Assembly: GCF_039614715.1 (NCBI RefSeq)
Contig: NZ_CP154857.1
Coordinates: 2,418,001-2,482,000, forward strand
Length of the DNA stretch: 64,000 nt
Direction: 5' to 3'
From: Microbacterium sp. AZCO
GTDB lineage: Bacteria; Actinomycetota; Actinomycetes; Actinomycetales; Microbacteriaceae
The notes beneath the pieces are model-generated. The model saw only the letters and a list, made by a program, of their open reading frames with translations, made no database searches and was not told where the DNA came from. Positions 1 through 64,000 of the stretch are shown here, piece after piece; the stretch's first letter is position 1, and each line of letters starts with the position of its first letter. A program made the translations under genes and the position numbers.

Positions 1-454
1 CCGGTCGCCTCGCCCATGAGGTTGGCGGCTTTGACGGTCCGCAGCGCAACGGCGAGACGCATCGCCGTCAGGCCGCGCGCGAGCGTCACGTGGGTGTCCA
101 CCGGTCGACGCCGGTGTTGGAATAGTGCGGTTCGGGATGCCCCGCCACACGAGCGACCTCCCGGTGGACCTCCAGCAGCGCCGAGCTCACGACGACGTGA
201 CGCGCGAGGACGAAGCGGTCGCGGTGGCCGAGCAGGAGCGTGCCGTTGAGCTCGACCGGCAGCGGCAGCAGCTCGGCGATCTCGGTGAAGGCGCTCGGCT
301 CGAGGCGGTCGCGCACGGCGAGGGTGATGTGCGGGCGATTGCTCGGTGAGGGATTGCGTCCGGAGCTGGGCAGGTCGGCGGCGAGGAGGCGATCCCAGTC
401 CTCGCGAACGGATGCCTCGGTGGAGGCATCCATCACGAGCTCGACGCTGAACAT
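1..454 (-). pseudogene. 2'-5' RNA ligase-like protein, partial and frameshifted
   Basis: The frame from ATG 454 encodes MFSVELVMDAS..., with RPHITLAVRD near residue 60, the first HxT/S-type motif of the 2H phosphoesterase/2'-5' RNA ligase family. It then runs to DRWTPT and a stop at 86. The expected second motif (HVTLARGL) is present immediately downstream but in another frame, and that frame stays open to the window edge. Restoring one C in the CCC run at about 91-93 would read DRWTPHVTLAR and join both halves. A start at 508 would lie inside the palindromic operator region, so 454 is preferred. Either a real one-base deletion or a sequencing error; the 3' end lies outside the window. Confidence 0.7.
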
Positions 455-493
455 GCCCACATCCTCGCGCTGAATCCAACGCCCGAGGGAATA

Positions 494-555
494 GTTGACA
501 CAAGTCAACGATTGACCATATAGTTGACTCTTCTCAACTGTTGACCTTCGTCAAC
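494..555. promoter_or_regulatory. Promoter with three palindromic MarR-type operators
   Basis: Three inverted repeats with the same half site: GTTGAC-N4-GTCAAC at 494-509, AGTTGA-N6-TCAACT at 522-539, and GTTGAC-N4-GTCAAC at 540-555. A sigma70-like promoter is embedded: TTGACA (495-500), 18-bp spacer, TATAGT (519-524). The first operator covers the -35 and the second touches the -10. The region lies between the divergent RNA ligase-like gene and the MFS/MarR operon, so the MarR protein encoded at 2338-2808 is the obvious candidate repressor (inference). Confidence 0.8.
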
Positions 556-610
556 CATCTTCGCGCCATCGTCGCCGCGCCCCCTCCACCCATCGATCCG
601 AAGGATCTGC

Positions 611-2338
611 ATGTCCGCTGTCTCCTCCCCCGCGCCGAGCGCGGTCGAGAGCGCTCCGCGCCCCGCGCGCGAAGTGCTTCCGGCGCTCTCCGGCCTCCTT
701 CTCGGCATGTTCGTGTCGATGCTGGCGTCGACGGTCGTCTCGACGTCGCTGCCGGTCATCATCCACGACCTCGACGGCAACCAGACCGCGTTCACGTGGG
801 TCGTCACCGCGACGCTCCTCACGACCGCCATCTCGACCCCGGTCTGGGGCAAGCTCGCCGACCTCGTCAACCGGAAGCTGCTCATCCAGCTCGCCATCGC
901 GATCTTCGTCCTCGCCACCGCGGCGGCGGGCTTCTCGCAGTCGCCGGAGATGCTCATCGCCTTCCGCGCGGTGCAGGGCATCGGCGCCGGCGGCCTCGCC
1001 GCCCTCAGCCAGGTGATCATGGCCGACATCATCAGCCCGCGTGAGCGCGGCCGCTACATGGGCCTCTTCGGCGCCGTGATGGCCGTCGCCACCATCGGCG
1101 GACCGCTCCTCGGCGGCGTCATCACCGACACCTGGGGCTGGCGCTGGAACTTCTTCGTCGCCCTCCCCTTCGCGGTGCTCGCGCTCATCATCCTGCAGCG
1201 CACGCTGCACCTGCCGGCGCGCGCGAAGCGGAAGGTGCACATCGACTACGTCGGCATCGTGCTGCTCTCGGTCGCCGTGTCGCTCCTGCTCATCTGGGTC
1301 ACGCTCGCCGGCGACTCGTTCGACTGGTGGAGCGCCGAGACGATCCTCATGGTCGGCGGCGCGATCGTCGCGACGGCCCTCTTCATCGTCGTCGAGCTGC
1401 GCTCGAAGGAGCCGCTCATCCCGCTCGGCCTGTTCCGCAACCGCACCTTCACGCTCGCCGTCATCGCGTCGATCGCGACCGGCATCGCGATGTTCGGCGC
1501 CTCGGTGTTCCTCAGCCAGTACATGCAGCTCGCTCGCGGCGCCACGCCGACCGAGGCCGGCCTCATGACGATCCCGATGATCGCGGGCCTGCTGCTGTCG
1601 TCGATCGGCGTCGGGGCGCTCATCACGCGCTTCGGCCAGTGGAAGCCCTACCTGATCGTCGGCTCGGTGTTCCTCATCGCGGGCTCGTACCTGCTGTCGA
1701 CGATCCACTACGACACGAACTTCGCGCTCGTCTCGGTCTACATGTTCCTGCTCGGCGCGGGCGTCGGCATGACGATGCAGAACCTCGTGCTCGTCGTGCA
1801 GAACACATCGAAGCCGACCGAGATCGGCGTCGCGAGCTCGGGCGTCACGTTCTTCCGCAGCCTCGGCGGCACGATCGGCGTCTCGGTCATGGGCGCGGCG
1901 CTCGCCACGAGCGTCACGAACCTCGTCTCCGACGCGAAGGACGACCTCACCGCGGCCATCATGAGCCTCGGCGCCAAGGGCGCGGAGATCGCGCAGCAGC
2001 TGCAGAGCGGCACGCTTCCCCAGGTGTCGAAGATGCCCGAGGTCGTCCGCGTGATCTTCGAGGACATCTACGCGCAGGGCATCTCGCACTCGTTCCTCAT
2101 CGCGGTGCCGTTCGCGGTCATCAGCCTCATCGCGGTGCTGTTCCTCCCGAACAAGCCCCTCACGCGCATGACGACGAGCGAGCGCGTCCGCGCGAGCGAG
2201 GCCGACTTCGCGACCGTCTCGGTGCCGGAGGGCATGGAGACCCTCGCCCCCACCGAGGCGATCACGACGGTCGACGCCGCCGAGCTCGAAGGCGACAAGG
2301 ACAGGGACGCCTCCACCACGGCATCCACCCGCCGCTAA
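611..2338 (+). CDS. DHA2-family MFS multidrug efflux transporter
   Basis: A 575-residue membrane protein of the drug:H+ antiporter-2 (14-TM) family. Hydrophobic segments start near residue 24 and continue to about 525, followed by a hydrophilic, charged tail of about 50 residues. MFS motif A is visible as GKLADLVNRK (80-89), and a motif C-like GGPLLGGVITD followed by WRWNFF is at about 163-182, typical of EmrB/LfrA-type proteins. It probably exports hydrophobic drugs or toxic metabolites using the proton gradient; the substrate cannot be read from sequence. The stop codon overlaps the start of the following marR gene (TAATG), so the two are co-transcribed and probably translationally coupled. 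Expression is likely controlled by the operators at 494-555. Confidence 0.9.
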   Translation: MSAVSSPAPSAVESAPRPAREVLPALSGLLLGMFVSMLASTVVSTSLPVIIHDLDGNQTAFTWVVTATLLTTAISTPVWGKLADLVNRKLLIQLAIAIFVLATAAAGFSQSPEMLIAFRAVQGIGAGGLAALSQVIMADIISPRERGRYMGLFGAVMAVATIGGPLLGGVITDTWGWRWNFFVALPFAVLALIILQRTLHLPARAKRKVHIDYVGIVLLSVAVSLLLIWVTLAGDSFDWWSAETILMVGGAIVATALFIVVELRSKEPLIPLGLFRNRTFTLAVIASIATGIAMFGASVFLSQYMQLARGATPTEAGLMTIPMIAGLLLSSIGVGALITRFGQWKPYLIVGSVFLIAGSYLLSTIHYDTNFALVSVYMFLLGAGVGMTMQNLVLVVQNTSKPTEIGVASSGVTFFRSLGGTIGVSVMGAALATSVTNLVSDAKDDLTAAIMSLGAKGAEIAQQLQSGTLPQVSKMPEVVRVIFEDIYAQGISHSFLIAVPFAVISLIAVLFLPNKPLTRMTTSERVRASEADFATVSVPEGMETLAPTEAITTVDAAELEGDKDRDASTTASTRR

Positions 2339-2808
2339 TGTCGTCCTCGATGACCGAACTCTCGCCCCTCGGGGCCCGCGCCGATGCGGTGCGGGCCCTC
2401 GAGGCCGAGTTCGGCGAGCTCATCACGCAGTTCCGCCGCGTCATCATGGAGAACGCGCACCGAGTGAGCCCGGGGATGCTGCCCGGCGCGTACAAGGTCT
2501 TCACGACCATCGTGCGACGCGAGAGCGTCACCATCTCGGCCCTCGCCGAGCTGCTCATGACCGACAAGGGCCAGATCAGTCGCACGGTGCGCGAGCTCGA
2601 GCAGCTCGGACTCGTCGCCCGCACCCCCGACCCGACCGACGGGCGATCGAGCCTGCTCTCCCCCACCGCCGAGGGCCTCGCGCGCCTCGACGCGGCGCGC
2701 CATCCTCATCAGAGCGGCCTCGCCGACGCCCTCGACGAGTGGCAGGTCGAAGACATCGAGCGCCTCACGCACCTCCTCCACGCGCTGACCAACGGCATCA
2801 CCCCCTGA
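2338..2808 (+). CDS. MarR-family transcriptional regulator
   Basis: A 156-residue protein with the MarR winged-helix fold: the helix-turn-helix lies at about 65-92 (ISALAELLMTDKGQISRTV) and the wing at 101-113 (DGRSSLLSPTAEG, close to the family DxRxxxxxLTxxG signature). The ATG shares one base with the stop of the efflux gene (TAATG); an alternative start is ATG 2350. Family members are usually dimeric repressors released by small aromatic ligands. Position at the end of the operon and the three palindromes at its head suggest autoregulated, drug-inducible control of the transporter (inference). Confidence 0.88.
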   Translation: MSSSMTELSPLGARADAVRALEAEFGELITQFRRVIMENAHRVSPGMLPGAYKVFTTIVRRESVTISALAELLMTDKGQISRTVRELEQLGLVARTPDPTDGRSSLLSPTAEGLARLDAARHPHQSGLADALDEWQVEDIERLTHLLHALTNGITP

Positions 2809-2937
2809 GCGTCTCCTCCGAGCCTTCTCGGTCCGGTAGCACCCGCGTAACACCCGCGAGACAATCGCCCGGTTGACTGGGTTTCACCACGGCGACGAGT
2901 GGTGCCGATGGCGACACGCACAGGGAAGGAGCGACGG

Positions 2938-3966
2938 ATGCGATTCCGACCGCTGCGATCTGCTCCTCCGAGCGGGGAGCCTCTCCCCGTTCCGGATCCC
3001 CCCGAGACGATGCGCGCCGCGGCGTTCGACGCGCCGGGCGGCGCGGACGCGCTGCACGAGGCATCCATCGGCGTTCCGAAGCCCGTGATGAGCGAGCTGC
3101 TCGTGCGGGTCGTCGCGGCGGGTGTCAATCCGATCGACGCGAAGACCCGCGGCGGCGCGGGCGTCTCGGGCGAGATCCCGGCCTATCCGTCGGTTCCTGG
3201 CTTCGACGTCAGCGGCATCGTCGTCAAGGCGCCGTACGAATCGCATCCCTTCCCGCCCGGCACCGAGGTGTTCGGGATGCTGTCGTACCCGCGCACCGGC
3301 GGCGCGTACGCCGAGTACGCCGTCATCCCCACTCTCTCGGTCGCGCGCAAGCCCACGTCGCTGTCGCATGTCGAGGCGGCGGGTGTGCCGCTCGCCGCGC
3401 TGACGGCGTGGGGGCTCGTCGTCGAGACGGCGCACGCGCACGAGGGGCAGCGGATCCTCATCCACGCCGCGAGCGGCGGGGTCGGGCACTTCGCGGTACA
3501 GCTCGCCGCCTACTTCGGCGCGCACGTCACGGCCACCGGCTCGACCCGCAACGCCTCCTGGCTGCGGGAACTGGGTGCGGCGAGCGTCATCGACTACACG
3601 ACCACGAGATTCGAGGATGCCGTCTCCGAGGTCGACGTCGTCATCGACCTCGTCGGCAACACGCACGCCGACACGGGCACCCGGTCGCTCACGGCGCTCC
3701 GCCCGGGTGGGCTCTACATCATCGTGCCGACGGGGTCGTTCCCCGGCTACGCGGAGGCGGCGGCGGCCGCCGGCGTGCGGGCGACGAGCTACAAGGTCAT
3801 CCCCGATGGCGGCGCGCTCGCGACGGTGGGACGCCTCCTCGACTCCGGCGCCGTGCAGGTCTACATCGACCGCGTCTTCGACCTCGCCGACGCCGCCGAG
3901 GCGCACGCCGAACTCGAGAAGGGCCACACGCGGGGGAAGATCGTCCTGCGCGTCAGCGACGACTGA
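2938..3966 (+). CDS. Quinone oxidoreductase-like (zinc-free MDR) NADPH dehydrogenase
   Basis: A 342-residue medium-chain dehydrogenase/reductase. N-terminal catalytic domain motifs AAGVNPIDAKTRGG (60-73) and VPGFDVSGIV (86-95) and the Rossmann motif AASGGVGHFAVQLA (177-190) match the QOR/zeta-crystallin branch, which lacks zinc ligands and uses NADP(H). Substrates in this branch are quinones or alpha,beta-unsaturated carbonyls; the precise one is unknown. ATG 2938 is chosen because AAGGAG lies six bases upstream (2926-2931); the longer frame from 2899 has no such site. It ends 10 bp from the convergent ArgP-type gene, with a small CTGAC/GTCAG hairpin across the junction. Confidence 0.82.
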   Translation: MRFRPLRSAPPSGEPLPVPDPPETMRAAAFDAPGGADALHEASIGVPKPVMSELLVRVVAAGVNPIDAKTRGGAGVSGEIPAYPSVPGFDVSGIVVKAPYESHPFPPGTEVFGMLSYPRTGGAYAEYAVIPTLSVARKPTSLSHVEAAGVPLAALTAWGLVVETAHAHEGQRILIHAASGGVGHFAVQLAAYFGAHVTATGSTRNASWLRELGAASVIDYTTTRFEDAVSEVDVVIDLVGNTHADTGTRSLTALRPGGLYIIVPTGSFPGYAEAAAAAGVRATSYKVIPDGGALATVGRLLDSGAVQVYIDRVFDLADAAEAHAELEKGHTRGKIVLRVSDD

Positions 3967-3976
3967 CCCTCCGGAG

Positions 3977-4861
3977 TCAGAGCACGCGCCGCCCCTCGGC
4001 GACGAGCTCATCGGCGATCGCGTCGAGGAGCGGGGAGCGCAGGTTCCACTGCTGCCAGTGCAGCGGCACGTCGACAGGGGCTCCCCCGAGCCGCACGAGC
4101 CGGCGGTCGCCGAGCTCGTCGGACGACTGGAAGCCCGGCAGGAGGCCCCATCCGAGCCCGAGCTTGATCGCGGTGGCGAAGTCGTTCGACGCGGGCACAT
4201 AGTGCCGGGGCGGCACGACGGGATCGACGTCCATCGCGGCAAGCCACCGGCTCTGAAGGTCGTCCCGGCGGTCGAAGTCGACGAGCGGCGCGAGGGCGAG
4301 CGACTCCCGCGTGGCGCCGTCGGGCAGCCATCGCGCCACGTAATCCGGGGTCGCGACGGCTTCGTACCGCATGACCCCGAGCGTGCTCACGCGGCAGCCG
4401 GCGACGGGCGTCGCTCGCGACGTCACAGCGCCCATGACGCTCCCCGACTCCAGGAGGCCGGCGGTGAAGTCCTGGTCGTCGCGGTGGAGTTCGAAGACGA
4501 CGGGATGCCTCGCCGCCAGTCGGGCGAGCGGTTCGAGGAACCACGTCCCCAGAGAGTCGGCGTTGACCGCGAGCGGCACCGAGAAGAGCGTGCCGCCCTC
4601 ATCGTCGGCACCGAGCTCCGTGAGCGCGTCGTGCTCGAGAAGCGCGAGCTGCCGGGCGAGTCGAACCACGGCGGCACCCGCTTCGGTCGCCCGCACCGGC
4701 TTGGAACGCACGAGCACGACGCGTCCGAGCTGCTCCTCGAGCGCCTTGATGCGCTGGCTCACGGCCGAGGGAGTCACGTGCAGGCGGCGGGCCGCGGCAT
4801 CCAGCGATCCTTCGTCGACCACGGCGGCCAGCGTCTCGGCGAGCTCGAACGGGATTCGCAT
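3977..4861 (-). CDS. LysR-family regulator, ArgP/LysG type
   Basis: A 294-residue LysR-type regulator from ATG 4861. The N-terminal helix-turn-helix (about 5-62, with VTPSAVSQRIKALEEQLGR) is followed by a LysR substrate-binding domain. Sequence features and the divergent LysE exporter 72 bp away match the ArgP (IciA)/LysG group, which activate basic amino acid export in response to lysine or arginine. An upstream GTG at 4873 would add four residues, but it would place the start inside the palindrome ATTAG-N5-CTAAT (4863-4877), so ATG 4861 is preferred. Confidence 0.85.
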   Translation of the reverse strand: MRIPFELAETLAAVVDEGSLDAAARRLHVTPSAVSQRIKALEEQLGRVVLVRSKPVRATEAGAAVVRLARQLALLEHDALTELGADDEGGTLFSVPLAVNADSLGTWFLEPLARLAARHPVVFELHRDDQDFTAGLLESGSVMGAVTSRATPVAGCRVSTLGVMRYEAVATPDYVARWLPDGATRESLALAPLVDFDRRDDLQSRWLAAMDVDPVVPPRHYVPASNDFATAIKLGLGWGLLPGFQSSDELGDRRLVRLGGAPVDVPLHWQQWNLRSPLLDAIADELVAEGRRVL

Positions 4862-4862
4862 G

Positions 4863-4877
4863 ATTAGCCACACTAAT
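4863..4877. promoter_or_regulatory. Candidate ArgP/LysG binding box
   Basis: ATTAG-CCACA-CTAAT is a perfect 5-bp inverted repeat that fits the LysR consensus T-N11-A (T4864, A4876). It lies between the divergent regulator and exporter genes, the usual place for an autoregulatory and activating LysR site. A further GATTAG half site follows at about 4890-4896. Confidence 0.55.
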
Positions 4878-4932
4878 GCACCTGAAGATTGATTAGCTGG
4901 ACTGGATCAGCCCGCCGCTTTACCGTCGAAGG

Positions 4933-5589
4933 GTGATCTCCCCCGTGCTCGCCGGTCTCGGACTCGGCCTCTCGCTCATCGTCGCCATCGGCGCGCAGAA
5001 CCTCTTCGTGCTGCGTCAGGGGATCCGCCGCGAGCACGTGTTCGTCGTCGCCGCGATCTGCGCCGTCTCCGACGCCGTGCTCATCGTGCTCGGGGTCTCG
5101 GGCGTGGGGTTCGTCCTCCAGGCGGTGCCGTGGCTCATCGACGTCGTGCGGTGGGCGGGTGCGGCCTTCCTCGTCGTGTACGGGGTCATGGCGGCGCGAC
5201 GCGCCTGGCGCCCGAGCGGCGAAGCCCTGGTGATCGGCGACGCGGCCGACACCCGCCAGGCGCCCGGCCCGGGCGGATCGACCGTGCAGGCCACCGGCAC
5301 GCGTCTACTCCCGGTGGTCCTCACGTGCCTGGCCCTCACCTGGCTCAACCCGCACGTGTACCTCGACACCGTCTTCCTCCTCGGAAGCGTCGCGAACACG
5401 CACGGCGACGACCGCTGGCTCTTCGCCGCCGGCGCGATGCTCGCGAGCGTCCTGTGGTTCTTCGGCCTCGCCTTCGGCGCACGCTACCTCAGCCGCTGGC
5501 TGTCGACGCCGCGGGCGTGGCGCGTCCTCGACGCCGTCATCGCGGTCGTCATGATCGCGCTCGGCGTCTCGCTCATCCTCCCCCGCTGA
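4933..5589 (+). CDS. LysE/ArgO-family amino acid exporter
   Basis: A 218-residue inner membrane protein with about six hydrophobic segments. Family signatures are GAQNLFVLRQG (20-30) and the conserved LNPHVYLDT segment (138-146) of LysE/ArgO exporters, which expel excess L-lysine, L-arginine or toxic analogues such as canavanine. The start is GTG 4933 with only a short leader. It is divergently transcribed from the ArgP/LysG-like regulator, the standard lysG-lysE arrangement of actinobacteria, so induction by intracellular basic amino acids is likely. Which amino acid is exported cannot be decided here. Confidence 0.88.
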   Translation: MISPVLAGLGLGLSLIVAIGAQNLFVLRQGIRREHVFVVAAICAVSDAVLIVLGVSGVGFVLQAVPWLIDVVRWAGAAFLVVYGVMAARRAWRPSGEALVIGDAADTRQAPGPGGSTVQATGTRLLPVVLTCLALTWLNPHVYLDTVFLLGSVANTHGDDRWLFAAGAMLASVLWFFGLAFGARYLSRWLSTPRAWRVLDAVIAVVMIALGVSLILPR

Positions 5590-5635
5590 CGCTGCCCGTG
5601 CCGCATCACTGCTGGCTGTGACGACCCGTGGCCTC

Positions 5636-5657
5636 CGCCCGCGCAATTCCGCGGGCG
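5636..5657. terminator. Possible bidirectional terminator hairpin
   Basis: An 8-bp perfect stem (CGCCCGCG with its complement) around the loop CAATTC, between the convergent lysE-like and DUF1801 genes. There is no T tract, so it is only a candidate intrinsic terminator. Confidence 0.4.
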
Positions 5658-5740
5658 CCGCGTCCCCCACGTCACACCGAGCAGTCGTATGGCACGGGTC
5701 AGCCGTGATCCGAGCCGCCCAGCCGGGGTCCGGGGACGGA

Positions 5741-6085
5741 TCAGCCGTCGATCTGCGCCTTGCGAGCAGAGACGAGCGCCCGCACGAGGTCGTCACGCAG
5801 CGGCTGGTCGGGCTGGAACCGGATCGTCCCCTTGTCGACGTCGGAGTCGGGCAGCTCGTGCGCGACGACCGACACGGCGGCGGCGCTGAACGGGTACACG
5901 CCGATGTGCTTCCTGGTGCGCTTCACCGAGAGCAGCGGCTTGCCTCGATAGACGAGCGCGGGCATCCCGTAGCCCGTGCCCTGCTCGGCATCGGGGGCGA
6001 TCTCCCGCGCCAGATCGTAGACGTGCTCCACCGCCGCGCGATCGGCCGGGTCGAGCTCCGCGAGGTAGTCGTCGACGGTTCCCAT
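5741..6085 (-). CDS. DUF1801/YdhG-like protein
   Basis: A 114-residue protein from ATG 6085 (MGTVDDYLAEL...). The segments GTGYGMPALVYRGKPLLSVK and KHIGVYPFSA are typical of the small DUF1801/YdhG (PF08818) fold, related to CyaY-like iron chaperones in some annotations; the biochemical role is not established. The upstream extension of the open frame runs through the divergent Dabb gene's leader and is not credible. It stands alone, convergent with lysE and divergent from the Dabb-acylphosphatase pair. Confidence 0.75.
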   Translation of the reverse strand: MGTVDDYLAELDPADRAAVEHVYDLAREIAPDAEQGTGYGMPALVYRGKPLLSVKRTRKHIGVYPFSAAAVSVVAHELPDSDVDKGTIRFQPDQPLRDDLVRALVSARKAQIDG

Positions 6086-6146
6086 GCACGCATCCTGGCA
6101 CCTCGTGCGCGGCGACGCGCGAGCCGTGCGGGATAGGGTCGGACGC

Positions 6147-6443
6147 ATGATCCGGCACACCGTCTCGTTCGCCCTCGTCCATCCCGCGGACTCGGACGAG
6201 GAGCGCCGGTTCCTCGACGACGCCCGGCGAACCCTCACGTCGATCGACGGTGTGGACGAGTTCCAGATCGCACGGCAGGTGAGCGGCAAGAGCCCGCATC
6301 GCTTCCAGTTCTCGATGGTCTTCGCCGACGCCGACGCCTACGCTGCGTACGACGCGCACCCTCTGCACCAGGACTTCGTCGCCTCACGGTGGGTGCCCGA
6401 GGTGTCGGACTTCCAGGAGCTCGACTTCATCCCCTGGAGCTGA
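6147..6443 (+). CDS. Dabb-domain (stress-responsive A/B barrel) protein
   Basis: A 98-residue protein beginning MIRHTVSFAL. The opening HTVxF, the SGKSPHRFQFSMVFAD segment and the near-terminal YxAHPxHQDFV region are hallmarks of the dimeric alpha/beta-barrel (Dabb, PF07876) family, small single-domain proteins found in stress response and some catabolic contexts. Function here is unknown. The stop is two bases from the start of the acylphosphatase gene, so the two form an operon. Confidence 0.8.
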   Translation: MIRHTVSFALVHPADSDEERRFLDDARRTLTSIDGVDEFQIARQVSGKSPHRFQFSMVFADADAYAAYDAHPLHQDFVASRWVPEVSDFQELDFIPWS

Positions 6444-6445
6444 CG

Positions 6446-6721
6446 ATGCGCCGCGTGCACGTCATCGTCTCGGGCGGCGTCCAGGGCGTCGGGTACCGCT
6501 ACACCATGCGGATCGTGGCCATGGAGGCGGGAGCCGCGGGCTGGGTGCGCAACCGGCGCGACGGCACGGTCGAGGCCGAGGTCGAGGGGACGCCGGAGCA
6601 GGTCGACGAGCTGCTCGCCTGGATGGCCGAGGGACCGCCGGGATCCGTCGTCGAGAACGCGACGGTCCGGGATGCCGAGCCCACCGGCGAGCGCGGCTTC
6701 GAGGTGCGCCCCACCGCGTGA
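6446..6721 (+). CDS. acyP: Acylphosphatase
   Basis: A 91-residue acylphosphatase that hydrolyses carboxyl-phosphate bonds in small acyl phosphates. The phosphate-binding loop VQGVGYRYTM, containing the catalytic Arg, lies at about 13-22, and the catalytic Asn lies in GWVRNRRDG at about 32-40. The length is normal for the family. It starts two bases after the Dabb gene. Its stop codon is inside the first of three imperfect tandem repeats running to 6812. Confidence 0.9.
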   Translation: MRRVHVIVSGGVQGVGYRYTMRIVAMEAGAAGWVRNRRDGTVEAEVEGTPEQVDELLAWMAEGPPGSVVENATVRDAEPTGERGFEVRPTA

Positions 6722-6812
6722 GTCGCGGTCACGCCGGCCCGACTGGGTGAGTCGCGGTCAGGCCGGAACGCCGGCGCGCCCGCGTGATTCGCGGTCAGGC
6801 CGGAACGCCGGC
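6718..6812. repeat. Three imperfect tandem repeats across two gene ends
   Basis: Units start at 6718, 6747 and 6784, each opening GTGA(G/T)TCGCGGTCA followed by (C/G)GCCGG. The second and third also share GGAACGCCGGC. The first overlaps the acylphosphatase stop, and the third contains the last codons and stop of the convergent nitronate monooxygenase gene. This looks like local duplication of a gene end. Confidence 0.75.
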
Positions 6813-7841
6813 CCGCAGCTCTGCGAAGACGTCGGCCGCGTCGTCGTGCGTTGCGAGCGCTGCCGACTGGCCCGCCCACAGCGACAGCAGGTCGCCCTCG
6901 TCGCGCTTCGCCGCTGCCGCGCGGAAGACCCCCGTCAGCCAGTTCTGGGCGGGGAACGGCGCGATGATCCCGCTCGTCTCGATCTCGCGCATCGCGCGAT
7001 TCGGGATGCCGCGCGCCAGGCGCCCGCTCATGGCCCGGGTCAGGACGGTGTCGGTGTCGCCCGCCGTGGCGATCGCGGCGCGATGCGCGGCCGGCGCCGC
7101 CGACTGCCACGTGCGCAGGAACGCGGTGCCCACCTGCACGCCCGAGGCGCCGAGGGCGAAGGCCGCCGCGACACCCCGCCTGTCGGCGATGCCGCCCGCC
7201 GCCACGACCGGCACGTCGACTGCATCGACGACCTGCGGCACGAGGGCGAACGTGCCGACAAGCGAGTCCTCGGCGCCCTTCAGGAACGACACACGGTGCC
7301 CCGCCGCCTCGGCGCCGGTCGCGACGATCGCGTCGACACCCGCCTCCGCGAGGGCACGCGCCTCGGAGACACTCGTGGCCGTGCCGAGGAGGCGGATGCC
7401 GCGTGCCCGCGCCGCCTCCACGAGCCAGGCGCCCGGAATGCCGAATACGACGGACAGCGCCGCCGGCCGGGCGTCGAGCACCGCCTCGAGCTGGTCGCGG
7501 ATGTCGGGGAGGAACGAGGCCGGAGGGCTGGGCGGCTCGACCTCCACGGCGTCGAAGAGCGGCCGGAGTGCGGCGAGCGACGAGCTCAAGTCGACGTCGG
7601 CGGGCGTTGCCTCGTCGCCCGTCGGAAGCCAGAGGTTGACGGCGAACGGCCGGGACGTGGCATCCCGAAGCAGATCGACGGTGTCGCGGATGCGCTCAGG
7701 GGTGTAGCCGTAGAGTCCGTACGAACCGAGGCCCCCCGCGTCGCTCACAGCGGCGGTGAGCTCGATCGAGGAGAGCCCGCCGAACGGCCCGAGCACGATC
7801 GGCTCGTCGATTCCGAGGAGGTCGGTGAACGCGCGCGTCAT
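6795..7841 (-). CDS. Nitronate monooxygenase-family flavoprotein
   Basis: A 348-residue TIM-barrel FMN protein of the nitronate monooxygenase/2-nitropropane dioxygenase family. Visible FMN and phosphate-binding motifs are GAEAAGHR (176-183; the His corresponds to the catalytic base region), AAGGIADRRGV (214-224) and GASGVQVGTAF (231-241). Family members oxidise propionate 3-nitronate and other alkyl nitronates, a detoxification function; related enoyl reductases share the fold, so the substrate is inferred. It stands alone, convergent with the acylphosphatase operon and upstream of the amino acid ABC operon on the same strand. Confidence 0.85.
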   Translation of the reverse strand: MTRAFTDLLGIDEPIVLGPFGGLSSIELTAAVSDAGGLGSYGLYGYTPERIRDTVDLLRDATSRPFAVNLWLPTGDEATPADVDLSSSLAALRPLFDAVEVEPPSPPASFLPDIRDQLEAVLDARPAALSVVFGIPGAWLVEAARARGIRLLGTATSVSEARALAEAGVDAIVATGAEAAGHRVSFLKGAEDSLVGTFALVPQVVDAVDVPVVAAGGIADRRGVAAAFALGASGVQVGTAFLRTWQSAAPAAHRAAIATAGDTDTVLTRAMSGRLARGIPNRAMREIETSGIIAPFPAQNWLTGVFRAAAAKRDEGDLLSLWAGQSAALATHDDAADVFAELRAGVPA

Positions 7842-7889
7842 GTCTTCGACGCTACCCGCGGCGCTCGCCGCGGGCTCCGATGTGACGGA

Positions 7890-8693
7890 TCAGTCGAGCG
7901 GGCGCAGGATCCGATCGAGGAAACGGCGGGTGCGCTCCTCTTTGGGAGCGGTGAAGAGCTGCGAGGGATGCCCCCGCTCCACCACGACACCCTGGTCGAG
8001 GAACAGCACCTCGTCCGCGGCCTCGCGCGCGAAGCCGACCTCGTGCGTCACGACGACCATCGTCCAGCCCTCGTCCGCGAGCTCCTTCACCACCTTGAGC
8101 ACCTCACCCACGAGCTCGGGGTCGAGGGCGCTCGTCGGCTCGTCGAAGAGCAGGAGGTCGGGCCGCAGGGCGAGCGCCCGCACGATGCCGACCCGCTGCT
8201 GCTGCCCGCCGGAGAGCTGGAACGGGTAGACGTCGCGCTTCTCGGCGAGACCGACACGGTCCAGCAGCTCCTCGGCGCGGGCGATCGCCTCGGCCTTCGG
8301 CACCTTCTGCACGCGCACGGGGCCCTCGATGACGTTCTGCAGCACCGTCAGGTGAGGGAAGAGGTTGTGGTGCTGGAAGACCATCGCCGATCGATCGCGA
8401 AGGGCGAAGCGGTCGGCCGACCGGATGGGGGCTGAGAAGTCCAGTTCGGGTCCGCCGTCGATGACGAGACGGCCTCCGTCGGGCGTCTGCAGGCCGTTGA
8501 GCGAGCGGAGCACCGTGGTCTTGCCCGAGCCGCTCGGGCCGATCAGCACGACGACCTCGCCGCGGCGCACCTCGAAGTCGATCCCCTTCAGGACCGCGTG
8601 GGCGCCGAAGCTCTTGCGAAGCCCCGTCGCGCGCAGGAGGGGCGCGTCGTTCGCGGGGCTGGGCGGGGTGAGCGCATCGTCAGTGGACGACAT
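7890..8693 (-). CDS. Polar amino acid ABC transporter, ATP-binding protein
   Basis: A 267-residue ABC ATPase from ATG 8693. Walker A is GPSGSGKT (52-59), the signature LSGGQQQR (160-167) and Walker B LLLFDEPT (180-187). It belongs to the GlnQ/HisP/TcyC group that powers amino acid import. The start overlaps the end of the permease gene (stop 8680), so translation is coupled; the longer frame to 8720 would extend further into the permease. It is the last gene of a binding protein-permease-ATPase operon. Confidence 0.92.
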
Positions 8694-9375
8694 AGCGGTC
8701 GAGCCTCCTCTCGAGTACACCCTGCAGTGCAGACAGCGCGAGGCAGAAGAGCCAGTAGATGAGAGCCGCCTCGAGGTAGATGACCATGAACTCGAGCGTG
8801 AAGGCCGCGATCTCCTGCGCGCGGCGGAAGAGCTCCGTCACGAGGATGAGCGACGCGAGCGAGGTGTCCTTGACGAGCGAGATGAACGTGTTCGACAGGG
8901 GCGGCACGGAGACGCGGGCCGCCTGCGGCAGGATGATGCGCGCGAGCGCCGTGCGGCGAGGCATCCCGATCGTGTACGCCGCCTCCCACTGCCCCTGCGG
9001 CACCGACAGCACGGCCGCCCGGATGATCTCGGCCGCGTAGCCGCCGACGTTGAGCGAGAAGGCGATGATGGCGCTCGGCCACGGGTCGAGCACGATCCCG
9101 ATGGACGGCAGGCCGTAGAAGATGACGAACAGCTGCACGAGCAGCGGCGTGCCGCGGATGACCGACACGTAGAACCGCGCGAGGTTCGAGAGCACGCGGC
9201 TGCGCGAGAGGCGCATGAGCGCGATGCCCAGCGCGATGAGGAGCCCGAGCGCGAAGGAGATGAGGGCGAGCGGGATCGTCCCGGTCAGGCCCGCCAGCGT
9301 GATCGGCCAGAAGGAGCTGAGGAACAGGTCCCACGGCGTCGCCGCCGTGGGACCCGAGACGGCCTCAACGATCAC
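8680..9375 (-). CDS. Polar amino acid ABC transporter, permease
   Basis: A 231-residue inner membrane subunit of the HisM/GlnP/TcyB family with about five hydrophobic segments. The EAA-type cytoplasmic loop ([19 protein letters not shown], then [20 protein letters not shown]) couples it to the ATPase. Its ATG overlaps the stop of the binding-protein gene by four bases (ATGA). Only one permease gene is present, so it presumably works as a homodimer, as in cystine-type importers. Confidence 0.92.
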
Positions 9376-10181
9376 TGGGTGACGTCGGCGCCGAAGTACT
9401 TGTCGCTGATCTTCGCGAGCGTGCCGTCCTCGCGGAGCTCATCGAGCGCCTTGTCGACGGCGTCGACGAGCGACTGCTTCTTCTTGGTGAAGGCGAAGGC
9501 GTTCTGAGCCGGGTCGTCGGTCTCGGCGGCGATCTTGAGACCCGACGGACCGTTCGTCTTCTCGTAGTCGAGGAAGGTCAGGTTGTCGTTGACCGTCGCG
9601 TCGACGCGGCCCTGCTCGAGGAGTGCGACGGCCTGCGCCCAGCCCTCGACGGCCTGGACGTTCGCGCCGCTCGACTGGGCGAGCTCGTACCAGTTGCTCG
9701 TGAGCGACTGGGCAGTGGTCTTGCCCGCGAGGTCGTCGAAGCTCTTGATCGAGTCGTCGCCCTCCTTCACCACGATGACGCCGGGCGAGATCGTGTACGG
9801 CTCGCTGAAGAGGTACTTCGCCTTGCGCTCGTCGTTGATCGACACCTGGTTGGCGATGACGTCAGAGCGACCGGCGTCGAGGCCGGCGAAGATCGCGTCC
9901 CACTGCGTCTCCTGGAACTTCACCTCGAGCCCGAGCTTGTCGGCGACCGCGGTGATGATCTCGACGTCGAAGCCGGTGAGGTCGCCCGAGCCGTCGTCGT
10001 GGTAGCTGAAGGGGCGGTAGGTGCCCTCCGTCGCCACGGTGAGCGTGCCCGGGGTCGCGAGACCGTAGTCGTCGGCTGCTGCTCCGCTCGATGCGGCGGG
10101 GGCGGCTCCACCGCTGCAGGCCGTGAGGAGGGCGACGGATGCTGCGGCGAGAGCGGTGAAGACGATGGCGCGGCGGGACAT
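9372..10181 (-). CDS. Amino acid ABC transporter substrate-binding lipoprotein
   Basis: A 269-residue secreted lipoprotein from ATG 10181. The signal peptide is [17 protein letters not shown]... with lipobox LTAC and the lipid-modified Cys22, followed by a Ser/Ala/Gly linker. The mature part is an SBP family 3 protein ([20 protein letters not shown], then [16 protein letters not shown]). The overall pattern resembles cystine/polar amino acid binders such as TcyA/FliY, but the ligand is inferred. It is the first gene of the operon, which fits the need for the highest expression. Confidence 0.9.
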
Positions 10182-10316
10182 GATGAGGGACTCCTTGGAT
10201 GCTGTGGTGCGCTTCGCCCGGAGGCGAAGTGTCAACGGTAACCCGGCCCGCGAGAGCCGGAGCCGATATGTGACGAACTGAGACGGCGAGTGCGGAGGGG
10301 CTCATCCCCCGGAACG

Positions 10317-10352
10317 GAAGAGGGGCCCCGCCATTCGGCGGAGCCCCTCTTC
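10317..10352 (-). terminator. Strong hairpin terminator of the rplK-rplA operon
   Basis: GAAGAGGGGC (10317-10326) pairs with GCCCCTCTTC (10343-10352), and CCGCC (10328-10332) with GGCGG (10337-10341), giving a 15-bp stem with one mismatch and an ATTC loop. It lies about 45 bp after the rplA stop on the minus strand. Confidence 0.85.
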
Positions 10353-10396
10353 GGACGTTCCTGAGCGTGAACCCGGTTCCTGAGCCTGTCGAAGGA

Positions 10397-11086
10397 TCAG
10401 ATCGCGTTGACGTCCAGCGGGATGCCGGGACCGAAGGTGGTCGACACGGCGCCCTTCTGGATGTAGCGGCCCTTCGAGCTCGACGGCTTCAGGCGCACGA
10501 TCTCCTCGAGCGCGGCCTTGAAGTTCTCGTCCAGCTGGTCGGCCGAGAACGAGGCCTTGCCGACGACGAAGTGCACGTTGGCGTGCTTGTCGACGCGGAA
10601 CTCGATCTTGCCGCCCTTGATCTCCTCGACGGCCTTGGCCGGGTTGGGGGTCACGGTGCCGGTCTTCGGGTTGGGCATGAGGCCGCGGGGGCCGAGCACC
10701 TTGCCGAGACGACCGACCTGGCCCATGAGCTCGGGCGTGGAGACCGCCGCGTCGAACGCGGTGTAGCCGCCGGCGACCTTCTCGATGAGCTCGGCGCCGC
10801 CGACCTCGTCCGCGCCTGCGGCGATGGCGGCCTCGGCGGCCGGACCCGTCGCGAAGACGATGACGCGGGCGGTCTTGCCCGTGCCGTGCGGGAGGATGAC
10901 GGTGCCGCGCACCATCTGGTCGGCCTTGCGGGGGTCGACCGAGAGCTTGAGCGCGACCTCGACGGTCGAGTCGAACTTCGCCGAACCGGTCTCCTTCGCC
11001 AGGGCGACGGCCTCGGTGGGCGTGTAGAACTTGTCAGCCGCGATCTTCGCGGCGGCGGCCTGGTAGGCCTTGGACTTCGTAGCCAT
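10397..11086 (-). CDS. rplA: 50S ribosomal protein L1
   Basis: A 229-residue L1 protein starting [12 protein letters not shown] at ATG 11086. The conserved L1 signature region [18 protein letters not shown] and [11 protein letters not shown] are intact, and the length is normal. L1 forms the mobile stalk of the large subunit next to the E site and, in many bacteria, represses its own operon by binding the mRNA. It follows rplK with a 14-base gap and the operon ends in a strong hairpin. Confidence 0.98.
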
Positions 11087-11100
11087 TGTGGTTATCCCCC

Positions 11101-11532
11101 TCAGTCCTCGACCGTGATGCCCATGGAACGGGCGGTGCCGGCGATGATCAGCGAGGCAGCCTCGATGTCGTTCGCGTTCAGGTCGGGCATCTTCGTCTCG
11201 GCGATCTGGCGGACCTGCTCCTTGGTGAGCTTCGCGACCTTGACCGTGTGAGGCGTCTTCGAGCCCTTGGGCACGCCGGCGGCCTTCTTGATGAGCTCCG
11301 CAGCCGGCGGCGTCTTCAGGATGAAGGTGAAGCTGCGGTCCTCGTAGACGGTGATCTCCACGGGGATGACGTTGCCGCGCTGCGACTCCGTCGCGGCGTT
11401 GTACGCCTTGCAGAACTCCATGATGTTGACGCCATGCTGACCGAGCGCGGGGCCGATCGGCGGCGCCGGGTTGGCCGCACCGGCGTTGATCTGAAGCTTG
11501 ATCAGGCCGGTCACCTTCTTCTTCGGTGCCAT
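11101..11532 (-). CDS. rplK: 50S ribosomal protein L11
   Basis: A 143-residue L11 beginning [15 protein letters not shown]. The N-terminal proline-rich segment ([20 protein letters not shown]) that binds the GTPase-associated centre and thiostrepton, and the C-terminal rRNA-binding domain ([14 protein letters not shown] to SMGITVED), are complete. It forms an operon with rplA. In most bacteria nusG directly precedes it; here about 1.4 kb containing a DUF559 gene intervenes, so rplK needs its own promoter. Confidence 0.98.
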
Positions 11533-11633
11533 TCGTATTCCTCTGTTCGAGCGCCCTTGCGGGCACGCTTCCACGACCGGGCGGACCCCGGAAGTGGTGG
11601 TGGATTGCTGCGCGACACGCACGCAACCGTCCA

Positions 11634-11639
11634 AGTCTA
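11634..11639 (-). promoter_or_regulatory. rplK: Possible rplK promoter -10
   Basis: TAGACT on the minus strand, about 100 bases upstream of the rplK start, is the best -10-like element in the leader. The -35 region is weak and lies in a purine-rich (minus strand) stretch of short CTCCCCA(T/G)-type repeats at about 11670-11740. Because nusG ends in a strong terminator and the DUF559 gene intervenes, a promoter in this region is required. Confidence 0.4.
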
Positions 11640-11764
11640 CCCGATGCGCTCCATGCCCTCCCCACGAGCCGGACTCCCCATCCCTCGCGCACGCTCCCCA
11701 GTCCCTCACCGAGCGCACTCCCCATCCCACCGCACCCACCCCAGCCCCTCGCCGAGCAGGATCC

Positions 11765-11840
11765 CGGAGATGTGCGAGATCGCGGATGCAGACTCCCCAC
11801 GCATCCGCCATCCCGCACATCTCCGCTGTTCTGCGCATTC
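11765..11840. repeat. Palindromic repeat, copy A, flanking the DUF559 gene
   Basis: Outer arms CGGAGATGTGCG (11765-11776) and CGCACATCTCCG (11814-11825) are perfect 12-bp complements; inner arms GCGGATGC (11782-11789) and GCATCCGC (11801-11808) are also perfect. The tail CTCCGCTGTTCTGC continues the similarity with copy B at 12781-12850. It lies just after the DUF559 stop codon. Confidence 0.8.
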
Positions 11841-11842
11841 GG

Positions 11843-12715
11843 TCAGGCCGCCCGATGCAGTCCCTGTGCGACGGCGCGCACGATCATGTCGTGCACCTCG
11901 GGCCACGCGGAGACGACCTGGGCGAAGTCGACGCGGATGACGTGGTACCCGAGCAGCTTCAGCCGGGCATCGTGGGCGATGTCGCTGCGCCGCTGTGCCC
12001 CCACGTGGTGACCGCCGTCGACCTGCAGCACGAGCCGGTCGCCGATGAGGAAGTCGACCGCGTGGCCTGCCAGCCAGATCTGCTGCCGGATGGGCAGCCG
12101 CAGGAACCGCAGCCGCACAGGCACGAACGTCTCGAGTCCCGAGTCGGAATACGACGAGCACTCCGCCAGCAGGGAGCGTGCGGCGGTGGGCAGAGGCATC
12201 CGCTCCAGCGATTCGCGGAGAACGAGCTCGTGACGCAGCGCCGACTCCCAGACGGCGAGCGCCTCTTCGTGTGGGAGGCACGAGGCGACGAGGGCCAGAA
12301 CGTTCTCTATCGGATCCACGAGGGCATCCGGATGCCGCGGCACGATCGGCCGCGCCCAGTGCACGTGAGTGCCGTTCCTCAGCTCGCCGACGTGATGATG
12401 CGGCGGCGCGGCGACGTGCACCGTGTCGTCACGCAGAACCCACAGGCCGAGCCGGCGCGCCTCAGTGTGGCACGTGAGCACGACGCCGGCACGCGCGGCC
12501 GCGACCAGGTACGGGTCCGCGGTGGGGTCGGCCACCCAGCCGTTGCGCGGACGCGTGAGCAGCCCGGACGACACGGCGCCCTCGATGCTGCGGCGCGAAT
12601 ACCCACGTGCGCGAAGCGCCGCGGTGCGCACCACTCCCCCCGCCTGGCGAACGGCTCCGGTCACACGTTCCACGACTCGAGCGTGGCGCGCCGTCGCACC
12701 AGGACACGACACCAC
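11843..12715 (-). CDS. DUF559 (Vsr-like nuclease fold) protein with N-terminal AbiEi-like winged helix
   Basis: A 290-residue protein. Residues about 20-65 ([20 protein letters not shown]... [11 protein letters not shown]) resemble the winged-helix domain found at the N terminus of AbiEi-type antitoxins. The C-terminal part (about 190-285) is a DUF559/very-short-patch-repair-like endonuclease fold: E195 in [11 protein letters not shown]221 in [20 protein letters not shown], then [16 protein letters not shown]. The usual LVIEVDG is LVLQVDG here, so Gln replaces one acidic residue; activity is uncertain. Such genes are common and scattered in actinobacteria with unknown function. The gene sits between rplK and nusG, normally adjacent, and is flanked by direct copies of a palindrome, which suggests insertion. 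Confidence 0.8.
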
Positions 12716-12780
12716 GAGGTGCGATGTGGAGAGCCGGCCTCACGCCGGCTCTGGGGAGGAGGCGGCGCGGCGCGCGCCAT

Positions 12781-12850
12781 CGCGGAGAAGTGCAGACGTG
12801 CGGATGCCGGGGGCCGAGGCATCCGTCATCCTGCGCATCTCCGCGGTTCT
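12781..12850. repeat. Palindromic repeat, copy B, flanking the DUF559 gene
   Basis: Arms 12781-12808 and 12818-12845 match at about 21 of 28 positions around a GGGGGCCGA loop. The core GCGGATGCC/GGCATCCG and the tail CATCTCCGCGGTTCTGC match copy A (16 of 17 in the tail), in the same orientation. It lies upstream of the DUF559 start and downstream of nusG. Two TTCTGCTCGCAC units follow at about 12847-12875. Confidence 0.75.
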
Positions 12851-12917
12851 GCTCGCACCCGCGATTCTGCTCGCACGCGGCGCCGCCATGCCGCCCGATC
12901 ACGCACGCCGGGAACGA

Positions 12918-12948
12918 CGAAGCGCCCCGCCGATGGCGGGGCGCTTCG
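12918..12948 (-). terminator. nusG terminator
   Basis: A perfect 14-bp stem (CGAAGCGCCCCGCC and its complement) with a three-base GAT loop, 16 bases after the nusG stop on the minus strand. The T tract is short. It separates nusG from the inserted DUF559 gene and rplK. Confidence 0.85.
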
Positions 12949-12964
12949 CGGAGAGGGGGGTCTC

Positions 12965-14032
12965 TCAGAGCTTGGTGACCTGGTCGAACGACAGCTCGAC
13001 GGGGGTCTCGCGCTCGAAGAGCGAGACGAGGACCGTGAGCTTGCCGCTCTCGGGCTTGATCTCGCTGATCGTGCCGGGAAGACCCGCGAACGAGCCCTCC
13101 TTGATCGTGATGGTCTCGCCGACCTCGAAGTCGACCTCGGCCGGGATGACGCGCGCGGCAGCGGCGGCGCCCTTCTTGGCCGCGCCGGCCTTGGCCGGGA
13201 CGGTCTCCTTGATCTCGACGAGGCTCTTCAGCATGTTGAAGGCCTCTTCGAAGCGGAGCGGGGTCGGGTTGTGGGCGTTGCCCACGAAGCCCGTGACGCC
13301 CGGCGTGTGGCGCACGACCGACCAGGTGTCCTCGTTGAGCTCCATGCGGACGAGGACGTAGCCGGGGATGCGGACGCGCGTGACCATCTTGCGCTGGCCG
13401 TTCTTGATCTCCACGACGTCCTCCATGGGGACCTCGATCTGGTAGATCTCCTCCTCGACCTCGAGCGTCGACTTGCGCTGCTCGATGTTGGCCTTCACCT
13501 TGCGCTCGAAACCGGCGTAGGAGTGGATGACGTACCACTTGCCCGGGAGGGTGCGCAGCTCGGCGCGGAACGCCTCGTACGGGTCCTCCTCTTCGGCGTC
13601 GACCTCGGCCTCGGCGTCGGCGAGGTCGCTGAGGAACTCGTCGCCGAGCACGGGCTCGTCGGGGTCGCCGTTGACGTCGGGACCGTCGTACGGGTCGACG
13701 TCGTCGGCCGCGGCGGCGACGCGCTCGGCGGCCTCCTCCGCGATGGAGTCGTTGAGCACCTCGGCGGCGGCTTCGGTCTCCGCGGCCTCGTCCAGGTTCA
13801 GTGCGTCGTTCACGATCGCGTCCGCCTCAGGGTCGTCGATGTCGATGTCGTCCAGGTCGGCGAGGTCTTCGTCGTCGTCGTTGTCGTCGACGACGTGCAG
13901 CGCGACGTGCTCCGCGGGCTCTACCGAGTGCTCCTGGCCGGAGAGGACGTTGCCCTCCTGCGCCTCGTCGTCCTCGGAGGACTGCTCAGCGGCCGTCGCC
14001 CAATCGGCGTCGTCGACATATCTTTCAGACAC
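12965..14032 (-). CDS. nusG: Transcription termination/antitermination factor NusG with long acidic N-terminus
   Basis: A 355-residue NusG. The NGN domain begins at about 164 ([23 protein letters not shown]) and the KOW domain is C-terminal ([21 protein letters not shown]). The first 160 residues are extremely acidic (for example [19 protein letters not shown]) and predicted disordered. An acidic N-terminal extension is known in actinobacterial NusG, but this one is nearly as long as the conserved part. NusG binds RNA polymerase and links it to Rho or ribosomes. It follows secE with 62 bases between and ends at its own strong hairpin. Confidence 0.96.
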
Positions 14033-14094
14033 TTCGTTCTCTTCCGTTCGTGGGCGCCGGATTCGATCCGCGCCCGCGTCGCGACAGTGGGTGC

Positions 14095-14370
14095 TTACGC
14101 CCCAGCCGGAACGCCGAAGACGACGGTCGTCAGCCAGACGAACAGCAGATCGAGACCGTAGACGAGCGCCATCATGACGACGACGAAGCCGAGCACGACG
14201 CCAGTGAACTTGAAGAGCTCCTGGCGCGTCGGCGTGACGACCTTGCGAAGCTCCCCGAAGACCTGACGGATGAAGAGCGCAATGCGCGCGAAGAAGCCGG
14301 GCTTCTTCTCGCGGGGTGCCGTCGCGTCGCTCTTGGCGACGACTTCGCCCTTCGGCTCGTCTTGAACCAT
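14095..14370 (-). CDS. secE: Preprotein translocase subunit SecE
   Basis: A 91-residue SecE with a charged cytoplasmic N-terminus, the conserved [20 protein letters not shown] amphipathic segment, and one C-terminal membrane helix ([23 protein letters not shown]). It clamps SecY in the Sec translocon. ATG 14370 (MVQDEPKG) is chosen because AGGTGG lies six bases upstream; ATG 14394 is possible, and anything longer would enter tRNA-Trp. The tRNA-Trp-secE-nusG order is conserved in actinobacteria. Confidence 0.94.
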
Positions 14371-14415
14371 CGAACCCACCTGATTACCTTCCATGTGCCA
14401 GCTTCCGCTGACGCG

Positions 14416-14488
<73 letters not shown>

Positions 14489-14682
14489 AGAGACCCGGAG
14501 GCCTCGGGATGCCCGCACTTCTGCGCCGTGTCCTAGCTGTTGAGGGCTTTGCCCGAGACCCGGGCACGGCGAAGAATTGCAGACTTCAACTGCATGATCC
14601 AGTGTACGGCATGCCTTCCCGGCCCGCGAACCGAGCGCGGTCCGACATGCGGAGACAATGGCTGATCCCGCGCGCGCTCGCC

Positions 14683-14714
14683 CGCTCGACGACCGGACCT
14701 CCGGGCGTCGAGCG
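14683..14714 (-). terminator. Terminator of the amine catabolic operon
   Basis: CGCTCGACG (14683-14691) pairs with CGTCGAGCG (14706-14714), and CCGG (14693-14696) with CCGG (14701-14704) around ACCT. It begins 16 bases after the aldehyde dehydrogenase stop. A second hairpin, TGCCCG-N5-CGGGCA, is at 14550-14566. Confidence 0.75.
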
Positions 14715-14730
14715 AGCGGAGCGACGACGA

Positions 14731-16095
14731 TCACGCGCCGATGCGGATCAGCTTCTTGTTGACGAACTCGTCAGCTGCGAGGAGCCCCATCTCGCGCCCC
14801 GTGCCGGAGCGCTTGACGCCGCCGAACGGCAGCTCGGGCGAGTCGGCCAGCACGACGTTGACGTAGACCATGCCGGCGTCGATCCGGTTCGCGACGCGCT
14901 CGGCCTGCTCCTCGTCGGTCGTGAAGACGTACGAGCCGAGACCGAACGGCGTGTCGTTCGCGACGGCCACCGCCTCGTCCTCGTCGGCCACCTTATAGAC
15001 GACGCCGACGGGTCCGAAGAACTCCTCGCGGTAGGCATCCATGTCGCTCGTCACGTCGGCGAGCACGGTGGGGGCGTAGAAAGCGCCGTCCCGCGTGCCG
15101 CCCGCCACCAGGCGCGCGCCCTGCGACACCGCCTTGTCGACCTGCGCCGCGAGCCGCTCGGCCGCCGTGACGGAGGACAGGGGCCCGAGCACCGTGTCGT
15201 CGGCGAACGGGTCGCCCACCTTCGCCCCGGTCATCGCGGCCGTGAACTTCTCGAGGAAGGCGTCGTAGAGGCCCTCCTGCACGATGAAGCGCTTGGCGGC
15301 GTTGCAGGACTGGCCCGTGTTGTCCAGGCGCGCGTCGACGGCGGCCTGAACGGCGCCGTCGAGGTCGTCGGTCGACAGCAGGATGAACGGGTCGGAGCCG
15401 CCCAGCTCGAGCGCGACCTTCTTGAGGTTGCGGCCCGCGATCTCCGCCACGGCGGCGCCGGCGCGCTCGGAGCCCGTGACGGATACGCCCTGCACGCGCT
15501 TGTCGGCGATGATCGTCGCCGCCTGGTCGTTGGTGGCGTAGACGTTCGTATACACGCCGTCGCCGAGGCCGGCATCCTCGTAGATCTTCGCGATCGCCGC
15601 GGCCGACTCGGGGCACTGCGGAGCGTGCTTGAGCAGGATCGTGTTGCCGACGACGATGTTCGGCGCCGCGAAGCGCGCCACCTGGTAGTACGGGAAGTTC
15701 CACGGCATGATGCCGAGCAGCACGCCCAGCGGCGTGCGGCGGATGACGGCCGTGCCCTCGCCGATGATGTCGATCGGCTGGTCGCCGGTGACCTTCTCGG
15801 CGTTGTCGGCGTAGTACTCGGTGATGTCGGCGGCGAAGTCGACCTCGCCGACGGCCGCCGCGAGCGGCTTGCCCATCTCGCGCACGATGATCTCCGCGAG
15901 CTCGTCGCGGCGCTCGCGGTGCAGCTCCGCGACGCGGCGGATGCGGGCCGCACGCTCCGCGACGGGGGTGTCGCGCCACGTGCGGTAGGCGGCATCCGCC
16001 TGCGCGATCGCGGCCTCGAGCTCATCGGCGCTCACGGTCGGGTAGGTCGCCAGGGTCTCGCCCGTGGCGGGGTTCACGACGGCGTAGTCGCTCAT
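14731..16095 (-). CDS. NAD(P)-dependent aldehyde dehydrogenase, succinate-semialdehyde dehydrogenase type
   Basis: A 454-residue aldehyde dehydrogenase. The oxyanion motif PWNFP (131-135), general base E230 in ELGGSDPF, and catalytic C264 in GQSCNAAKR are present. The length and sequence resemble the short NAD-dependent succinate-semialdehyde dehydrogenases (Sad/GabD1 group). In this operon it could oxidise 4-aminobutanal made by the putrescine oxidase, succinate semialdehyde made by GabT, or both; sequence alone does not decide. ATG 16095 has AAAGGA upstream. It is the last gene of the operon and is followed by a hairpin terminator. Confidence 0.88.
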   Translation of the reverse strand: MSDYAVVNPATGETLATYPTVSADELEAAIAQADAAYRTWRDTPVAERAARIRRVAELHRERRDELAEIIVREMGKPLAAAVGEVDFAADITEYYADNAEKVTGDQPIDIIGEGTAVIRRTPLGVLLGIMPWNFPYYQVARFAAPNIVVGNTILLKHAPQCPESAAAIAKIYEDAGLGDGVYTNVYATNDQAATIIADKRVQGVSVTGSERAGAAVAEIAGRNLKKVALELGGSDPFILLSTDDLDGAVQAAVDARLDNTGQSCNAAKRFIVQEGLYDAFLEKFTAAMTGAKVGDPFADDTVLGPLSSVTAAERLAAQVDKAVSQGARLVAGGTRDGAFYAPTVLADVTSDMDAYREEFFGPVGVVYKVADEDEAVAVANDTPFGLGSYVFTTDEEQAERVANRIDAGMVYVNVVLADSPELPFGGVKRSGTGREMGLLAADEFVNKKLIRIGA

Positions 16096-16118
16096 GCGGG
16101 TCGTCCTTTCGTTTTCTC

Positions 16119-17690
16119 TCACGCAGTCTGACGGGTGCGGCGAAGGCTGGGCGGAGCATCCATCGACAGGGTCTCGCCGCGGAAGAACGCGGGGCGCTTG
16201 ATCGCCTGCCAGATCATGATGACCACACCCACGAGGATCACGGTGACGCCGAGGACGAACACGAGGCCGAGGCCGCCGATGCTCGACCCGCTGCCGTACG
16301 CCGGGTCCATCGAGTCGATGAGGGTCGTGACGAACAGCACCGCCAGGATGCTGCCGCCGACGAGCGGGAACAGGAAGGTGAAGAAGAAGCTGCGCACGGA
16401 GTCGAACCACTGCTTGCGGAAGTACCAGACGCACGCGAACGCGGTGAGGCCGTAGTAGAAGCAGATCATCATGCCGAGCGACAGGATCGTGTCGGTCAAG
16501 ACGTTCTCGCTCAGGACGCGCATGACGGCGTAGAACACCGACGCCACGATGGCCGAGACGATCGTCGCGTACCCCGGCGTGAAGAACCGGGGGCTGACAC
16601 GCGCGAACTTCGGCGGGATCGCGCCGTAGTGACCCATCGCGAGGAGCGTGCGTGCCGGGCCCACCGCCGTGGACTGCAGCGACGCCGCGGAGCTCGAGAG
16701 CACGGCGAGCGACACGAGAAACGCGAGCGGGCCGAGGATCGGGTCGGAGAGCGCGAAGAACACATTCGCCGAGATGTCCTCGTTCGCAAGGCCCAGCGGC
16801 CCCGTGCCGACACCGGCGAACATGATGAGGCCGATCGACAGCAGGAGGTACAGCGCGACGACGATGACGACCGTCAGCATCGCGGCGCGGCCGGGCGTCT
16901 TGGCGGGGTTCTTCGTCTCCTCGTTCATCGTGAGCACGACGTCCCAGCCCCAGAAGATGAAGATGGACAGCGACAGTCCGGCCGCGAAGGCGCTGAACGT
17001 CGGCACCTCGAGGGGGTTGAACCACGACCACGAGAACGCCGTGGGATCGGGCGCGTCGCCCTGGACGGCCTTGACGATCGCGACGATCGCGAAGAGCAGC
17101 AGCACGACGACCTGGAAGCCCACCAGGATGTACTGGAACTTCTGGGTCGTCTGCATGTCGCGGTACGACACGAGCGTCGCGCCGAGCATGAACAGCAGGC
17201 AGACGACCACATTGATGAACGGGTTGAACGCGAGCTCCGCGATGGCGGGGTTGCCCGTGAGCTGCGAGATCAGCAGGAACAGGAACTCCACGGCGATGCC
17301 CGCGAGATTGGAGAGCACGATGACGGTCGCGGCGATGAGGCCCCACCCCGTCATCCATCCGATCCACGGGCCGAAGGCCCGCACACCCCACGTGAAGGAG
17401 GTGCCGGAGTCGGGCATGGCGCGGTTGAGCTCGCGGTAGCCGAAGGCCGTGAGGAGCATCGGGATGAAGCCCACGAGGATGATCGCGGGCACCTGCGTGC
17501 CGACGACGGCGACGGTCGGACCGAGGGATGCTGTGAGCGTGTAGGCGGGCGCGATCGTGGAGACGCCGATCACGACGGCGCCGAGCACGCCGACAGCGCC
17601 GGCGCTCAGCCCCTTCTTCGAGAGCTCGCCGGCATGCGCGCCGGAGGCGGGGGCCAGCGGCGTCGCTGAACCGGTCTGTGAAGCGCTCAT
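16119..17690 (-). CDS. APC-family amino acid/polyamine permease
   Basis: A 523-residue membrane transporter with about 12 hydrophobic segments. The N-terminal GVSTIAPAYTLTASLGP and the RAMPDSGTSFTWGVRAFGPWIGWMTGW region are typical of the amino acid-polyamine-organocation superfamily (GabP/PuuP-like members). In this operon the probable substrate is putrescine or GABA (inference from neighbours). The start overlaps the stop of the universal stress protein gene by four bases. Confidence 0.88.
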   Translation of the reverse strand: MSASQTGSATPLAPASGAHAGELSKKGLSAGAVGVLGAVVIGVSTIAPAYTLTASLGPTVAVVGTQVPAIILVGFIPMLLTAFGYRELNRAMPDSGTSFTWGVRAFGPWIGWMTGWGLIAATVIVLSNLAGIAVEFLFLLISQLTGNPAIAELAFNPFINVVVCLLFMLGATLVSYRDMQTTQKFQYILVGFQVVVLLLFAIVAIVKAVQGDAPDPTAFSWSWFNPLEVPTFSAFAAGLSLSIFIFWGWDVVLTMNEETKNPAKTPGRAAMLTVVIVVALYLLLSIGLIMFAGVGTGPLGLANEDISANVFFALSDPILGPLAFLVSLAVLSSSAASLQSTAVGPARTLLAMGHYGAIPPKFARVSPRFFTPGYATIVSAIVASVFYAVMRVLSENVLTDTILSLGMMICFYYGLTAFACVWYFRKQWFDSVRSFFFTFLFPLVGGSILAVLFVTTLIDSMDPAYGSGSSIGGLGLVFVLGVTVILVGVVIMIWQAIKRPAFFRGETLSMDAPPSLRRTRQTA

Positions 17691-18571
17691 ACGCGGGAAC
17701 CTTCCTTGTCGCGTGTTCGGGGCACGACGACCATCGGGACGGGAAGCTCGTGCAGCATCTTCGCCGCAGTCGAGCCGAGGAACAGGCGGCGGGGCTGGGC
17801 GAGGCGGCTCGAGCCGACGACGGCGAGCTCGCCGGGCTCCCAGCTGAGGTGCGCGACGGCCTCCTCGATGCTGTCGCCGCGGGCGACGACGACGTCGGCC
17901 TCGACGGCCTCGGGCAGCGTGTCGAGCGCCTTGCCCAGCACGTCGTCCGCATGCGCCGCACCGGCGACCCGGATGACACCGGTGTCGACCGACGCGGGGA
18001 GGTCGACCGACACGAGCGAGAGCAGGCGCAGGTGCGCGTGCGCGGCGATGGCGAGCGAGACGCTCTCCTCCAGGAGAGCCTCAGCGCCGGGGCGCGTGCC
18101 GATCGCGACAGTGACGCGGCTCACGCCGGTCGCCTCGAAGCGGCGCGAGCCCTCGGGCGCGAGGGCGACGGGCACATCGGAGGAGTGCAGCAGCTCGTTC
18201 GCGACGGTGCCGAGGCGGTGGCGGCCGCGAAGGCCGCCGTTGGCGGCGCCGACCACGATGAGGTCGGCGTCGAACTCGTGCGCGGCGGCGATGAGGCCCT
18301 CCGCGAAGGAGTCGCCGAAGCGCACGTGCGCGGCGTGGGTCACGGCATCCGGGATCGACTCGGCGGCCGTCTGCAGCCAGGCCTCCGCCTGTCCCTGCAG
18401 GTATCGGTCGTACCCGGCGTCGGGCGGCGTGATGACGCTGCGGTCCTCGGCGGGGAGGACGAGCACGAGCTCGACGGACGAGCCGAGCGCCGCGGCGAGG
18501 CGCGCGCCCAGCGCGACGGCGTCGGCTCCGGCATCCGTCGCCGTATAGCCGACGACGATGCGACCCGTCAT
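17687..18571 (-). CDS. Tandem universal stress protein
   Basis: A 294-residue protein with two Usp domains (about 1-145 and 150-290). Each ends in the ATP-binding pattern: VVGAANGGLRGRHRLG then SDVPVALAP in the first, and VVGSSRLAQPRRLFLGSTA then VPMVVVP in the second. Tandem Usp proteins bind ATP and modulate stress survival, but their targets are mostly unknown. It overlaps both neighbours by four bases, so it is made together with the putrescine oxidase and permease. That is an unusual place for a Usp gene and hints at a link with amine uptake or peroxide produced by the oxidase. Confidence 0.88.
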   Translation of the reverse strand: MTGRIVVGYTATDAGADAVALGARLAAALGSSVELVLVLPAEDRSVITPPDAGYDRYLQGQAEAWLQTAAESIPDAVTHAAHVRFGDSFAEGLIAAAHEFDADLIVVGAANGGLRGRHRLGTVANELLHSSDVPVALAPEGSRRFEATGVSRVTVAIGTRPGAEALLEESVSLAIAAHAHLRLLSLVSVDLPASVDTGVIRVAGAAHADDVLGKALDTLPEAVEADVVVARGDSIEEAVAHLSWEPGELAVVGSSRLAQPRRLFLGSTAAKMLHELPVPMVVVPRTRDKEGSRV

Positions 18572-19944
18572 GCGTGCGCCTCGTCGATGATGTTCGCCGC
18601 GACGAAGCGGCCCATGCGGATGGCGCCGTCGACGTGCTGGTAGCCGGCGCCCGCCATGTCGCTGCACGCGAAGTGGATCGGTCCGACGGGCGTACGGAGG
18701 TCGGCGCCGTAGCGGTGGAGCCCGCCGAGGTCGAAGCTCGCGGCGTACGCGCCGCGCGTCCACTCCTCGCTGCCCCAGTCGCTCTCGTAGTAGACGACGG
18801 GGTTCTTGGCCTCCGGGCCATAGTAGTGCGAGAGCGACTCGAGGATGCGCTCCTTGCGCTCCTCGGCCGACAGTGCGAAGACGTCGTCGGCGTTCTGATC
18901 GGAGACGAAGCCCACGAGGGTGCCGCGCTCATCGCCGTGGTTGGTGTTGTCGTACGCCTCGTGCGACAGCTCATAGGGGCTGAACGCCGTGCCCGACAGG
19001 CCCTTCTCGCGCCAGAACGGGGTCTCGTAGACGGCGTGCACCTTGATGACGAAGCCCATCGAGAGGTGCTGGTGCAGCTGGTGCTGGCGACGCGGGAGGG
19101 CCGGGACGAACTGGATGCGGCTGTACAGCACGGGCGCGTGCGCGAGGATCGCGTAGCGGGCGTGCACCGTCTGCGTGTCGGTCGTCGCCGTGACGCTGGT
19201 CCCCGACCCCGTCGAAGCGTCCGACCACTCGAGCGTGCGCACCGGCGAGCCGAGGAAGACGTCGTCGCCGAGGCGCTCGGCGAGGAGGAGCGGCACCTGC
19301 TGCAGACCGCCGACGACGCGCTTGTCGAGGATGAAATCGGCGTCGACGAGGTGCGAGTAGCTGCCGGCCGAGGCGGCCATGAGGAGCGACTGCAGGAGCG
19401 AGACGGCGTGGATCGGCTTCGTGAGCATCGCCGAGCCGGTCGGGAACGCGAGGTTGCGGACGGCCTCGTCGTCGTCGGTCTTGGCGCGCAGCCACGCCTC
19501 CCACGAGACGGAGTCCCACTCGGCGGCCTTCGGGTGCGCCCACGGGCGATCGGGGTCGATCTCGGCGACCATCGCGTCGAGCTCGTCGGTGATCTCGGCG
19601 ATGATGCGCTCGGTCTCGGCCGACACGGGGAACATCTCGCCCGTGAAGCGCTTGGCCACACCGTCGGGCCCGACGTACACGGAGTCGCCCTCACGGTAGC
19701 GGTCGTACGTCTCGAGCCCGAGCTCGTCGATGGTGTCGATGAGCGCCTGCTGATCGGGCGACACCCACTGTCCGCCGATCTCGAGCGTCGCGCCGTCGAT
19801 GACGTCGGTCCACAGGCGTCCGCCGACGCGGTCCCGCGCCTCGAGGACGGCGACCGAGAGCCCCGCCTTCTTCAGCTGGTTGGCGGCCGTGAGTCCGGCC
19901 GCTCCGGCTCCGATGACGACGACGTCGCGCGTCAGCTCAGACAT
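18568..19944 (-). CDS. puo: Flavin amine oxidase, putrescine oxidase-like
   Basis: A 458-residue FAD amine oxidase. The dinucleotide-binding motif VIGAGAAGL is at 10-18, the second FAD contact VGGRLWTD follows at about 41-48, and GGQWVSP continues the monoamine oxidase pattern. The sequence resembles actinobacterial putrescine oxidases, which convert putrescine to 4-aminobutanal with release of ammonia and hydrogen peroxide; other amines are possible. First gene of the operon oxidase-Usp-permease-dehydrogenase, all but the last junction overlapping by four bases. Confidence 0.85.
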   Translation of the reverse strand: MSELTRDVVVIGAGAAGLTAANQLKKAGLSVAVLEARDRVGGRLWTDVIDGATLEIGGQWVSPDQQALIDTIDELGLETYDRYREGDSVYVGPDGVAKRFTGEMFPVSAETERIIAEITDELDAMVAEIDPDRPWAHPKAAEWDSVSWEAWLRAKTDDDEAVRNLAFPTGSAMLTKPIHAVSLLQSLLMAASAGSYSHLVDADFILDKRVVGGLQQVPLLLAERLGDDVFLGSPVRTLEWSDASTGSGTSVTATTDTQTVHARYAILAHAPVLYSRIQFVPALPRRQHQLHQHLSMGFVIKVHAVYETPFWREKGLSGTAFSPYELSHEAYDNTNHGDERGTLVGFVSDQNADDVFALSAEERKERILESLSHYYGPEAKNPVVYYESDWGSEEWTRGAYAASFDLGGLHRYGADLRTPVGPIHFACSDMAGAGYQHVDGAIRMGRFVAANIIDEAHA

Positions 19945-20041
19945 GAGTGCTCCTTTGCTCGAGTGAGGGATGAGTCGGCGGACTCCGCGTCCGCAGGCGA
20001 CGGACCCGGCCTCCCCCGTGCCGGGTCCGTCGACCGCGTGG

Positions 20042-21400
20042 TCAGTTCGCGGCGAGTGCCGCGGCCACGACGTCGATGCCCTCGTGGAGCAGCGCGTCGG
20101 GGATCGTGAGGGGCGGGAGGAAACGGATCACGTTGCCGTAGGTGCCGCACGTGAGCACGATGACGCCGTCGGCGATGCACGCCTTGGCGATGGCCCCGGT
20201 GAGGGCGGCGTCGGGCTCACCCGTCGCCGGGTCGACGAACTCGGCGGCGATCATGGCGCCGTATCCGCGGACGTCGCCGACGCGGGGGTCGGAGGCCTGC
20301 AGCTCGCGCAGGCGGGTCGTGAGGATCTCGCCGATCTCGTTCGCGCGCTCGATGAGGCCCTCGGTCTCGTACACCTCGATCGAGGCGAGCGCCGCGGCGC
20401 AGGCGATCGGGTTGCCGCCGTAGGTGCCGCCGAGGCCGCCCGTGTGCGAGGCATCCATGATCTCGGCGCGACCCGTGACGGCGGCGAGGGGAAGCCCGCC
20501 CGCGATGCCCTTGGCCGTCGTGATGAGGTCGGGGACGATGCCGAAGCGCTCGCTGGCGAACATCGCGCCCGTGCGGGCGAAGCCGGTCTGGATCTCGTCG
20601 GCGATGAAGACGACGTTGTTCGCGCGGCACCAGTCGACGATGGCGTTGAGGAACCCGTCGGCCGGCACGATGAAGCCGCCCTCGCCCTGGATGGGCTCGA
20701 TGATGACGGCGGCGAGGTTGTCGGCGCCGACCTGCTTCTCGATGACCGAGATGGCCTTCTTGGCAGCGAGGCCGCCGTCGAGCCCGTCGCGGAACGGGTA
20801 CGAGAGGGGCGCGCGGTAGATCTCCGACGCGAACGGCCCGAAGCCGCTCTTGTAGGGCATCGCCTTCGCGGTGAGCGCCATCGTGAGGTTGGTGCGGCCG
20901 TGGTAGCCGTGGTCGAAGGCGACGACGGCCGACTTCTTCGTGAACTTGCGGGCGATCTTGATCGCGTTCTCGACCGCCTCGGCGCCGGAGTTGAACAGCG
21001 CGCTCTTCTTGACGTGGTCACCCGGGGTGACGCGGTTGAGGGCCTCGGCGACCGCGACGTACGACTCGTACGGCGAGACCATGAAGCACGTGTGCGTGAA
21101 CTGCGCGACCTGGGCCTGAACGGCCTCGACGACCTTGGGGTGGGCGTTGCCGACGCTCGTGACGGCGATGCCGGAGCCGAGGTCGATGAGCGAGTTGCCG
21201 TCGGCGTCGACGATGACTCCCCCGCCGGCCGCGACGGCCTCGATGGGGGCCGTGTGACCGACGCCCGCCGCGACGGCGGCGGCCTTGCGGTCGAGCAGCT
21301 CCTGCGAGCGGGGGCCGGGGATGCTCGTGACGAGGCGGCGCTCCTGCGGCAGTGAGGGCCCGCCCAGCGGCGTTGCGGTGACGGTGTCGATGGCGGTCAT
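20042..21400 (-). CDS. gabT: 4-aminobutyrate transaminase
   Basis: A 452-residue class III PLP aminotransferase. The PLP Lys is K297 in TTAKGIAGG, the pyridine-nitrogen Asp is D268 in ADEIQTGFARTG, and SGAEAVENAIKIAR lies near 138-151. Strong overall match to bacterial GabT, which moves the amino group of GABA to 2-oxoglutarate and makes succinate semialdehyde. It starts at ATG 21400, divergent from a PucR-type regulator 103 bases away, and is followed 97 bases later by the putrescine oxidase operon on the same strand. Confidence 0.93.
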   Translation of the reverse strand: MTAIDTVTATPLGGPSLPQERRLVTSIPGPRSQELLDRKAAAVAAGVGHTAPIEAVAAGGGVIVDADGNSLIDLGSGIAVTSVGNAHPKVVEAVQAQVAQFTHTCFMVSPYESYVAVAEALNRVTPGDHVKKSALFNSGAEAVENAIKIARKFTKKSAVVAFDHGYHGRTNLTMALTAKAMPYKSGFGPFASEIYRAPLSYPFRDGLDGGLAAKKAISVIEKQVGADNLAAVIIEPIQGEGGFIVPADGFLNAIVDWCRANNVVFIADEIQTGFARTGAMFASERFGIVPDLITTAKGIAGGLPLAAVTGRAEIMDASHTGGLGGTYGGNPIACAAALASIEVYETEGLIERANEIGEILTTRLRELQASDPRVGDVRGYGAMIAAEFVDPATGEPDAALTGAIAKACIADGVIVLTCGTYGNVIRFLPPLTIPDALLHEGIDVVAAALAAN

Positions 21401-21444
21401 GCTGGCGAGCGTACGGACGGGGGCGCCGCCCGTGCACTCTCCAC

Positions 21445-21475
21445 GGTGTACATTCTGATGCGCCGCGTGTACACC
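21445..21475. promoter_or_regulatory. Inverted repeat, candidate operator for the PucR-type regulator
   Basis: GGTGTAC (21445-21451) and GTACACC (21469-21475) are perfect complements 17 bases apart, in the region between gabT and the PucR-like gene. The spacing would place the half sites about two helical turns apart on one face. Function is inferred from position. Confidence 0.6.
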
Positions 21476-21503
21476 TCGTACAGCACGGACGTCGGGAGGT
21501 CGG

Positions 21504-23030
21504 ATGGATGCCACGGCCGAGGCCCCGACGCTGCGTGCGCTGCTGAAGCGGCGCGAGCTGCACCTGCGCCTCGAGGGCGACGAGGACGACCTCGCACCCG
21601 GCGCCCTCGACCAGTACGTGCGCTGGGTGCACAGCTCCGACCTCGCCGACCCCACGCCCTTCCTGTCCGAGGGCCTCGCGCTCCTCACCACGGGGACGCA
21701 GTTCCGGGATGCCGGTGACGAGACGTTCCACTCGTACGTGCACCGTCTCGCGGCGCGGGGCGTCGTAGGACTCGGGTTCGGCACGGAGGTCGTCCGCGAC
21801 GGCATCCCTCCCGCCCTCGCGGAGGCGTGCCGCGACGAGCGGATGCCGCTCTTCGAGGTGCCCTACCGCACGCCCTTCATCGCCGTGGCGCGAGCGAACG
21901 CCGAGGCGATCGCGGCCCAGGCCTATGCGCGGCGCAGCTGGGCGCTCGCGGCGCAGCGCGCCATCGCCCTCGCGGCGCTCCGCCCCGACGGGCTCGGCGC
22001 GACGCTATCCGAGCTGGCCCGTCAGCTGGACACCTGGGTCGGGCTCTTCGACGCCGCGGGCGTGCTCACCCGCGAGCATCCGACCCGCGGTCTGGACGAC
22101 GTCGTGCTCGACGAGCTCGCCGACGAGGTGGGTGCCGTGCTGCGGCGCGGCGCACGCGCCGGGTCGTCGCTGCGCATCGGCGGCGCCCCCTTCACGATGC
22201 AGACGCTCGGGCGCGGCGGACACCTGCGAGGCGTCATCGCGATCGCGGCCGGCGAGCTCGACCAGGAGGGCCGCGGCGTCGTGACGTCGGTCGTCGCGAT
22301 GGCGGGGCTCGCCTTCGAGCAGCAGCAGAGTCTCGCCCGCGCGCACGACCTCCTGCGCGCGGGCCTGGTGCAGTCGCTCCTGACGGGAGACGCCGCCCTC
22401 GCGCGCCGCATCGCGCGCGACCTGTGGGGCGGGCTCCCCGCCGCTCCGGTTCGGATCGCGGTGACGGATGCCGCGGCCGCGCGCTCCGACGCCGTGTCGG
22501 AGTGGCTGACGCTCCGCGCCGCGGAGATGCGCGGCTCGGTCTTCCACGGCCGCGCCGAGGACGCGCTCGTCGTCGTCGCGCACGACGACGAGGTGTTCGA
22601 CGAGCTCGCGACCCGGTTCGAGGCGCGGCTCGGGGTGTCCGAGCCGGTGCCGTACGCCGAGTTCCCCGACGCCCACGCCCAGGCGGTCACGGCGCTGCGC
22701 CGCGGGACCGAGCCCGTCACGAGGTTCCGCGAGATCGCGGCATCCGGCGTCCTCTCGGCGCTGGACTCCGAAGCCGCCCGGTCGCTCGCCGCCGCCCGGC
22801 TGGCCCCGCTGCGCGAGCACGACGCCGAGCAGGGCACCGCGCTCGTCGACACCGTGCGGTCATGGCTCGAGCACGATGCGCGCATCGACGCCGCCGCGAC
22901 GGCTCTCGGGGTGCACCGCCACACGGTGCGCGCCCGGATCGGCCTCGCCCAGCGCCTCCTCGGCACCGACCTCACCTCATTCGCCGCGCGGGCCGACCTC
23001 TGGGCCGCGCTCCAGGTCGCGCGCGACTGA
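21504..23030 (+). CDS. PucR-family transcriptional regulator
   Basis: A 508-residue regulator. The N-terminal PucR domain (about 10-135, starting TLRALLKRRELHLRL) senses a metabolite; the middle is the GGDEF-like linker of this family; the C-terminal helix-turn-helix (DAAATALGVHRHTVRARIGLAQRLLG, about 460-488) is the PucR/CdaR HTH_30. Members control purine, GABA and polyamine catabolism, and divergence from gabT suggests it activates GABA/putrescine genes (inference). Its last codons and stop are included in the first unit of the tandem repeat array that follows. Confidence 0.88.
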   Translation: MDATAEAPTLRALLKRRELHLRLEGDEDDLAPGALDQYVRWVHSSDLADPTPFLSEGLALLTTGTQFRDAGDETFHSYVHRLAARGVVGLGFGTEVVRDGIPPALAEACRDERMPLFEVPYRTPFIAVARANAEAIAAQAYARRSWALAAQRAIALAALRPDGLGATLSELARQLDTWVGLFDAAGVLTREHPTRGLDDVVLDELADEVGAVLRRGARAGSSLRIGGAPFTMQTLGRGGHLRGVIAIAAGELDQEGRGVVTSVVAMAGLAFEQQQSLARAHDLLRAGLVQSLLTGDAALARRIARDLWGGLPAAPVRIAVTDAAAARSDAVSEWLTLRAAEMRGSVFHGRAEDALVVVAHDDEVFDELATRFEARLGVSEPVPYAEFPDAHAQAVTALRRGTEPVTRFREIAASGVLSALDSEAARSLAAARLAPLREHDAEQGTALVDTVRSWLEHDARIDAAATALGVHRHTVRARIGLAQRLLGTDLTSFAARADLWAALQVARD

Positions 23031-23446
23031 CGTCGGCGCGACCCGCGCGCGAGAGCGCGTCGCGCGCGCGGGCATAACTCCTCAAAGTCGGCCCCACTCC
23101 CGCGTGGGTCGCGGCGTGTCGGGTCAAGCAGGGGCCGGAATTGAGGAGTTGGTGCCCGGGTCGCGCGCGACTGACGTCGGCGCGACCCGCGCGAGAGGCT
23201 GCCGCCCGCGCGGGCATAACTCCTCAAAGTCGGCCCCGCACCTGCGTGGGTCGCGGCGTGTCGGGGTCAAGCAGGGCCGATCTTGAGGAGTTGGTGCCCG
23301 GGTCGCGCGCGACTGACGCCCGCGCGACCCGCTGGAGAGCTGCCGCCCGCGCGGTCATAACTCCTCAAAGTCGGCCCCGCAGCTGCGTCGGTCGCGGCGT
23401 GTCGAGACCGCGCACGGCCGGTCTTGAGGAGCTGGTGCCCGGGGGT
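23015..23446. repeat. Three tandem copies of a ~143-bp unit with an internal long-range hairpin
   Basis: Units start at 23015, 23159 and 23301, each opening GGTCGCGCGCGACTGACG and ending GGTGCCCGG. Each carries AACTCCTCAA and, about 55-60 bases later, TTGAGGAGTT (23076-23085/23141-23150; 23218-23227/23283-23292; 23359-23368/23424-23433, the last with one change). In unit 1 the stem extends inward through CGGCCCC/GGGGCCG. The first unit includes the PucR stop codon and the third ends on the stop of the convergent RamB-like gene, so the array fills the whole 415-bp gap between the two genes. No coding region is seen in it. Confidence 0.92.
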
Positions 23447-24924
23447 CAGCGGGGGGCGTGAGCCTCGAGGAATTCGTAGACGTCGGTCGTGTCGACGCCC
23501 GGGAAGGCGCCGGTCGGGAGCGTCGCGAGCAGCGTGCGCGGCGTGCGCACATTGGGCCACGACTGCTCGCGCCAGGCCGACTCGAGCTCGGCGGGAGCCC
23601 GCCGGCAGCACACCTCGACCGAATGCTTCGAGACGCCCCGGTTGGGGGTGTCGCGGCCGAGGAACCACTTCGTGTCGTCGAAGCGCACGCCGACCGAGAT
23701 CGAGTGCGCGCCCTCGCTGGACAGCTCGACGCGGGCCGTGCACCAGTACGTGCCGTTGCCCGTGTCGGTGTACTGGTAGTACGGGTTGAAGTGGTCGTCG
23801 ACGTCGAACACGACGCGGCTCGTCCACTTCCGGCAGCACATCTGCCCCTCGATCGCGCCGAGCCGATCGGTCGGGAAGTTGACGTCGTCGTTCTCGTACA
23901 CCTTCGTGATGACGCCCGACTCGTGCACCTTGAGGAAGTGCACCGGGATGCCGAGATGCCGCGTCGCGAGATTGGTGAAGCGGTGCGCGGCCGTCTCGTA
24001 CGAGACCGAGTAGGCGTCGCGGAGGTCTTCGATCGAGATCGCCCGATCCTTCTTGGCGTCCTCGAGGAACGGCACGGCGTGCGCCTCGGGGATGAGCAGG
24101 GCGCCCGTGAGGTAGTTCGTCTCGACCCGCTGCCGCAGGAACTCGGCGTAGCTCGTCGGCTCCCGGTGGCCGAGGATGCGGCTCGACAGCGCCTGCAGCA
24201 CCGACGTGCGGGGGTCGCCCTTCGTCGTGAGCCGGCTCGACAGATAGAGCCGCCCGTTCTTGATGTCGGCGACGCTCCGGGTCGTCTGCGGCAGGTCGGG
24301 CACGTAGTGCAGCGTGAAGCCGAGGTGCGCCGCGATGTCGGACGCCGTGCGCTGCGTGAGCGGTCCGCCCGGATGGTCGACGGCGTCGAGTAGCGACCGG
24401 GCCTGCTCCTCGAGCTCGGGGAAGTAGTTGTTCTGCGTGCGCATGAGGCGACGGAGGGCGACGTTCGCCCGGCGGGCCTCCTCCGGCGTCGCGGCCCGCT
24501 CGTCGCGCAGCCGCTCGATCTCGGTCTGCAGCGCGAGCATCGCCTTCAGGGCATCGGTCGGGACGGTCTTGCCGATCCGGAACGGGGCGATCCCGAGCGC
24601 CTGGAACGTCTGCCCCTTCATGGCCCTTTCGAGGGCGATCTCGAGGGTGGCCCGCTCGTCGAGCGGCTCCGACTCGAGGAGGGCGTCGAGGGTCGAGCCC
24701 AGGGCTCGCGCGATCCCACGAAGCAGCGTGAGCTTCGGCTCCCGACGCCCGTTCTCGATCATCGAGAGCTGGCTCGGCGCGCGATGGACGGCGGCGGCGA
24801 GCTCTTCGAGCGTCATGCCGCGAGCGGTTCGCAGCTGCCGGATGCGGCGGCCGATGGTGAGGGGATCCACCTCTTCATCGTCGGCGAGATCGACCCCGGC
24901 ACGGTGGTCGAGCGACGTCGTCAT
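23446..24924 (-). CDS. ramB: RamB-type regulator (XRE HTH + ImmA/IrrE-like + short-chain acyl domain)
   Basis: A 492-residue regulator. The XRE helix-turn-helix is at about 24-80 (IGRRIRQLRTARGMTLEELA... SQLSMIENGRREP), followed by an ImmA/IrrE peptidase-like region (LRQRVETNYLTGALLIPEAHA) and a C-terminal Cys-rich domain (EGQMCCRKWTSR and EVCCRRAPAEL) typical of RamB/MSMEG-type regulators. In Corynebacterium, RamB represses acetate and glyoxylate-cycle genes; here it is divergent from aceB-aceA, the same logic. Confidence is high for the family and moderate for the exact ligand. Confidence 0.88.
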   Translation of the reverse strand: MTTSLDHRAGVDLADDEEVDPLTIGRRIRQLRTARGMTLEELAAAVHRAPSQLSMIENGRREPKLTLLRGIARALGSTLDALLESEPLDERATLEIALERAMKGQTFQALGIAPFRIGKTVPTDALKAMLALQTEIERLRDERAATPEEARRANVALRRLMRTQNNYFPELEEQARSLLDAVDHPGGPLTQRTASDIAAHLGFTLHYVPDLPQTTRSVADIKNGRLYLSSRLTTKGDPRTSVLQALSSRILGHREPTSYAEFLRQRVETNYLTGALLIPEAHAVPFLEDAKKDRAISIEDLRDAYSVSYETAAHRFTNLATRHLGIPVHFLKVHESGVITKVYENDDVNFPTDRLGAIEGQMCCRKWTSRVVFDVDDHFNPYYQYTDTGNGTYWCTARVELSSEGAHSISVGVRFDDTKWFLGRDTPNRGVSKHSVEVCCRRAPAELESAWREQSWPNVRTPRTLLATLPTGAFPGVDTTDVYEFLEAHAPR

Positions 24925-25052
24925 AGCCGGATTCTGTCACGAAAGCAGAAATCCCACGAAACTTCACACCCGAATCCGTCGGGATGAGCCCACATCTTCA
25001 CCGCAGAGTGGTCTCACGACCCACCGTCCGATCGGCACAGAACGCGGATCTC

Positions 25053-25093
25053 GGGATGCCTCACCCGGCGCACACGCCAGGTTGAGGCATCCC
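25053..25093. promoter_or_regulatory. Inverted repeat upstream of aceB
   Basis: GGGATGCCTCA (25053-25063) and TGAGGCATCCC (25083-25093) are perfect 11-bp complements separated by 19 bases, 38 bases before the aceB start. It may be an operator or a leader hairpin. An A-rich patch around 24945-24965 (GAAAGCAGAAATCCCACG) is another candidate RamB contact. Confidence 0.5.
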
Positions 25094-25130
25094 TCACCCC
25101 ACCGGCACTCGTTCACAGGAAGCCAGGCAG

Positions 25131-26795
25131 ATGACACCTGCAACCACCACCCCGATGCGCACGCGCACCCAGCCCATCCCCACTCAGACCCACGAGCCCG
25201 CCATCGAGGTCACAGGTCGTCTCGGAGCGCGCTACGACGAGATCCTCACGCCCGCCGCGCTCACGTTCCTCGCGGAGCTGCACGACCGCTTCGGCGCCCG
25301 CCGCCACGACCGGCTCGCCGACCGGCTGCGTCGCCGCTTCGAGATCGGCAACGGCCACGACCCGCAGTTCCGCGACGACACGCGTCACATCCGCGAGGAC
25401 GCGGAGTGGAGGGTCGCGGGCGCCGGTCCGGGTCTCGAGGACCGCCGGGTCGAGATCACGGGGCCGACCGACCCCAAGATGACGATCAACGCGCTCAACT
25501 CGGGCGCCAAGGTGTGGCTCGCCGACCAGGAGGACGCCACCAGCCCGACCTGGCGCAACGTGATCGAGGGTCAGCTGAGCCTCTTCGATGCGATCCGCGG
25601 ACAGCTCGAGTTCACGAGCCCCGAGGGCAAGCGGTACGAAGTCACGGCGACCGAGACGCCGACGATCGTGATGCGTCCGCGCGGCTGGCACCTGCCCGAG
25701 AACCACATCCGCTACACCGACCGCGCCGGTCGCACCATGGCGACCTCCGGGTCGCTCGTCGACTTCGGGCTGTACTTCTTCCACAACGCGCACCAGCTCA
25801 TCGCGAACGGCCGGGGCCCGTACTTCTACATCGCCAAGCTCGAGTCGAGCGAAGAGGCGAGGCTGTGGGACGACGTCTTCACGTTCAGCGAGCGGTATGC
25901 CGGCATCCCGCACGGCACGATCCGCGCCACGGTGCTCATCGAGACGCTGCCGGCGGCGTTCGAGATGGAGGAGATCCTCTTCGAGCTGCGCGACCACATC
26001 GCGGGCCTCAACGCCGGCCGCTGGGACTACATCTTCTCGATCATCAAGAACTACCGCGGACGCGGGGCCCGCTTCGTGCTCCCCGACCGCAGCGAGGTCA
26101 CGATGACGGTGCCGTTCATGCGCGCCTACACCGAGCTGCTCGTGAAGACGTGCCACAAGCGCGGGGCGTTCGCGATCGGCGGGATGAGCGCCTTCATCCC
26201 GAACCGCCGGGATCCTGAGGTGACCGAGCGCGCCTTCGAGAAGGTCGCCGCGGACAAGAAGCGCGAGGCCGGCGACGGCTTCGACGGCACGTGGGTCGCG
26301 CACCCCGACCTCATCCCGGTGGCGCGCGCCCAGTTCGACGCCGTCCTCGGCGACCGGCCGAATCAGCTCGACCGGCAGCGGCCGGAGGTCGAGGTGTCGG
26401 CGTCGGATCTCATCGACGTGCACATCGGACGACCCGTCACAGCAGCCGGCGTGCACGGCAACGTCTCGGTGGCGATCCGCTACATCGAGGCGTGGCTGCG
26501 AGGGCTCGGTGCCGTCGCGATCGACAACCTCATGGAGGATGCCGCGACCGCCGAGATCAGCCGCAGCCAGGTGTGGCAGTGGATCCACCAGGACCAGACC
26601 ACCGAGGACGGCACCGCGATCACCCGCGAGTACATCGAGTCGCTGATCACCCAGGTGCTCGGCGAGGCCGGCCGGACGACCGGCGACCGCTTCGACGACG
26701 CCACCGAGGTCTTCCGCGAGGTCGCGCTGGGCGCCGACTTCCCGGCGTTCCTGACGCTGCCCGCCTACTCGCGGTTCCTGACCCAGACCGCCTGA
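25131..26795 (+). CDS. aceB: Malate synthase A
   Basis: A 554-residue malate synthase that condenses glyoxylate with acetyl-CoA to malate in the glyoxylate shunt. Family segments are clear: WLADQEDATSPTWRN, MRPRGWHLPENH (catalytic Arg region), FIPNRRD and YIEAWLRGLGAVAIDNLMEDAATAE near the C-terminus that holds the general base. The length matches form A. It is followed by aceA 112 bases downstream on the same strand and divergent from the RamB-like regulator, so growth on acetate or fatty acids is the likely inducing condition. Confidence 0.96.
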   Translation: MTPATTTPMRTRTQPIPTQTHEPAIEVTGRLGARYDEILTPAALTFLAELHDRFGARRHDRLADRLRRRFEIGNGHDPQFRDDTRHIREDAEWRVAGAGPGLEDRRVEITGPTDPKMTINALNSGAKVWLADQEDATSPTWRNVIEGQLSLFDAIRGQLEFTSPEGKRYEVTATETPTIVMRPRGWHLPENHIRYTDRAGRTMATSGSLVDFGLYFFHNAHQLIANGRGPYFYIAKLESSEEARLWDDVFTFSERYAGIPHGTIRATVLIETLPAAFEMEEILFELRDHIAGLNAGRWDYIFSIIKNYRGRGARFVLPDRSEVTMTVPFMRAYTELLVKTCHKRGAFAIGGMSAFIPNRRDPEVTERAFEKVAADKKREAGDGFDGTWVAHPDLIPVARAQFDAVLGDRPNQLDRQRPEVEVSASDLIDVHIGRPVTAAGVHGNVSVAIRYIEAWLRGLGAVAIDNLMEDAATAEISRSQVWQWIHQDQTTEDGTAITREYIESLITQVLGEAGRTTGDRFDDATEVFREVALGADFPAFLTLPAYSRFLTQTA

Positions 26796-26806
26796 CCCCC
26801 GGCATC

Positions 26807-26881
26807 CATGTCCCGATTTCTGCCGAAAACCGACCGCTGAGCGGCGGGAATCGGGACATGATCGCCCCTTTTCGGGACATG
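26807..26881. repeat. Inverted and direct TCGGGACATG repeats between aceB and aceA
   Basis: CATGTCCCGAT (26807-26817) pairs perfectly with ATCGGGACATG (26850-26860); a third copy TCGGGACATG is at 26872-26881. The hairpin is 11 bases after the aceB stop and 47 bases before aceA, so it could terminate or attenuate transcription into aceA, or be an operator set. The A/T content of its loop is higher than the surroundings. Confidence 0.75.
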
Positions 26882-26907
26882 ACCACCCCACTGACGAAGG
26901 ACAGGAA

Positions 26908-28503
26908 ATGACCACCTATCACGACGACATCGAGGCGATCCAGGCGCTGAAGGCGCAGCACGGCGAGACCTGGCATGCCATCGACCCCGAGTCCGCCGCC
27001 CGGCTCCGCGCGCAGAACCGATTCCGCACGGGACTCGAGATCGCCCAGTACACGGCCGACATCATGCGGCGCGACATGGCGGAGTACGACGCCGACTCGT
27101 CGGTCTACACGCAGTCGCTCGGCGTCTGGCACGGCTTCATCGGCCAGCAGAAGCTGATCTCGATCAAGAAGCACCTGAAGTCCACGAACAAGCGCTACCT
27201 CTACCTGTCGGGGTGGATGGTCGCGGCGCTGCGCTCGGAGTTCGGGCCGCTTCCCGATCAGTCGATGCACGAGAAGACCGCGGTGCCGGCTCTCATCGAG
27301 GAGCTCTACACGTTCCTCCGGCAGGCCGATGCCCGGGAGCTCGACCTGCTGTTCACGCAGCTCGACGGCGCGCGGGCCGCGGGCGACGAGACGGCGGTCG
27401 AGTTCATCCAGTCGCAGATCGACAGCTACGAGACCCACGTGGTGCCGATCATCGCCGACATCGACGCGGGCTTCGGCAACCCCGAGGCCACGTACCTGCT
27501 CGCGAAGAAGATGATCGAGGCGGGCGCCTGCGCGATCCAGATCGAGAACCAGGTGTCCGACGAGAAGCAGTGCGGCCACCAGGACGGCAAGGTCACCGTT
27601 CCCCACGAGGACTTCCTCGCGAAGGTGAACGCGGTGCGGTACGCCTTCCTCGAGCTCGGCATCGACAACGGGATCATCGTCGCCCGCACCGATTCGCTGG
27701 GCGCGGGCCTCACGCAGAAGCTCGCCGTCTCGACCACCCCGGGCGACCTCGGCGACCAGTACAACGCGTTCCTCGATGTGGAGGAGATCGGCGAGAGGCA
27801 GCTCAGCGACGGCGATGTGGTGATCCGCCGTGACGGACGGCTGCTGCGGCCGAAGCGCCTGCCGAGCAACCTGTACCAGTTCCGCGCCGGAACCGGCGAG
27901 GAGCGCGTCGTGCTCGACTGCATCACGTCGCTGCGCAACGGAGCCGACCTGCTGTGGATCGAGACGGAGAAGCCGCACATCGAGCAGATCGCCGGCATGG
28001 TCGACGCGATCCGCAAGGAGGTCCCCGACGCGAAGCTCGTCTACAACAACAGCCCGTCGTTCAACTGGACGCTCAACTTCCGCCAGCAGGCCTACGACCA
28101 GCTCGCGCAGCAGGGCGAGGACGTCTCGGCCTACGACCGGGCGGACCTCATGAGCGTCGACTACGACGACACGGAGCTCGCTCGACTCGCCGACGAGAAG
28201 ATCCGCACCTTCCAGCGCGACGGCTCAGCGCGGGCCGGAATCTTCCACCACCTCATCACGCTCCCGACGTACCACACGGCCGCCCTGTCGACCGATGACC
28301 TGGCCAAAGGATACTTCGGCGACGAGGGCATGCTCGCCTACGTGCGGGGCGTGCAGCGCCGCGAGATCCGCGAGGGCATCGCCACCGTGAAGCACCAGAA
28401 CATGGCCGGAAGCGACATCGGCGACAACCACAAGGAGTACTTCGCCGGCGACGCCGCGCTCAAGGCGGGCGGCCAGCACAACACGATGAACCAGTTCAGC
28501 TGA
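26908..28503 (+). CDS. aceA: Isocitrate lyase, long (~530-residue) form
   Basis: A 531-residue isocitrate lyase. The active-site signature is KQCGH (220-224) within SDEKQCGHQDGK, instead of the KKCGH of E. coli-type enzymes; PSFNWTLNF and the Mg-binding IIADIDAGFGN (181-191) are intact. The length and signature match the longer isocitrate lyase subgroup known from Pseudomonas and Acinetobacter rather than the ~430-residue form common in actinobacteria. It splits isocitrate to succinate and glyoxylate and pairs with aceB. AAGGA lies upstream of ATG 26908. Confidence 0.95.
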   Translation: MTTYHDDIEAIQALKAQHGETWHAIDPESAARLRAQNRFRTGLEIAQYTADIMRRDMAEYDADSSVYTQSLGVWHGFIGQQKLISIKKHLKSTNKRYLYLSGWMVAALRSEFGPLPDQSMHEKTAVPALIEELYTFLRQADARELDLLFTQLDGARAAGDETAVEFIQSQIDSYETHVVPIIADIDAGFGNPEATYLLAKKMIEAGACAIQIENQVSDEKQCGHQDGKVTVPHEDFLAKVNAVRYAFLELGIDNGIIVARTDSLGAGLTQKLAVSTTPGDLGDQYNAFLDVEEIGERQLSDGDVVIRRDGRLLRPKRLPSNLYQFRAGTGEERVVLDCITSLRNGADLLWIETEKPHIEQIAGMVDAIRKEVPDAKLVYNNSPSFNWTLNFRQQAYDQLAQQGEDVSAYDRADLMSVDYDDTELARLADEKIRTFQRDGSARAGIFHHLITLPTYHTAALSTDDLAKGYFGDEGMLAYVRGVQRREIREGIATVKHQNMAGSDIGDNHKEYFAGDAALKAGGQHNTMNQFS

Positions 28504-28511
28504 GAATCGAG

Positions 28512-28550
28512 CACGGGATGCCGCGGCCCGCCGGGTCGCGGCATCCCGTG
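28512..28550 (+). terminator. aceA terminator
   Basis: CACGGGATGCCGCG (28512-28525) pairs perfectly with CGCGGCATCCCGTG (28537-28550) around an 11-base loop, nine bases after the aceA stop. A short TTCG follows instead of a T tract. Confidence 0.8.
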
Positions 28551-28637
28551 TTCGCGGGATCGGCGATTTGGGGGTCGCGCCGACCACCCGTGCGGGCGTA
28601 GCTTCAACTCGAACGACGAGGGCTGCCGGGGGGCAAC

Positions 28638-31600
28638 GTGAGCACCGTCTATATACTTCTGCGCGCCGACGACATGGTCGTGGTCGGGGTGCGATGGACT
28701 GAACTGGATCTGGTCGACGGCGCGCTGCGCGCTCGCGGGCCGGGGGCCACGATCACCGTCCTGTTCCCGCCGCAGCACGTGGCCGAGCAGGTCGACGCGC
28801 CGGGCTCTGCGCCGGATGACATCGGCGGCACGCCGGTGTGGCGGTCGCAGCTCGCCGCGGCGAGCGCCGTGACCTTCTCGGTCGCGCCCGACGCGGTCGT
28901 GCCGTTGAGCGTCGAGGGCGTGCTCGGGGCGGTCGCGAAAGCGGGATATGTCGCCGACGGCACGGTCATCGAGCTGCCGTGGCGCCTGCACATCGCTCCC
29001 GGCACGGCGACGTGGCGGCACGCTGCCACGCCTCTCGTCTCACCGGACGGTGTCGTGGGCCTCTGGCTCACGCGCGGAGCGGACCCGGCGACGACGGTCG
29101 AGCTGTTCGCGATCGACGACGGCGTCGCGCAGCAGGCCGATCCGTTCCCCCTCGCCCTCACGACCGCCGATCGCTCGATCATCGCGTCGCACGCGAGCAC
29201 GACGCCCGCGCATTCGCGCCGGCTCGAGCTGAGCGCCCTCGGCGGCTCGCTCTCGGCCGTGGGGCGCTGGCCCGACTTCGACTGGGAGCACGAGGCAGCC
29301 CTGGGGCGCGACGTCTTCGTCCACACCGTCGCACGCGTGCGCATGTATCCGTTCAACCACCAGGCGGAGCTCTCCTCGGTGTCGCGACGCGTCTTCGACC
29401 CCGCGACGGGGGTCGCGGTGCTCCGCAAGACGACGACGCTCACCTTCATCGACCCCGTCGCCCGGCCTCCGCGGTCCCGCGAGTTCCCGTTCGACGAGGT
29501 CGAGGTGCTGCAGACGGCGTACTCGGATCTGCCCGAGCAGCGCTGGGTGAACTTCACGCGGGGCAGCGCGATCCTCGGCGATCTGCAAGCCGAGCGCGAC
29601 AGCAAGGACGGTCGTCGCAGCGAGCTCGAGCCGATCGTGTCGGCCGAGATGGTGCGCGACCGCAGCTTCGACGAGCTGGTCGGCTCCGGGATGCCGGAGG
29701 CGCAGCGCCTCGTCGAGCTGCAGTCCGCGATCGACTCCATCGACGCGGAGCTCATTCCGGGCGAGCAGGCGTGGGCGGATGCGGGTCCGATCCAGGACCA
29801 GATCGACCAGCTCAGCCGTCAGATCGACGATCTCAACCGGACGCCCGTCGGACCGGACGGCTTCCTCGACCCGTCGATCAGCGACCAGATCCGCGAGCTC
29901 AGCCAGCAGATCTCCGACCTCAACGCGCAGATCGGCACGCTGCCGAGCGCGGCCCGCCTCTCCCAGCTGCACGCGCAGCGTGCGCCGCTGCAGGCCGAGG
30001 CCGACCGGCTCCGGCCCGCGATCGACGCCGAGAGCACCCGCGACCGCAGTCTCGACGAGCTTGTGTCCGCCGGCATGCCCGAGGCGGCGGAGTACCAGCA
30101 GCTCCTCGCCGACATCGCCGCGCTAGACGCGCAGATCCAGGTGGAGAGCACGTCGAAGCGCGATGAGCCGTGGTACTTCCTCCCCCGCGATGCGGCGGGA
30201 CTCATCCCCTTCCCCGTGCGGCTGCGCGGCGCCGCGGGAGACGTCGACGCCACCATCCCGATGATCGCCGTGCGCGAGTTCCAGCTCGATCCGATCGGGT
30301 CGCAGCCCGCGTTCGTCGCGGTGAGCGACCCGCAGACCATCGAGCGGCTGCAGCAGGAGTGGACGCAGGCCGCGGCATCCACCGTCCCTCTCGCGCCCAC
30401 GCGCGTCGACCTGGTCCGCGCGGCAGCCCCGGCCCCGGGGGACGTCCGCGTCGTGCACGCCCTCGAGATCGTAGGGGCGGTGACGGATGCCGGCTACCTC
30501 CCGCGCCTCGAGAGCTTCGCCATCGAGCTGCCCGAGGTCTCGACGCTCCTCTCCGACCTCGCGCCGGTGCCGTACACGTTCGCAGAGGAGTTCCTCGACG
30601 GCTCGCTCGACTCCGTGGTCTTCCGCACGGTCGGCGAGGCCGTGGATCTCAGCTTCATCGAGAACGCCCGCAACTCCGGCGCCCTGCTGTCGCCGCGCAT
30701 CCTCGCCGACGGGCTGTCGCGGGAGCTCGGTCCCGTCGCGATCGCGGGGATCCGCAGCCAGGCCGAGGGGCTGTTCGACGCTTCCCAGCTCTTCGCCGAC
30801 GGCGCGACGCTGCTCGGCTTCGACCTCGCGACGCTCGTGCAGCGGCTGCCCGTGCCGCCGGCCATCGTCACCGACCTCCTCGAGGGCAGGGCGCCGGTCG
30901 TGCGGATGACGTGGACCGACGTCGCGGTGCACTCGTTCGGGCCGTTCGTCGCGACCGACGACACGCGCCTCGACCTCGAGATGCAGGCCGGCCCGGACGG
31001 GTCGTTCATCACCTGCACGCTGCGCTCGTTCGCGCTCGCGCTGCCGATCCCCGAGCACGAGCTGCTGCGGCTCACCTTCACGGAGCTCGCATTCACCCAG
31101 AAGCCGGGCGAGGAGCCCGACCTCGACGTGTCGGGTCTTTCGGCCGAGTTCCGCAACGAGCTGAAGCTGCTCGAATCGCTCCAGAGCGCCGTGTCGCTCG
31201 GCGACGAGGGTCCGACGATCCGGGCGACCCCGGCCGGCATCTCCGCGAACTACCTGCTTCCGATCCCGCCCGTGACGGCGGGGTCGTTCCAGCTCAAGGA
31301 CATCGTGTTCCGCGCCGGCGTCGACGTGCCGTTCGGCAAGGAGCCGCCCAGGGTCGGGATCGGATTCGCATCACGAGAGCGCCCGTTCCTCGCGACGGTG
31401 CTGATGTTCGGCGGCGGCGGCTACGTCGACCTCGAGATCGACCACACCGGCATCCGCCGCATCGAGGCGGCGATCGAGTTCGGGGCCTCGATCGGGTTCG
31501 ACTTCTTCGTCGCCGAGGCCGAGGTGCATGTGCTGGGCGGCATCCGCTACACCCAGACCGGCAATGCGATCGCCGTGTCGGGATACCTGCGGATCGGCGG

Positions 31601-31994
31601 GTGCGTGCAGATCCTCGGCCTCGTGTCGGTGTCGATCGAGATGCTCGTCGCCCTTTCTTACGACAGCGGGTCGAACGCGCTCATCGGCCGCGCGACCCTC
31701 GTGATCGAGCTCGACCTCACGCTCTACTCCACGTCGGTCGAGCTGGACAGCGGCCCGTGGCGCATCGCCGGCGGCGACGAGTCGCCCGCGATCGAGCGGG
31801 TCGCGGCGCCCGATGCCGTCCGGGAGCGGGTCGCGGCGCCCGATGCCGTCCGGGACGGGGTCGCCGCCCGTGACGCCGGACCCGACGCCTTCCTCCTTCA
31901 GAACGACTCCGTGCGCGGCAATGCCGACGGTGCGGGGAACGACCCGGACCTGTTCGTCGAACAGTGGCGCTCGTACCGGGAGGCGTTCGCATGA
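28638..31994 (+). CDS. Giant protein of unknown function (1118 aa), first of a coupled pair
   Basis: Not recognised. No signal peptide and no transmembrane helix are evident. Residues about 1-320 are a beta-rich region. About 325-530 is a heptad-like coiled coil (for example ISDQIRELSQQISDLNAQIG) in which a motif occurs twice: VRDRSFDELVGSGMPEAQR and TRDRSLDELVSAGMPEAAE. About 560-1050 is another beta-rich region ending in a glycine-rich stretch (MFGGGGYVDLEIDHTGIRRI, EFGASIGFDFFVAEAEV) that reminds me of repeated modules in large actinobacterial proteins of unknown function. The C-terminus holds two exact 10-residue repeats, ERVAAPDAVR. GTG 28638 follows a G-rich site. Its stop overlaps the next start (ATGA). 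Confidence 0.85.
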   Translation: MSTVYILLRADDMVVVGVRWTELDLVDGALRARGPGATITVLFPPQHVAEQVDAPGSAPDDIGGTPVWRSQLAAASAVTFSVAPDAVVPLSVEGVLGAVAKAGYVADGTVIELPWRLHIAPGTATWRHAATPLVSPDGVVGLWLTRGADPATTVELFAIDDGVAQQADPFPLALTTADRSIIASHASTTPAHSRRLELSALGGSLSAVGRWPDFDWEHEAALGRDVFVHTVARVRMYPFNHQAELSSVSRRVFDPATGVAVLRKTTTLTFIDPVARPPRSREFPFDEVEVLQTAYSDLPEQRWVNFTRGSAILGDLQAERDSKDGRRSELEPIVSAEMVRDRSFDELVGSGMPEAQRLVELQSAIDSIDAELIPGEQAWADAGPIQDQIDQLSRQIDDLNRTPVGPDGFLDPSISDQIRELSQQISDLNAQIGTLPSAARLSQLHAQRAPLQAEADRLRPAIDAESTRDRSLDELVSAGMPEAAEYQQLLADIAALDAQIQVESTSKRDEPWYFLPRDAAGLIPFPVRLRGAAGDVDATIPMIAVREFQLDPIGSQPAFVAVSDPQTIERLQQEWTQAAASTVPLAPTRVDLVRAAAPAPGDVRVVHALEIVGAVTDAGYLPRLESFAIELPEVSTLLSDLAPVPYTFAEEFLDGSLDSVVFRTVGEAVDLSFIENARNSGALLSPRILADGLSRELGPVAIAGIRSQAEGLFDASQLFADGATLLGFDLATLVQRLPVPPAIVTDLLEGRAPVVRMTWTDVAVHSFGPFVATDDTRLDLEMQAGPDGSFITCTLRSFALALPIPEHELLRLTFTELAFTQKPGEEPDLDVSGLSAEFRNELKLLESLQSAVSLGDEGPTIRATPAGISANYLLPIPPVTAGSFQLKDIVFRAGVDVPFGKEPPRVGIGFASRERPFLATVLMFGGGGYVDLEIDHTGIRRIEAAIEFGASIGFDFFVAEAEVHVLGGIRYTQTGNAIAVSGYLRIGGCVQILGLVSVSIEMLVALSYDSGSNALIGRATLVIELDLTLYSTSVELDSGPWRIAGGDESPAIERVAAPDAVRERVAAPDAVRDGVAARDAGPDAFLLQNDSVRGNADGAGNDPDLFVEQWRSYREAFA
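31794..31883 (+). repeat. In-frame 30-bp tandem repeat
   Basis: Two identical 30-bp units (31794-31823 and 31824-31853), each encoding ERVAAPDAVR, followed by a diverged third unit (31854-31883, DGVAARDAGP). They lie in the C-terminal tail of the giant protein. The multiple-of-three length keeps the frame. Confidence 0.9.
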
Positions 31995-34900
31995 GCACGA
32001 TCGTCTTCGTCTCGCTCCCCCAGCCCGGCGGGCGCGTGTCGGTGCTCGTCGTGCCACGCCTGACGGGCTCGCTCACCGAGGGCGGGATGGCGGACTGGGC
32101 CGCCGATCTCGCCGCGGCGGAGTTGGAGCTCGTCTCCGACCCGGGCGGCAGCGCGCCGGTCCGGCTCGCGGCGGCGCCCGACCCGCAGCTGTGGCGCTCG
32201 GTCTTCCCCGCGACGACGCCCGTCGTGCCGTTCGCCCCGGTGGCCTATGAGAAGCCGCGGGTGGAACCCTCGGCATCCCTCCACGACCGCATCGGCGAGA
32301 CGTACGCCAACTCGGCGAAGGCCGTCGCGGCGGGCGGCGCCGAGGCCGACGCGAGGGTGCGCGAGCAGCTCGCGACGTGGGACGAGCCGGACGACGAGAG
32401 CCCCGCGGCCCCCGTCGGCACGGGTCAGTGGGTCGAGCCGGACTTCCACCGGTCGGTGTCGCTGCTGCGCGAGCATCCCGCCGTGCTGCGCGCTCTCGGG
32501 CTGATCTTCGACATCGAGCCGCCGGCCGGCATCGTCGGGGCCGGCGGACGGCTGCGCGTGCGCTGGCCGTCGAACCCGGCCATCGTGTCGCCGTGGACCG
32601 CGTACGAGCGCACCGACCGCGGCCTCGTGCCGAAGGCCGGCGGCGACGTCACGGCCGGCATGGTCGACCTCGGCACGCCGGACTGGGCCGTCGCGTCGGT
32701 CGACATCCTGGGCGGTGCCGGACGTCTTCGGGATGCCGCGCGCGCCGTCGCTGCCGGGGGCGACGCCGTAACGCTGCCGACGCTGCGCTCGCAGGGCATG
32801 TCGCTGCTGCGGCGCGGCCGCGCCGATGCGCTCGAGGCCCGCCGCACGGCGGCTGCCGCGCATGGCGCCGACCTCGGCGAGACGACGTTCGCGGCGGACG
32901 ACCTCGTGCTGGGCTACCGCGTCGACATCCGCCGGCAGGGGTCGCCGTGGCGCTCGGTCACGGCACGCCTCGCGACCTATCAGCTGAACGGGATGCCGGT
33001 CGGCCAGCCGCAGATGCCGGACGACGGACACGTCAAGCCCAACGCCGTCGTGCGCGAGGACGACGGCACGCTTCGCGCCGACGAGGTCGTCGCGCGGTGG
33101 GACGGCTGGAGCCTCGCGGTGCCCCGCACGGCACCGGGCACCCGCAACGCCACCGGCCCGCGGCTGCCCCTCCCGTTCGACTTCGTCGCCGACCTGGCCG
33201 TCGAGCGCGGCACGCTGCCGTCGCTGCGATTCGGCGAGGAGTACCGGATGCGGGTGCGGGTCGCCGACCTCGCGGGCGGCGGGCACGCGGTCGACAGTCC
33301 CGAGGCCGACTCCTTCTCCACCGACTTCACGACCTATCGGCGCTACGAGCCCATCGGTGCGCCGCTCATCACGCTCGATCCGAACGGAGGCGACTCGCTC
33401 GCGGCGGGCGAGGGCGTAGAAGAGCTCGTCATCCGAAGCGACCGCGGCCTCGACGTCGCGGCGTTCGCGGCGCAGCATCCGCAGTATCCGACCGCCGTGA
33501 CCCGGCAGCTCGCCCCGCCGGTCACGTCCCTCCGCATCGCCGAGGAGCACGGCGCGCTCGATCACGTGAGCGACGAGGTGATCCGGGATGCCGCGGCCAC
33601 CGGCACGATCGTCGACCCCGCCGCCGGCGGGGTGCTGCTCACGGTTCGCAACGCGCCCGGCACGGTCGCCGCGGGCGCCGCGATCGACCGGGACTGGTCG
33701 GGATCGTGGCCGGCCCTCGCGCCGAAGTCGCTGACGCTGTCGGCGCCCGAAGGCACGCGCCCGCGCATCGAGTGGGAAGGTGAGGTCGCGCGACTGCGTC
33801 TGGGTCCGGCGGAGCAGCTGACCCTCGACATCTCGTCGTTCTTCGCCGACGGGGTGGCGACGCAGTTCGAGATCTCGGAGTGGCTGCGCGAACTGCCGAC
33901 GACGGCGATCACGACCGGCCGCCATCCGATGGCGACACCGCCGCGGCCGGTGCGGTTCGTCCACGCCGTCCGCAAGCCGCGCACGGATCCGGCCGGGACG
34001 CTGCAGCCGCAGCGGACCCCCTCCGCGACGCATGCGATCCTCGCCCCCTCGACGCCGACGCTGGGGGTCGACGTCGCCAGCACGGCCCAGGTCGACCTGG
34101 ACGCGACGTGGCAGGAGTGGAGGGATGCCCCCGAGCCGACGACCGCCGTCGACACGATCCCGTCGCTGACTCTCGAGCTCGGCGCCCCCGCGCTGCCCGA
34201 GATCCGGCACGAGTTCGCCGACACGAAGCACCGCCGCGTGACGTACCACGCGACCGCGGTGAGCCGCTTCCGACGGTACTTCGACGCCGACGAGCCGGCC
34301 GAGGCGTTCATCGCGGATGCGACCCTCGCCGAAGTGCGCATCCCGAGCTCGGTCCGCCCGCCGCGGCCTCTCGTGCGCGCCGTCACGCCGGCCTTCCGCT
34401 GGACGGGCACCGACCTCCCCACCGGATGGACGCGCGTCGAACGGCGACGGGCGGGAGGCATCCTGCGCGTCGAGCTCGCGCGCCCCTGGTTCGAGACCGG
34501 GCAGGGCGAACAGCTCGCCGTCATGGTGTGGGATTCAGCGGGCCCGCCGCCCGCGAACGTCGATGTCACCCGCACAGGCAGGGACGCGATCCGCGCCACC
34601 ACGCCGCTGCTGTCGTTCCCACCGCTCTCTGTCTTCGCCGACCCCGACGGCGCGGTGTTCCGCGACCAGGGGGTCACCGCGGTGCCCTACGACGTGTGGT
34701 TCGCCGACGACCGCTGGTGGGCCGACGTCCCGGTGCCCGGTGTCGCAGCGGCGTCGTACTCTCCGCTCGTCCAGCTCGTCGTGGCGCGCTATCAGGCCGA
34801 CAGCCTCGACGGCCTTCGCCTGTCGGAGCCGGTCAAGACCGACCCCGCGCCCGTGCTTCCCGACCGCACGCTCGTCGTCGAGCGCGGCGGCGGCACGATC

Positions 34901-35212
34901 ACGGCGACCCTCCAGGGGCTCGCCCCCACGGCACCGGGCAACACCGTGCACGTGTCGATCGAACGCGCCGACGTCGCGGCGGGCGTGGAGGCCGCCGATC
35001 CGCTCGGCTCGGGTGAACCGGCCTGGCGCCCGGTCCAGAGCTCCTCGGGTGCGATCGGCACGCGCATCCAGCTGGCGCTTCCGGCGGACGGTGCGGCGCA
35101 CCGCCTCGTCGTGCGCGAGACGGAGGACATCCCGGGCGATGAGGTCACGGACGCCTCTCCTCCCGAGCTCGTCTCGCGGACGGTGTTCGTCGACGTCATC
35201 GCCCTCGGCTGA
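31991..35212 (+). CDS. Giant protein of unknown function (~1073 aa), second of a coupled pair
   Basis: Not recognised. It starts MSTIVFVSLPQPGGRVSVLVVPRL, echoing the MSTVYILL opening of its partner, and shares the ATGA overlap with it. No signal peptide or membrane helix is apparent. The protein is rich in beta-strand-like segments separated by prolines; regions such as FADTKHRRVTYHATAVSRFRRYF (about 738-760) and VRIPSSVRPPRPLVRAVTPAF (about 780-800) look like boundaries of immunoglobulin or fibronectin-like domains, and the last 150 residues again look like such a domain. The pair is probably a structural or surface-associated complex, but nothing in the sequence proves this. It occupies 6.6 kb between aceA and a YCII gene. 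Confidence 0.85.
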   Translation: MSTIVFVSLPQPGGRVSVLVVPRLTGSLTEGGMADWAADLAAAELELVSDPGGSAPVRLAAAPDPQLWRSVFPATTPVVPFAPVAYEKPRVEPSASLHDRIGETYANSAKAVAAGGAEADARVREQLATWDEPDDESPAAPVGTGQWVEPDFHRSVSLLREHPAVLRALGLIFDIEPPAGIVGAGGRLRVRWPSNPAIVSPWTAYERTDRGLVPKAGGDVTAGMVDLGTPDWAVASVDILGGAGRLRDAARAVAAGGDAVTLPTLRSQGMSLLRRGRADALEARRTAAAAHGADLGETTFAADDLVLGYRVDIRRQGSPWRSVTARLATYQLNGMPVGQPQMPDDGHVKPNAVVREDDGTLRADEVVARWDGWSLAVPRTAPGTRNATGPRLPLPFDFVADLAVERGTLPSLRFGEEYRMRVRVADLAGGGHAVDSPEADSFSTDFTTYRRYEPIGAPLITLDPNGGDSLAAGEGVEELVIRSDRGLDVAAFAAQHPQYPTAVTRQLAPPVTSLRIAEEHGALDHVSDEVIRDAAATGTIVDPAAGGVLLTVRNAPGTVAAGAAIDRDWSGSWPALAPKSLTLSAPEGTRPRIEWEGEVARLRLGPAEQLTLDISSFFADGVATQFEISEWLRELPTTAITTGRHPMATPPRPVRFVHAVRKPRTDPAGTLQPQRTPSATHAILAPSTPTLGVDVASTAQVDLDATWQEWRDAPEPTTAVDTIPSLTLELGAPALPEIRHEFADTKHRRVTYHATAVSRFRRYFDADEPAEAFIADATLAEVRIPSSVRPPRPLVRAVTPAFRWTGTDLPTGWTRVERRRAGGILRVELARPWFETGQGEQLAVMVWDSAGPPPANVDVTRTGRDAIRATTPLLSFPPLSVFADPDGAVFRDQGVTAVPYDVWFADDRWWADVPVPGVAAASYSPLVQLVVARYQADSLDGLRLSEPVKTDPAPVLPDRTLVVERGGGTITATLQGLAPTAPGNTVHVSIERADVAAGVEAADPLGSGEPAWRPVQSSSGAIGTRIQLALPADGAAHRLVVRETEDIPGDEVTDASPPELVSRTVFVDVIALG

Positions 35213-35318
35213 GGCATCCCGTCGTCGGGGAAGATTCTTTTCGCGCGTTTCGTCGACCTTTCCTCGCGTCGTTCGACGCACTGAGCAGTAACGTCGCTCG
35301 AACGGAAAGGACACAGCG

Positions 35319-35654
35319 ATGAAGTACCTCATGCTCGTGGTGGTCGACCCCAGCCTGGAGAAGGACGGCGAGCCGCCCGTCACGATCGAAGAGTGGGTGG
35401 GCGAGACCTACGGCAACGGCAAGGCCACGGACGGAGACCGCCTGCGCCCGCCCGCCGACGCGAAGACGATCCGCCGTCGGGGCGGCAAGGTCATCGTCAC
35501 CGACGGACCGTTCGCCGAGACGCACGAGTGGATCGCGGGCTTCGACATCCTCGACGTCGCCGACCTCGACGAGGCGATCGAGGTCGCTTCTCGGCATCCC
35601 ATGGCCACCGACGGCATCATCGAGCTGCGGCCCGCCTGGCCCCTCGACCTCTGA
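35319..35654 (+). CDS. YCII-related (DGPF-domain) protein
   Basis: A 111-residue protein of the YCII superfamily: MKYLMLVVVDP at the start, the DGPFAETHEWIAGFDILDV motif (about 69-87) and the conserved SRHPMA (about 97). Family members are small dimeric proteins, often encoded next to an ECF sigma factor of the ECF41/42 type; no sigma gene is adjacent here, only a convergent membrane protein. AAGGA lies 11 bases upstream of ATG 35319. Confidence 0.85.
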   Translation: MKYLMLVVVDPSLEKDGEPPVTIEEWVGETYGNGKATDGDRLRPPADAKTIRRRGGKVIVTDGPFAETHEWIAGFDILDVADLDEAIEVASRHPMATDGIIELRPAWPLDL

Positions 35655-35663
35655 TCGGACGGC

Positions 35664-35993
35664 TCAGGCTCTGGGCGCCGCGCGACGCGCGCCGGCCAGG
35701 GCCTGGGCCTCGGCTTCGGCCTCGCGGGCGAGGCGCTGCGCGCGGATGCCGCTGGCCAGCACCCAGGCGAGCAGCCACACGACGGTGATGAGCAGGATGC
35801 CGAACGAGGTGCGCAGCGCGACGTCCTGATCGGGCATGACGAGGAGCGGGACGAGCGACAGCACGCCACCGACGACCGTGCCGACGGCACCCGTGAGCGC
35901 CAGGCCGCAGGAGCCCCACAGCCACCACACCAGCCCGCCGGCCGCGACGAGCGCGACCGACGAGATCACCGCTCCCCACAGCAACTCGTCCAT
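35664..35993 (-). CDS. Small integral membrane protein
   Basis: A 109-residue protein from ATG 35993 (MDELLWGAVI). Three hydrophobic segments are visible (about 5-27, 29-50, 60-82), followed by a charged Ala/Arg/Glu-rich tail. I do not recognise a family. The upstream part of the open frame would overlap the divergent aminotransferase and is not credible. Convergent with the YCII gene. Confidence 0.7.
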   Translation of the reverse strand: MDELLWGAVISSVALVAAGGLVWWLWGSCGLALTGAVGTVVGGVLSLVPLLVMPDQDVALRTSFGILLITVVWLLAWVLASGIRAQRLAREAEAEAQALAGARRAAPRA

Positions 35994-36099
35994 CGAGGCC
36001 CAGAGTACGCGCTTTCCCGGGCGAACACAGGACCACCGGCGGCGTAACGGCGGCTGACGTCTCAGGCGAGGCATCCCGCGCCCGGGTACGCTCGAAGGC

Positions 36100-37299
36100 G
36101 TGACCGAACGCGCCCCACTCTCCCGCAAGCTGTCCGCCATCGCCGAGTCCGCGACCCTCAAGGTCGACGCCAAGGCCAAGGCCCTTCAGGCGGCAGGTCG
36201 TCCGGTCATCAGCTACGCGGCGGGCGAGCCCGATTTCGCCACCCCGCAGTTCATCGTGGACGCCGCCATCGAGGCGCTCCACGACCCGGCGAACTACCGC
36301 TACACGCCCGCGGTCGGCCTTCCCGTGCTGCGCGAGGCGATCGCCGCCAAGACGCTGCGCGACTCGGGCCTGGAGGTGCAGGCGTCGCAGGTCGTCGTCA
36401 CGAACGGCGGCAAGCAGGCGGTGTACCAGGCCTTCCAGGCCGTCGTTAACCCGGGCGACGAGGTGCTCCTCCCAGCTCCGTACTGGACGACGTACCCCGA
36501 GGCCATCGCCCTCGCCGACGGCGTGCCGGTCGAGGTCTTCGCCGGCGCCGACCAGGACTACAAGGTGACGGTCGAGCAGCTCGAGGCCGCTCGCACGCCG
36601 AAGACGACGGCGCTCGTCTTCGTGTCGCCCTCGAACCCGACGGGCTCGGTCTACACCGCCGACGAGACGAAGGCGATCGGCGAGTGGGCCGTCGAGCACG
36701 GCATCTGGATCATCTCGGACGAGATCTACCAGAACCTCGTCTACGAGGGCACGCGCGCCGTCTCCATCGTCGAGGCGGTTCCGGATGCCGCGGACCAGAC
36801 GATCCTCGTCAACGGCGTCGCCAAGACCTACGCCATGACGGGCTGGCGGCTGGGCTGGATGGTAGGCCCCGCCGACGCCATCAAGCTGGCCGCGAACCTG
36901 CAGTCGCACCTCAGCTCGAACGTCAACAACGTCGCCCAGCGCGCCGCCCTCGCGGCACTGACGGGCCCGCAGACCGAGGCCGAGGACTTCCGCCTCGCGT
37001 TCGACCGCCGCCGCAAGCTCATCGTGTCGGAGCTGTCGAAGATCGAGGGCGTCACGGTGCCCAACCCGCTCGGCGCCTTCTACGCCTACCCCGACGTCAC
37101 GGGCCTGCTCGGCCGCGAGTGGCGCGGCAAGCGCATCGAGACGTCTCTCGAGCTCGCCGACCTCATCCTCGACGAGGCGGAGGTCGCCGTGGTCCCGGGC
37201 GAGGCGTTCGGCCCGTCCGGCTACCTCCGCCTGTCCTACGCGCTCGGCGACGACGCGCTGCTCGAGGGCGTGAAGCGCATGCAGGAGCTGTTCGCGTAA
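36100..37299 (+). CDS. Pyridoxal-phosphate aspartate aminotransferase (class I beta type)
   Basis: A 399-residue class I/II aminotransferase. [22 protein letters not shown] (about 167-177) and the PLP-Lys motif [15 protein letters not shown] (about 235-249, Lys in the NGVAKTYA part) match the thermostable aspartate/prephenate aminotransferase subgroup. It would exchange amino groups between aspartate or glutamate and 2-oxo acids. GTG 36100 is the start. In related actinobacteria a gene like this lies beside murB and tRNA-Trp-secE; here murB is close but secE is 22 kb away. Confidence 0.9.
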
Positions 37300-37301
37300 C
37301 G

Positions 37302-37706
37302 ATGAGGATCACCGAATCCGCCGACTGGCGGGACGCCCTCCCGTTCGAGTCGCCCGTCCTGCTGGCCGAGGTCGTGCCCGGTGAGCCCGCGCGCTGCGCC
37401 GGGTGCGGTCCCGACGTCGATCCGCGGCCGCGCGACGAGCTGTGGGCGTACAAGCACCGGCACCCCAACAACCACGCGGGGTTCGTGCGGTTCTACTGCG
37501 CGACGCATGTGCCGGCCGCGCGTCGCGCGCCCGCGGCGGCACCCGCGCCCGTCCGCAAGGAGCGCGCCCGCTCCGCTCCGCGCGCGACGGCGGCTCCGGC
37601 GCGCCGCGCGCCCGACCTCGACGTGACGCGCGCGATGTGCCCGGACTGCTTCGTCGAGGTGGCCGCGAACGGCGTGTGCGGAATGTGCGGGCGCCAGGTC
37701 GCCTGA
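37302..37706 (+). CDS. Zinc-ribbon-like hypothetical protein
   Basis: A 134-residue protein beginning MRITESADWRDALPFESP two bases after the aminotransferase stop. It has two cysteine pairs near the start (CAGC, about 33-36) and the end (CPDCF and CGMCG, about 115-132), a typical metal-ribbon pattern, joined by a low-complexity Ala/Arg/Pro linker. Similar genes occur next to aspC in Microbacteriaceae, as far as I remember, but I cannot give a function. Confidence 0.72.
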   Translation: MRITESADWRDALPFESPVLLAEVVPGEPARCAGCGPDVDPRPRDELWAYKHRHPNNHAGFVRFYCATHVPAARRAPAAAPAPVRKERARSAPRATAAPARRAPDLDVTRAMCPDCFVEVAANGVCGMCGRQVA

Positions 37707-37764
37707 TCGCGGTCGACCCCGCCGAGTTCGGGCGTCCGCCCGCCGCGAGATCAGGAGAAGGCCT

Positions 37765-37822
37765 CGAGATCAGGTCACCGCGACGCGAATCGCCCTGAGC
37801 CCGACGCCTCGCCCTGATCTCG
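37765..37822. terminator. Inverted repeat between convergent genes
   Basis: CGAGATCAGG (37765-37774) and CCTGATCTCG (37813-37822) are perfect complements flanking 38 bases; another CGAGATCAGG copy lies at about 37747-37756. It sits between the zinc-ribbon gene and murB, which converge, so it may terminate either transcript. Confidence 0.55.
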
Positions 37823-37830
37823 TGACCGCG

Positions 37831-38967
37831 TCAGAGCTCGACGCCGACGAGCACCGGCTCGGGCTGCAGGATGAGCCCGAACTCGGCCTGCACGCGGCCC
37901 TGGATGAATCGCGCCAGCTCGGCGAGCTCCTCGGCCGTGGCGTTTCCCCGGTTCGTCAGCGCGAGCGCGTGCTTCGACGAGAGCGCCGCGCGCGAGCGCG
38001 GAAGCTTGAAGCCCTTGCTGACGCCGGCGTGCTCGATGAGCCACGCGGCGCTGACCTTCACGTCGGGCTGACGCGTCTCGGCCGGCGGCACATAGCCGTC
38101 GAACGACTCCAGCGGGATGACGAGCACGGGGTCGAGGTCGGGCGCGACGGGCCACCGGGGGCACTCGTCAGGGAGCGTCCGGGCGAACGACGCCGAGACG
38201 ACGGCGTTCTGGAAGAACGACCCCGCGCTGTACGTGTCGGGGTCTGCGGGGTCGAGCACCATGCCCTTGCGGCGGCGCGTCTCGAGCACGTGGTCGCGGA
38301 TCCAGGCCACGGTGACTCGCTGCCCCTCGGCCAGGCCGAGGGCCGTGCGCAGCTGGGCGCCCGCGATCGGTCGCTCGGCGTGACCGATCTCCGCGAGCTC
38401 GAGCGTGACCGACAGGATGACCCCGGCCCGCAGCGGCGCCGAGCCGTAGTGGTGCTTGAGCACCGACGTGCGGAATCCGAGGCCCAGCTCGGCCGCGGAC
38501 ACCGTGGACACCTCCCCCGTCGACGCGTCGAGCAGCTCGACCTCGACGAGGGTCTGCACGATCTCCTGACCGTACGCGCCGATGTTCTGCACGGGGGCCG
38601 CGCCGACGGTGCCCGGGATGCCGGACATCGCCTCGATGCCGGCGAGCCCCTGCTCGACGGCGTAGGCCACGAGGGCATCCCAGTCGTGGCCCGCCTGGAC
38701 GCGGAGACGGGCGAAGCCAGGGCGGGGCGACGGCATCCGCTCGATGCCGTCGGTGAGGACGCGCACGACGGTGCCGTCGAAGGGCTCGTCGCCCGCGAAG
38801 AGGTTGGAGCCTCCGCCGAGGACGAGCCACTCGTCGCCGTCGCCCCACACCTCGCGGAGTGCGGCGACCAGCTGGTCGGTCGTGTGCGCGTCGATCATGC
38901 GCGCAGGCACGCCGCCGGTGCGCAGCGTCGTGAGCTGCGCGAGCGGAAGGGGCTCGACGTGGGGCAT
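37831..38967 (-). CDS. murB: UDP-N-acetylenolpyruvoylglucosamine reductase (MurB)
   Basis: A 378-residue FAD enzyme that reduces UDP-GlcNAc-enolpyruvate to UDP-MurNAc in peptidoglycan synthesis. The FAD-binding region LGGGSNLFAGDEPFDG (about 50-65), GIEAMSGIPGTVGAAPVQNIGAYGQE (about 108-133), the catalytic Ser in AGSFFQNAV, and the C-terminal Glu in QAEFGLILQPEP are all present. Last gene of a hadA-like/hadB-like/murB operon, four bases after the hydratase stop. Confidence 0.95.
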   Translation of the reverse strand: MPHVEPLPLAQLTTLRTGGVPARMIDAHTTDQLVAALREVWGDGDEWLVLGGGSNLFAGDEPFDGTVVRVLTDGIERMPSPRPGFARLRVQAGHDWDALVAYAVEQGLAGIEAMSGIPGTVGAAPVQNIGAYGQEIVQTLVEVELLDASTGEVSTVSAAELGLGFRTSVLKHHYGSAPLRAGVILSVTLELAEIGHAERPIAGAQLRTALGLAEGQRVTVAWIRDHVLETRRRKGMVLDPADPDTYSAGSFFQNAVVSASFARTLPDECPRWPVAPDLDPVLVIPLESFDGYVPPAETRQPDVKVSAAWLIEHAGVSKGFKLPRSRAALSSKHALALTNRGNATAEELAELARFIQGRVQAEFGLILQPEPVLVGVEL

Positions 38968-38971
38968 GCGG

Positions 38972-39394
38972 TCAGGCGAGACGGACGCGGACCTGCGCCT
39001 TGCCGAGCACCGTCGTGTCGGCGTGCGACACCGTCAGGTCGATGCGGGCGGTCTCGTCGTCGACGGCGCCGACCTTCGCGACGACCGTGACGTCGGCGCC
39101 CGACTCGGGGTCGACGACGACGGGACGCGTGAAGCGGACGCCGTACTCGACGATGCGGCCCGCATCGCCGAGCCACGGCACGACGGTCTCGACCGCGAGC
39201 CCCATGGTGAGCATGCCGTGGGCGAGCACGCCCGGCAGGCCGACGGATGCGGCGACGTCGTCGCGGTAGTGGATGGGGTTGAAGTCGCCCGAGGCGCCCG
39301 CATAGCGGACGAGCGACTCACGGGTCAGATGCACGGTGCGCTCGGCGACGACGTCGCCCACGGCGATGGTCGCGCCTCGAGAGGTCTCGCTCAC
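38972..39394 (-). CDS. MaoC-family hydratase (HadB-like)
   Basis: A 140-residue hot-dog fold hydratase. The R-hydratase motif region YAGASGDFNPIHYRDDVAASVGLPGVLAHGMLTMG (about 31-65) contains the catalytic Asp and His of MaoC/HadB proteins. With the upstream HadA-like subunit it probably forms a heterodimeric (3R)-hydroxyacyl dehydratase of fatty acid synthesis or related acyl chemistry. Its ATG overlaps the stop of the upstream gene by four bases. Confidence 0.87.
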   Translation of the reverse strand: MSETSRGATIAVGDVVAERTVHLTRESLVRYAGASGDFNPIHYRDDVAASVGLPGVLAHGMLTMGLAVETVVPWLGDAGRIVEYGVRFTRPVVVDPESGADVTVVAKVGAVDDETARIDLTVSHADTTVLGKAQVRVRLA

Positions 39395-39840
39395 TGGTCG
39401 CCCTCCCCCACGAGAAGCACGGACGTCGCGGTCACGACATGGGCTCCGGAGGCATCCGTGATCTCGGACTCGCTCGTCACCATCGCCGCCGCACCCATGC
39501 TGCGGATGCCGGTGACCGACAGCCTGGCGGTGAGCTCGTCGCCCGCCACGATCGGGCGCGACCAGCGGAACCTCTGCTCGGCGTGCAGCACGTTCTGCAG
39601 CACGATGCCCGAGTCGGGCTCGGCGAGCAGCTGCTGGAGCGTCGCGTCGGTCACGACGATCGCGAAGGTCGGCGGTGCGACGACGTCGGCGTAGCCGAGC
39701 GCCTGCGCGGCTGAGGGGTCGGTGTGCTGGGGGTCGTCCGCGAAGACGGCGCGGGCGAACTCGCGCACCTTCTCACGGCCGACGAGGTAGGGCGACGTCG
39801 GCGGGAAGTCCCGCCCGACGAGCTCGGGGTTCACTGGCAC
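39391..39840 (-). CDS. MaoC N-terminal-domain protein (HadA-like)
   Basis: A 149-residue protein starting MPVNPELVGRDFPPTSPYLVGREKVREFARAV, a classic HadA/FAS1-dehydratase N-terminal hot-dog domain. It lacks the catalytic hydratase motif and stabilises the HadB-like partner encoded next. The hadA-hadB pair near secE/nusG/rplK is an ancestral actinobacterial arrangement, as in Mycobacterium. Confidence 0.87.
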   Translation of the reverse strand: MPVNPELVGRDFPPTSPYLVGREKVREFARAVFADDPQHTDPSAAQALGYADVVAPPTFAIVVTDATLQQLLAEPDSGIVLQNVLHAEQRFRWSRPIVAGDELTARLSVTGIRSMGAAAMVTSESEITDASGAHVVTATSVLLVGEGDQ

Positions 39841-39891
39841 CGTGCCATCCTACCGAGCGCGTTGAGACCGCCCCGCCCGGCGTCCGTAGCC

Positions 39892-39954
39892 CGTGCTCTC
39901 GCCGAACGCCCACGCTGTGCACGGCGCGAAACACGGGCTCTCGGCGAGAGCACG
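39892..39954. terminator. Long inverted repeat downstream of the TauE-type gene
   Basis: CGTGCTCTCGCCGA (39892-39905) and TCGGCGAGAGCACG (39941-39954) are perfect 14-bp complements 35 bases apart; an AGC/GCT extension follows one mismatch. The right arm itself holds the self-complementary GCTCTCGGCGAGAGC. It lies after the TauE-type stop and before hadA, so it may terminate the former. Confidence 0.65.
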
Positions 39955-39990
39955 TGCTATGGACAGAAGAAGGAGCGGAGGATGGATGCC

Positions 39991-40788
39991 TCAGGCCCGG
40001 CGCCCGCGGACGGCGCGGACCGCCATCTGCACCGCGATGAACGCGAGGAAGATCGCGAACAGGACGTTGGCGACGAAGGGGTCGAGGAGGGTCGCGATCC
40101 AGGCGCCGAGCGCCGTCGTGGTACAGGCCGCGAGCCCGACCGCGATGGCGGCCGTGAGGTCGACGTTGCCGCGACGGAGGTTGCCGACCGTGCCCGAGAT
40201 GGCCGTCGGGATCATCATGAGCAGCGACGTGCCCTTCGCGACGAGGTCGCTCGTGCCGAACAGCAGCATGAGCGCGGGAACCACGACGATGCCCCCGCCG
40301 ACGCCGAGGAGGCCGGAGAGGACGCCCGTCACGACGCCGAGGACGACGAGCCCCGAGATCGTGAGGATCGTGAGGGGGAACTCCGTGTCGCGCGAGGGGA
40401 TGACGATGAAGAGGTTCACGATCACGACGGCGAGGAACGCGACGAAGCCCCACCGGAGCGCCGTGACCGAGACCTTCGGGAGGAGCCACGTACCGATCTG
40501 CGCACCGACGACGGCGCCGGCGGCGAGGATGAGCGCGGGAATCCAGGCGACCGATCCGTGCACGGCGTAGGACACCACTCCGACGGCGGCCGTCGGGACG
40601 ATCGCCGCGAGTGACGTGCCGGCCGCGAGCCGCTGGTCGAACTTCAGGAGGAGCACGAGAAGCGGCACGATGACCGTCCCGCCGCCCACGCCGAAGAGGC
40701 CCGACATGAGGCCGGCGAGCAGTCCGATGCCGATGCAGGCGACGAGGAAGGACGGGGCGCGGCGGACCCGTGCGGGCGTGTCGCTCAC
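39991..40788 (-). CDS. TauE/SafE-family sulfite/anion exporter
   Basis: A 265-residue membrane protein with about eight hydrophobic segments arranged as two related halves, each with the TSUP signature: GLFGVGGGTVIVPLLVLLLKF (about 25-45) and GLLGVGGGIVVVPALMLLFG (about 159-178). Family members export sulfite, sulfonates or other organic anions; the substrate is unknown. Its start overlaps the stop of the upstream hypothetical gene by four bases. Confidence 0.87.
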   Translation of the reverse strand: MSDTPARVRRAPSFLVACIGIGLLAGLMSGLFGVGGGTVIVPLLVLLLKFDQRLAAGTSLAAIVPTAAVGVVSYAVHGSVAWIPALILAAGAVVGAQIGTWLLPKVSVTALRWGFVAFLAVVIVNLFIVIPSRDTEFPLTILTISGLVVLGVVTGVLSGLLGVGGGIVVVPALMLLFGTSDLVAKGTSLLMMIPTAISGTVGNLRRGNVDLTAAIAVGLAACTTTALGAWIATLLDPFVANVLFAIFLAFIAVQMAVRAVRGRRA

Positions 40789-41354
40789 GGCAGGACGATG
40801 TTCGCGTCGTCGATGACCCAGGTCGAGTCCGAGGGGATCACGACATAGTCGTAGCGGCGGGTCGCCGGAGCCGGTGCGGCAAGCGGCGCTCCCGCGTCGT
40901 CGACGAGCGAGACGTACGTTTCCGTGGTCGAGACGATGATCTTCTCTCCTTCATGCGAGACGGCGTCGACCTCAAGATGGTAATCGTCGCTCCCCTCGGC
41001 GAACGATTCGGCCTCCTCGGTGAAGCCGGGGCACTCCGGCAGCAGCAGCCGCGCACGGAAGGCCTCGGTCGTCGCGGCGAGGTAGTCGCGGCAGCTCGCC
41101 CGCGCCCACGCGTCGTCGTAGCGCTGGACGGCCGCGACGGCCGCCTGCTCGTCGGCGTCGAGCCCCGCGGACGCCGCGGGCGTCGGCGTCCGCGCCTCGG
41201 AGGCGGCCTTGAGCCACAGCGGCACGAGAAGGATCGCGAGGACGATCAGCGCAAGGGCGATGGCGCCGAGGATCGACCACGCGAGCCAGTGGCGCTTCGT
41301 CCTGGGTCCGGCCCCATCCGGGTCCACAGGAGGCGCCGCGGGAGGCGAGCTCAT
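40785..41354 (-). CDS. Single-pass membrane-anchored hypothetical protein
   Basis: A 189-residue protein. A short Pro-rich cytoplasmic N-terminus and one transmembrane helix (about 24-47, WLAWSILGAIALALIVLAIL) precede an extracytoplasmic domain of about 130 residues with two cysteines (CRDYL, about 88, and PEC, about 107) and a C-terminal part (TTETYVSLVDD, then DYVVIPSDSTWVIDDANI) resembling NTF2-like lipoprotein domains. Function unknown. Coupled to the TauE-type gene. Confidence 0.72.
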   Translation of the reverse strand: MSSPPAAPPVDPDGAGPRTKRHWLAWSILGAIALALIVLAILLVPLWLKAASEARTPTPAASAGLDADEQAAVAAVQRYDDAWARASCRDYLAATTEAFRARLLLPECPGFTEEAESFAEGSDDYHLEVDAVSHEGEKIIVSTTETYVSLVDDAGAPLAAPAPATRRYDYVVIPSDSTWVIDDANIVLP

Positions 41355-41405
41355 GGGGAGAACCCTAGCGAAGCCGTGTTACCGCCCCGCGTCACGGGCC
41401 TCGGC

Positions 41406-42296
41406 TCACACCATCCCAGCCGCCATCAGGCTCGGGTTCGGGTCGCGCCACTTCTGGGCGGACTGCAGCAGCCAGAACAGCATGAACAGACCGAGTGCGA
41501 TGAACTCGCACACGAAGATCGGCGGGACGTCGGCATCCGGGATCTCTCCTCGCGCGATGAACGCGATCACCACGACGATGTCGACCACCATGGCCGCCGC
41601 GATGACGATGTTCGTGATCGCGAGCGCGCGCGAGGGCTGCACCCACAGCGGATCGCCGGGGTGCGGGAACGCGTTCCACACGGCGACGGCCGCGATGAGG
41701 AGGAAGAAGATGCCCGAGGCGGCGAAGTGGCCGACGGCGAGCATCCACTCCCGCGCCCACGTCCACGCGACGAACACCGCGACCAGCACGGCGATCGAGA
41801 CCAGGATGGATGCCGCGACCTGCCGCCACGTGAGCCCTTGACGCCGGCGGATGATGAGCGCGGCGATGACGAGGATCGCGCCCACGACGAGGTACGTCGA
41901 GACGCCGTTGCCGACCGCGGCGCGGTACTCGAGCGGCACGCACGGCGTGTCGGCCGGACACGTCGCCTCGACCCCTGGGATGCCGCCCGGGTACATCGGG
42001 GTCGGGATGAACGCGATGAGAGGCGCGAGCAGCGCCGCCGCGTCGAGCAGATTGCGCTCGACTCCGCGGCCCGACAGCGCGAAGAGACCGAAGGATGCTG
42101 CGACGAGCGCCGCGACGAACGCGTCGCCCGCGGGGGTGTAGTAGTACGCGCTGATCGAGGGCAGGAGCCCGACGTCCGCGAACGCGAACCCGACGGATGC
42201 CGCGATGACGACGACCGTGGCGGCGATGCCGAGGCGCACGTAGCGGTAGGTGCGCATGAGCGAGGTCTCGACCGGAACGGCGGTCACGGCATCCAT
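41406..42296 (-). CDS. Polytopic membrane protein of unknown function
   Basis: A 296-residue protein with about seven hydrophobic segments: near 22-42, 58-74, 84-98, 133-150, 160-178, 190-208, and the C-terminal region 225-275. A loop with two cysteines (TCPADTPCVPLEY, about 111-123) lies outside the predicted membrane. It looks like DUF998-type membrane proteins, but I cannot name a function. It stands alone upstream of a hairpin-rich intergenic region. Confidence 0.72.
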   Translation of the reverse strand: MDAVTAVPVETSLMRTYRYVRLGIAATVVVIAASVGFAFADVGLLPSISAYYYTPAGDAFVAALVAASFGLFALSGRGVERNLLDAAALLAPLIAFIPTPMYPGGIPGVEATCPADTPCVPLEYRAAVGNGVSTYLVVGAILVIAALIIRRRQGLTWRQVAASILVSIAVLVAVFVAWTWAREWMLAVGHFAASGIFFLLIAAVAVWNAFPHPGDPLWVQPSRALAITNIVIAAAMVVDIVVVIAFIARGEIPDADVPPIFVCEFIALGLFMLFWLLQSAQKWRDPNPSLMAAGMV

Positions 42297-42622
42297 CCCC
42301 CTCTGCTCTTCTGCCGTCCACGCTAGCGGCGAGCGCCGACGTCGCCGCGCGGCGACATCGTGTTACAGGTTTGCTAAGTCCTGACGATTCGAGGGGACCG
42401 CGGGACGCACCGTGCCTATCGTGGAGGCAGACCCGTTGCCGCGTCTGCCGCCGGAACCCCCAGTCCGGCGGGCCTGGCACCCCAGCGGGCGTTCTCACCG
42501 CGTCGGCGGGTTCAGGTCCCCTCGGGAGACCGCCGGGAACGCGGTCCCGAGGGGGCCGTCAATCCTCCCAGCCACCGGCAGATCCCTTGAGGCAGGGAGC
42601 GGGGCGGAGGTATGACGGGGAG
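42297..42622. other. Intergenic region with clustered hairpins, possible structured RNA
   Basis: A 326-bp non-coding stretch. Four stems are visible: TGCCT/AGGCA (42413-42417/42425-42429), GGCAGAC/GTCTGCC (42426-42432/42443-42449; alternative to the first), CCGCCGGA/TCCGGCGG with loop ACCCCCAG (42448-42455/42464-42471), and CCCCTCGGGA/TCCCGAGGGG (42518-42527/42545-42554), a 10-bp perfect terminator-like stem. AT-rich TGTTACAGGTTTGCTAAG at 42361-42378 could be a promoter. This arrangement fits a small RNA or 5' leader for the PPOX gene, but I cannot match it to a known family. Confidence 0.5.
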
Positions 42623-43288
42623 ATGACGGCGGAAGGGCAGCAGGTGGGGAGCGAAGAGCGGGCAGCATCCCGCTCCCCCGACCGCGCCGGCGCAGTCGAG
42701 CACCTGACGGCAGCGGAGTGCTGGTCGCTCCTCGAGGGCTGCGACCTTGGTCGGCTCGCGGTGGTCGGTGGGGATGGGACGCCCGAGCTGTTCCCGGTCA
42801 ACTACACCGCACACGAGGGATCGCTCTTCTTCCGGACGGCCCGCGACAGCAAGCTCCTGCATATCGCGCACCATCCCAGCGTCGCCTTCGAGATCGATGG
42901 AGAGACCGACGGCCGCTACTGGAGCGTCGTGGCGAAGGGCGCCGCCGAGCGGGTGACGAGCGATGCGCTGATCCGCGACAGTGGCGTGCAGCGTCTCGCC
43001 TCGCTGAGCCCGACCGTCAAGCACTTCGTGGTCCGGATCGGTGTCCATGCCATCACGGGCCGTCGCTTCGCCGCCGTCCGGCGTCATGCCGATCCGCTGC
43101 AGGCCTTCGAAGGGGATGCCGGAGCCTCGGCCGGGCCGGAGGCGGATGCACGGTCGCGTTCGCAGCGGCCGGAGCCAATCCCGCACCGCCGGCCGACGGC
43201 GGACAGCGCACAATCGAGCGGGGCCTCACGATCCGAAGACCGTGAGACCCCGCTCGGATCAGGCGCGCCGGATCAGCCGCAGCTGTAG
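42623..43288 (+). CDS. Pyridoxamine 5'-phosphate oxidase-like flavoprotein
   Basis: A 221-residue protein from ATG 42623. The split-barrel core (about 20-155; AECWSLLEGCDLGRLAVVGG, ELFPVNYTAHEGSLFFRTA, HHPSVAFEID) is typical of PNPOx-like FMN- or F420-binding proteins of unknown substrate (nitroimidazole resistance type). After about residue 158 the sequence becomes low complexity (RSRSQRPEPIPHRRPTADSA). This tail reads through the hairpin at 43216-43254 and its stop lies beyond the convergent GH43 stop codon, so the natural C-terminus may have been lost. Confidence 0.75.
   Translation: MTAEGQQVGSEERAASRSPDRAGAVEHLTAAECWSLLEGCDLGRLAVVGGDGTPELFPVNYTAHEGSLFFRTARDSKLLHIAHHPSVAFEIDGETDGRYWSVVAKGAAERVTSDALIRDSGVQRLASLSPTVKHFVVRIGVHAITGRRFAAVRRHADPLQAFEGDAGASAGPEADARSRSQRPEPIPHRRPTADSAQSSGASRSEDRETPLGSGAPDQPQL
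43216..43254. terminator. Terminator hairpin between PPOX and GH43 genes
   Basis: A 15-bp stem with one mismatch: GAGCGGGG-C-CTCACG (43216-43230) with CGTGAG-A-CCCCGCTC (43241-43254 plus inner bases) around ATCCGAAGAC. It lies 19 bases after the GH43 stop on the minus strand and inside the 3' part of the PPOX frame on the plus strand. Confidence 0.75.
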
Positions 43289-46200
43289 GCCCCGAAGCTG
43301 CCGTTCGTCACGGACGAGACGGGCTTCCCGTCCCGCGTGGCCGTGGCGGACACCTCCATCGTGCCCCCGGCGACGCTCACGACCTTCGCCGCGGAGCTCA
43401 CCGTCGTCGACTTGCCGGGGGCCAGGCCCGCGAGCGTCGACGTGCCGTACGGGGTCTTGACCTCGAGCGACACCGGGATGACGTCGCTGTTCTTGACGGT
43501 CGTCCCGAGGTAGACCTTGCCCGCGACGCAGCGGAGGAGCGTCGTGACCTGCACGACCGGTCCCGTTGGGGGGAGCGTGATCGTCTGCGGAGCCACGCTC
43601 TCGAGCGTCGGCTTCACCGTCTTGATAAGGCCGTCGGTCCCGAACTCGAGCTTGTCGATCGTGGTCTCGCGGTGGGTCCCGTCGCCGCCCGGCATCCCGA
43701 ACCGGTGGTACGCGATGTACCAGTCGTCGGTCCCCGGCACGTTGATGATCGAGCTGTGCCCCGTGGCCTTGATGCCGAGCGACAGATCCTTCTGCAGGAT
43801 GACTCCCCGGTAGGTCCACGGTCCGTTGATGCTCGTCGCGGTCGCGTAGCCGATGCGGTAGTTCTCCGAACCGGTGTCGTCGATCGAGTAGGTCAGGTGG
43901 TAGACACCCTGGCGGTAGTTGAGGAAGATGCCCTCACGGAAGTCCGTGAGTCCCGTAATGCGCTGATAGGTGCCCGCCTTGATCGACACCATGTCGTCGT
44001 TCAGCTCCGCGATCACCGGCGAGCCGTTGCCCCAGGCGAGATACCACTTGTCCGTCACCGGATCGTGGAACGCCGCGGGGTCGATCGCCTGTCCCGACGT
44101 GACCGCCTCGTTGTTGAGGATCATCGCCGTCGGCTGGGCGATGAACGGTCCCTCCGGGCTGTCAGCCACGGCGACGCCGATCGTCTTGCGGTTGTACGTC
44201 GGGTTGTGGCCCGAGAAGTAGAAGTAGTACTTCCCGCCGCGCTCGATGATCGTGGGTGCCCACGCGTTGCCGGTCGCCCACGGCACGTTGCCGTTCGCGC
44301 CGTCGAGCGTCAGGAACGGCTGCTCGGAACGCGTCCAGTCGACGAGGTTCTTCGACTTCCACACGAAGAACTGGTTGCCGCCCCAGCCCGGGAGGCCGTC
44401 GGTCGTCGCGTAGATGTAGTACGTGTCGCCGAAGACCGCGATGTTCGGGTCGGCGTAGAACCCGGGCAGCACGGGGCTGTTGACGACGCGCGCCTCGAAC
44501 TTCCAGGCCACCGTCGACCCGTCCGGCTTCGTGAGCGTGTACGTCACGGGCTGGGTGAGGTTAACCGTGGTGCCGGATGCCGGCGACACGGTGGCGCCGG
44601 GGACCGTGGAGAACGTCGGGGCCAGAGCCGAGACATCCGTCCCCTTCTTCACGGGGAGCACGACCGAGTGCGCGGTCGCATCCACGATGGGCGCGAGCTT
44701 GAGCGCATCCGCGTTCTGAAGGGAGACGTCCAGCAGCTGGTCCGTGACGCCCGCGTTCGAGAGCACCTCCGTGGCCGACAGCGCCCGGTTGAAGACCTTG
44801 ACGTTGTCGAACCAGCCCTGGAAGTACCCGTCCGCCGAGTAGAACGACTTCCCGAGGTACGCCGCCAGGTTCGGCCCGAGGTCGCCGATCTTGGCACTGA
44901 GCGCCTCATTGGCGCCGAGCTTGATGCCGTCGGAGTACACGGTCATCTTGTTGTTCTCAAAGACGACATCGATGTGGTGCCACTGACCCGAGGTCACGGT
45001 GCCGGTCACCGCTGACTCGTTCTGCCACGAGGTCTGCGTGATCGCGCTCCGCACGTCACCGCCGCGCACCCGGAGGAAGTAGTACTTGTCCGTGTCGGCG
45101 CCGAGGGCGAAGGTGAAGAAGTTCCCGCTCGTCTTCTCGGACTTGACGTCCATCGACACCGTGACGGTGTTGCGGCCGTCGAAGAACCCGGTCGGGAAGG
45201 CCGCGAAGCCGTTCGCGGAGCCGTCGAGCTTGAGCGCCTTGCCCTTCACCGCGTCGGTCGCGACCGCCGCCGTGCCGCTCTTTGTGAGGTTCGCCGTGCC
45301 GACCGAGTCGTTCAGCGTCCCATCGTCGAACGTGTACTGCGCGATCGGACCCTCCTGCGGCTCCTCCGGGTCGGTCGGGTCGACCGGCTGGTCGCCGTAC
45401 GCCGCGAGCAGGGTCTGCTGCTCGGCCGCCGAGAGCCGCAGCACGGACCCATGGCGGAAGGGCTGGTCGAACGAGTACTGGTTCGCACCCGACCCCGCGC
45501 TCAGCTGCGTGAACTGCAGGCTCGACAGTGTGTCCGCCGTGTGCGCGTAGTAGCCGCTCTGGTCACCCATGACCGACCACTTACCGCTGGGCAGCTGGTA
45601 GACCGTGAGACCCTCCATCGATGCGCGCAGGCCGTGCGCGGCCGCCTCTCCGCGGGCGATGACCGTGGTCCACGGGCCGTCGAGGCTCTTGGCCGTGTCG
45701 ACGACGGTGTTCCAGTCCGACGTCGCGAAGCGGTAGTAGGTGTCGCCTTCCTTCGCGATCGTCGTGTCGATGATGTTGGGCCCGGTGAGTCCGTCGCCCT
45801 TGGCGTTGAGCGACTGCCAGATCTCGGGCTTCGTGAACGTCGTGAAGTCGCGGGTCTTGGTCAGGTAGACGCGCAGAGCCCAGTCGTTCGTGCCGTTGTC
45901 GGTCTTGTCACGGGCCGACCAGTAGACGTAGTACTCGCCGGTCGCCTCGTTGTAGATCGCCTCGGGCGCCCACACGCAGCCCGCCTGATCGAAGCCCGCG
46001 AACACGATGCGCTGGTTGCCCCAGTGCACGAGGTCGGTGGACTCCCACACGACGATGTTCTGGCTCGCGTTGAGCTGGTCCCAGCCGGAGCCGCCGGCCC
46101 CGCCGCCCTCGGCGTGGAGGTCGGTCCCGATGATCCAGTACTTGTCGCCCTCGGGCGAGCGGACGAGGTGCGGGTCGCGCACACCCAGGTCACCGGCGAG

Positions 46201-47628
46201 GTTCTGCAGGATGGGCGCGTTCTTGTTGAGCTTCGACCAGTGCAGACCGTCCTGGCTGTAGCCGTAGAAGATCTTCTCGTAGCCGCCCTGAGCGGCGAAG
46301 TGCGTCCACAGATAGCCGGCGGTGTAGTTCTTATCGAGTCCGACCGGGGCGGCCTTCACCGTCACGGGGATCGCCCGCTGCACGCCCTGCGACGCGACGG
46401 ATGCGGTGAGGGTCACGACCGTGTCGCTGGCCCCGCGCGTCACGACGCCTGCGGCCTTGCCGCCCTGGGCGGTCGTCGTGATGACGCCGGCCGGGCTGGC
46501 CGTCCACGTGATGGCGCTGCCGTTCTTCGCGCCGGTCGACGGCAGCGTGATGTTGCCGCGGACATCGCCCGCGTTCGGGATGCTGATCGCGTCGAGGTCC
46601 GCCTGCGCGAGGGCCTGATCGCCCGGCTGCGGCAGCACGGTCGCCGCGAACTGCTTGGTCTGGGTCGCGCTGCCCTTCGTGAGGGTGGCCGTGAGGGTCA
46701 CGCTCGCCGCCGGCTGGCCGGCCGCCGGACGCGTCACGACCCCGGTCGCCGAGATGACGGCCGCGCTGCTCGAGGCCCAGGAGACGCTCGATCCGTTCGC
46801 GGCCGTCGTCGGCAGGGTGAGGTTGGCGGTCACGGCGCTGAGGTCGCCGAGGGAGAGGGATGCCGCATCCCGCTGCAGCTTCGTCGCATCGGTGGGCGCG
46901 AGTGCGGCCACCTCGGTCGCCGTGAGAGCGGAGTCGTAGATGCGCACTTCGCGGAGACTTCCGGCGAGGTACTTGTCAGCGGTGTACACCGAGCGTCCGA
47001 GGTAGTTGGCGGTGGTCACGCCGCCGCCGATCGCACCCGGCGTGATCGTCACGCCGGTCTGCTGGCCGACCTGCACGCCATCGAGGTACACGCGGGCGGT
47101 GTCGGACGCGTCGTCGAGCGTGTAGGTGATCGTCTTCCACACGTCGCGCGCGAGATTCGCGCCGCTGTTGACCGTCTGCTCGGTCGTCCAGTTGCCGGTC
47201 GCGATCGAGGTCTTGTACGAGTTGCCCGTCGAGTAGAGATAGCCGTTGCCGACCCCCGCGCTGTCGGTGTTGCCGAAGCCGTAGATGAAGTACGGCGTGC
47301 CCTGCGCCGCGCGCACCAGCACCTCCGCGCTCACCGTGACCGACGTCAGGCCGGCCAGCAGGTTGTTCGGCAGCTTGACGTGGTCGTCCGCCCCGTCCAG
47401 TCGCGCTCCCTCACCTCCCGTCAGCGTCGGCCCGCCGACGTAGGCGGCGTTGCGACCGGCACCGGAGGCATCCGTCGCGACCGTGCCGGAGGTCTCGTTC
47501 AGGGGGTAGTAGGCGACCAGGTGCGGGTCCGCCGCAACGGCCGGCTGCGTCGCGACGAGGGCTCCCGTGAGCCCTACCGCGAGGACCGACACGCCGGCGA
47601 CGAACCGGCTGACGACACTCTGCTTCAT
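43273..47628 (-). CDS. Secreted multidomain glycoside hydrolase with two GH43 and two LamG domains
   Basis: A 1451-residue secreted protein. Signal peptide about 1-33 (FVAGVSVLAVGLTGALVATQPAVA). Then LamG/concanavalin-like domain 1 (about 35-245), two atrophied bacterial Ig-like repeats (about 250-415), GH43-type beta-propeller 1 (about 420-750; LGVRDPHLVRSPEGDKYWIIG, WAPEAIYN), a Pro/Asp/Glu linker, LamG 2 (about 770-975), an Ig-like domain, GH43-type propeller 2 (about 1075-1365; YADPNIAVFGDTYYIYAT, WAPTIIERGGKYYFYF), and a C-terminal beta domain. GH43 enzymes cleave arabinofuranosyl or xylosyl links, so it probably trims arabinoxylan or arabinan outside the cell. No sortase motif; the C-terminus may be free. 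Confidence 0.9.
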   Translation of the reverse strand: MKQSVVSRFVAGVSVLAVGLTGALVATQPAVAADPHLVAYYPLNETSGTVATDASGAGRNAAYVGGPTLTGGEGARLDGADDHVKLPNNLLAGLTSVTVSAEVLVRAAQGTPYFIYGFGNTDSAGVGNGYLYSTGNSYKTSIATGNWTTEQTVNSGANLARDVWKTITYTLDDASDTARVYLDGVQVGQQTGVTITPGAIGGGVTTANYLGRSVYTADKYLAGSLREVRIYDSALTATEVAALAPTDATKLQRDAASLSLGDLSAVTANLTLPTTAANGSSVSWASSSAAVISATGVVTRPAAGQPAASVTLTATLTKGSATQTKQFAATVLPQPGDQALAQADLDAISIPNAGDVRGNITLPSTGAKNGSAITWTASPAGVITTTAQGGKAAGVVTRGASDTVVTLTASVASQGVQRAIPVTVKAAPVGLDKNYTAGYLWTHFAAQGGYEKIFYGYSQDGLHWSKLNKNAPILQNLAGDLGVRDPHLVRSPEGDKYWIIGTDLHAEGGGAGGSGWDQLNASQNIVVWESTDLVHWGNQRIVFAGFDQAGCVWAPEAIYNEATGEYYVYWSARDKTDNGTNDWALRVYLTKTRDFTTFTKPEIWQSLNAKGDGLTGPNIIDTTIAKEGDTYYRFATSDWNTVVDTAKSLDGPWTTVIARGEAAAHGLRASMEGLTVYQLPSGKWSVMGDQSGYYAHTADTLSSLQFTQLSAGSGANQYSFDQPFRHGSVLRLSAAEQQTLLAAYGDQPVDPTDPEEPQEGPIAQYTFDDGTLNDSVGTANLTKSGTAAVATDAVKGKALKLDGSANGFAAFPTGFFDGRNTVTVSMDVKSEKTSGNFFTFALGADTDKYYFLRVRGGDVRSAITQTSWQNESAVTGTVTSGQWHHIDVVFENNKMTVYSDGIKLGANEALSAKIGDLGPNLAAYLGKSFYSADGYFQGWFDNVKVFNRALSATEVLSNAGVTDQLLDVSLQNADALKLAPIVDATAHSVVLPVKKGTDVSALAPTFSTVPGATVSPASGTTVNLTQPVTYTLTKPDGSTVAWKFEARVVNSPVLPGFYADPNIAVFGDTYYIYATTDGLPGWGGNQFFVWKSKNLVDWTRSEQPFLTLDGANGNVPWATGNAWAPTIIERGGKYYFYFSGHNPTYNRKTIGVAVADSPEGPFIAQPTAMILNNEAVTSGQAIDPAAFHDPVTDKWYLAWGNGSPVIAELNDDMVSIKAGTYQRITGLTDFREGIFLNYRQGVYHLTYSIDDTGSENYRIGYATATSINGPWTYRGVILQKDLSLGIKATGHSSIINVPGTDDWYIAYHRFGMPGGDGTHRETTIDKLEFGTDGLIKTVKPTLESVAPQTITLPPTGPVVQVTTLLRCVAGKVYLGTTVKNSDVIPVSLEVKTPYGTSTLAGLAPGKSTTVSSAAKVVSVAGGTMEVSATATRDGKPVSSVTNGSFGAYSCG

Positions 47629-47675
47629 TGCACATCCTCTTCAGGCCGCATCCTCGACGAGCGGTCCGTTCGTGA

Positions 47676-47704
47676 TGTTATCGCTCACAAAGAGCGCAGT
47701 GCAA
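47676..47704 (-). promoter_or_regulatory. Promoter and LacI-type operator of the GH43 gene
   Basis: On the minus strand TTGCAC, 16-bp spacer, GATAAC form a sigma70-like promoter (47704 to 47677). Overlapping the -10 is TGTGAGCGATAACA (47676-47689), almost the half-palindrome TGTGAGCG(C/A)TAACA used by many actinobacterial LacI-family repressors. This suggests substrate-induced control by one of the LacI proteins in this window. Confidence 0.7.
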
Positions 47705-47749
47705 TGAAGCGATCAGAGTCGATCATCGCCTCAGCGCGGCGCGGGCGGA

Positions 47750-47923
47750 TCAGCCGCGATGACCGCTGTGATCGGCGACATCGGGTTCGGCGCGCAGCAC
47801 GTCGGCGATCTCCTCCTCGGGACGCGGAGCGACGTTCTCGTCCTCTTCGAGCTCGGGAACGGTCGGCTCCCCCGGCGCCGGGACATGATCGTGTGCCGAG
47901 TGCCCGGTCTGACCAGCTGACAT
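47750..47923 (-). CDS. Small acidic hypothetical protein
   Basis: A 57-residue protein, MSAGQTGHSAHDHVPAPGEP..., rich in His, Asp and Glu, with AAAGGGG as a ribosome binding site ahead of ATG 47923. The His-rich ends (HSAHDH and DHSGHRG) could bind metal, but this is speculative. No family is recognised. Confidence 0.55.
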   Translation of the reverse strand: MSAGQTGHSAHDHVPAPGEPTVPELEEDENVAPRPEEEIADVLRAEPDVADHSGHRG

Positions 47924-48017
47924 GGATGCCCCTTTCGACGTGTCCTCCACCGTAACCCGGCGCTCGAGTCGGCGGTCCCGACGTCGAGCGCGGAACGCCA
48001 TCACCACGGATCAGGCG

Positions 48018-48632
48018 TCACGCCTGGTCCGCGTTCGCCGCGGTCCGGAGCCCGGCGAGTGCTTCCGCATCCATGTCGAGGAAGTCCTTCGTCTGGGGAT
48101 CCTCGGTGATCTCCCGGGCGAGGTCGGAGTCGACTCTGCTGAGCGCCGCCGCGAAGCTGCTCGGCGCTGCCTCGTCGCGCTCATGAAGCCTCGTCGCGAT
48201 GTGGTGCACGAGGTCGGCGCGGCTCCAGGTGTGCTCGATGGTCTTCCCGGCGTACCAGTCGCGAAGGACCTGGTCGTCGAGCGTGTCGAGGAGCTCGACG
48301 ATGTAGGCCCACGGCAGCTGTCCGACAGGCTGCTGGACGATTCCGCTCCGCTCGGGCCATTCGGCGGCGAACACCCGCATGGACTGCACGTCGGAAGGCG
48401 CGAAGCCCCGCATCGACGGGAACCGGTGCTGCAGATCCGCGGCGAAGCGAGTGACGCCGCCGCTCTTATCTTCGCCCGTCTCCTCCAGGTCGAGGATCGT
48501 GCGGCCGATGCGCCAGTACAGCGCGACGAGCTCGGCGTTGGCTCGCCGCTGCAGCGTGAAGCGCGACTCGCGCACGCGGCGTTCGAGGGCATCGAGCGTC
48601 TCGGCGTAGTCGGCGGGGTCGTTCTCTGTCAC
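48018..48632 (-). CDS. DUF1016 (YhcG-like) N-terminal domain protein, lacking the nuclease domain
   Basis: A 204-residue protein from GTG 48632. It matches the N-terminal DUF1016 domain of YhcG-type proteins: LVALYWRIGRTILDLEE, FPSMRGFAPSDVQSMRVFA, LPWAYIVELLDTLDDQVLRDWYAG and WSRADLVHHIATRLHER. Full-length relatives are about 340-370 residues and continue into a PD-(D/E)xK nuclease domain (usually introduced by DPYVFDFL). Here the frame ends shortly after EDPQTKDFLDMDAEALAGL and only 94 bases separate it from the next gene, so the nuclease is absent. Either a decayed defence gene or a stand-alone DNA-binding version. Confidence 0.75.
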   Translation of the reverse strand: MTENDPADYAETLDALERRVRESRFTLQRRANAELVALYWRIGRTILDLEETGEDKSGGVTRFAADLQHRFPSMRGFAPSDVQSMRVFAAEWPERSGIVQQPVGQLPWAYIVELLDTLDDQVLRDWYAGKTIEHTWSRADLVHHIATRLHERDEAAPSSFAAALSRVDSDLAREITEDPQTKDFLDMDAEALAGLRTAANADQA

Positions 48633-48711
48633 GGCACCAGCATCCCCATCCCGCGCGCCTCGGTCCAGGGGCTTGCTTGATGTCGGAGGATGCGTCTGCG
48701 CCGTCACCGTG

Positions 48712-49992
48712 TCACACCGGCGGGCCGGAGAGGACCACCTGCACTGGGCCGCCGCCCCGCGGAACCTCGAAGGTGCCCGCGCCGGATGACGTGCGTGCCG
48801 AGTACCGCCCCGCGAAGCCGCGCACGCGGACGTTGCCGTCGGCATCGGTGCGCAGACTGCGAGCGGGATGCCACCACTCGCCGCGAATGAGGCGGTGCAG
48901 AGCCTCGAAGCTCGGCTTCGGCGATCCGTCGGCGCGCAGCAGACCCGAGGGCGCGCCCAGCCATGCACCGGCATCCGTCAGTCCCCAGTAGGTGAGCGAT
49001 TCCACCGCCGTGTGCGCGAGGACGGTGCGATAGTGGCGGACGATCTCTTCGGCCTGCCGCGCTTCGCCCTCGTCGGTGCTGGGCCACGAGTCGACGACGT
49101 AATCGTTGAGATCCTCGATGTGCGGCGGCATGATGTCGCCCGACACGAGCGTCGTCTCGGTCATCTGGAGGGGAAGCCCGAACCTCGCGAAGCGCTCGAT
49201 CTTCTCCGAGAGGTACTCCTCACCGCGGAATCCCTGATGCATGTGGGTCTGCAGTCCGATCGCGTCGATCGGGATGCCGGCGGCGAGACACTCCTCGATG
49301 AGGGCCTCGTACGCCGGCGACAGGTCGAAGTCGTTCAGCACGAGGCGCGCCCGAGGATTCGCCGCCCGTGCGGTCTCGAAGGCCAGTCTGACCATCGCGA
49401 CGCGCCCGCGCACGTCGGCCAAGCGGGTGATGGCATTCTCCTCGGCGGTGAAGACGGGGAGGATCACCGCCTCGTTGATCGCATCCCACAGATCGATCAG
49501 CCCCGCGAAGTCCGTGACCTCCCGGGTGATCCGCTCCCGCACGACGCGCTCCACCTCGTCGGGATCGAGAGGCATCAGCCACTGCGGGGCAAGCGTGTGC
49601 CAGACGAGCGGGTGGCCCTTCACCGTCACACCGTGATCGACGAAGTACTGGGCCGTCGCCTTCAGCCGCTGCCGATCCGTGACGCCCGGAGACGGCTCAT
49701 AGCCGCGCCAGTAGAACGGCAGGGTGACGGTGTTGAAGAGCTCCAGCCAGCTGGGCAGGATCGACCGGGCCACGCCGAGATCTGCTCCGCCGGAGACGGG
49801 CGCGGCGGGGTCTCCGGCTTCGCCGGCCCCGCCCCCGAGGAGGCCAAGGAAATCGAAGCCGATATTGCCGAAGCCGAAGGCGTGGCTCTCCTGCTCGACG
49901 GTGATCGGCTCGTACGCGAGGGGCTGGCCATCGGCTCCGGTGACCCGAAGATCGACGACCTCGAATCGGTTGTCAGGCGAACGGGGCGACAT
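48712..49992 (-). CDS. GH10 endo-1,4-beta-xylanase, no signal peptide
   Basis: A 426-residue family 10 glycoside hydrolase. The acid/base Glu is E174 in WDAINEAV and the nucleophile is E279 in QMTETTL; KGHPLVWHTLAPQWL (126-140) is the substrate-binding strand. No secretion signal is seen, so it probably cleaves imported xylo-oligosaccharides, unlike the secreted GH10 enzyme encoded divergently. The C-terminal 60 residues look like a small beta domain. AAGGAG lies upstream of ATG 49992. Confidence 0.88.
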   Translation of the reverse strand: MSPRSPDNRFEVVDLRVTGADGQPLAYEPITVEQESHAFGFGNIGFDFLGLLGGGAGEAGDPAAPVSGGADLGVARSILPSWLELFNTVTLPFYWRGYEPSPGVTDRQRLKATAQYFVDHGVTVKGHPLVWHTLAPQWLMPLDPDEVERVVRERITREVTDFAGLIDLWDAINEAVILPVFTAEENAITRLADVRGRVAMVRLAFETARAANPRARLVLNDFDLSPAYEALIEECLAAGIPIDAIGLQTHMHQGFRGEEYLSEKIERFARFGLPLQMTETTLVSGDIMPPHIEDLNDYVVDSWPSTDEGEARQAEEIVRHYRTVLAHTAVESLTYWGLTDAGAWLGAPSGLLRADGSPKPSFEALHRLIRGEWWHPARSLRTDADGNVRVRGFAGRYSARTSSGAGTFEVPRGGGPVQVVLSGPPV

Positions 49993-50040
49993 GGATCACT
50001 CCTTGCGAGCATCCCGGACTATCTCCGACGGATGCATCAT

Positions 50041-50086
50041 CGAAAGTTTTCGAATTTGTTGACGAGCACGACATATTACCTACGAT
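50041..50086 (+). promoter_or_regulatory. Xylanase promoter and CGAAA-type operator
   Basis: CGAAAGTTTTCG (50041-50052) is a near palindrome with one mismatch. CGAAA/TTTCG arms resemble operator elements reported upstream of actinomycete xylanase genes. Adjacent is TTGACG (50059-50064), 16-bp spacer, TACGAT (50081-50086). The region is shared by two divergent GH10 genes. Confidence 0.6.
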
Positions 50087-50157
50087 AGGTCAGCGGGCAG
50101 GAGCAACGACCTGCCCGGCTGTGTCACATCCCCCTCGCCCCGTGCAAAGGAGCATCT

Positions 50158-51297
50158 ATGCGGGCATCTCGTCCCCTCATCGCCGGCGTCATCGCGCTGG
50201 CATCCGTCGCGGTCTTGCCGACCGCCGCCTTCGCCGCGCCGGCGCCGCCGGCGAACCCCAACGCATCCGACCATTCCGCCGTGATCGGCGAGAACTCGCT
50301 GCGTGCCCTGGCCGACGAAGCGGGCATCAAGATCGGAGTGGCCGTCAACACGGATCTGCTCGCGACCAACGGCAAGTACCGCAACATCGTCAACACCCAG
50401 TTCTCCAGCGTGACGCCGGAGAACGTCATGAAGTGGGAGACGGTCGAACCGACGCGAGGCGTGTACAACTGGGCGCCGGCAGAGGCGCTCATCGCGAATG
50501 CGCAGGCGAACGGCCAGGTCGTGCGCGGGCACACGCTGGTATGGCACAACCAGCTGCCCACCTGGCTCACGAGTGGGAATTTCAGCCCGGCGGAGCTGCG
50601 CTCGATCCTTGAGGACCACGTCAAGACCGTCGCGTCGCACTTCGCCGGTCGGATCCAGCAGTGGGACGTCGTCAACGAGATCTTCGCGGACGACGGCACT
50701 TTCCGGCAGACGATCTTCTCCCAGGCCTACGCGGCGCTGGGCCTGTCGGCTGAGCAGTACATCGGAGATGTCTTCCGCTGGGCGCACGAGGCGGACCCCC
50801 ACGCTCTGCTGTTCTACAACGACTACAACCTGGAGTTCACGGGGCCGAAGAGCAACGCCGCGTACGCCTTCGTCCAGAAGCTTCTCGCAGCCGGCGTCCC
50901 GATCGACGGCGTGGGCTTCCAGGGGCACCTCGACACCCAGTACGGCTACCCCGACCTGCAGAACAACCTGCAGCGCTTCGCGGACCTCGGCCTGCAGGTG
51001 GCGTTGACGGAAGTGGACATCCGCACCTTCGTCACCAAGAAGAACAACGGCACGTACACGAACACCCCCGCCGATCCGGCCGAAGGCGCCCAGCAGGTCG
51101 ACTGGTGGGCACAGACCCTCGAGGCCTGCCTCGCCGTCGAGGCGTGCACGTCATACACCGTGTGGGGCGTGTCGGACGCGAACTCGTGGATCCCCGGGGT
51201 CTTCACGGGCCAGGGCGCCGGCCTTCTCTTCGACGATCACAACAACCCCAAGCCGCAGTACGACGCGCTGCGCGAGGTGCTGCGGAACGCCGCCTGA
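50158..51297 (+). CDS. Secreted GH10 endo-1,4-beta-xylanase
   Basis: A 379-residue xylanase. The signal peptide (residues about 1-26, ending TAAFA before APAP) directs secretion. The mature part is a single GH10 barrel: acid/base E174 in QWDVVNEIF, nucleophile E285 in ALTEVDIR, with RGHTLVWHNQLPTWL (123-137) lining the cleft. No carbohydrate-binding module is attached. It starts xylan backbone cleavage outside the cell. Confidence 0.93.
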   Translation: MRASRPLIAGVIALASVAVLPTAAFAAPAPPANPNASDHSAVIGENSLRALADEAGIKIGVAVNTDLLATNGKYRNIVNTQFSSVTPENVMKWETVEPTRGVYNWAPAEALIANAQANGQVVRGHTLVWHNQLPTWLTSGNFSPAELRSILEDHVKTVASHFAGRIQQWDVVNEIFADDGTFRQTIFSQAYAALGLSAEQYIGDVFRWAHEADPHALLFYNDYNLEFTGPKSNAAYAFVQKLLAAGVPIDGVGFQGHLDTQYGYPDLQNNLQRFADLGLQVALTEVDIRTFVTKKNNGTYTNTPADPAEGAQQVDWWAQTLEACLAVEACTSYTVWGVSDANSWIPGVFTGQGAGLLFDDHNNPKPQYDALREVLRNAA

Positions 51298-51362
51298 CCC
51301 CGCGCTGAGCCCTCCACGCGGCACACCCGGTCGCTACAGCGTGGGCGGTGAATGAGAACAGT

Positions 51363-51396
51363 CGAGACCGGAGCTCCTGCGGGGGCTCCGGTCTCG
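51363..51396. terminator. Bidirectional terminator between xylanase and LacI genes
   Basis: CGAGACCGGAGC (51363-51374) pairs perfectly with GCTCCGGTCTCG (51385-51396), ten loop bases between. It separates convergent genes. Confidence 0.85.
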
Positions 51397-51431
51397 TCCT
51401 CGTCGACGACAGTCGGTCGATCCGAGAGCAC

Positions 51432-52514
51432 TCAGACCGGTGGTGCGACTCGAGACGTCGAGGCCCGGACGATCAGCTCGGTCGGCAGCGAGATCGAGCG
51501 CGCGGGCCGATCATCGAGGGCGAGGAGGATCTGTCCGAGTACTGCTTCGCCGATCCGCTCGAAGTCCTGGCGAACGGTGGTGAGGGGAGGCATGAAGTGC
51601 GCGCTGCCGGGCATGTCGTCGAAGCCGACCACGCTGACGTCCCGGGGAACCTCGAGGCCGCGCGTCGACAGGCCGTGGATGACCCCGAGCGCCATCTCGT
51701 CGTTGCCGGCGAAGATCGCCGTCGCGTCACCCACGCGGGCGCGATCGGCGCCGACCTCGAAGCCGCTGGCCGACGACCAGTCGCCGAGCACGGTGCGCAG
51801 GCTCGCCCCCGCGTCCTCGACGGCCCGGCGCGCCGCCGCTTCGCGCGCAGCGCCGACGGCACCATCCAGCGGACCGGCCAGATGGAGGATCGAGCGGTGG
51901 CCGAGGGCGAGGAGGTGTTCGACGGCGAGCTTCGCTCCCCCGGCTTGATCGGCGTCGACATGGATGAGGCGGTCAGAACCGCCGCTGCCCACGACGACCA
52001 CGGGTATCCGCTCCGCCACCTCGCCCAGCGTCGCGGGCGATTCGGCGGGGGGTCCGATGACACACAGGCCGTCGACGCCCTGCTCGTCGAGCTGCGAGAT
52101 GCCCTCCTCCACCTCGCCCGGTGCACCGGAGTGCGAGAAGGCGGCGATCGCATATCCGGCACCCCGCGCGGCGCGTTCCAGGCTGAGCACCGTGCTCTTG
52201 GGGCCGTACTCGCTGGGCGAATGGACGAGAGCGCCGATGCGCATGGTGCGCCTGGTCGCGAGTGTGCGCGCCGGCCCGCTGGGGCGATACCGGATCTCCT
52301 CGATCGCGGCTTGAACCCGCTCGCGAGTGTCTGGCCGGATACTCGGCGCTCCGTTGAGCACACGTGAGACGGTCATGTGGGACACGCCGGCCAACGCCGC
52401 CACATCGTAGATGCTCGGCCGCTTGCGCCCGTCGGCGAGGTTGTCGGTCATGAGCGTGCTGCCATCCGGGCTCTGCTCAGAACCCTGAGGCGAGTCGATG
52501 GAAGGCCTCGACAT
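51432..52514 (-). CDS. LacI-family regulator near the xylanases
   Basis: A 360-residue LacI-family repressor (start 52514, or 52451 if MTDNLADG is used; neither has a strong ribosome binding site). The DNA-binding domain is PSIYDVAALAGVSHMTVSRVLNGAP, with the hinge IRYRPSGPARTLATRR; the periplasmic-binding-protein-like core follows (HVDADQAGGAKLAVEHLL, FAGNDEMALGVIHGL, VVGFDDMPGSAHFMPPLTTVRQ). Its position beside two xylanases suggests control by xylose or xylo-oligosaccharides. Confidence 0.88.
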   Translation of the reverse strand: MSRPSIDSPQGSEQSPDGSTLMTDNLADGRKRPSIYDVAALAGVSHMTVSRVLNGAPSIRPDTRERVQAAIEEIRYRPSGPARTLATRRTMRIGALVHSPSEYGPKSTVLSLERAARGAGYAIAAFSHSGAPGEVEEGISQLDEQGVDGLCVIGPPAESPATLGEVAERIPVVVVGSGGSDRLIHVDADQAGGAKLAVEHLLALGHRSILHLAGPLDGAVGAAREAAARRAVEDAGASLRTVLGDWSSASGFEVGADRARVGDATAIFAGNDEMALGVIHGLSTRGLEVPRDVSVVGFDDMPGSAHFMPPLTTVRQDFERIGEAVLGQILLALDDRPARSISLPTELIVRASTSRVAPPV

Positions 52515-52814
52515 CGCGCGATGGGAGCTCAGGAGTCGTCATCGTCGGCTGCTCTTCCTCGCGCACGCGCGATCGGGTGGCGATCGGACACGATCGTGTG
52601 GCCGATCCCTTGAAGCGACGACTCGATCTTGCGCCCCGATGCACCTCCTGCGCGTGAATTTGCGCACAATTCGACGGGGAGTGCGGTCGACCACGCGTGG
52701 CTCAGCGACCTCGCCGCGTGACGGAGGCGCACCGGTGGACGAAGACGTGGGCGTCGGGCGTCGGGCGTCGGGCGTCGGGCGTCGGGCGTCGGCAGTCACC
52801 CGGCAACCGACGGG
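52515..52814. other. Intergenic region with heptamer repeat and LacI-like palindrome
   Basis: No gene is seen. GGGCGTC occurs six times in exact tandem (52749-52790). GAATT-TGCGCAC-AATTC (52656-52672) is a dyad with 5-bp arms that could be the autoregulatory site of the LacI gene (start 52514). Confidence 0.7.
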
Positions 52815-53294
52815 TTATGCCGTCGTTCGCCCCCCGGCGGTGCGTGCACTGCGATCCCGGCCGACGAAGATGCCGAGCGCGATCATGCCGACTCCGAGAA
52901 TCAGATGCAGGGTGTTGTCGGCCGCGTTCACGGGCACGATGTTGGCCTCGGGCGCTTGGAGAACGAACAGCCCGTACACCCAGAGCGCGATGTACACGAC
53001 GCCGCCCCAGATGAGGAAGTTGCGCGATGCCTTCGCCCGGGTCGCGACGGCCAATCCCACGGCACCGAACAGCAGGTGCACGATGTTGTGGAGCACCGAC
53101 ACCTGGAACAGTCCGAGCAGCAGCGCATCGGAGTGCGCGCCGGCGCCCTCGAGGTGATCCATCGGGTTCGTGAGGCCAGGGATGAAACCGGCGATGCCGA
53201 CGATCAGGAAGACGATCCCCACGATGAGGGCCGTCTTCTGGACCGCCGTCCCGGCGTAGCGCGCGGTGCGCCCATCGTGCGTGCCGTCGACCAT
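52815..53294 (-). CDS. DUF4383-domain membrane protein
   Basis: A 159-residue protein with four predicted membrane helices (about 21-42, 60-82, 93-112, 127-144). The sequence VSVLHNIVHLLFGAVGLA and NTLHLILGVGMIALG match the actinobacterial DUF4383 family, whose role is unknown. ATG 53294 has GAAGGAG upstream. Confidence 0.82.
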   Translation of the reverse strand: MVDGTHDGRTARYAGTAVQKTALIVGIVFLIVGIAGFIPGLTNPMDHLEGAGAHSDALLLGLFQVSVLHNIVHLLFGAVGLAVATRAKASRNFLIWGGVVYIALWVYGLFVLQAPEANIVPVNAADNTLHLILGVGMIALGIFVGRDRSARTAGGRTTA

Positions 53295-53326
53295 GATGAC
53301 TCCTTCTCGGTTCGGGATGCGTCACG

Positions 53327-53611
53327 CTAGGTTCGCGTTTCACCCGCCGATGAGGGGCTTGACATCCTCGCCCTGAGGCCGCTCGCGCAGGCCACCGCGT
53401 CGAGGGCCTCCCGCAAGGTGCCGAACGACGATTCCGGCCACTGGTCGCGCACCCAGAGCACTTCGACCCGTCCGTTCTTGCAGTCCAGATGGGCGAGCAC
53501 TCGACGAGGGTCGTTCTCCGGCAGGGTCGCATCGCACGCGACCCACTCACCGTCCCCCACCCCGAGCAGCTCCGCGCCGCCCGCTCGGCTGGATCCTGTC
53601 CCGGTCGGCAT
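53327..53611 (-). CDS. Hypothetical protein
   Basis: A 94-residue hydrophilic protein with no signal or membrane segment. ATG 53611 opens MPTGTGSSRAGGAEL, and the middle (DGEWVACDATLPENDPRRVLAHLDCKNGRVEVLWV) looks like a compact beta-sheet domain. Codon use fits a real gene. No family recognised. Confidence 0.5.
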   Translation of the reverse strand: MPTGTGSSRAGGAELLGVGDGEWVACDATLPENDPRRVLAHLDCKNGRVEVLWVRDQWPESSFGTLREALDAVACASGLRARMSSPSSAGETRT

Positions 53612-53747
53612 GCGCCCCTCCTCGCATCCATGGCAGCGTGTCCAGCCACGGTGAAGCGCATCGCGGGACAGGTCTCGGGGCTTGACTGGCAGAGGAGGAT
53701 CGGCCTAGCCGGTGGCTCGCCTCGCCGGCACGCCGGCATGAGGACGA

Positions 53748-54251
53748 TCACTCCTGCCAGGGGATGCTTCGATCCGCGATGTGCTGGGTGACGCCGGCAT
53801 CGTCGAGCATCCTGCCGATGGCACGACGGGTGATGGCGAGATCGCGCTCGCCGATGAGGCTCCGCAGTCGTGTCTCGAAGGCCGCACGCGCTTCGCGGGC
53901 GAGGCCGATCGCGACACGCCCTTCCTCGGTCAACTCGACGATGCGGGCTCGCTTGTCCCGGGGGTCTGCCCTCCGCACGACCAGCCCGATCCGTTCGAGC
54001 TCTTGCACATGCTTGGATGCGCCCTGCTGCGTGATGCGCAGGTCTGCGGCGAGTGCCGTGATGGTCTGCTCACCGGTCAGCAGTCGCTGGAAGATGAAGC
54101 CGTGCGCACGCGTCACGCTATACCCCCGCGCTCGCATGGCCTGAAGGACATCGCGATCGGCAAGCCCTCCGGCGAGGGAGAGCAGCGTCGCGGTGTCCAG
54201 GTCCTCCGCTGACGTCGGCGTGATTTCGACGGACTTCGGTGCGCTGGTCAT
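53748..54251 (-). CDS. MarR-family transcriptional regulator
   Basis: A 167-residue MarR-type protein. The winged helix has the HTH ITALAADLRITQQGASKHVQEL (about 64-85) and wing DPRDKRARIVELTEEGR (about 96-112), an almost canonical MarR signature. A perfect 24-bp palindrome is nine bases upstream. It is divergent from an NTF2-like/epoxide hydrolase pair and probably represses them and itself. Confidence 0.88.
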   Translation of the reverse strand: MTSAPKSVEITPTSAEDLDTATLLSLAGGLADRDVLQAMRARGYSVTRAHGFIFQRLLTGEQTITALAADLRITQQGASKHVQELERIGLVVRRADPRDKRARIVELTEEGRVAIGLAREARAAFETRLRSLIGERDLAITRRAIGRMLDDAGVTQHIADRSIPWQE

Positions 54252-54259
54252 GGAGCTAG

Positions 54260-54283
54260 ATTACACAACCACAGTTGTGTAAT
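54260..54283. promoter_or_regulatory. Perfect MarR operator
   Basis: ATTACACAAC (54260-54269), spacer CACA, GTTGTGTAAT (54274-54283): perfect 10-bp arms centred between the divergent MarR and NTF2-like starts, nine bases from each start codon. A textbook MarR-type operator by position and symmetry. Confidence 0.85.
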
Positions 54284-54292
54284 ACTCGCGGC

Positions 54293-54735
54293 ATGAACCT
54301 GCCAGAGAACACGCTCCACCCGACCGCGGTCGAGCAGCTCGTACGTCGCTACTACGCGCTCGTCTCGGATCTCACCTCCACCGAGGCGGACCTCACCGGC
54401 CTTCTCGACCCGGATGTCAGGTGATCGAGCATCCGAATGCGCTCATCCCTGCCGGCGCCGAGCGCGACCTGGCACAGACTCTCGAGGGATTCCGGCGCGG
54501 AAAGGCGCTGTTGCGCGAGCAGGATTTCGCCGTTCACGATGTGATCGTCGACGGCGACCGCGCCGCCGTGCGGGCCACCTGGAGAGGTGTGGTCGGGGCG
54601 TCGGCAGGACCCTTCCGCGAAGGCCAGGAACTGCTCGCCCATGTCGCCGCGATACTCAGCGTCGCCCACGGCGCGATCATCCGGCACGAGACGTTCGACT
54701 GCTACGAGCCGTTCGCCACAGCCCCGGTGTCGTGA
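54293..54735 (+). pseudogene. NTF2-like (SnoaL-type) protein, frameshifted
   Basis: ATG 54293 opens MNLPENTLHPTAVEQLVRRYYALVS and runs 43 codons to DPDVR and a TGA at 54422. A second frame starting at 54421 continues IEHPNALIPAGAERD and, after adding one G in the GG at 54420-54421, gives a single protein of about 147 residues with NTF2-like features (LVRRYYALVSD, VRATWRGVVG). The open part ends four bases before the epoxide hydrolase start. Real mutation or sequencing error. Confidence 0.72.
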
Positions 54736-54739
54736 CGGT

Positions 54740-55933
54740 ATGCCCGCGTGGGAACTCGGCGAGCCCCAGCCGTGGACGCCGATGACTTCGCCGGAGGCGA
54801 TCCGAGGCCTGCGCGAACGCGTGCGGCGCACGCAGTGGCCCGACATCGAGGACGTTCCCGGATGGTCGGAAGGATCCGACCCGCGCTATCTCCGGGACCT
54901 CGCCCACCACTGGAGCGAGCGCTTCGACTGGGCGGCGCGGGAAGCGGACGTCGCGAAGCATCCCTGGTTCGATGTCGCCGCGTTGCGGACCGGCATCCCC
55001 TCAGGTCACGAGGTCAGTGCGCGGATCCGGTTCATCCATGCGAAGGCCGCCGTGAGCACGGGTCGCCCCGCACTCCCGCTGCTGCTGTGTCACGGGTGGC
55101 CGGACTCGTCGTGGCGATACCTGGAGGTCATCGATCGACTGACGAATCCTGGCGCCGAGAGTGACACACCGACGGGTGGCTTCGACGTGATCGTCCCGGA
55201 GATGCCCGGGTTCGGGTATTCGACACTCGCGGGGCCGGCGCTGAACTCGATCGAGGTCGCCGAACTCTGGGCCGCGCTCATGCAGCGCCTCGGATACACC
55301 CGCTATCTGGTCGCGGGAGGAGATATCGGAAGCGCGGTGAGCCGTTACCTCGCGCTCAACCACCCCGGTGAGGTGATCGCCGTGCATCGGATGGACGCGG
55401 GGCTTCCGGTCTATTCCGGCGATCCCGGTGCCCTCTCCGACAACGAGAGGAAATGGATGCGGGATGCCGCCGCGTGGAGCGCTCGCGAGGGCGCATATGC
55501 GGCCATGCACCGCACCAAACCCGTCACGATCGGCGCGGCACTCTCCGACTCCCCCGTCGGGTTGGCGGCATGGGTCGTGGAGAAGCTCCACGCGTGGAGC
55601 GATGGGTCGCACAGCAGCATCCCGCCCTTCTCCATGAACGCGATCCTCGATCTGGTCACCACCACGTGGATGAGGAACAGCGTCACACCCGGCATCCGGA
55701 TGTATCGGGCGAACGCCGCCATTCCGCCGGAGGAACACGCGCGACGCGTGGAAGTGCCATCCGGCTTCTCCCTCTTCCCCGCCGACATCCTCCCGCCTCC
55801 ACCGGAATGGCTTCACCGCGTCGCCGACGTGACCTACGTGAGCCACCCGACCCATGGAGGCCACTTCGCTCCACGCGAGACCCCCGACTCGTATGTGCAC
55901 GAGCTGCGCGCCTTCTTCCGCCCGTGGGGGTGA
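54740..55933 (+). CDS. Epoxide hydrolase, alpha/beta-hydrolase fold
   Basis: A 397-residue protein with an epoxide hydrolase N-terminal region (about 1-110) followed by an alpha/beta-hydrolase core: oxyanion motif HGWPDS (118-123), nucleophilic D195 in GGDIGS and the catalytic His in HPTHGGHFAP near 375. It opens epoxides to diols, a detoxification role. It starts at ATG 54740, four bases after the NTF2-like stop, and is under the same operator. A 9-bp hairpin follows. Confidence 0.87.
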   Translation: MPAWELGEPQPWTPMTSPEAIRGLRERVRRTQWPDIEDVPGWSEGSDPRYLRDLAHHWSERFDWAAREADVAKHPWFDVAALRTGIPSGHEVSARIRFIHAKAAVSTGRPALPLLLCHGWPDSSWRYLEVIDRLTNPGAESDTPTGGFDVIVPEMPGFGYSTLAGPALNSIEVAELWAALMQRLGYTRYLVAGGDIGSAVSRYLALNHPGEVIAVHRMDAGLPVYSGDPGALSDNERKWMRDAAAWSAREGAYAAMHRTKPVTIGAALSDSPVGLAAWVVEKLHAWSDGSHSSIPPFSMNAILDLVTTTWMRNSVTPGIRMYRANAAIPPEEHARRVEVPSGFSLFPADILPPPPEWLHRVADVTYVSHPTHGGHFAPRETPDSYVHELRAFFRPWG

Positions 55934-55948
55934 GCACGACGCGATCGA

Positions 55949-55976
55949 CGCGGGAGCTGCGCGCGCTGCTCCCGCG
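55949..55976 (+). terminator. Terminator of the epoxide hydrolase operon
   Basis: CGCGGGAGC (55949-55957) pairs perfectly with GCTCCCGCG (55968-55976), 15 bases after the stop. Confidence 0.75.
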
Positions 55977-56044
55977 GGCGGTGATCTGTCGGGGTCACGG
56001 GTTCGGACGTAGGCTGAGCGCACAGCGCAGGATTGTTGGTGCCC

Positions 56045-56953
56045 ATGATCATCGACACGTCAGACAGGGACGTCACGGCCGAAGCCCTCAGCCACAGCTT
56101 CCCGGGGCTCGGGCTCGCACCGAGCTCGGACGGGCGCCCGTTCCGGTTCTTCCATTCCCGCGAGCAGCGGGGCTTCATCACCTACTCGCGCATAAGCGTG
56201 GCGGGCTCCCTGCGAAGCGTGGGCTCCTACCCGGAGGAGTTCGCAGTGGCTCGTCGGCTCGGCGGGAAGGTCTCACTGGAGTACGGCGCGCACGCGATCG
56301 ACACCAGGGGTCCCTACCTTCGCCCCCCCGGGAGAATCCATCGTCCGCTTCGCGGACTCCCGCACCGAGCTCATCAGCCTGGAGCCTGCGCTCGTCAGAG
56401 TCCATGCCGCGCGCTATCTGGAGGGATCCGGCCGACGACTGCTGTCGCCCACCCCTGAGCGCAGCAGGCCCTCCTCGCACGGCGCACGGCTGCGACAGCG
56501 AACCTGGTCGCGGAGGACCGCGGCGATTCTCCTGTCTTGTCGAGCGTGGTGCGGGATCTCGTGATCGCCACCTTGCTCGTCGCATTTCCCGTGACGGCAG
56601 AGGTTGCGCCGGCGTCGGGCGTGAATGCCCTCCCCCGAGCAATCCGGCGGGCGACCGCTTACATCGAGGAGAACCTCGCCGCACCCATCTCCGTCACCCA
56701 GATCGCCGACGCTGCGCGCATCTCGGTGCGCACTCTGGAGTACGCCTTCCGCCGTCACTTCTCGACGACACCCGGCGCGTATCTTCGGGTGGCCCGGCTG
56801 CGACAGGTGAACGCCGAGCTGCGAGATGCGGATCCGGCCACGACGACCGTCGCCGACGTGGTCCGGCGGTGGGGCATCACCCTCCAGGGCCGCTTCGCCG
56901 CAGAGTACCGCGCGGAATTCGGAGAGAACCCCTCCGAGACGCTGAGACGCTGA
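56045..56953 (+). pseudogene. AraC-family regulator broken by two compensating indels
   Basis: The N-terminal frame from ATG 56045 (MIIDTSDRDVTAEALSHSF...) and the C-terminal AraC helix-turn-helix (about 56640-56945; TAYIEENLAAPISVTQIADA, ISVRTLEYAFRRHFSTTPG) are in the same frame, but about 120 bases between them (56330-56455) make sense only in another frame (ESIVRFADSRTELISLEPAL). An extra C in the C7 run at 56323-56329 and a missing G near 56458 would account for this. The first shift leads to a TGA at 56456. Without the indels it would be a normal ~300-residue AraC regulator. Confidence 0.72.
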
Positions 56954-57040
56954 GCCGCGCAGCCGCTGAGCCGCTGAGCGGGAAGAGCCGCTGAGCCGCT
57001 GAGCGGGAGGAGCCGCGAGCGCCTGAGCGGCGACAGCCGC
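56941..57040. repeat. GCTGAGCCG-type short tandem repeats
   Basis: From the 3' end of the AraC-like gene, GCTGAG(C/A)CG units recur about eight times. A 21-bp block at 56971-56991 is repeated at 56996-57016 with one change. Intergenic; probably slippage-generated. Confidence 0.8.
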
Positions 57041-57088
57041 ACGCCCACGCCGACGTACACGCAGCGTCAGGTTGCCTTCTGCGATCAT

Positions 57089-57107
57089 TCGCTAGATAAA
57101 CTAGCGA
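57089..57107. promoter_or_regulatory. Palindromic operator of the ABC exporter operon
   Basis: TCGCTAG-ATAAA-CTAGCGA: perfect 7-bp arms with a 5-bp A/T spacer, 51 bases before the ABC start. A -10-like GATAAA lies in its centre. The repressor (PadR, TetR or MarR size) is not encoded nearby. Confidence 0.7.
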
Positions 57108-57157
57108 TCTGGGCCATAGTGAAGAGCGACACGTTCCCATGCAATCGAGGGAGAGCC

Positions 57158-57856
57158 ATGAGTGTGCCGATCATCTCGGTCCGGGACGTGCGCAAATCGT
57201 ACGGCCGAGGACAGAACCGCTTCGATGCGCTGCGAGGCGTGAGCTTCGACATCCACGAGGGCGAGAGCATCGCCATCGTCGGCAAGAGCGGATCCGGGAA
57301 GTCGACCCTCATGCATGTGCTGGCACTCCTCGACGCTCCCGATTCCGGCACGGTCGAGCTTGAGGGAGTGGATACCTCCACTCTGCGCGGACGGCGATTG
57401 AACCGCACACGCAACAAGACCTTCGGCTTCGTGTTCCAGCAGTTCTTCCTCACGGGGAACGCCTCGGTGCTCGAGAACGTGATGCTGCCTTTGAAGATCG
57501 CCGGTATCGGGCGCGCCGAGCGCCGCCGCCGGGGCCACGCGGCGCTCGCGCAGCTCGAGCTCGACGACAAGGCCAAGAACAAGGCGGTCAACCTGTCCGG
57601 AGGCCAGAAACAGCGTGCGGTCATCGCCCGCGCGCTCGTCAACGACCCTCGCATCATCTTCGCCGACGAGCCGACGGGCAACCTCGACTCGGCCACGGGA
57701 GCGATCGTCGAAGACATCCTGTTCGAGCTCAATCGCGACAACGGCATCACGCTCGTCCTCGTCACGCACGACGAAGAGCTGGCCCGCCGCTGCGACCGAC
57801 GCTTGTCGATCAGGGACGGACTGCTGATCGAGGACTCCGCGGCGGTGCCCGCGTGA
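57158..57856 (+). CDS. MacB/LolD-type ABC transporter ATP-binding protein
   Basis: A 232-residue ATPase from ATG 57158. Walker A is GKSGSGKST (about 40-48), signature LSGGQKQR (about 146-153) and Walker B IIFADEPTGNLDS. The latter, with the LHVLALLD region, places it in the MacB/LolD-type mechanotransmission branch. It pairs with the FtsX-like permease, with which it overlaps by four bases (GTGA). Confidence 0.9.
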   Translation: MSVPIISVRDVRKSYGRGQNRFDALRGVSFDIHEGESIAIVGKSGSGKSTLMHVLALLDAPDSGTVELEGVDTSTLRGRRLNRTRNKTFGFVFQQFFLTGNASVLENVMLPLKIAGIGRAERRRRGHAALAQLELDDKAKNKAVNLSGGQKQRAVIARALVNDPRIIFADEPTGNLDSATGAIVEDILFELNRDNGITLVLVTHDEELARRCDRRLSIRDGLLIEDSAAVPA

Positions 57857-59157
57857 GCACCGCCGACCTCATCGGCTCCGCCATCGCCAACACGTTCCGC
57901 TCCAAGACGCGGACGATCCTCACGATCCTTGCGATCTTCGTCGGCGCTTTCACCCTCACTCTCACGAGCGGGCTGGGAACCGGCATCAACGCGTTCATCG
58001 ACGACACGGTCGAATCGATCGGCGCTTCCGACGTCATGACGGTCACGACGACTCCCGAGGGAGCGACAGGAGTAGACGCCACCGACCCGGTGAAGTACAA
58101 CCCGGATGCGATCCCCAGCGGACAGCCCGGCCCTCCCGGCACCACCGTGGTGGCGCTGACCCCAGCCGACCTCGACACGATCGCCGGGATCGAGGGGGTG
58201 CGCGAAGTCCAGCCCACTCGCACGATCTCGCCCGACTACATCCAGGCGGGCGACGGCACGAAGTTCGTCATCGGGGTCGGCACCCTCATAGCCGGGCAGA
58301 CGATTCCGCTCGAAACCGGAGTCACACCCGACGACGCAGCCGCCGACCATCAGCTCGTCCTTCCCGTCGCCTTCGTCGAGCCCATGGGTCTCGGAAGCGC
58401 GAACGAGGCGATCGGTCAGACCGTGACCCTCGCCGTCACCGACGCTGAGCGCACGCAGCACCTCGTCGACGCGACGGTCGTCGGGGTCGCCGAGCAGGGC
58501 CTCGCCTCCCCCTCGGGTGCGAGCATCGTCCCGAACAAGGCTCTCAGCGACGCGCTCTTCGACGCGCAGAACATCGGCGTCCCCGCAGACCAGATGGATC
58601 GGTACGCTCAGGCGAGCGTGTTCTTCGACCCCGCTGCCACCGACGATGACGTCGCAGCCCTGAAGGAGCGTCTCAACGACGCGGGCTACACGGGATCCAC
58701 CGTCGCCGACCAGCTCGGGCTGTTCAAGACCGTGATCGACGGCATCGTGCTCGTCCTCAACGCCTTCGCCGTGATCGCCCTCCTCGCTGCGGGCTTCGGC
58801 ATCGTGAACACGCTCTACATGTCGGTCCAGGAGCGCACGCGCGAGATCGGCCTCATGAAGGCGATGGGCATGGGCAACGGCCGGGTCTTCAGCCTGTTCA
58901 GCCTCGAGGCCGCCTTCATCGGATTCCTCGGCAGCGCGATCGGCGTGACCGTGGCGATGCTCGCGGGCAGCGCACTGAGCTCCTGGCTCTCCACATCGGT
59001 CCTGTCTGACCTGCCGGGCCTCACCCTCATCGCCTTCGACCCGCTGTCCATCGCCGGCATAATCATCGTCGTCATGGCGATCGCGTTCCTCGCCGGCACG
59101 CTGCCCGCGGCGCGGGCGGCACGCGCCGACCCCGTGGAATCACTCCGTTACGAGTAG
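57853..59157 (+). CDS. FtsX/MacB-like ABC transporter permease
   Basis: A 434-residue membrane protein with the FtsX-like architecture: one helix near the N-terminus (about 20-42), a large extracytoplasmic domain (about 45-300), then three C-terminal helices (about 300-325, 350-380, 395-420). It uses GTG 57853, overlapping the ATPase stop. Type VII ABC systems export peptides or lipoproteins or transmit force to them; no adapter is present here. The substrate is unknown. Confidence 0.88.
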   Translation: MSTADLIGSAIANTFRSKTRTILTILAIFVGAFTLTLTSGLGTGINAFIDDTVESIGASDVMTVTTTPEGATGVDATDPVKYNPDAIPSGQPGPPGTTVVALTPADLDTIAGIEGVREVQPTRTISPDYIQAGDGTKFVIGVGTLIAGQTIPLETGVTPDDAAADHQLVLPVAFVEPMGLGSANEAIGQTVTLAVTDAERTQHLVDATVVGVAEQGLASPSGASIVPNKALSDALFDAQNIGVPADQMDRYAQASVFFDPAATDDDVAALKERLNDAGYTGSTVADQLGLFKTVIDGIVLVLNAFAVIALLAAGFGIVNTLYMSVQERTREIGLMKAMGMGNGRVFSLFSLEAAFIGFLGSAIGVTVAMLAGSALSSWLSTSVLSDLPGLTLIAFDPLSIAGIIIVVMAIAFLAGTLPAARAARADPVESLRYE

Positions 59158-59229
59158 CCCGCGGGCGGCTCCTCCGCGGCCGCTCGGCGGCAGGACGAGG
59201 CGGTCGACGGCGCCGTCGCCCGGGCGCGG

Positions 59230-60285
59230 TCAGGCGCGCGGCGCCGCGGTGCTCCCCCGCACGACGAGGGTCGTCGCGAGGAGCTCGTCGAGGCTCTCGT
59301 CCGGTCGGCCGTCGAGGCGTGCGAGCAGGCTGTCCACGGCGCGCTGGCCGGCGAGCACGAGCTGACTGCCCACCGTCGTGAGCGGCGGCACGATGAGCTC
59401 GCTCCCGAAGATGTCGTCGAAACCGGCGATGCTGAGGTCGTCCGGCACGCTCACTCCGGCCGCCGCGGCGGCCTGGACGAGGCCGATCGCCATGAGGTCG
59501 TTGAAGGCGATGACGGCCGACGGGCGCGCGGCCGCGACCCTGCGGAACGCCGACTTGCCCCCGTCGATCGTCGGGCTGTTGGGCCCGATCTCCACGATGC
59601 CGATGTCGAGCCGCTCCGCGGCGTCGAGCATGCACTCCCAGCGGCGGCGGCTGATCCACGACGTCTCGGGCCCCGCGAGGTACACGAGCGAGCGGTGGCC
59701 GAGCCCGGCGAGATGCTCGATCAGCTGGGTGACGCCGGTCTCGACGTCGGGGAGCACGGCCGGCACATCCTCGACGAGGCGGTTGATCAGCACGACGGGC
59801 TTGCGGGCGGCGAAGTCGGCGATGGTGTGGTCGGGCAGACGCGTCGTCGCGAGCACGAGGGCGTCGGCACTGGGCAGCAGGCGCGAGACGGCCTGTGCCT
59901 CGGCCTCGCCCGACTCCTGCGACTCGGCGATGACGAGCGTGTAGCCCGCCTCCGCCGCCGCGCGCTCGGCGCCGCGGACGATGCCGAACACGACCGGGTT
60001 CGTGATGTCGGCGACGACGAGGGCGATCGTGTGGCTGCGGCCCGTGGGCAGCGCCCGGGCCATCGGGTTGAACTGGAAGTTCAGCTGATCGGCGGCCAGG
60101 CGGATCCTCGCCTCGGTCTTGGCGCTGATGCGGCCCGGCTTGCTGAGCGCGCGCGACACCGTCGACGCGCTCACGCCCGCGAGCTCCGCGATGTCGTAGA
60201 TGGTCGCCGCGCCGCCGCGTCGGCGCATCCGCTCCGCGATCTCGTCGGGGATGACGGCCGGCGCGCCTGCGGCCTCAGCGCTCAC
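59230..60285 (-). CDS. LacI-family regulator of the glucuronate region
   Basis: A 351-residue LacI-type regulator: TIYDIAELAGVSASTVSRALSKPGRIS with the hinge NPMARALPTGR, then the effector-binding domain (HTIALVVADITNPVVFGIVRGAE, IAFNDLMAIGLVQAA, IAGFDDIFGSELIVPPLTT). It is downstream of the beta-glucuronidase gene on the same strand and 59 bases from it, so it is probably co-transcribed and senses glucuronate or its aldobiouronic acids (inference). Confidence 0.87.
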   Translation of the reverse strand: MSAEAAGAPAVIPDEIAERMRRRGGAATIYDIAELAGVSASTVSRALSKPGRISAKTEARIRLAADQLNFQFNPMARALPTGRSHTIALVVADITNPVVFGIVRGAERAAAEAGYTLVIAESQESGEAEAQAVSRLLPSADALVLATTRLPDHTIADFAARKPVVLINRLVEDVPAVLPDVETGVTQLIEHLAGLGHRSLVYLAGPETSWISRRRWECMLDAAERLDIGIVEIGPNSPTIDGGKSAFRRVAAARPSAVIAFNDLMAIGLVQAAAAAGVSVPDDLSIAGFDDIFGSELIVPPLTTVGSQLVLAGQRAVDSLLARLDGRPDESLDELLATTLVVRGSTAAPRA

Positions 60286-60344
60286 GTGCGGATCCTCGGG
60301 TCATCCCACCCATCATGCACTCCCTGCCCCGAGCCGCGTGCGGC

Positions 60345-62138
60345 TCAGCCGTCGGCGCCCGGCTTTCGTCCGTCGAGCCCGCGCCAGCGCTCGCGCAGCG
60401 CCCACGCTGCCGACTTCGGCTTGCGATCGCGCGTGAAGACGCCCTTCTTGTTCCCGTCGACGCGGTGGATGCCGTTCGACGTCGCGAAATCGGCGAAGTT
60501 CCACACCTGCTCCCCGACGAACTGCGGGAAGCGGTCGAAGACGCGGTGGTTCATCGCGAGGTAGTCGCGCTGATACTCCTCGGTCCACGCCTGGTCCCAC
60601 ACGGAATGGATGCCGGGCTGCGTGTCGGCGCCGTACTCGGTCATCATGACGGGCTTGCCGGTGCGCTCGATCCAGCCCGCGATGTCTCCCTGGAGGTAGC
60701 GCTCCGCGGTCGGGAGGTCGGCGGTCGCGACGTACCAGCCGTAGTAGCGGTTCAGGCTCACAACGTCGAAGAGGTCGATGATCCGGTCGTTCTGGAAGGT
60801 CGCGAACATGACGAGCGCGTACGTGAGCGGACGTGTGGGGTCGAGCTCGCGGGCGAGGTCGACGAGCGGCTCGAAGTACTCCCGGGCGCCGTCTTCGTTG
60901 GAAGCCGGCTCGTTCGCGATGCACCACATGACGACGGACGGGTGGTTCTTGTCCCGCCCGATCAGCTCGCGCAGATGCTGCGCGTGCGCGGCGCGCGTGT
61001 TGTCGTTCGCGAACTGCTCGGAGAACGTCGGGAACGGCGGCTTGCCCGACATCCCCCCGACGACGCCCATGTTCAGTCCGACGGCCGCCGTCTCGTCGAT
61101 CACGACGATGCCGTGGCGGTCGGCGAACTCGAGCACGTCTTCGGCATACGGGTAGTGGGATGTGCGGAATGAGTTGGCGCCGATCCACTCCATGAGCTGG
61201 AAGTCGTGCACCATGTACGCGTCGTCATGGCCCTTGCCGCGCACGGCGGAGTCCTCGTGCTTGCCGAAGCCCGTGAAGTAGAACGGCTCTCCGTTGATGA
61301 GGAACTCGTGGCCTCGCACCTCGACGGTGCGCACGCCGACGGGCAGCGTGTAGCTGTCGAGGACCCGGTCCCCGTCGACCGCCTCGATCGTGAGGTCGTA
61401 GAGGTAGGCGGCGCCCGGCTTCCACAGCACGACGTCGGCGATCGACAGGGTGCTGGAGGCGCCGGATGCCTCGGCCACGACCTCGCCCCCGGCATCCGCG
61501 ATCCGCACCCGGACGTCGACCGCGTCGGATGTCTCGACGCGGAGATCGACAGATCCCACGGAGCCTTCGAAGTCCGTCGTGACGGTCACATCGTCGATAG
61601 AGATCCGGGGGATGCTGTGCAGCCACACCGATCGGGCGAGGCCTGCGTAGTTGTAGAAATCGTGGAAGTAGGTCTGCTTCTGCCGCCCGTCCATGCCGAC
61701 CTCGATCTTGCCGGGCGGGATCGTCTCGTTGGTGAGGTCGCCGCTCACGGCGACCGTGAGCCGGAACGACCCGCCCGCCGCGACCCGATCGGTCAGCTCG
61801 ACGTCGAACGGCGTGTAGCCGCCCACGTGCTCGCCCACGAGCGCGTCGTCGACGTACACGCGAGCGGCGTGCGTCGCGGCGTCGAAGCGCACGAAGATGC
61901 GCTCGTCGCTCCACCCGCGGGGCACCCGCACCTCGCGCTGGTAGTAGACCCAGCCCACGTGGTCGCGGATCTCGGGGTCGGTGAACAGATCGTTGTAGCT
62001 CGCCGGCACGGCGGCTTCGAGGGGCGTGTCGAGTCGCGCCGTCCACGGCGTCTCGCCGAGCCGGGTGTCGATCCCGAAGCGCCAGACGCCGTCGAGGTTG
62101 ACGAGCTCGCGGGTGGGAGTGGAGATGGGCTTCAGCAT
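60345..62138 (-). CDS. uidA: Beta-glucuronidase (GH2)
   Basis: A 597-residue GH2 enzyme. An N-terminal jelly-roll (about 10-180; WVYYQREVRVPRGW, AARVYVDDALVGEHVGGYTPF), an Ig-like domain (about 180-275), and the catalytic barrel with the acid/base Glu in MWCIANEPASN (about 410) and the nucleophile in VMMTEYGAD (about 505). It lacks a signal peptide, so it hydrolyses imported glucuronides or aldobiouronic acids. Start ATG 62138. Confidence 0.93.
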   Translation of the reverse strand: MLKPISTPTRELVNLDGVWRFGIDTRLGETPWTARLDTPLEAAVPASYNDLFTDPEIRDHVGWVYYQREVRVPRGWSDERIFVRFDAATHAARVYVDDALVGEHVGGYTPFDVELTDRVAAGGSFRLTVAVSGDLTNETIPPGKIEVGMDGRQKQTYFHDFYNYAGLARSVWLHSIPRISIDDVTVTTDFEGSVGSVDLRVETSDAVDVRVRIADAGGEVVAEASGASSTLSIADVVLWKPGAAYLYDLTIEAVDGDRVLDSYTLPVGVRTVEVRGHEFLINGEPFYFTGFGKHEDSAVRGKGHDDAYMVHDFQLMEWIGANSFRTSHYPYAEDVLEFADRHGIVVIDETAAVGLNMGVVGGMSGKPPFPTFSEQFANDNTRAAHAQHLRELIGRDKNHPSVVMWCIANEPASNEDGAREYFEPLVDLARELDPTRPLTYALVMFATFQNDRIIDLFDVVSLNRYYGWYVATADLPTAERYLQGDIAGWIERTGKPVMMTEYGADTQPGIHSVWDQAWTEEYQRDYLAMNHRVFDRFPQFVGEQVWNFADFATSNGIHRVDGNKKGVFTRDRKPKSAAWALRERWRGLDGRKPGADG

Positions 62139-62259
62139 GCGGGTGGTCCTTCGCGTCGTTGCGGCGTGGATGTGGGGGCTCTTGTCACCCAGGTCGGCGA
62201 GGGAGCCGTCGGGCGGGTCTTGATGTCGGTCGTCGTCGCCGTGCTCGGTCGAAGTGAGA

Positions 62260-63570
62260 TCACGACAGAGCGGCCAGCGACGGGTCGCGGCCGTGTTGCA
62301 GGCGGGCGGCGGTATGACGAACCGCCCGCACGAATGCGGTATCGGCGGCGAGCGCGCCGCTGACCTCGGCGAGGGCCGTCGCGGGGTGTGCGCCGCTCCC
62401 CGCGATCCAGGCGCCGAACGCGAAAGCGCATGCCGCGGCGTCGCGGCCGTCGGCACGTTCACGCTCCGCAACGGGTGCGATGCGCAGGCCGAGCTTGCGG
62501 GGCGTATCGAGCGCGATCTGCGCGAGCGTGTGCACGATGCGCGGGTTCTCGAAGCGCTCGATGAGGGCCCTGCGGTACGCGTCCGTCTCGAGTTCGGCGG
62601 GCAGGTGACGGGATGCCTCGTCCCAGAGCGCCTCGACGGCGTCGCGGCAGACGGGATCGGCCATGGCCTGCGCGACCGTCTCATGTCCGCGCAGAGGACC
62701 GAGGTTGGCAAGCAGGGTGTGCGCGCCGTTGAGCATCCACAGCTTGCGCGACTCCCACGGCTCGAGGTCGTCGGTGAAGCGCGCACCGGCGGTCTCCCAC
62801 GCGGGCCGCCCGGCGGGGAACGCCCCCGACAGCACCCAGTCCGAGAACGGCTCGGCGACGACGGGAGCCCGGTCGCCGTACCGCTCCTCGAGGCGCTGCA
62901 TCTCGTCGGGGTCGAGCCGCGGCGTGATGCGGTCGACGGACGACGACACGAACGAGACGTTCGACGCGATCCACGCCGCCGTCTCGGGCAGCGACTCGCA
63001 GAGCGCGAGGATGCCGCGGCGCAGGAGTCCGCCGTTGTCGGAGAGGTTGTCGCACGAGACCAGCGCGAGGGGGCCTGCGCCGGCACGCCGGCGGGCGTCG
63101 AGTCCGAGCACCAGACGGCCGAGGGCGGTTTCGACGCGCACGCCCCCCGCGGCCACGTCCGCGAGGGCGGCGAGGTCGGCCGCCACGAGCGGATCGCCGG
63201 CATCGGCGGTACCGTCCGAGCGGGTGCGGTAACCCGCCTCCGTGATGGTGAGGGTCACGATCGCGGTCTCGGGCGAGGCGAGGTCGGCGACGAGGCCGGC
63301 GACATCGCCGCCGGGCGCCGTGCGCACGATGCTCTCGATGACCTCGGCCCGGTCGCCCTCGGCCGATCGCTCGATGAGCGTGTACACGCCGTCCTGCGCG
63401 GAGAGGGCGTCGGCCAGGTCGCGGCTGCGGCCGGTGTAGCCGACCATCCCCCACTCGTGGGCGTCGGCGGCGTGCGCCGTGTACCACGCGGTGTGCGAGC
63501 GGCTGAAGGCGCCGAGTCCCAGGTGGACGATGCGAGCGGGCGGTGCGGGGCGCGAGCGTGAGGGGGTCAC
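62260..63570 (-). CDS. uxuB: Mannitol dehydrogenase-family oxidoreductase, fructuronate reductase
   Basis: A 436-residue NAD-dependent polyol/uronate reductase. The nucleotide-binding HLGLGAFSRSHTAWYT (16-31), VSCDNLSDNGGLLR and the catalytic KLWMLNGAHTLLANLG (Lys about 271) are characteristic. Next to uxaC it should reduce fructuronate to mannonate. GTG 63570 overlaps the uxaC stop by four bases. The 121 bases to uidA hold no gene. Confidence 0.9.
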   Translation of the reverse strand: MTPSRSRPAPPARIVHLGLGAFSRSHTAWYTAHAADAHEWGMVGYTGRSRDLADALSAQDGVYTLIERSAEGDRAEVIESIVRTAPGGDVAGLVADLASPETAIVTLTITEAGYRTRSDGTADAGDPLVAADLAALADVAAGGVRVETALGRLVLGLDARRRAGAGPLALVSCDNLSDNGGLLRRGILALCESLPETAAWIASNVSFVSSSVDRITPRLDPDEMQRLEERYGDRAPVVAEPFSDWVLSGAFPAGRPAWETAGARFTDDLEPWESRKLWMLNGAHTLLANLGPLRGHETVAQAMADPVCRDAVEALWDEASRHLPAELETDAYRRALIERFENPRIVHTLAQIALDTPRKLGLRIAPVAERERADGRDAAACAFAFGAWIAGSGAHPATALAEVSGALAADTAFVRAVRHTAARLQHGRDPSLAALS

Positions 63571-64000
63571 AGCTTGAACACCCGCTTGGGCTGAGGGCCG
63601 ACCATGTCGTCGATGACCGCGCCCGCCTGCTCCTGGGAGAGTCGGCTCTCCACGACGAGTCTCGCGAGGAACGAGGCATCCGCCCGCCTCGCGGTGTCGT
63701 GCCGTGCCGGGATGGAGAGGAACGCGCGCGTGTCGTCGATGAAGCCGGAGCCGCGCGAGAAGCCCGCGCTCTCGGTGACCGCCGATCGGAACCGCCCGAT
63801 CGCGTCCGGGGCATCCAGGAACCACCACGGTGCGCCGATGTAGACGCTCGGGTAGAAGCTCGCCATGGGGGCGATCTCGCGCGAGTAGACGGTCTCATCG
63901 ACGGCGAACAGCACGAGGTGGAAGTCGCGTTCCAGCCCGAAGCGTTCGAGCAGCGGGCGCAGCCCTCGCACGAAGTCGGTGCGGCGCGGGAAGTCGTGGC
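63567..64000 (-). CDS. uxaC: Uronate isomerase, C-terminal part
   Basis: The last 144 residues of UxaC; the rest lies beyond the window. HDFPRRTDFVRGLRPLLERFGLE, then SFYPSVYIGAPWWFLDAPDAI and SGFIDDTRAFLSIPARHDTARR are highly characteristic of glucuronate isomerases. It converts glucuronate to fructuronate (or galacturonate to tagaturonate) and is translationally coupled to uxuB. Confidence 0.94.
   Translation of the reverse strand, partial: HDFPRRTDFVRGLRPLLERFGLERDFHLVLFAVDETVYSREIAPMASFYPSVYIGAPWWFLDAPDAIGRFRSAVTESAGFSRGSGFIDDTRAFLSIPARHDTARRADASFLARLVVESRLSQEQAGAVIDDMVGPQPKRVFKL

What the first reader, a model, noticed from the sequence alone, without database searches (positions are those of the whole stretch)
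28638..35212. Coupled pair of giant proteins with no recognisable function
Seen: two genes of 1118 and about 1073 residues overlap by ATGA, both starting MST(V/I) plus a short beta strand. The first has a coiled coil holding two copies of an RDRS(F/L)DELV...AGMPEA-type motif and a Gly-rich beta region; the second looks like a chain of Ig/fibronectin-like domains. Neither has a signal peptide or membrane helix, yet the domain make-up looks like extracellular or assembly proteins. From memory, such large beta-rich proteins occur in actinobacteria and near contractile injection-like loci, but no sheath, tube or baseplate gene is visible here. The tight coupling suggests a 1:1 complex.
Basis: partly seen in the sequence, partly recalled or inferred. 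Interest (0 to 1): 0.85.

Follow-up and report, generated by a model that had tools for sequence, protein, structure and literature searches.

The report
Mobile pair of giant partner proteins
Two very large, undescribed bacterial proteins are made from neighbouring coupled genes that keep together in distant bacteria, and some relatives carry an export signal, a cell-wall anchor or sugar-binding add-ons, which suggests that they form one large recognition complex, at least sometimes at the cell surface.

Summary
In detail: genes A (1118 aa) and B (1073 aa) overlap by ATGA. They are a conserved unit: A lies upstream of B, directly or one gene away, in 35 of 35 loci from four phyla; A's stop overlaps the next start by 4 bases in 24 of 35; A and B co-diverge (r 0.90, n 33). 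The unit is accessory: in 3 of 12 related sites fetched, isocitrate lyase and the YCII gene adjoin without it. No Pfam, NCBIfam, PHROG, PADLOC or PDB sequence family fits. Models: B ends in Ig/FnIII-like domains; A has a coiled-coil insert and a long amphipathic beta sheet. Relatives carry add-ons: PLL-type lectin propellers, WD40 propellers, tachylectin, CWB2 cell-wall repeats. In distant relatives A carries Tat-like signals (5 of 12 examined), B none (0 of 5), suggesting export as one folded complex. Best reading: an obligate A-B recognition complex, extracellular in at least some lineages. The window's pair has neither Tat-like signal nor propeller, so its location is open and its activity unknown. 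The contractile-injection idea is not supported.

The parts
28638..31994 (+). Gene A, 1118 aa, GTG start
   Evidence: 44 homologues; AlphaFold2 model mean pLDDT 85
28638..29567 (+). A N-terminal beta domain (residues 1-310), matched in 35 of 35 loci; PPQHxxE and GRD motifs stand in the majority consensus of distant relatives too
29574..30152 (+). A coiled-coil hairpin insert (residues 313-505); about 180-215 aa, about 70-100 aa or absent in homologues
   Evidence: Helices in the model; insert lengths
29643..29702 (+). First copy of the RDRS(F/L)DELV..GMPEA motif
   Evidence: (family D4)
30027..30086 (+). Second copy of the same motif
   Evidence: (family D4)
30153..31772 (+). A core (residues 506-1045), matched in 35 of 35 loci; its later part gives the plasmid matches
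31236..31748 (+). Long amphipathic antiparallel beta sheet (residues 867-1037)
   Evidence: resemblance to outer-membrane barrels
31782..31943 (+). Low-confidence, probably disordered linker (residues 1049-1102) with a 30-nt tandem repeat at 31794-31864
   Evidence: pLDDT under 50
31944..31991 (+). Conserved C-terminal tail helix of A, W..Y[RC].AF type (residues 1103-1118)
   Evidence: the tail precedes the fused C-terminal part in L008 and L029
31991..31994 (+). ATGA overlap of the A stop and the B start
   Evidence: a like overlap at A's stop in 24 of 35 loci
31991..35212 (+). Gene B, 1073 aa
   Evidence: homologues; AlphaFold2 model mean pLDDT 91
33968..35209 (+). Tandem Ig/FnIII-like domains of B (residues 660-1073)
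28542..35242 (.). Approximate inserted segment, absent between isocitrate lyase and YCII in genome G012

Best explanation
A and B are the obligate subunits of one large, beta-rich recognition complex carried on an accessory gene cassette. Translational coupling makes the two chains together and they assemble in the cytoplasm. A is the organising subunit: an N-terminal beta domain, a core ending in a long amphipathic beta sheet, an optional coiled-coil arm and a conserved C-terminal tail. B is a rod of Ig/FnIII-like domains with its own conserved N-terminal half. In many relatives a propeller (PLL-type lectin, WD40 or tachylectin), fused to A or B or encoded between them, supplies the ligand-binding end. 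In distant relatives the assembled complex leaves the cell through the Tat pathway on A's signal, with B hitch-hiking, and in one genome B ties it to the cell wall by CWB2 repeats. The window's version has the coiled-coil arm and no propeller or Tat-like signal, so it is either cytoplasmic or released by another route. SHOWN: pairing, coupling, co-divergence, modularity, presence or absence at one site, signal-like and CWB2 sequences in relatives. INFERRED: physical complex, co-export, recognition role. UNKNOWN: ligand and biochemical activity.
For: A with B in 35 of 35 loci; in a phylum sample B in 13 and A in 12 of 396 genomes (own genome included), all 12 A genomes also having B. The 4-base overlap at A's stop in 24 of 35 loci. 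A-core and B distances correlate, r 0.898, n 33, best of 999 permutations 0.285. Add-ons at different places: DUF346 (PF03984) over Pfam's cut-off in 5 of 10 N-extended A proteins scanned, below it in 2, not found in 3; a WD40 gene between A and B (2 scanned of 9 loci with room for it) or WD40 fused to A's C-terminus; tachylectin on B of L014. DUF346 is called a PLL-like lectin in PMC7778903 (passage). A tree of the A core needs at least 9 changes of add-on type. Tat-like signal on 5 of 12 distant A and on 2 of 48 proteins of the A searches (P0162, P0168); none on 5 distant B, 34 main-family B or 120 B proteins. Three CWB2 stretches on B of G301 (E 1.2e-49). Tat export of heterodimers with a signal on one partner is established (PMC10924467, passages).
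Against: The window's A and all 35 main-family A examined lack a Tat-like signal, so extracellular location is not shown for the family that the finding belongs to. The window's pair has no detectable propeller. WD40 propellers are often intracellular (general knowledge). The Tat signals were called by a motif script, not by a trained predictor; 7 of 12 distant A lack one, of which G284 has a truncated N-terminus and G422 is the same record as main-family locus L034. CWB2 was seen in one genome only; G481 and G216, placed in the same genus as G301, lack it on B. On the tree, add-on types are clustered (12 changes against a shuffled mean of 22.8) and 8 of 33 inner branches are weak, so fewer swaps than 9 are possible. 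No complex was modelled or measured.
Confidence: 0.5

Rival explanations
1. In the signal-less main family, including the window's pair, the complex is cytoplasmic: an intracellular scaffold or carrier whose amphipathic sheet cradles lipids or other hydrophobic ligands, with Tat export as a side branch.
For: No Tat-like signal on 35 main-family A, the window's A or 34 main-family B. Eleven of 11 strands examined in A 867-1037 have a strongly hydrophobic face (contrast 2.9 or more), against 6 of 19 other A strands and 10 of 27 B strands. Weak Foldseek resemblance to ApoB100 and microsomal triglyceride transfer protein (E 4e-4 to 9e-4, TM-scores near 0.1). WD40 add-ons. One distant A (G388) has a sub-threshold Pfam apolipoprotein match (E 5e-5, 23 bits against a cut-off of 90).
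Against: Lectin-type add-ons and CWB2 in relatives point outward. The structural resemblance is weak and shared with porins and ushers.
Confidence: 0.25
2. A and B are a released or surface-displayed two-component membrane-attacking complex: add-ons bind target glycans and A's amphipathic sheet inserts into the target membrane, a role in competition between microbes.
Against: No immunity gene or other gene recurs next to the cassette (at most 3 of 35 loci). Nothing shows membrane insertion. A hydrophobic face can equally be buried inside a barrel or against another domain.
Confidence: 0.12
3. The pair is a degraded or divergent piece of a phage tail or contractile injection system.
For: Phage tail proteins are among the weak Foldseek matches of A in the viral library, and the T5 tail tip is among B's FnIII-type matches (E 6e-6). 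Sub-threshold family matches: phage tail tube NF052337 on one distant B (E 0.009, 15.5 bits against 60), Mu GpP fourth domain on 1 of 43 A (E 0.007). One relative of B (P0036) is named 'Baseplate protein J-li...' by a source.
Against: No sheath family in the genome; PHROG matches only on the coiled coil; B has no match in 50,697 phage records and no viral contig was confirmed among 86 pattern matches; no recurrent neighbours.
Confidence: 0.03

Closest known systems
Tat hitch-hiker heterodimers (periplasmic Ni-Fe hydrogenases, formate dehydrogenases; PMC10924467, passages seen)
   Same: Tat-like signal on A and none on B in distant pairs
   Different: No cofactor enzyme family recognised here; the window's pair and its close family have no Tat-like signal
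PLL-type seven-bladed propeller lectins (DUF346, PF03984; PMC7778903 and PMC10481521, passages seen)
   Same: A DUF346 propeller is fused to the N-terminus of A in several relatives
   Different: In PLLs the propeller is the whole lectin (recalled); here it is an add-on to a core of about 900-1100 aa, and the window's A lacks it
CWB2 cell-wall proteins of Gram-positive bacteria (PMC8056022, passages seen)
   Same: B of G301 ends in three CWB2 stretches
   Different: Seen in one genome only; the partner carries the export signal
Fibronectin type III / Ig-like rods
   Different: No Pfam FnIII match; B's N-terminal half is unassigned
Outer-membrane beta barrels (CymA, FhaC, LptD)
   Same: Long antiparallel meander with barrel-like alignment
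   Different: No signal found; family occurs in Actinomycetota and Bacillaceae; barrel closure not shown

Membership tests
Contractile injection system or phage tail | Sheath, tube or baseplate genes in the locus or genome | tested here: not met
   PF04984 absent from the own genome, 0 of 1, while 3 of 14 control genomes rang; PHROGs; neighbours. Only the sheath was sought genome-wide
Outer-membrane beta-barrel protein | N-terminal signal peptide | tested here: inconclusive
   No Tat-like motif on own A or 35 main-family A; hydropathy of the first 45 residues varies (15-residue maximum 1.57 in own A, up to 2.38 among 36 A) and no Sec predictor was available
Outer-membrane beta-barrel protein | Closed membrane-spanning barrel | tested here: inconclusive
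Ig/FnIII superfamily (B, C-terminal part) | Structural resemblance to tandem Ig/FnIII domains | tested here: met
Ig/FnIII superfamily (B, C-terminal part) | Match to a curated FnIII or Ig sequence model | tested here: not met
   The only Pfam match to B is a noise hit at E 0.15
PLL-type lectin | DUF346 propeller in the window's own proteins | tested here: not met
   met only in relatives
Tat-exported complex | Twin-arginine signal on one subunit | tested here: not met
   Not met for the window's pair; met by motif in 5 of 12 distant A proteins
Known anti-phage defence systems (PADLOC) | Match of A or B to a PADLOC model | tested here: not met
   A only to LmuB on the coiled coil at E 0.003; B none. 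The WD40 gene of L018 matches HEAT-ARM_XIII at E 9e-19 within its WD40 repeats, over 134 of 1972 model positions
LLTP lipid-transfer proteins (ApoB, MTTP) | Lipid cavity between large amphipathic sheets | tested here: inconclusive
   Weak Foldseek matches, TM-score near 0.1; lipid binding not testable here

The most novel reading that the evidence does not exclude
A and B found a previously undescribed class of horizontally mobile two-chain surface complexes: one folded heteromer, exported by hitch-hiking on A's Tat signal, retargeted in evolution by plugging different propellers or cell-wall modules into different places, with an amphipathic beta sheet that engages a membrane or carries a lipid ligand.
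Probability: 0.3. Interest if true: 0.78.

Novelty: categorically new. Interest (0 to 1): 0.6.

Why it matters
Two conserved families of large proteins (A about 870-1980 aa in the loci examined, B about 1000-1500 aa), present in Actinomycetota, Pseudomonadota, Bacteroidota and Bacillota, have no model in the copies of Pfam, NCBIfam, PHROGs and PADLOC searched here. The gene order tells which protein partners which, and the signal on A plus the wall anchor on B in distant relatives give a testable route of export. If the complex is shown, it would be a new kind of modular recognition device whose specificity parts have been exchanged several times in evolution. 'Categorically new' means that no described system fits the features tested; the mechanism may turn out to be of a known kind, and no profile-profile search against public libraries or AlphaFold DB was available.

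Tried and rejected
Matches of A in Pfam, NCBIfam, PHROGs and PADLOC (DUF2730, DUF4407, FlxA, SbcC-like, ASRP, LmuB and the like) fall on the coiled coil and, where curated cut-offs exist, below them; rejected as coiled-coil noise, as were the PDB sequence matches of A. PDB searches with the profiles gave one match at E 0.92 for A and none for B. Over 43 A members, 14 Pfam families appeared at E 0.1 or below, each in 1 or 2 members.

Common origin of A and B: rejected (hhalign probability 0.2%). The MST start is chance.

Contractile injection and phage origin: disfavoured; the weak matches that point that way are listed under that rival.

A recurrent neighbour gene: none in more than 3 of 35 loci, by BLAST clusters of script-called genes within at most 10 kb, some loci being cut by contig ends. 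In 3 loci (L004, L010, L024) a 127-152 aa protein lies upstream of A; the one scanned (L024) has no Pfam match.

Viral structure library: only weak tail-fibre and porin-like matches for A; B was not searched there. The N-terminal halves of A and B were barely tested by the fold searches, so their folds are not claimed to be new.

Literature: eight searches with DUF6603, DUF346, WD40, tachylectin, giant protein, two-gene operon, twin-arginine, hitchhiker, CWB2 and PLL terms; no listed title or start of abstract describes this pair. Several lists were capped (10 of 20, 8 of 24, 6 of 7 papers shown). Only listings and the passages were seen; no paper was read whole. DUF6603 as a possible relative was recalled; it does not appear in the Pfam scans at E 0.1 or below.
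Full report
WHAT IS THERE. Gene A (28638-31994, + strand, GTG start, 1118 aa) and gene B (31991-35212, ATG start, 1073 aa) are intact and overlap by ATGA. Upstream lies isocitrate lyase (26908-28503; Pfam ICL); an ORF at 25131-26795 reads like malate synthase (by eye, not searched). Downstream are a YCII-domain gene (35319-35654) and an aminotransferase-like gene (36100-37299; by eye). The window lies in a 4.23 Mb genome held as one contig. It has one tRNA gene at 14415-14488 and no other Rfam match at gathering threshold.

FAMILY. No curated sequence family fits A or B: Pfam, PHROGs, NCBIfam, PADLOC and PDB sequences give only coiled-coil noise for A, and for B one Pfam noise hit at E 0.15. 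Eight proteins of distant loci gave no Pfam family and one sub-threshold NCBIfam match (phage tail tube, E 0.009; one of the eight differed between the two calls). Of 43 A members, no family matched more than 2. The search with B gave 237 proteins at E 1e-3 or better, the query included (120 listed), and with A 44, so both are conserved families.

PAIRING. A scan of the genome collection with a B alignment (25 sequences) confirmed 35 loci of 81 pattern matches. All 35 have an A homologue (both the N-domain and the core matched) on the same strand, directly upstream or one gene away. They lie in Actinomycetota (28), Pseudomonadota (3), Bacteroidota (2) and Bacillota (2). In a sample of 396 genomes of the phylum, own genome included and only the two best candidates per genome scored, B matched in 13 and A in 12; all 12 A genomes also have B, and the thirteenth B match is marginal (G146, E 7e-4). 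At A's stop codon a 4-base overlap with a next frame that stays open for 50 codons (B, or the gene between) is present in 24 of 35 loci. Distances of A core and B correlate (r 0.898, n 33; best of 999 permutations 0.285); L003, where my script did not recover the B frame, and the truncated B of L027 and L033 were dropped. A and B share no detectable homology with each other.

MOBILITY. Among 58 genomes of the relatives sample, own included, only the own genome has this B; G396, of the same genus, has a distant type. Of 24 other genomes of the genus with full-length isocitrate lyase, 12 sites were fetched. In three of them (G012, G459, G025; L101, L094, L100) the YCII gene follows isocitrate lyase within about 100-160 bp, leaving no room for A and B. 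Alignment to G012 stops at 28541 and resumes at 35243, so about 6.7 kb were gained or lost. No tRNA gene adjoins; an integrase was not searched for. Distant relatives occur in the plasmid collection: 9 records for B and 17 for A, Streptomyces, Rhizobium and Cupriavidus among them. B has no match in 50,697 phage records, and no viral contig was confirmed.

ADD-ONS. N-terminal extensions of 300 aa or more occur in 13 of 36 A proteins. Of ten scanned, five pass the Pfam cut-off for DUF346 (L003, L013, L017, L028, L036), two fall short (L004, L020), and three have no DUF346 match (L006, L009, L026; the 1026-residue extension of L026 may be a misplaced start). DUF346 is described as a PLL-like lectin (PMC7778903, passage). 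Nine loci have room for a gene of about 700 aa between A and B; two of these were scanned and are WD40 proteins (L018, L026). In L008 (scanned) and L029 (by length) a WD40-type part is fused to A's C-terminus. In L014 a tachylectin propeller is fused to B. On the tree of the A core, add-on type needs at least 9 changes and the insert class at least 5; types are nevertheless clustered, and 8 of 33 inner branches are weak. So different propeller families have been attached to the same core at different places, several times.

EXPORT. In distant relatives A carries Tat-like signal peptides: 5 of 12 distant A proteins (G216, G262, G301, G481, G516; not G551, G378, G065, G221, G388, G422, G284) and 2 of 48 proteins from the A searches (P0162, P0168). 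G422 is the same record as main-family locus L034, and A of G284 lacks its N-terminal part, so the fair count is nearer 5 of 10. None was found on 5 distant B, 34 main-family B or 120 B proteins (own B included), nor on 35 main-family A or the window's A (sequences). Partial hits (G543, G471) were not used. B of G301, which lacks a signal, ends in three CWB2 stretches (PF04122, E 1.2e-49), a module that anchors surface proteins to the wall (PMC8056022, passages); B of G481 and G216, of the same genus, do not. A signal on one partner and a wall anchor on the other fit co-export of a folded complex, an established Tat mechanism (PMC10924467, passages). This is the strongest pointer to a physical A-B complex, and to the outside of the cell, but it comes from distant relatives, and the signal calls rest on a motif script.

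READING. I take A and B to be obligate partners of a large recognition complex (confidence 0.5), extracellular in at least some lineages. For the window's pair a cytoplasmic scaffold or carrier remains a serious rival (0.25), and a membrane-attacking complex a lesser one (0.12). A phage-tail or injection origin is unlikely (0.03): no sheath family in the genome and no recurrent neighbours, against a few sub-threshold matches.

LIMITS. No complex prediction, AlphaFold DB search or HHpred was available. The fold searches barely tested the N-terminal halves. The gene caller was a simple script. Family scans covered only some neighbours and add-ons, as counted above.

Noticed in passing
G396 (same genus as the host), contig C1 2245569-2253355 (L069, L070): A second, distant type of A-B pair in the same genus; its frames sit in very long overlapping open frames, so the gene ends are uncertain.
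   Followed up: partly
window 28503-36100 and L091-L102: The stretch between isocitrate lyase and the aminotransferase-like gene is variable in the genus: about 130 bp in some genomes, 2-5 kb of other content in others.
   Followed up: partly
L004:4984-5442, L010:5292-5675, L024:5362-5745: A 127-152 aa protein with a hydrophobic middle lies upstream of A in Bradyrhizobium and two Hymenobacter, hosts of different phyla; the copy scanned (L024) has no Pfam match.
   Followed up: partly
window 31794-31864: A 30-nt tandem repeat (two perfect copies and part of a third) in the probably disordered linker of A, possibly variable in length.
   Followed up: no
window 23015-23443: Three tandem copies of a 142-bp unit, 89% matches.
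   Followed up: no
window 52749-52792 and 56936-57040: Perfect heptamer array (GGGCGTC, 6.3 copies) and a separate array of 8/24-25-nt units.
   Followed up: no
window 31898-34249, minus strand: A 783-codon open frame antisense to B; probably an artefact of high G+C.
   Followed up: no
L088:16587-19100: A patatin-like phospholipase gene follows the A-B relatives on a Rhizobium plasmid; the association was not tested elsewhere.
   Followed up: no
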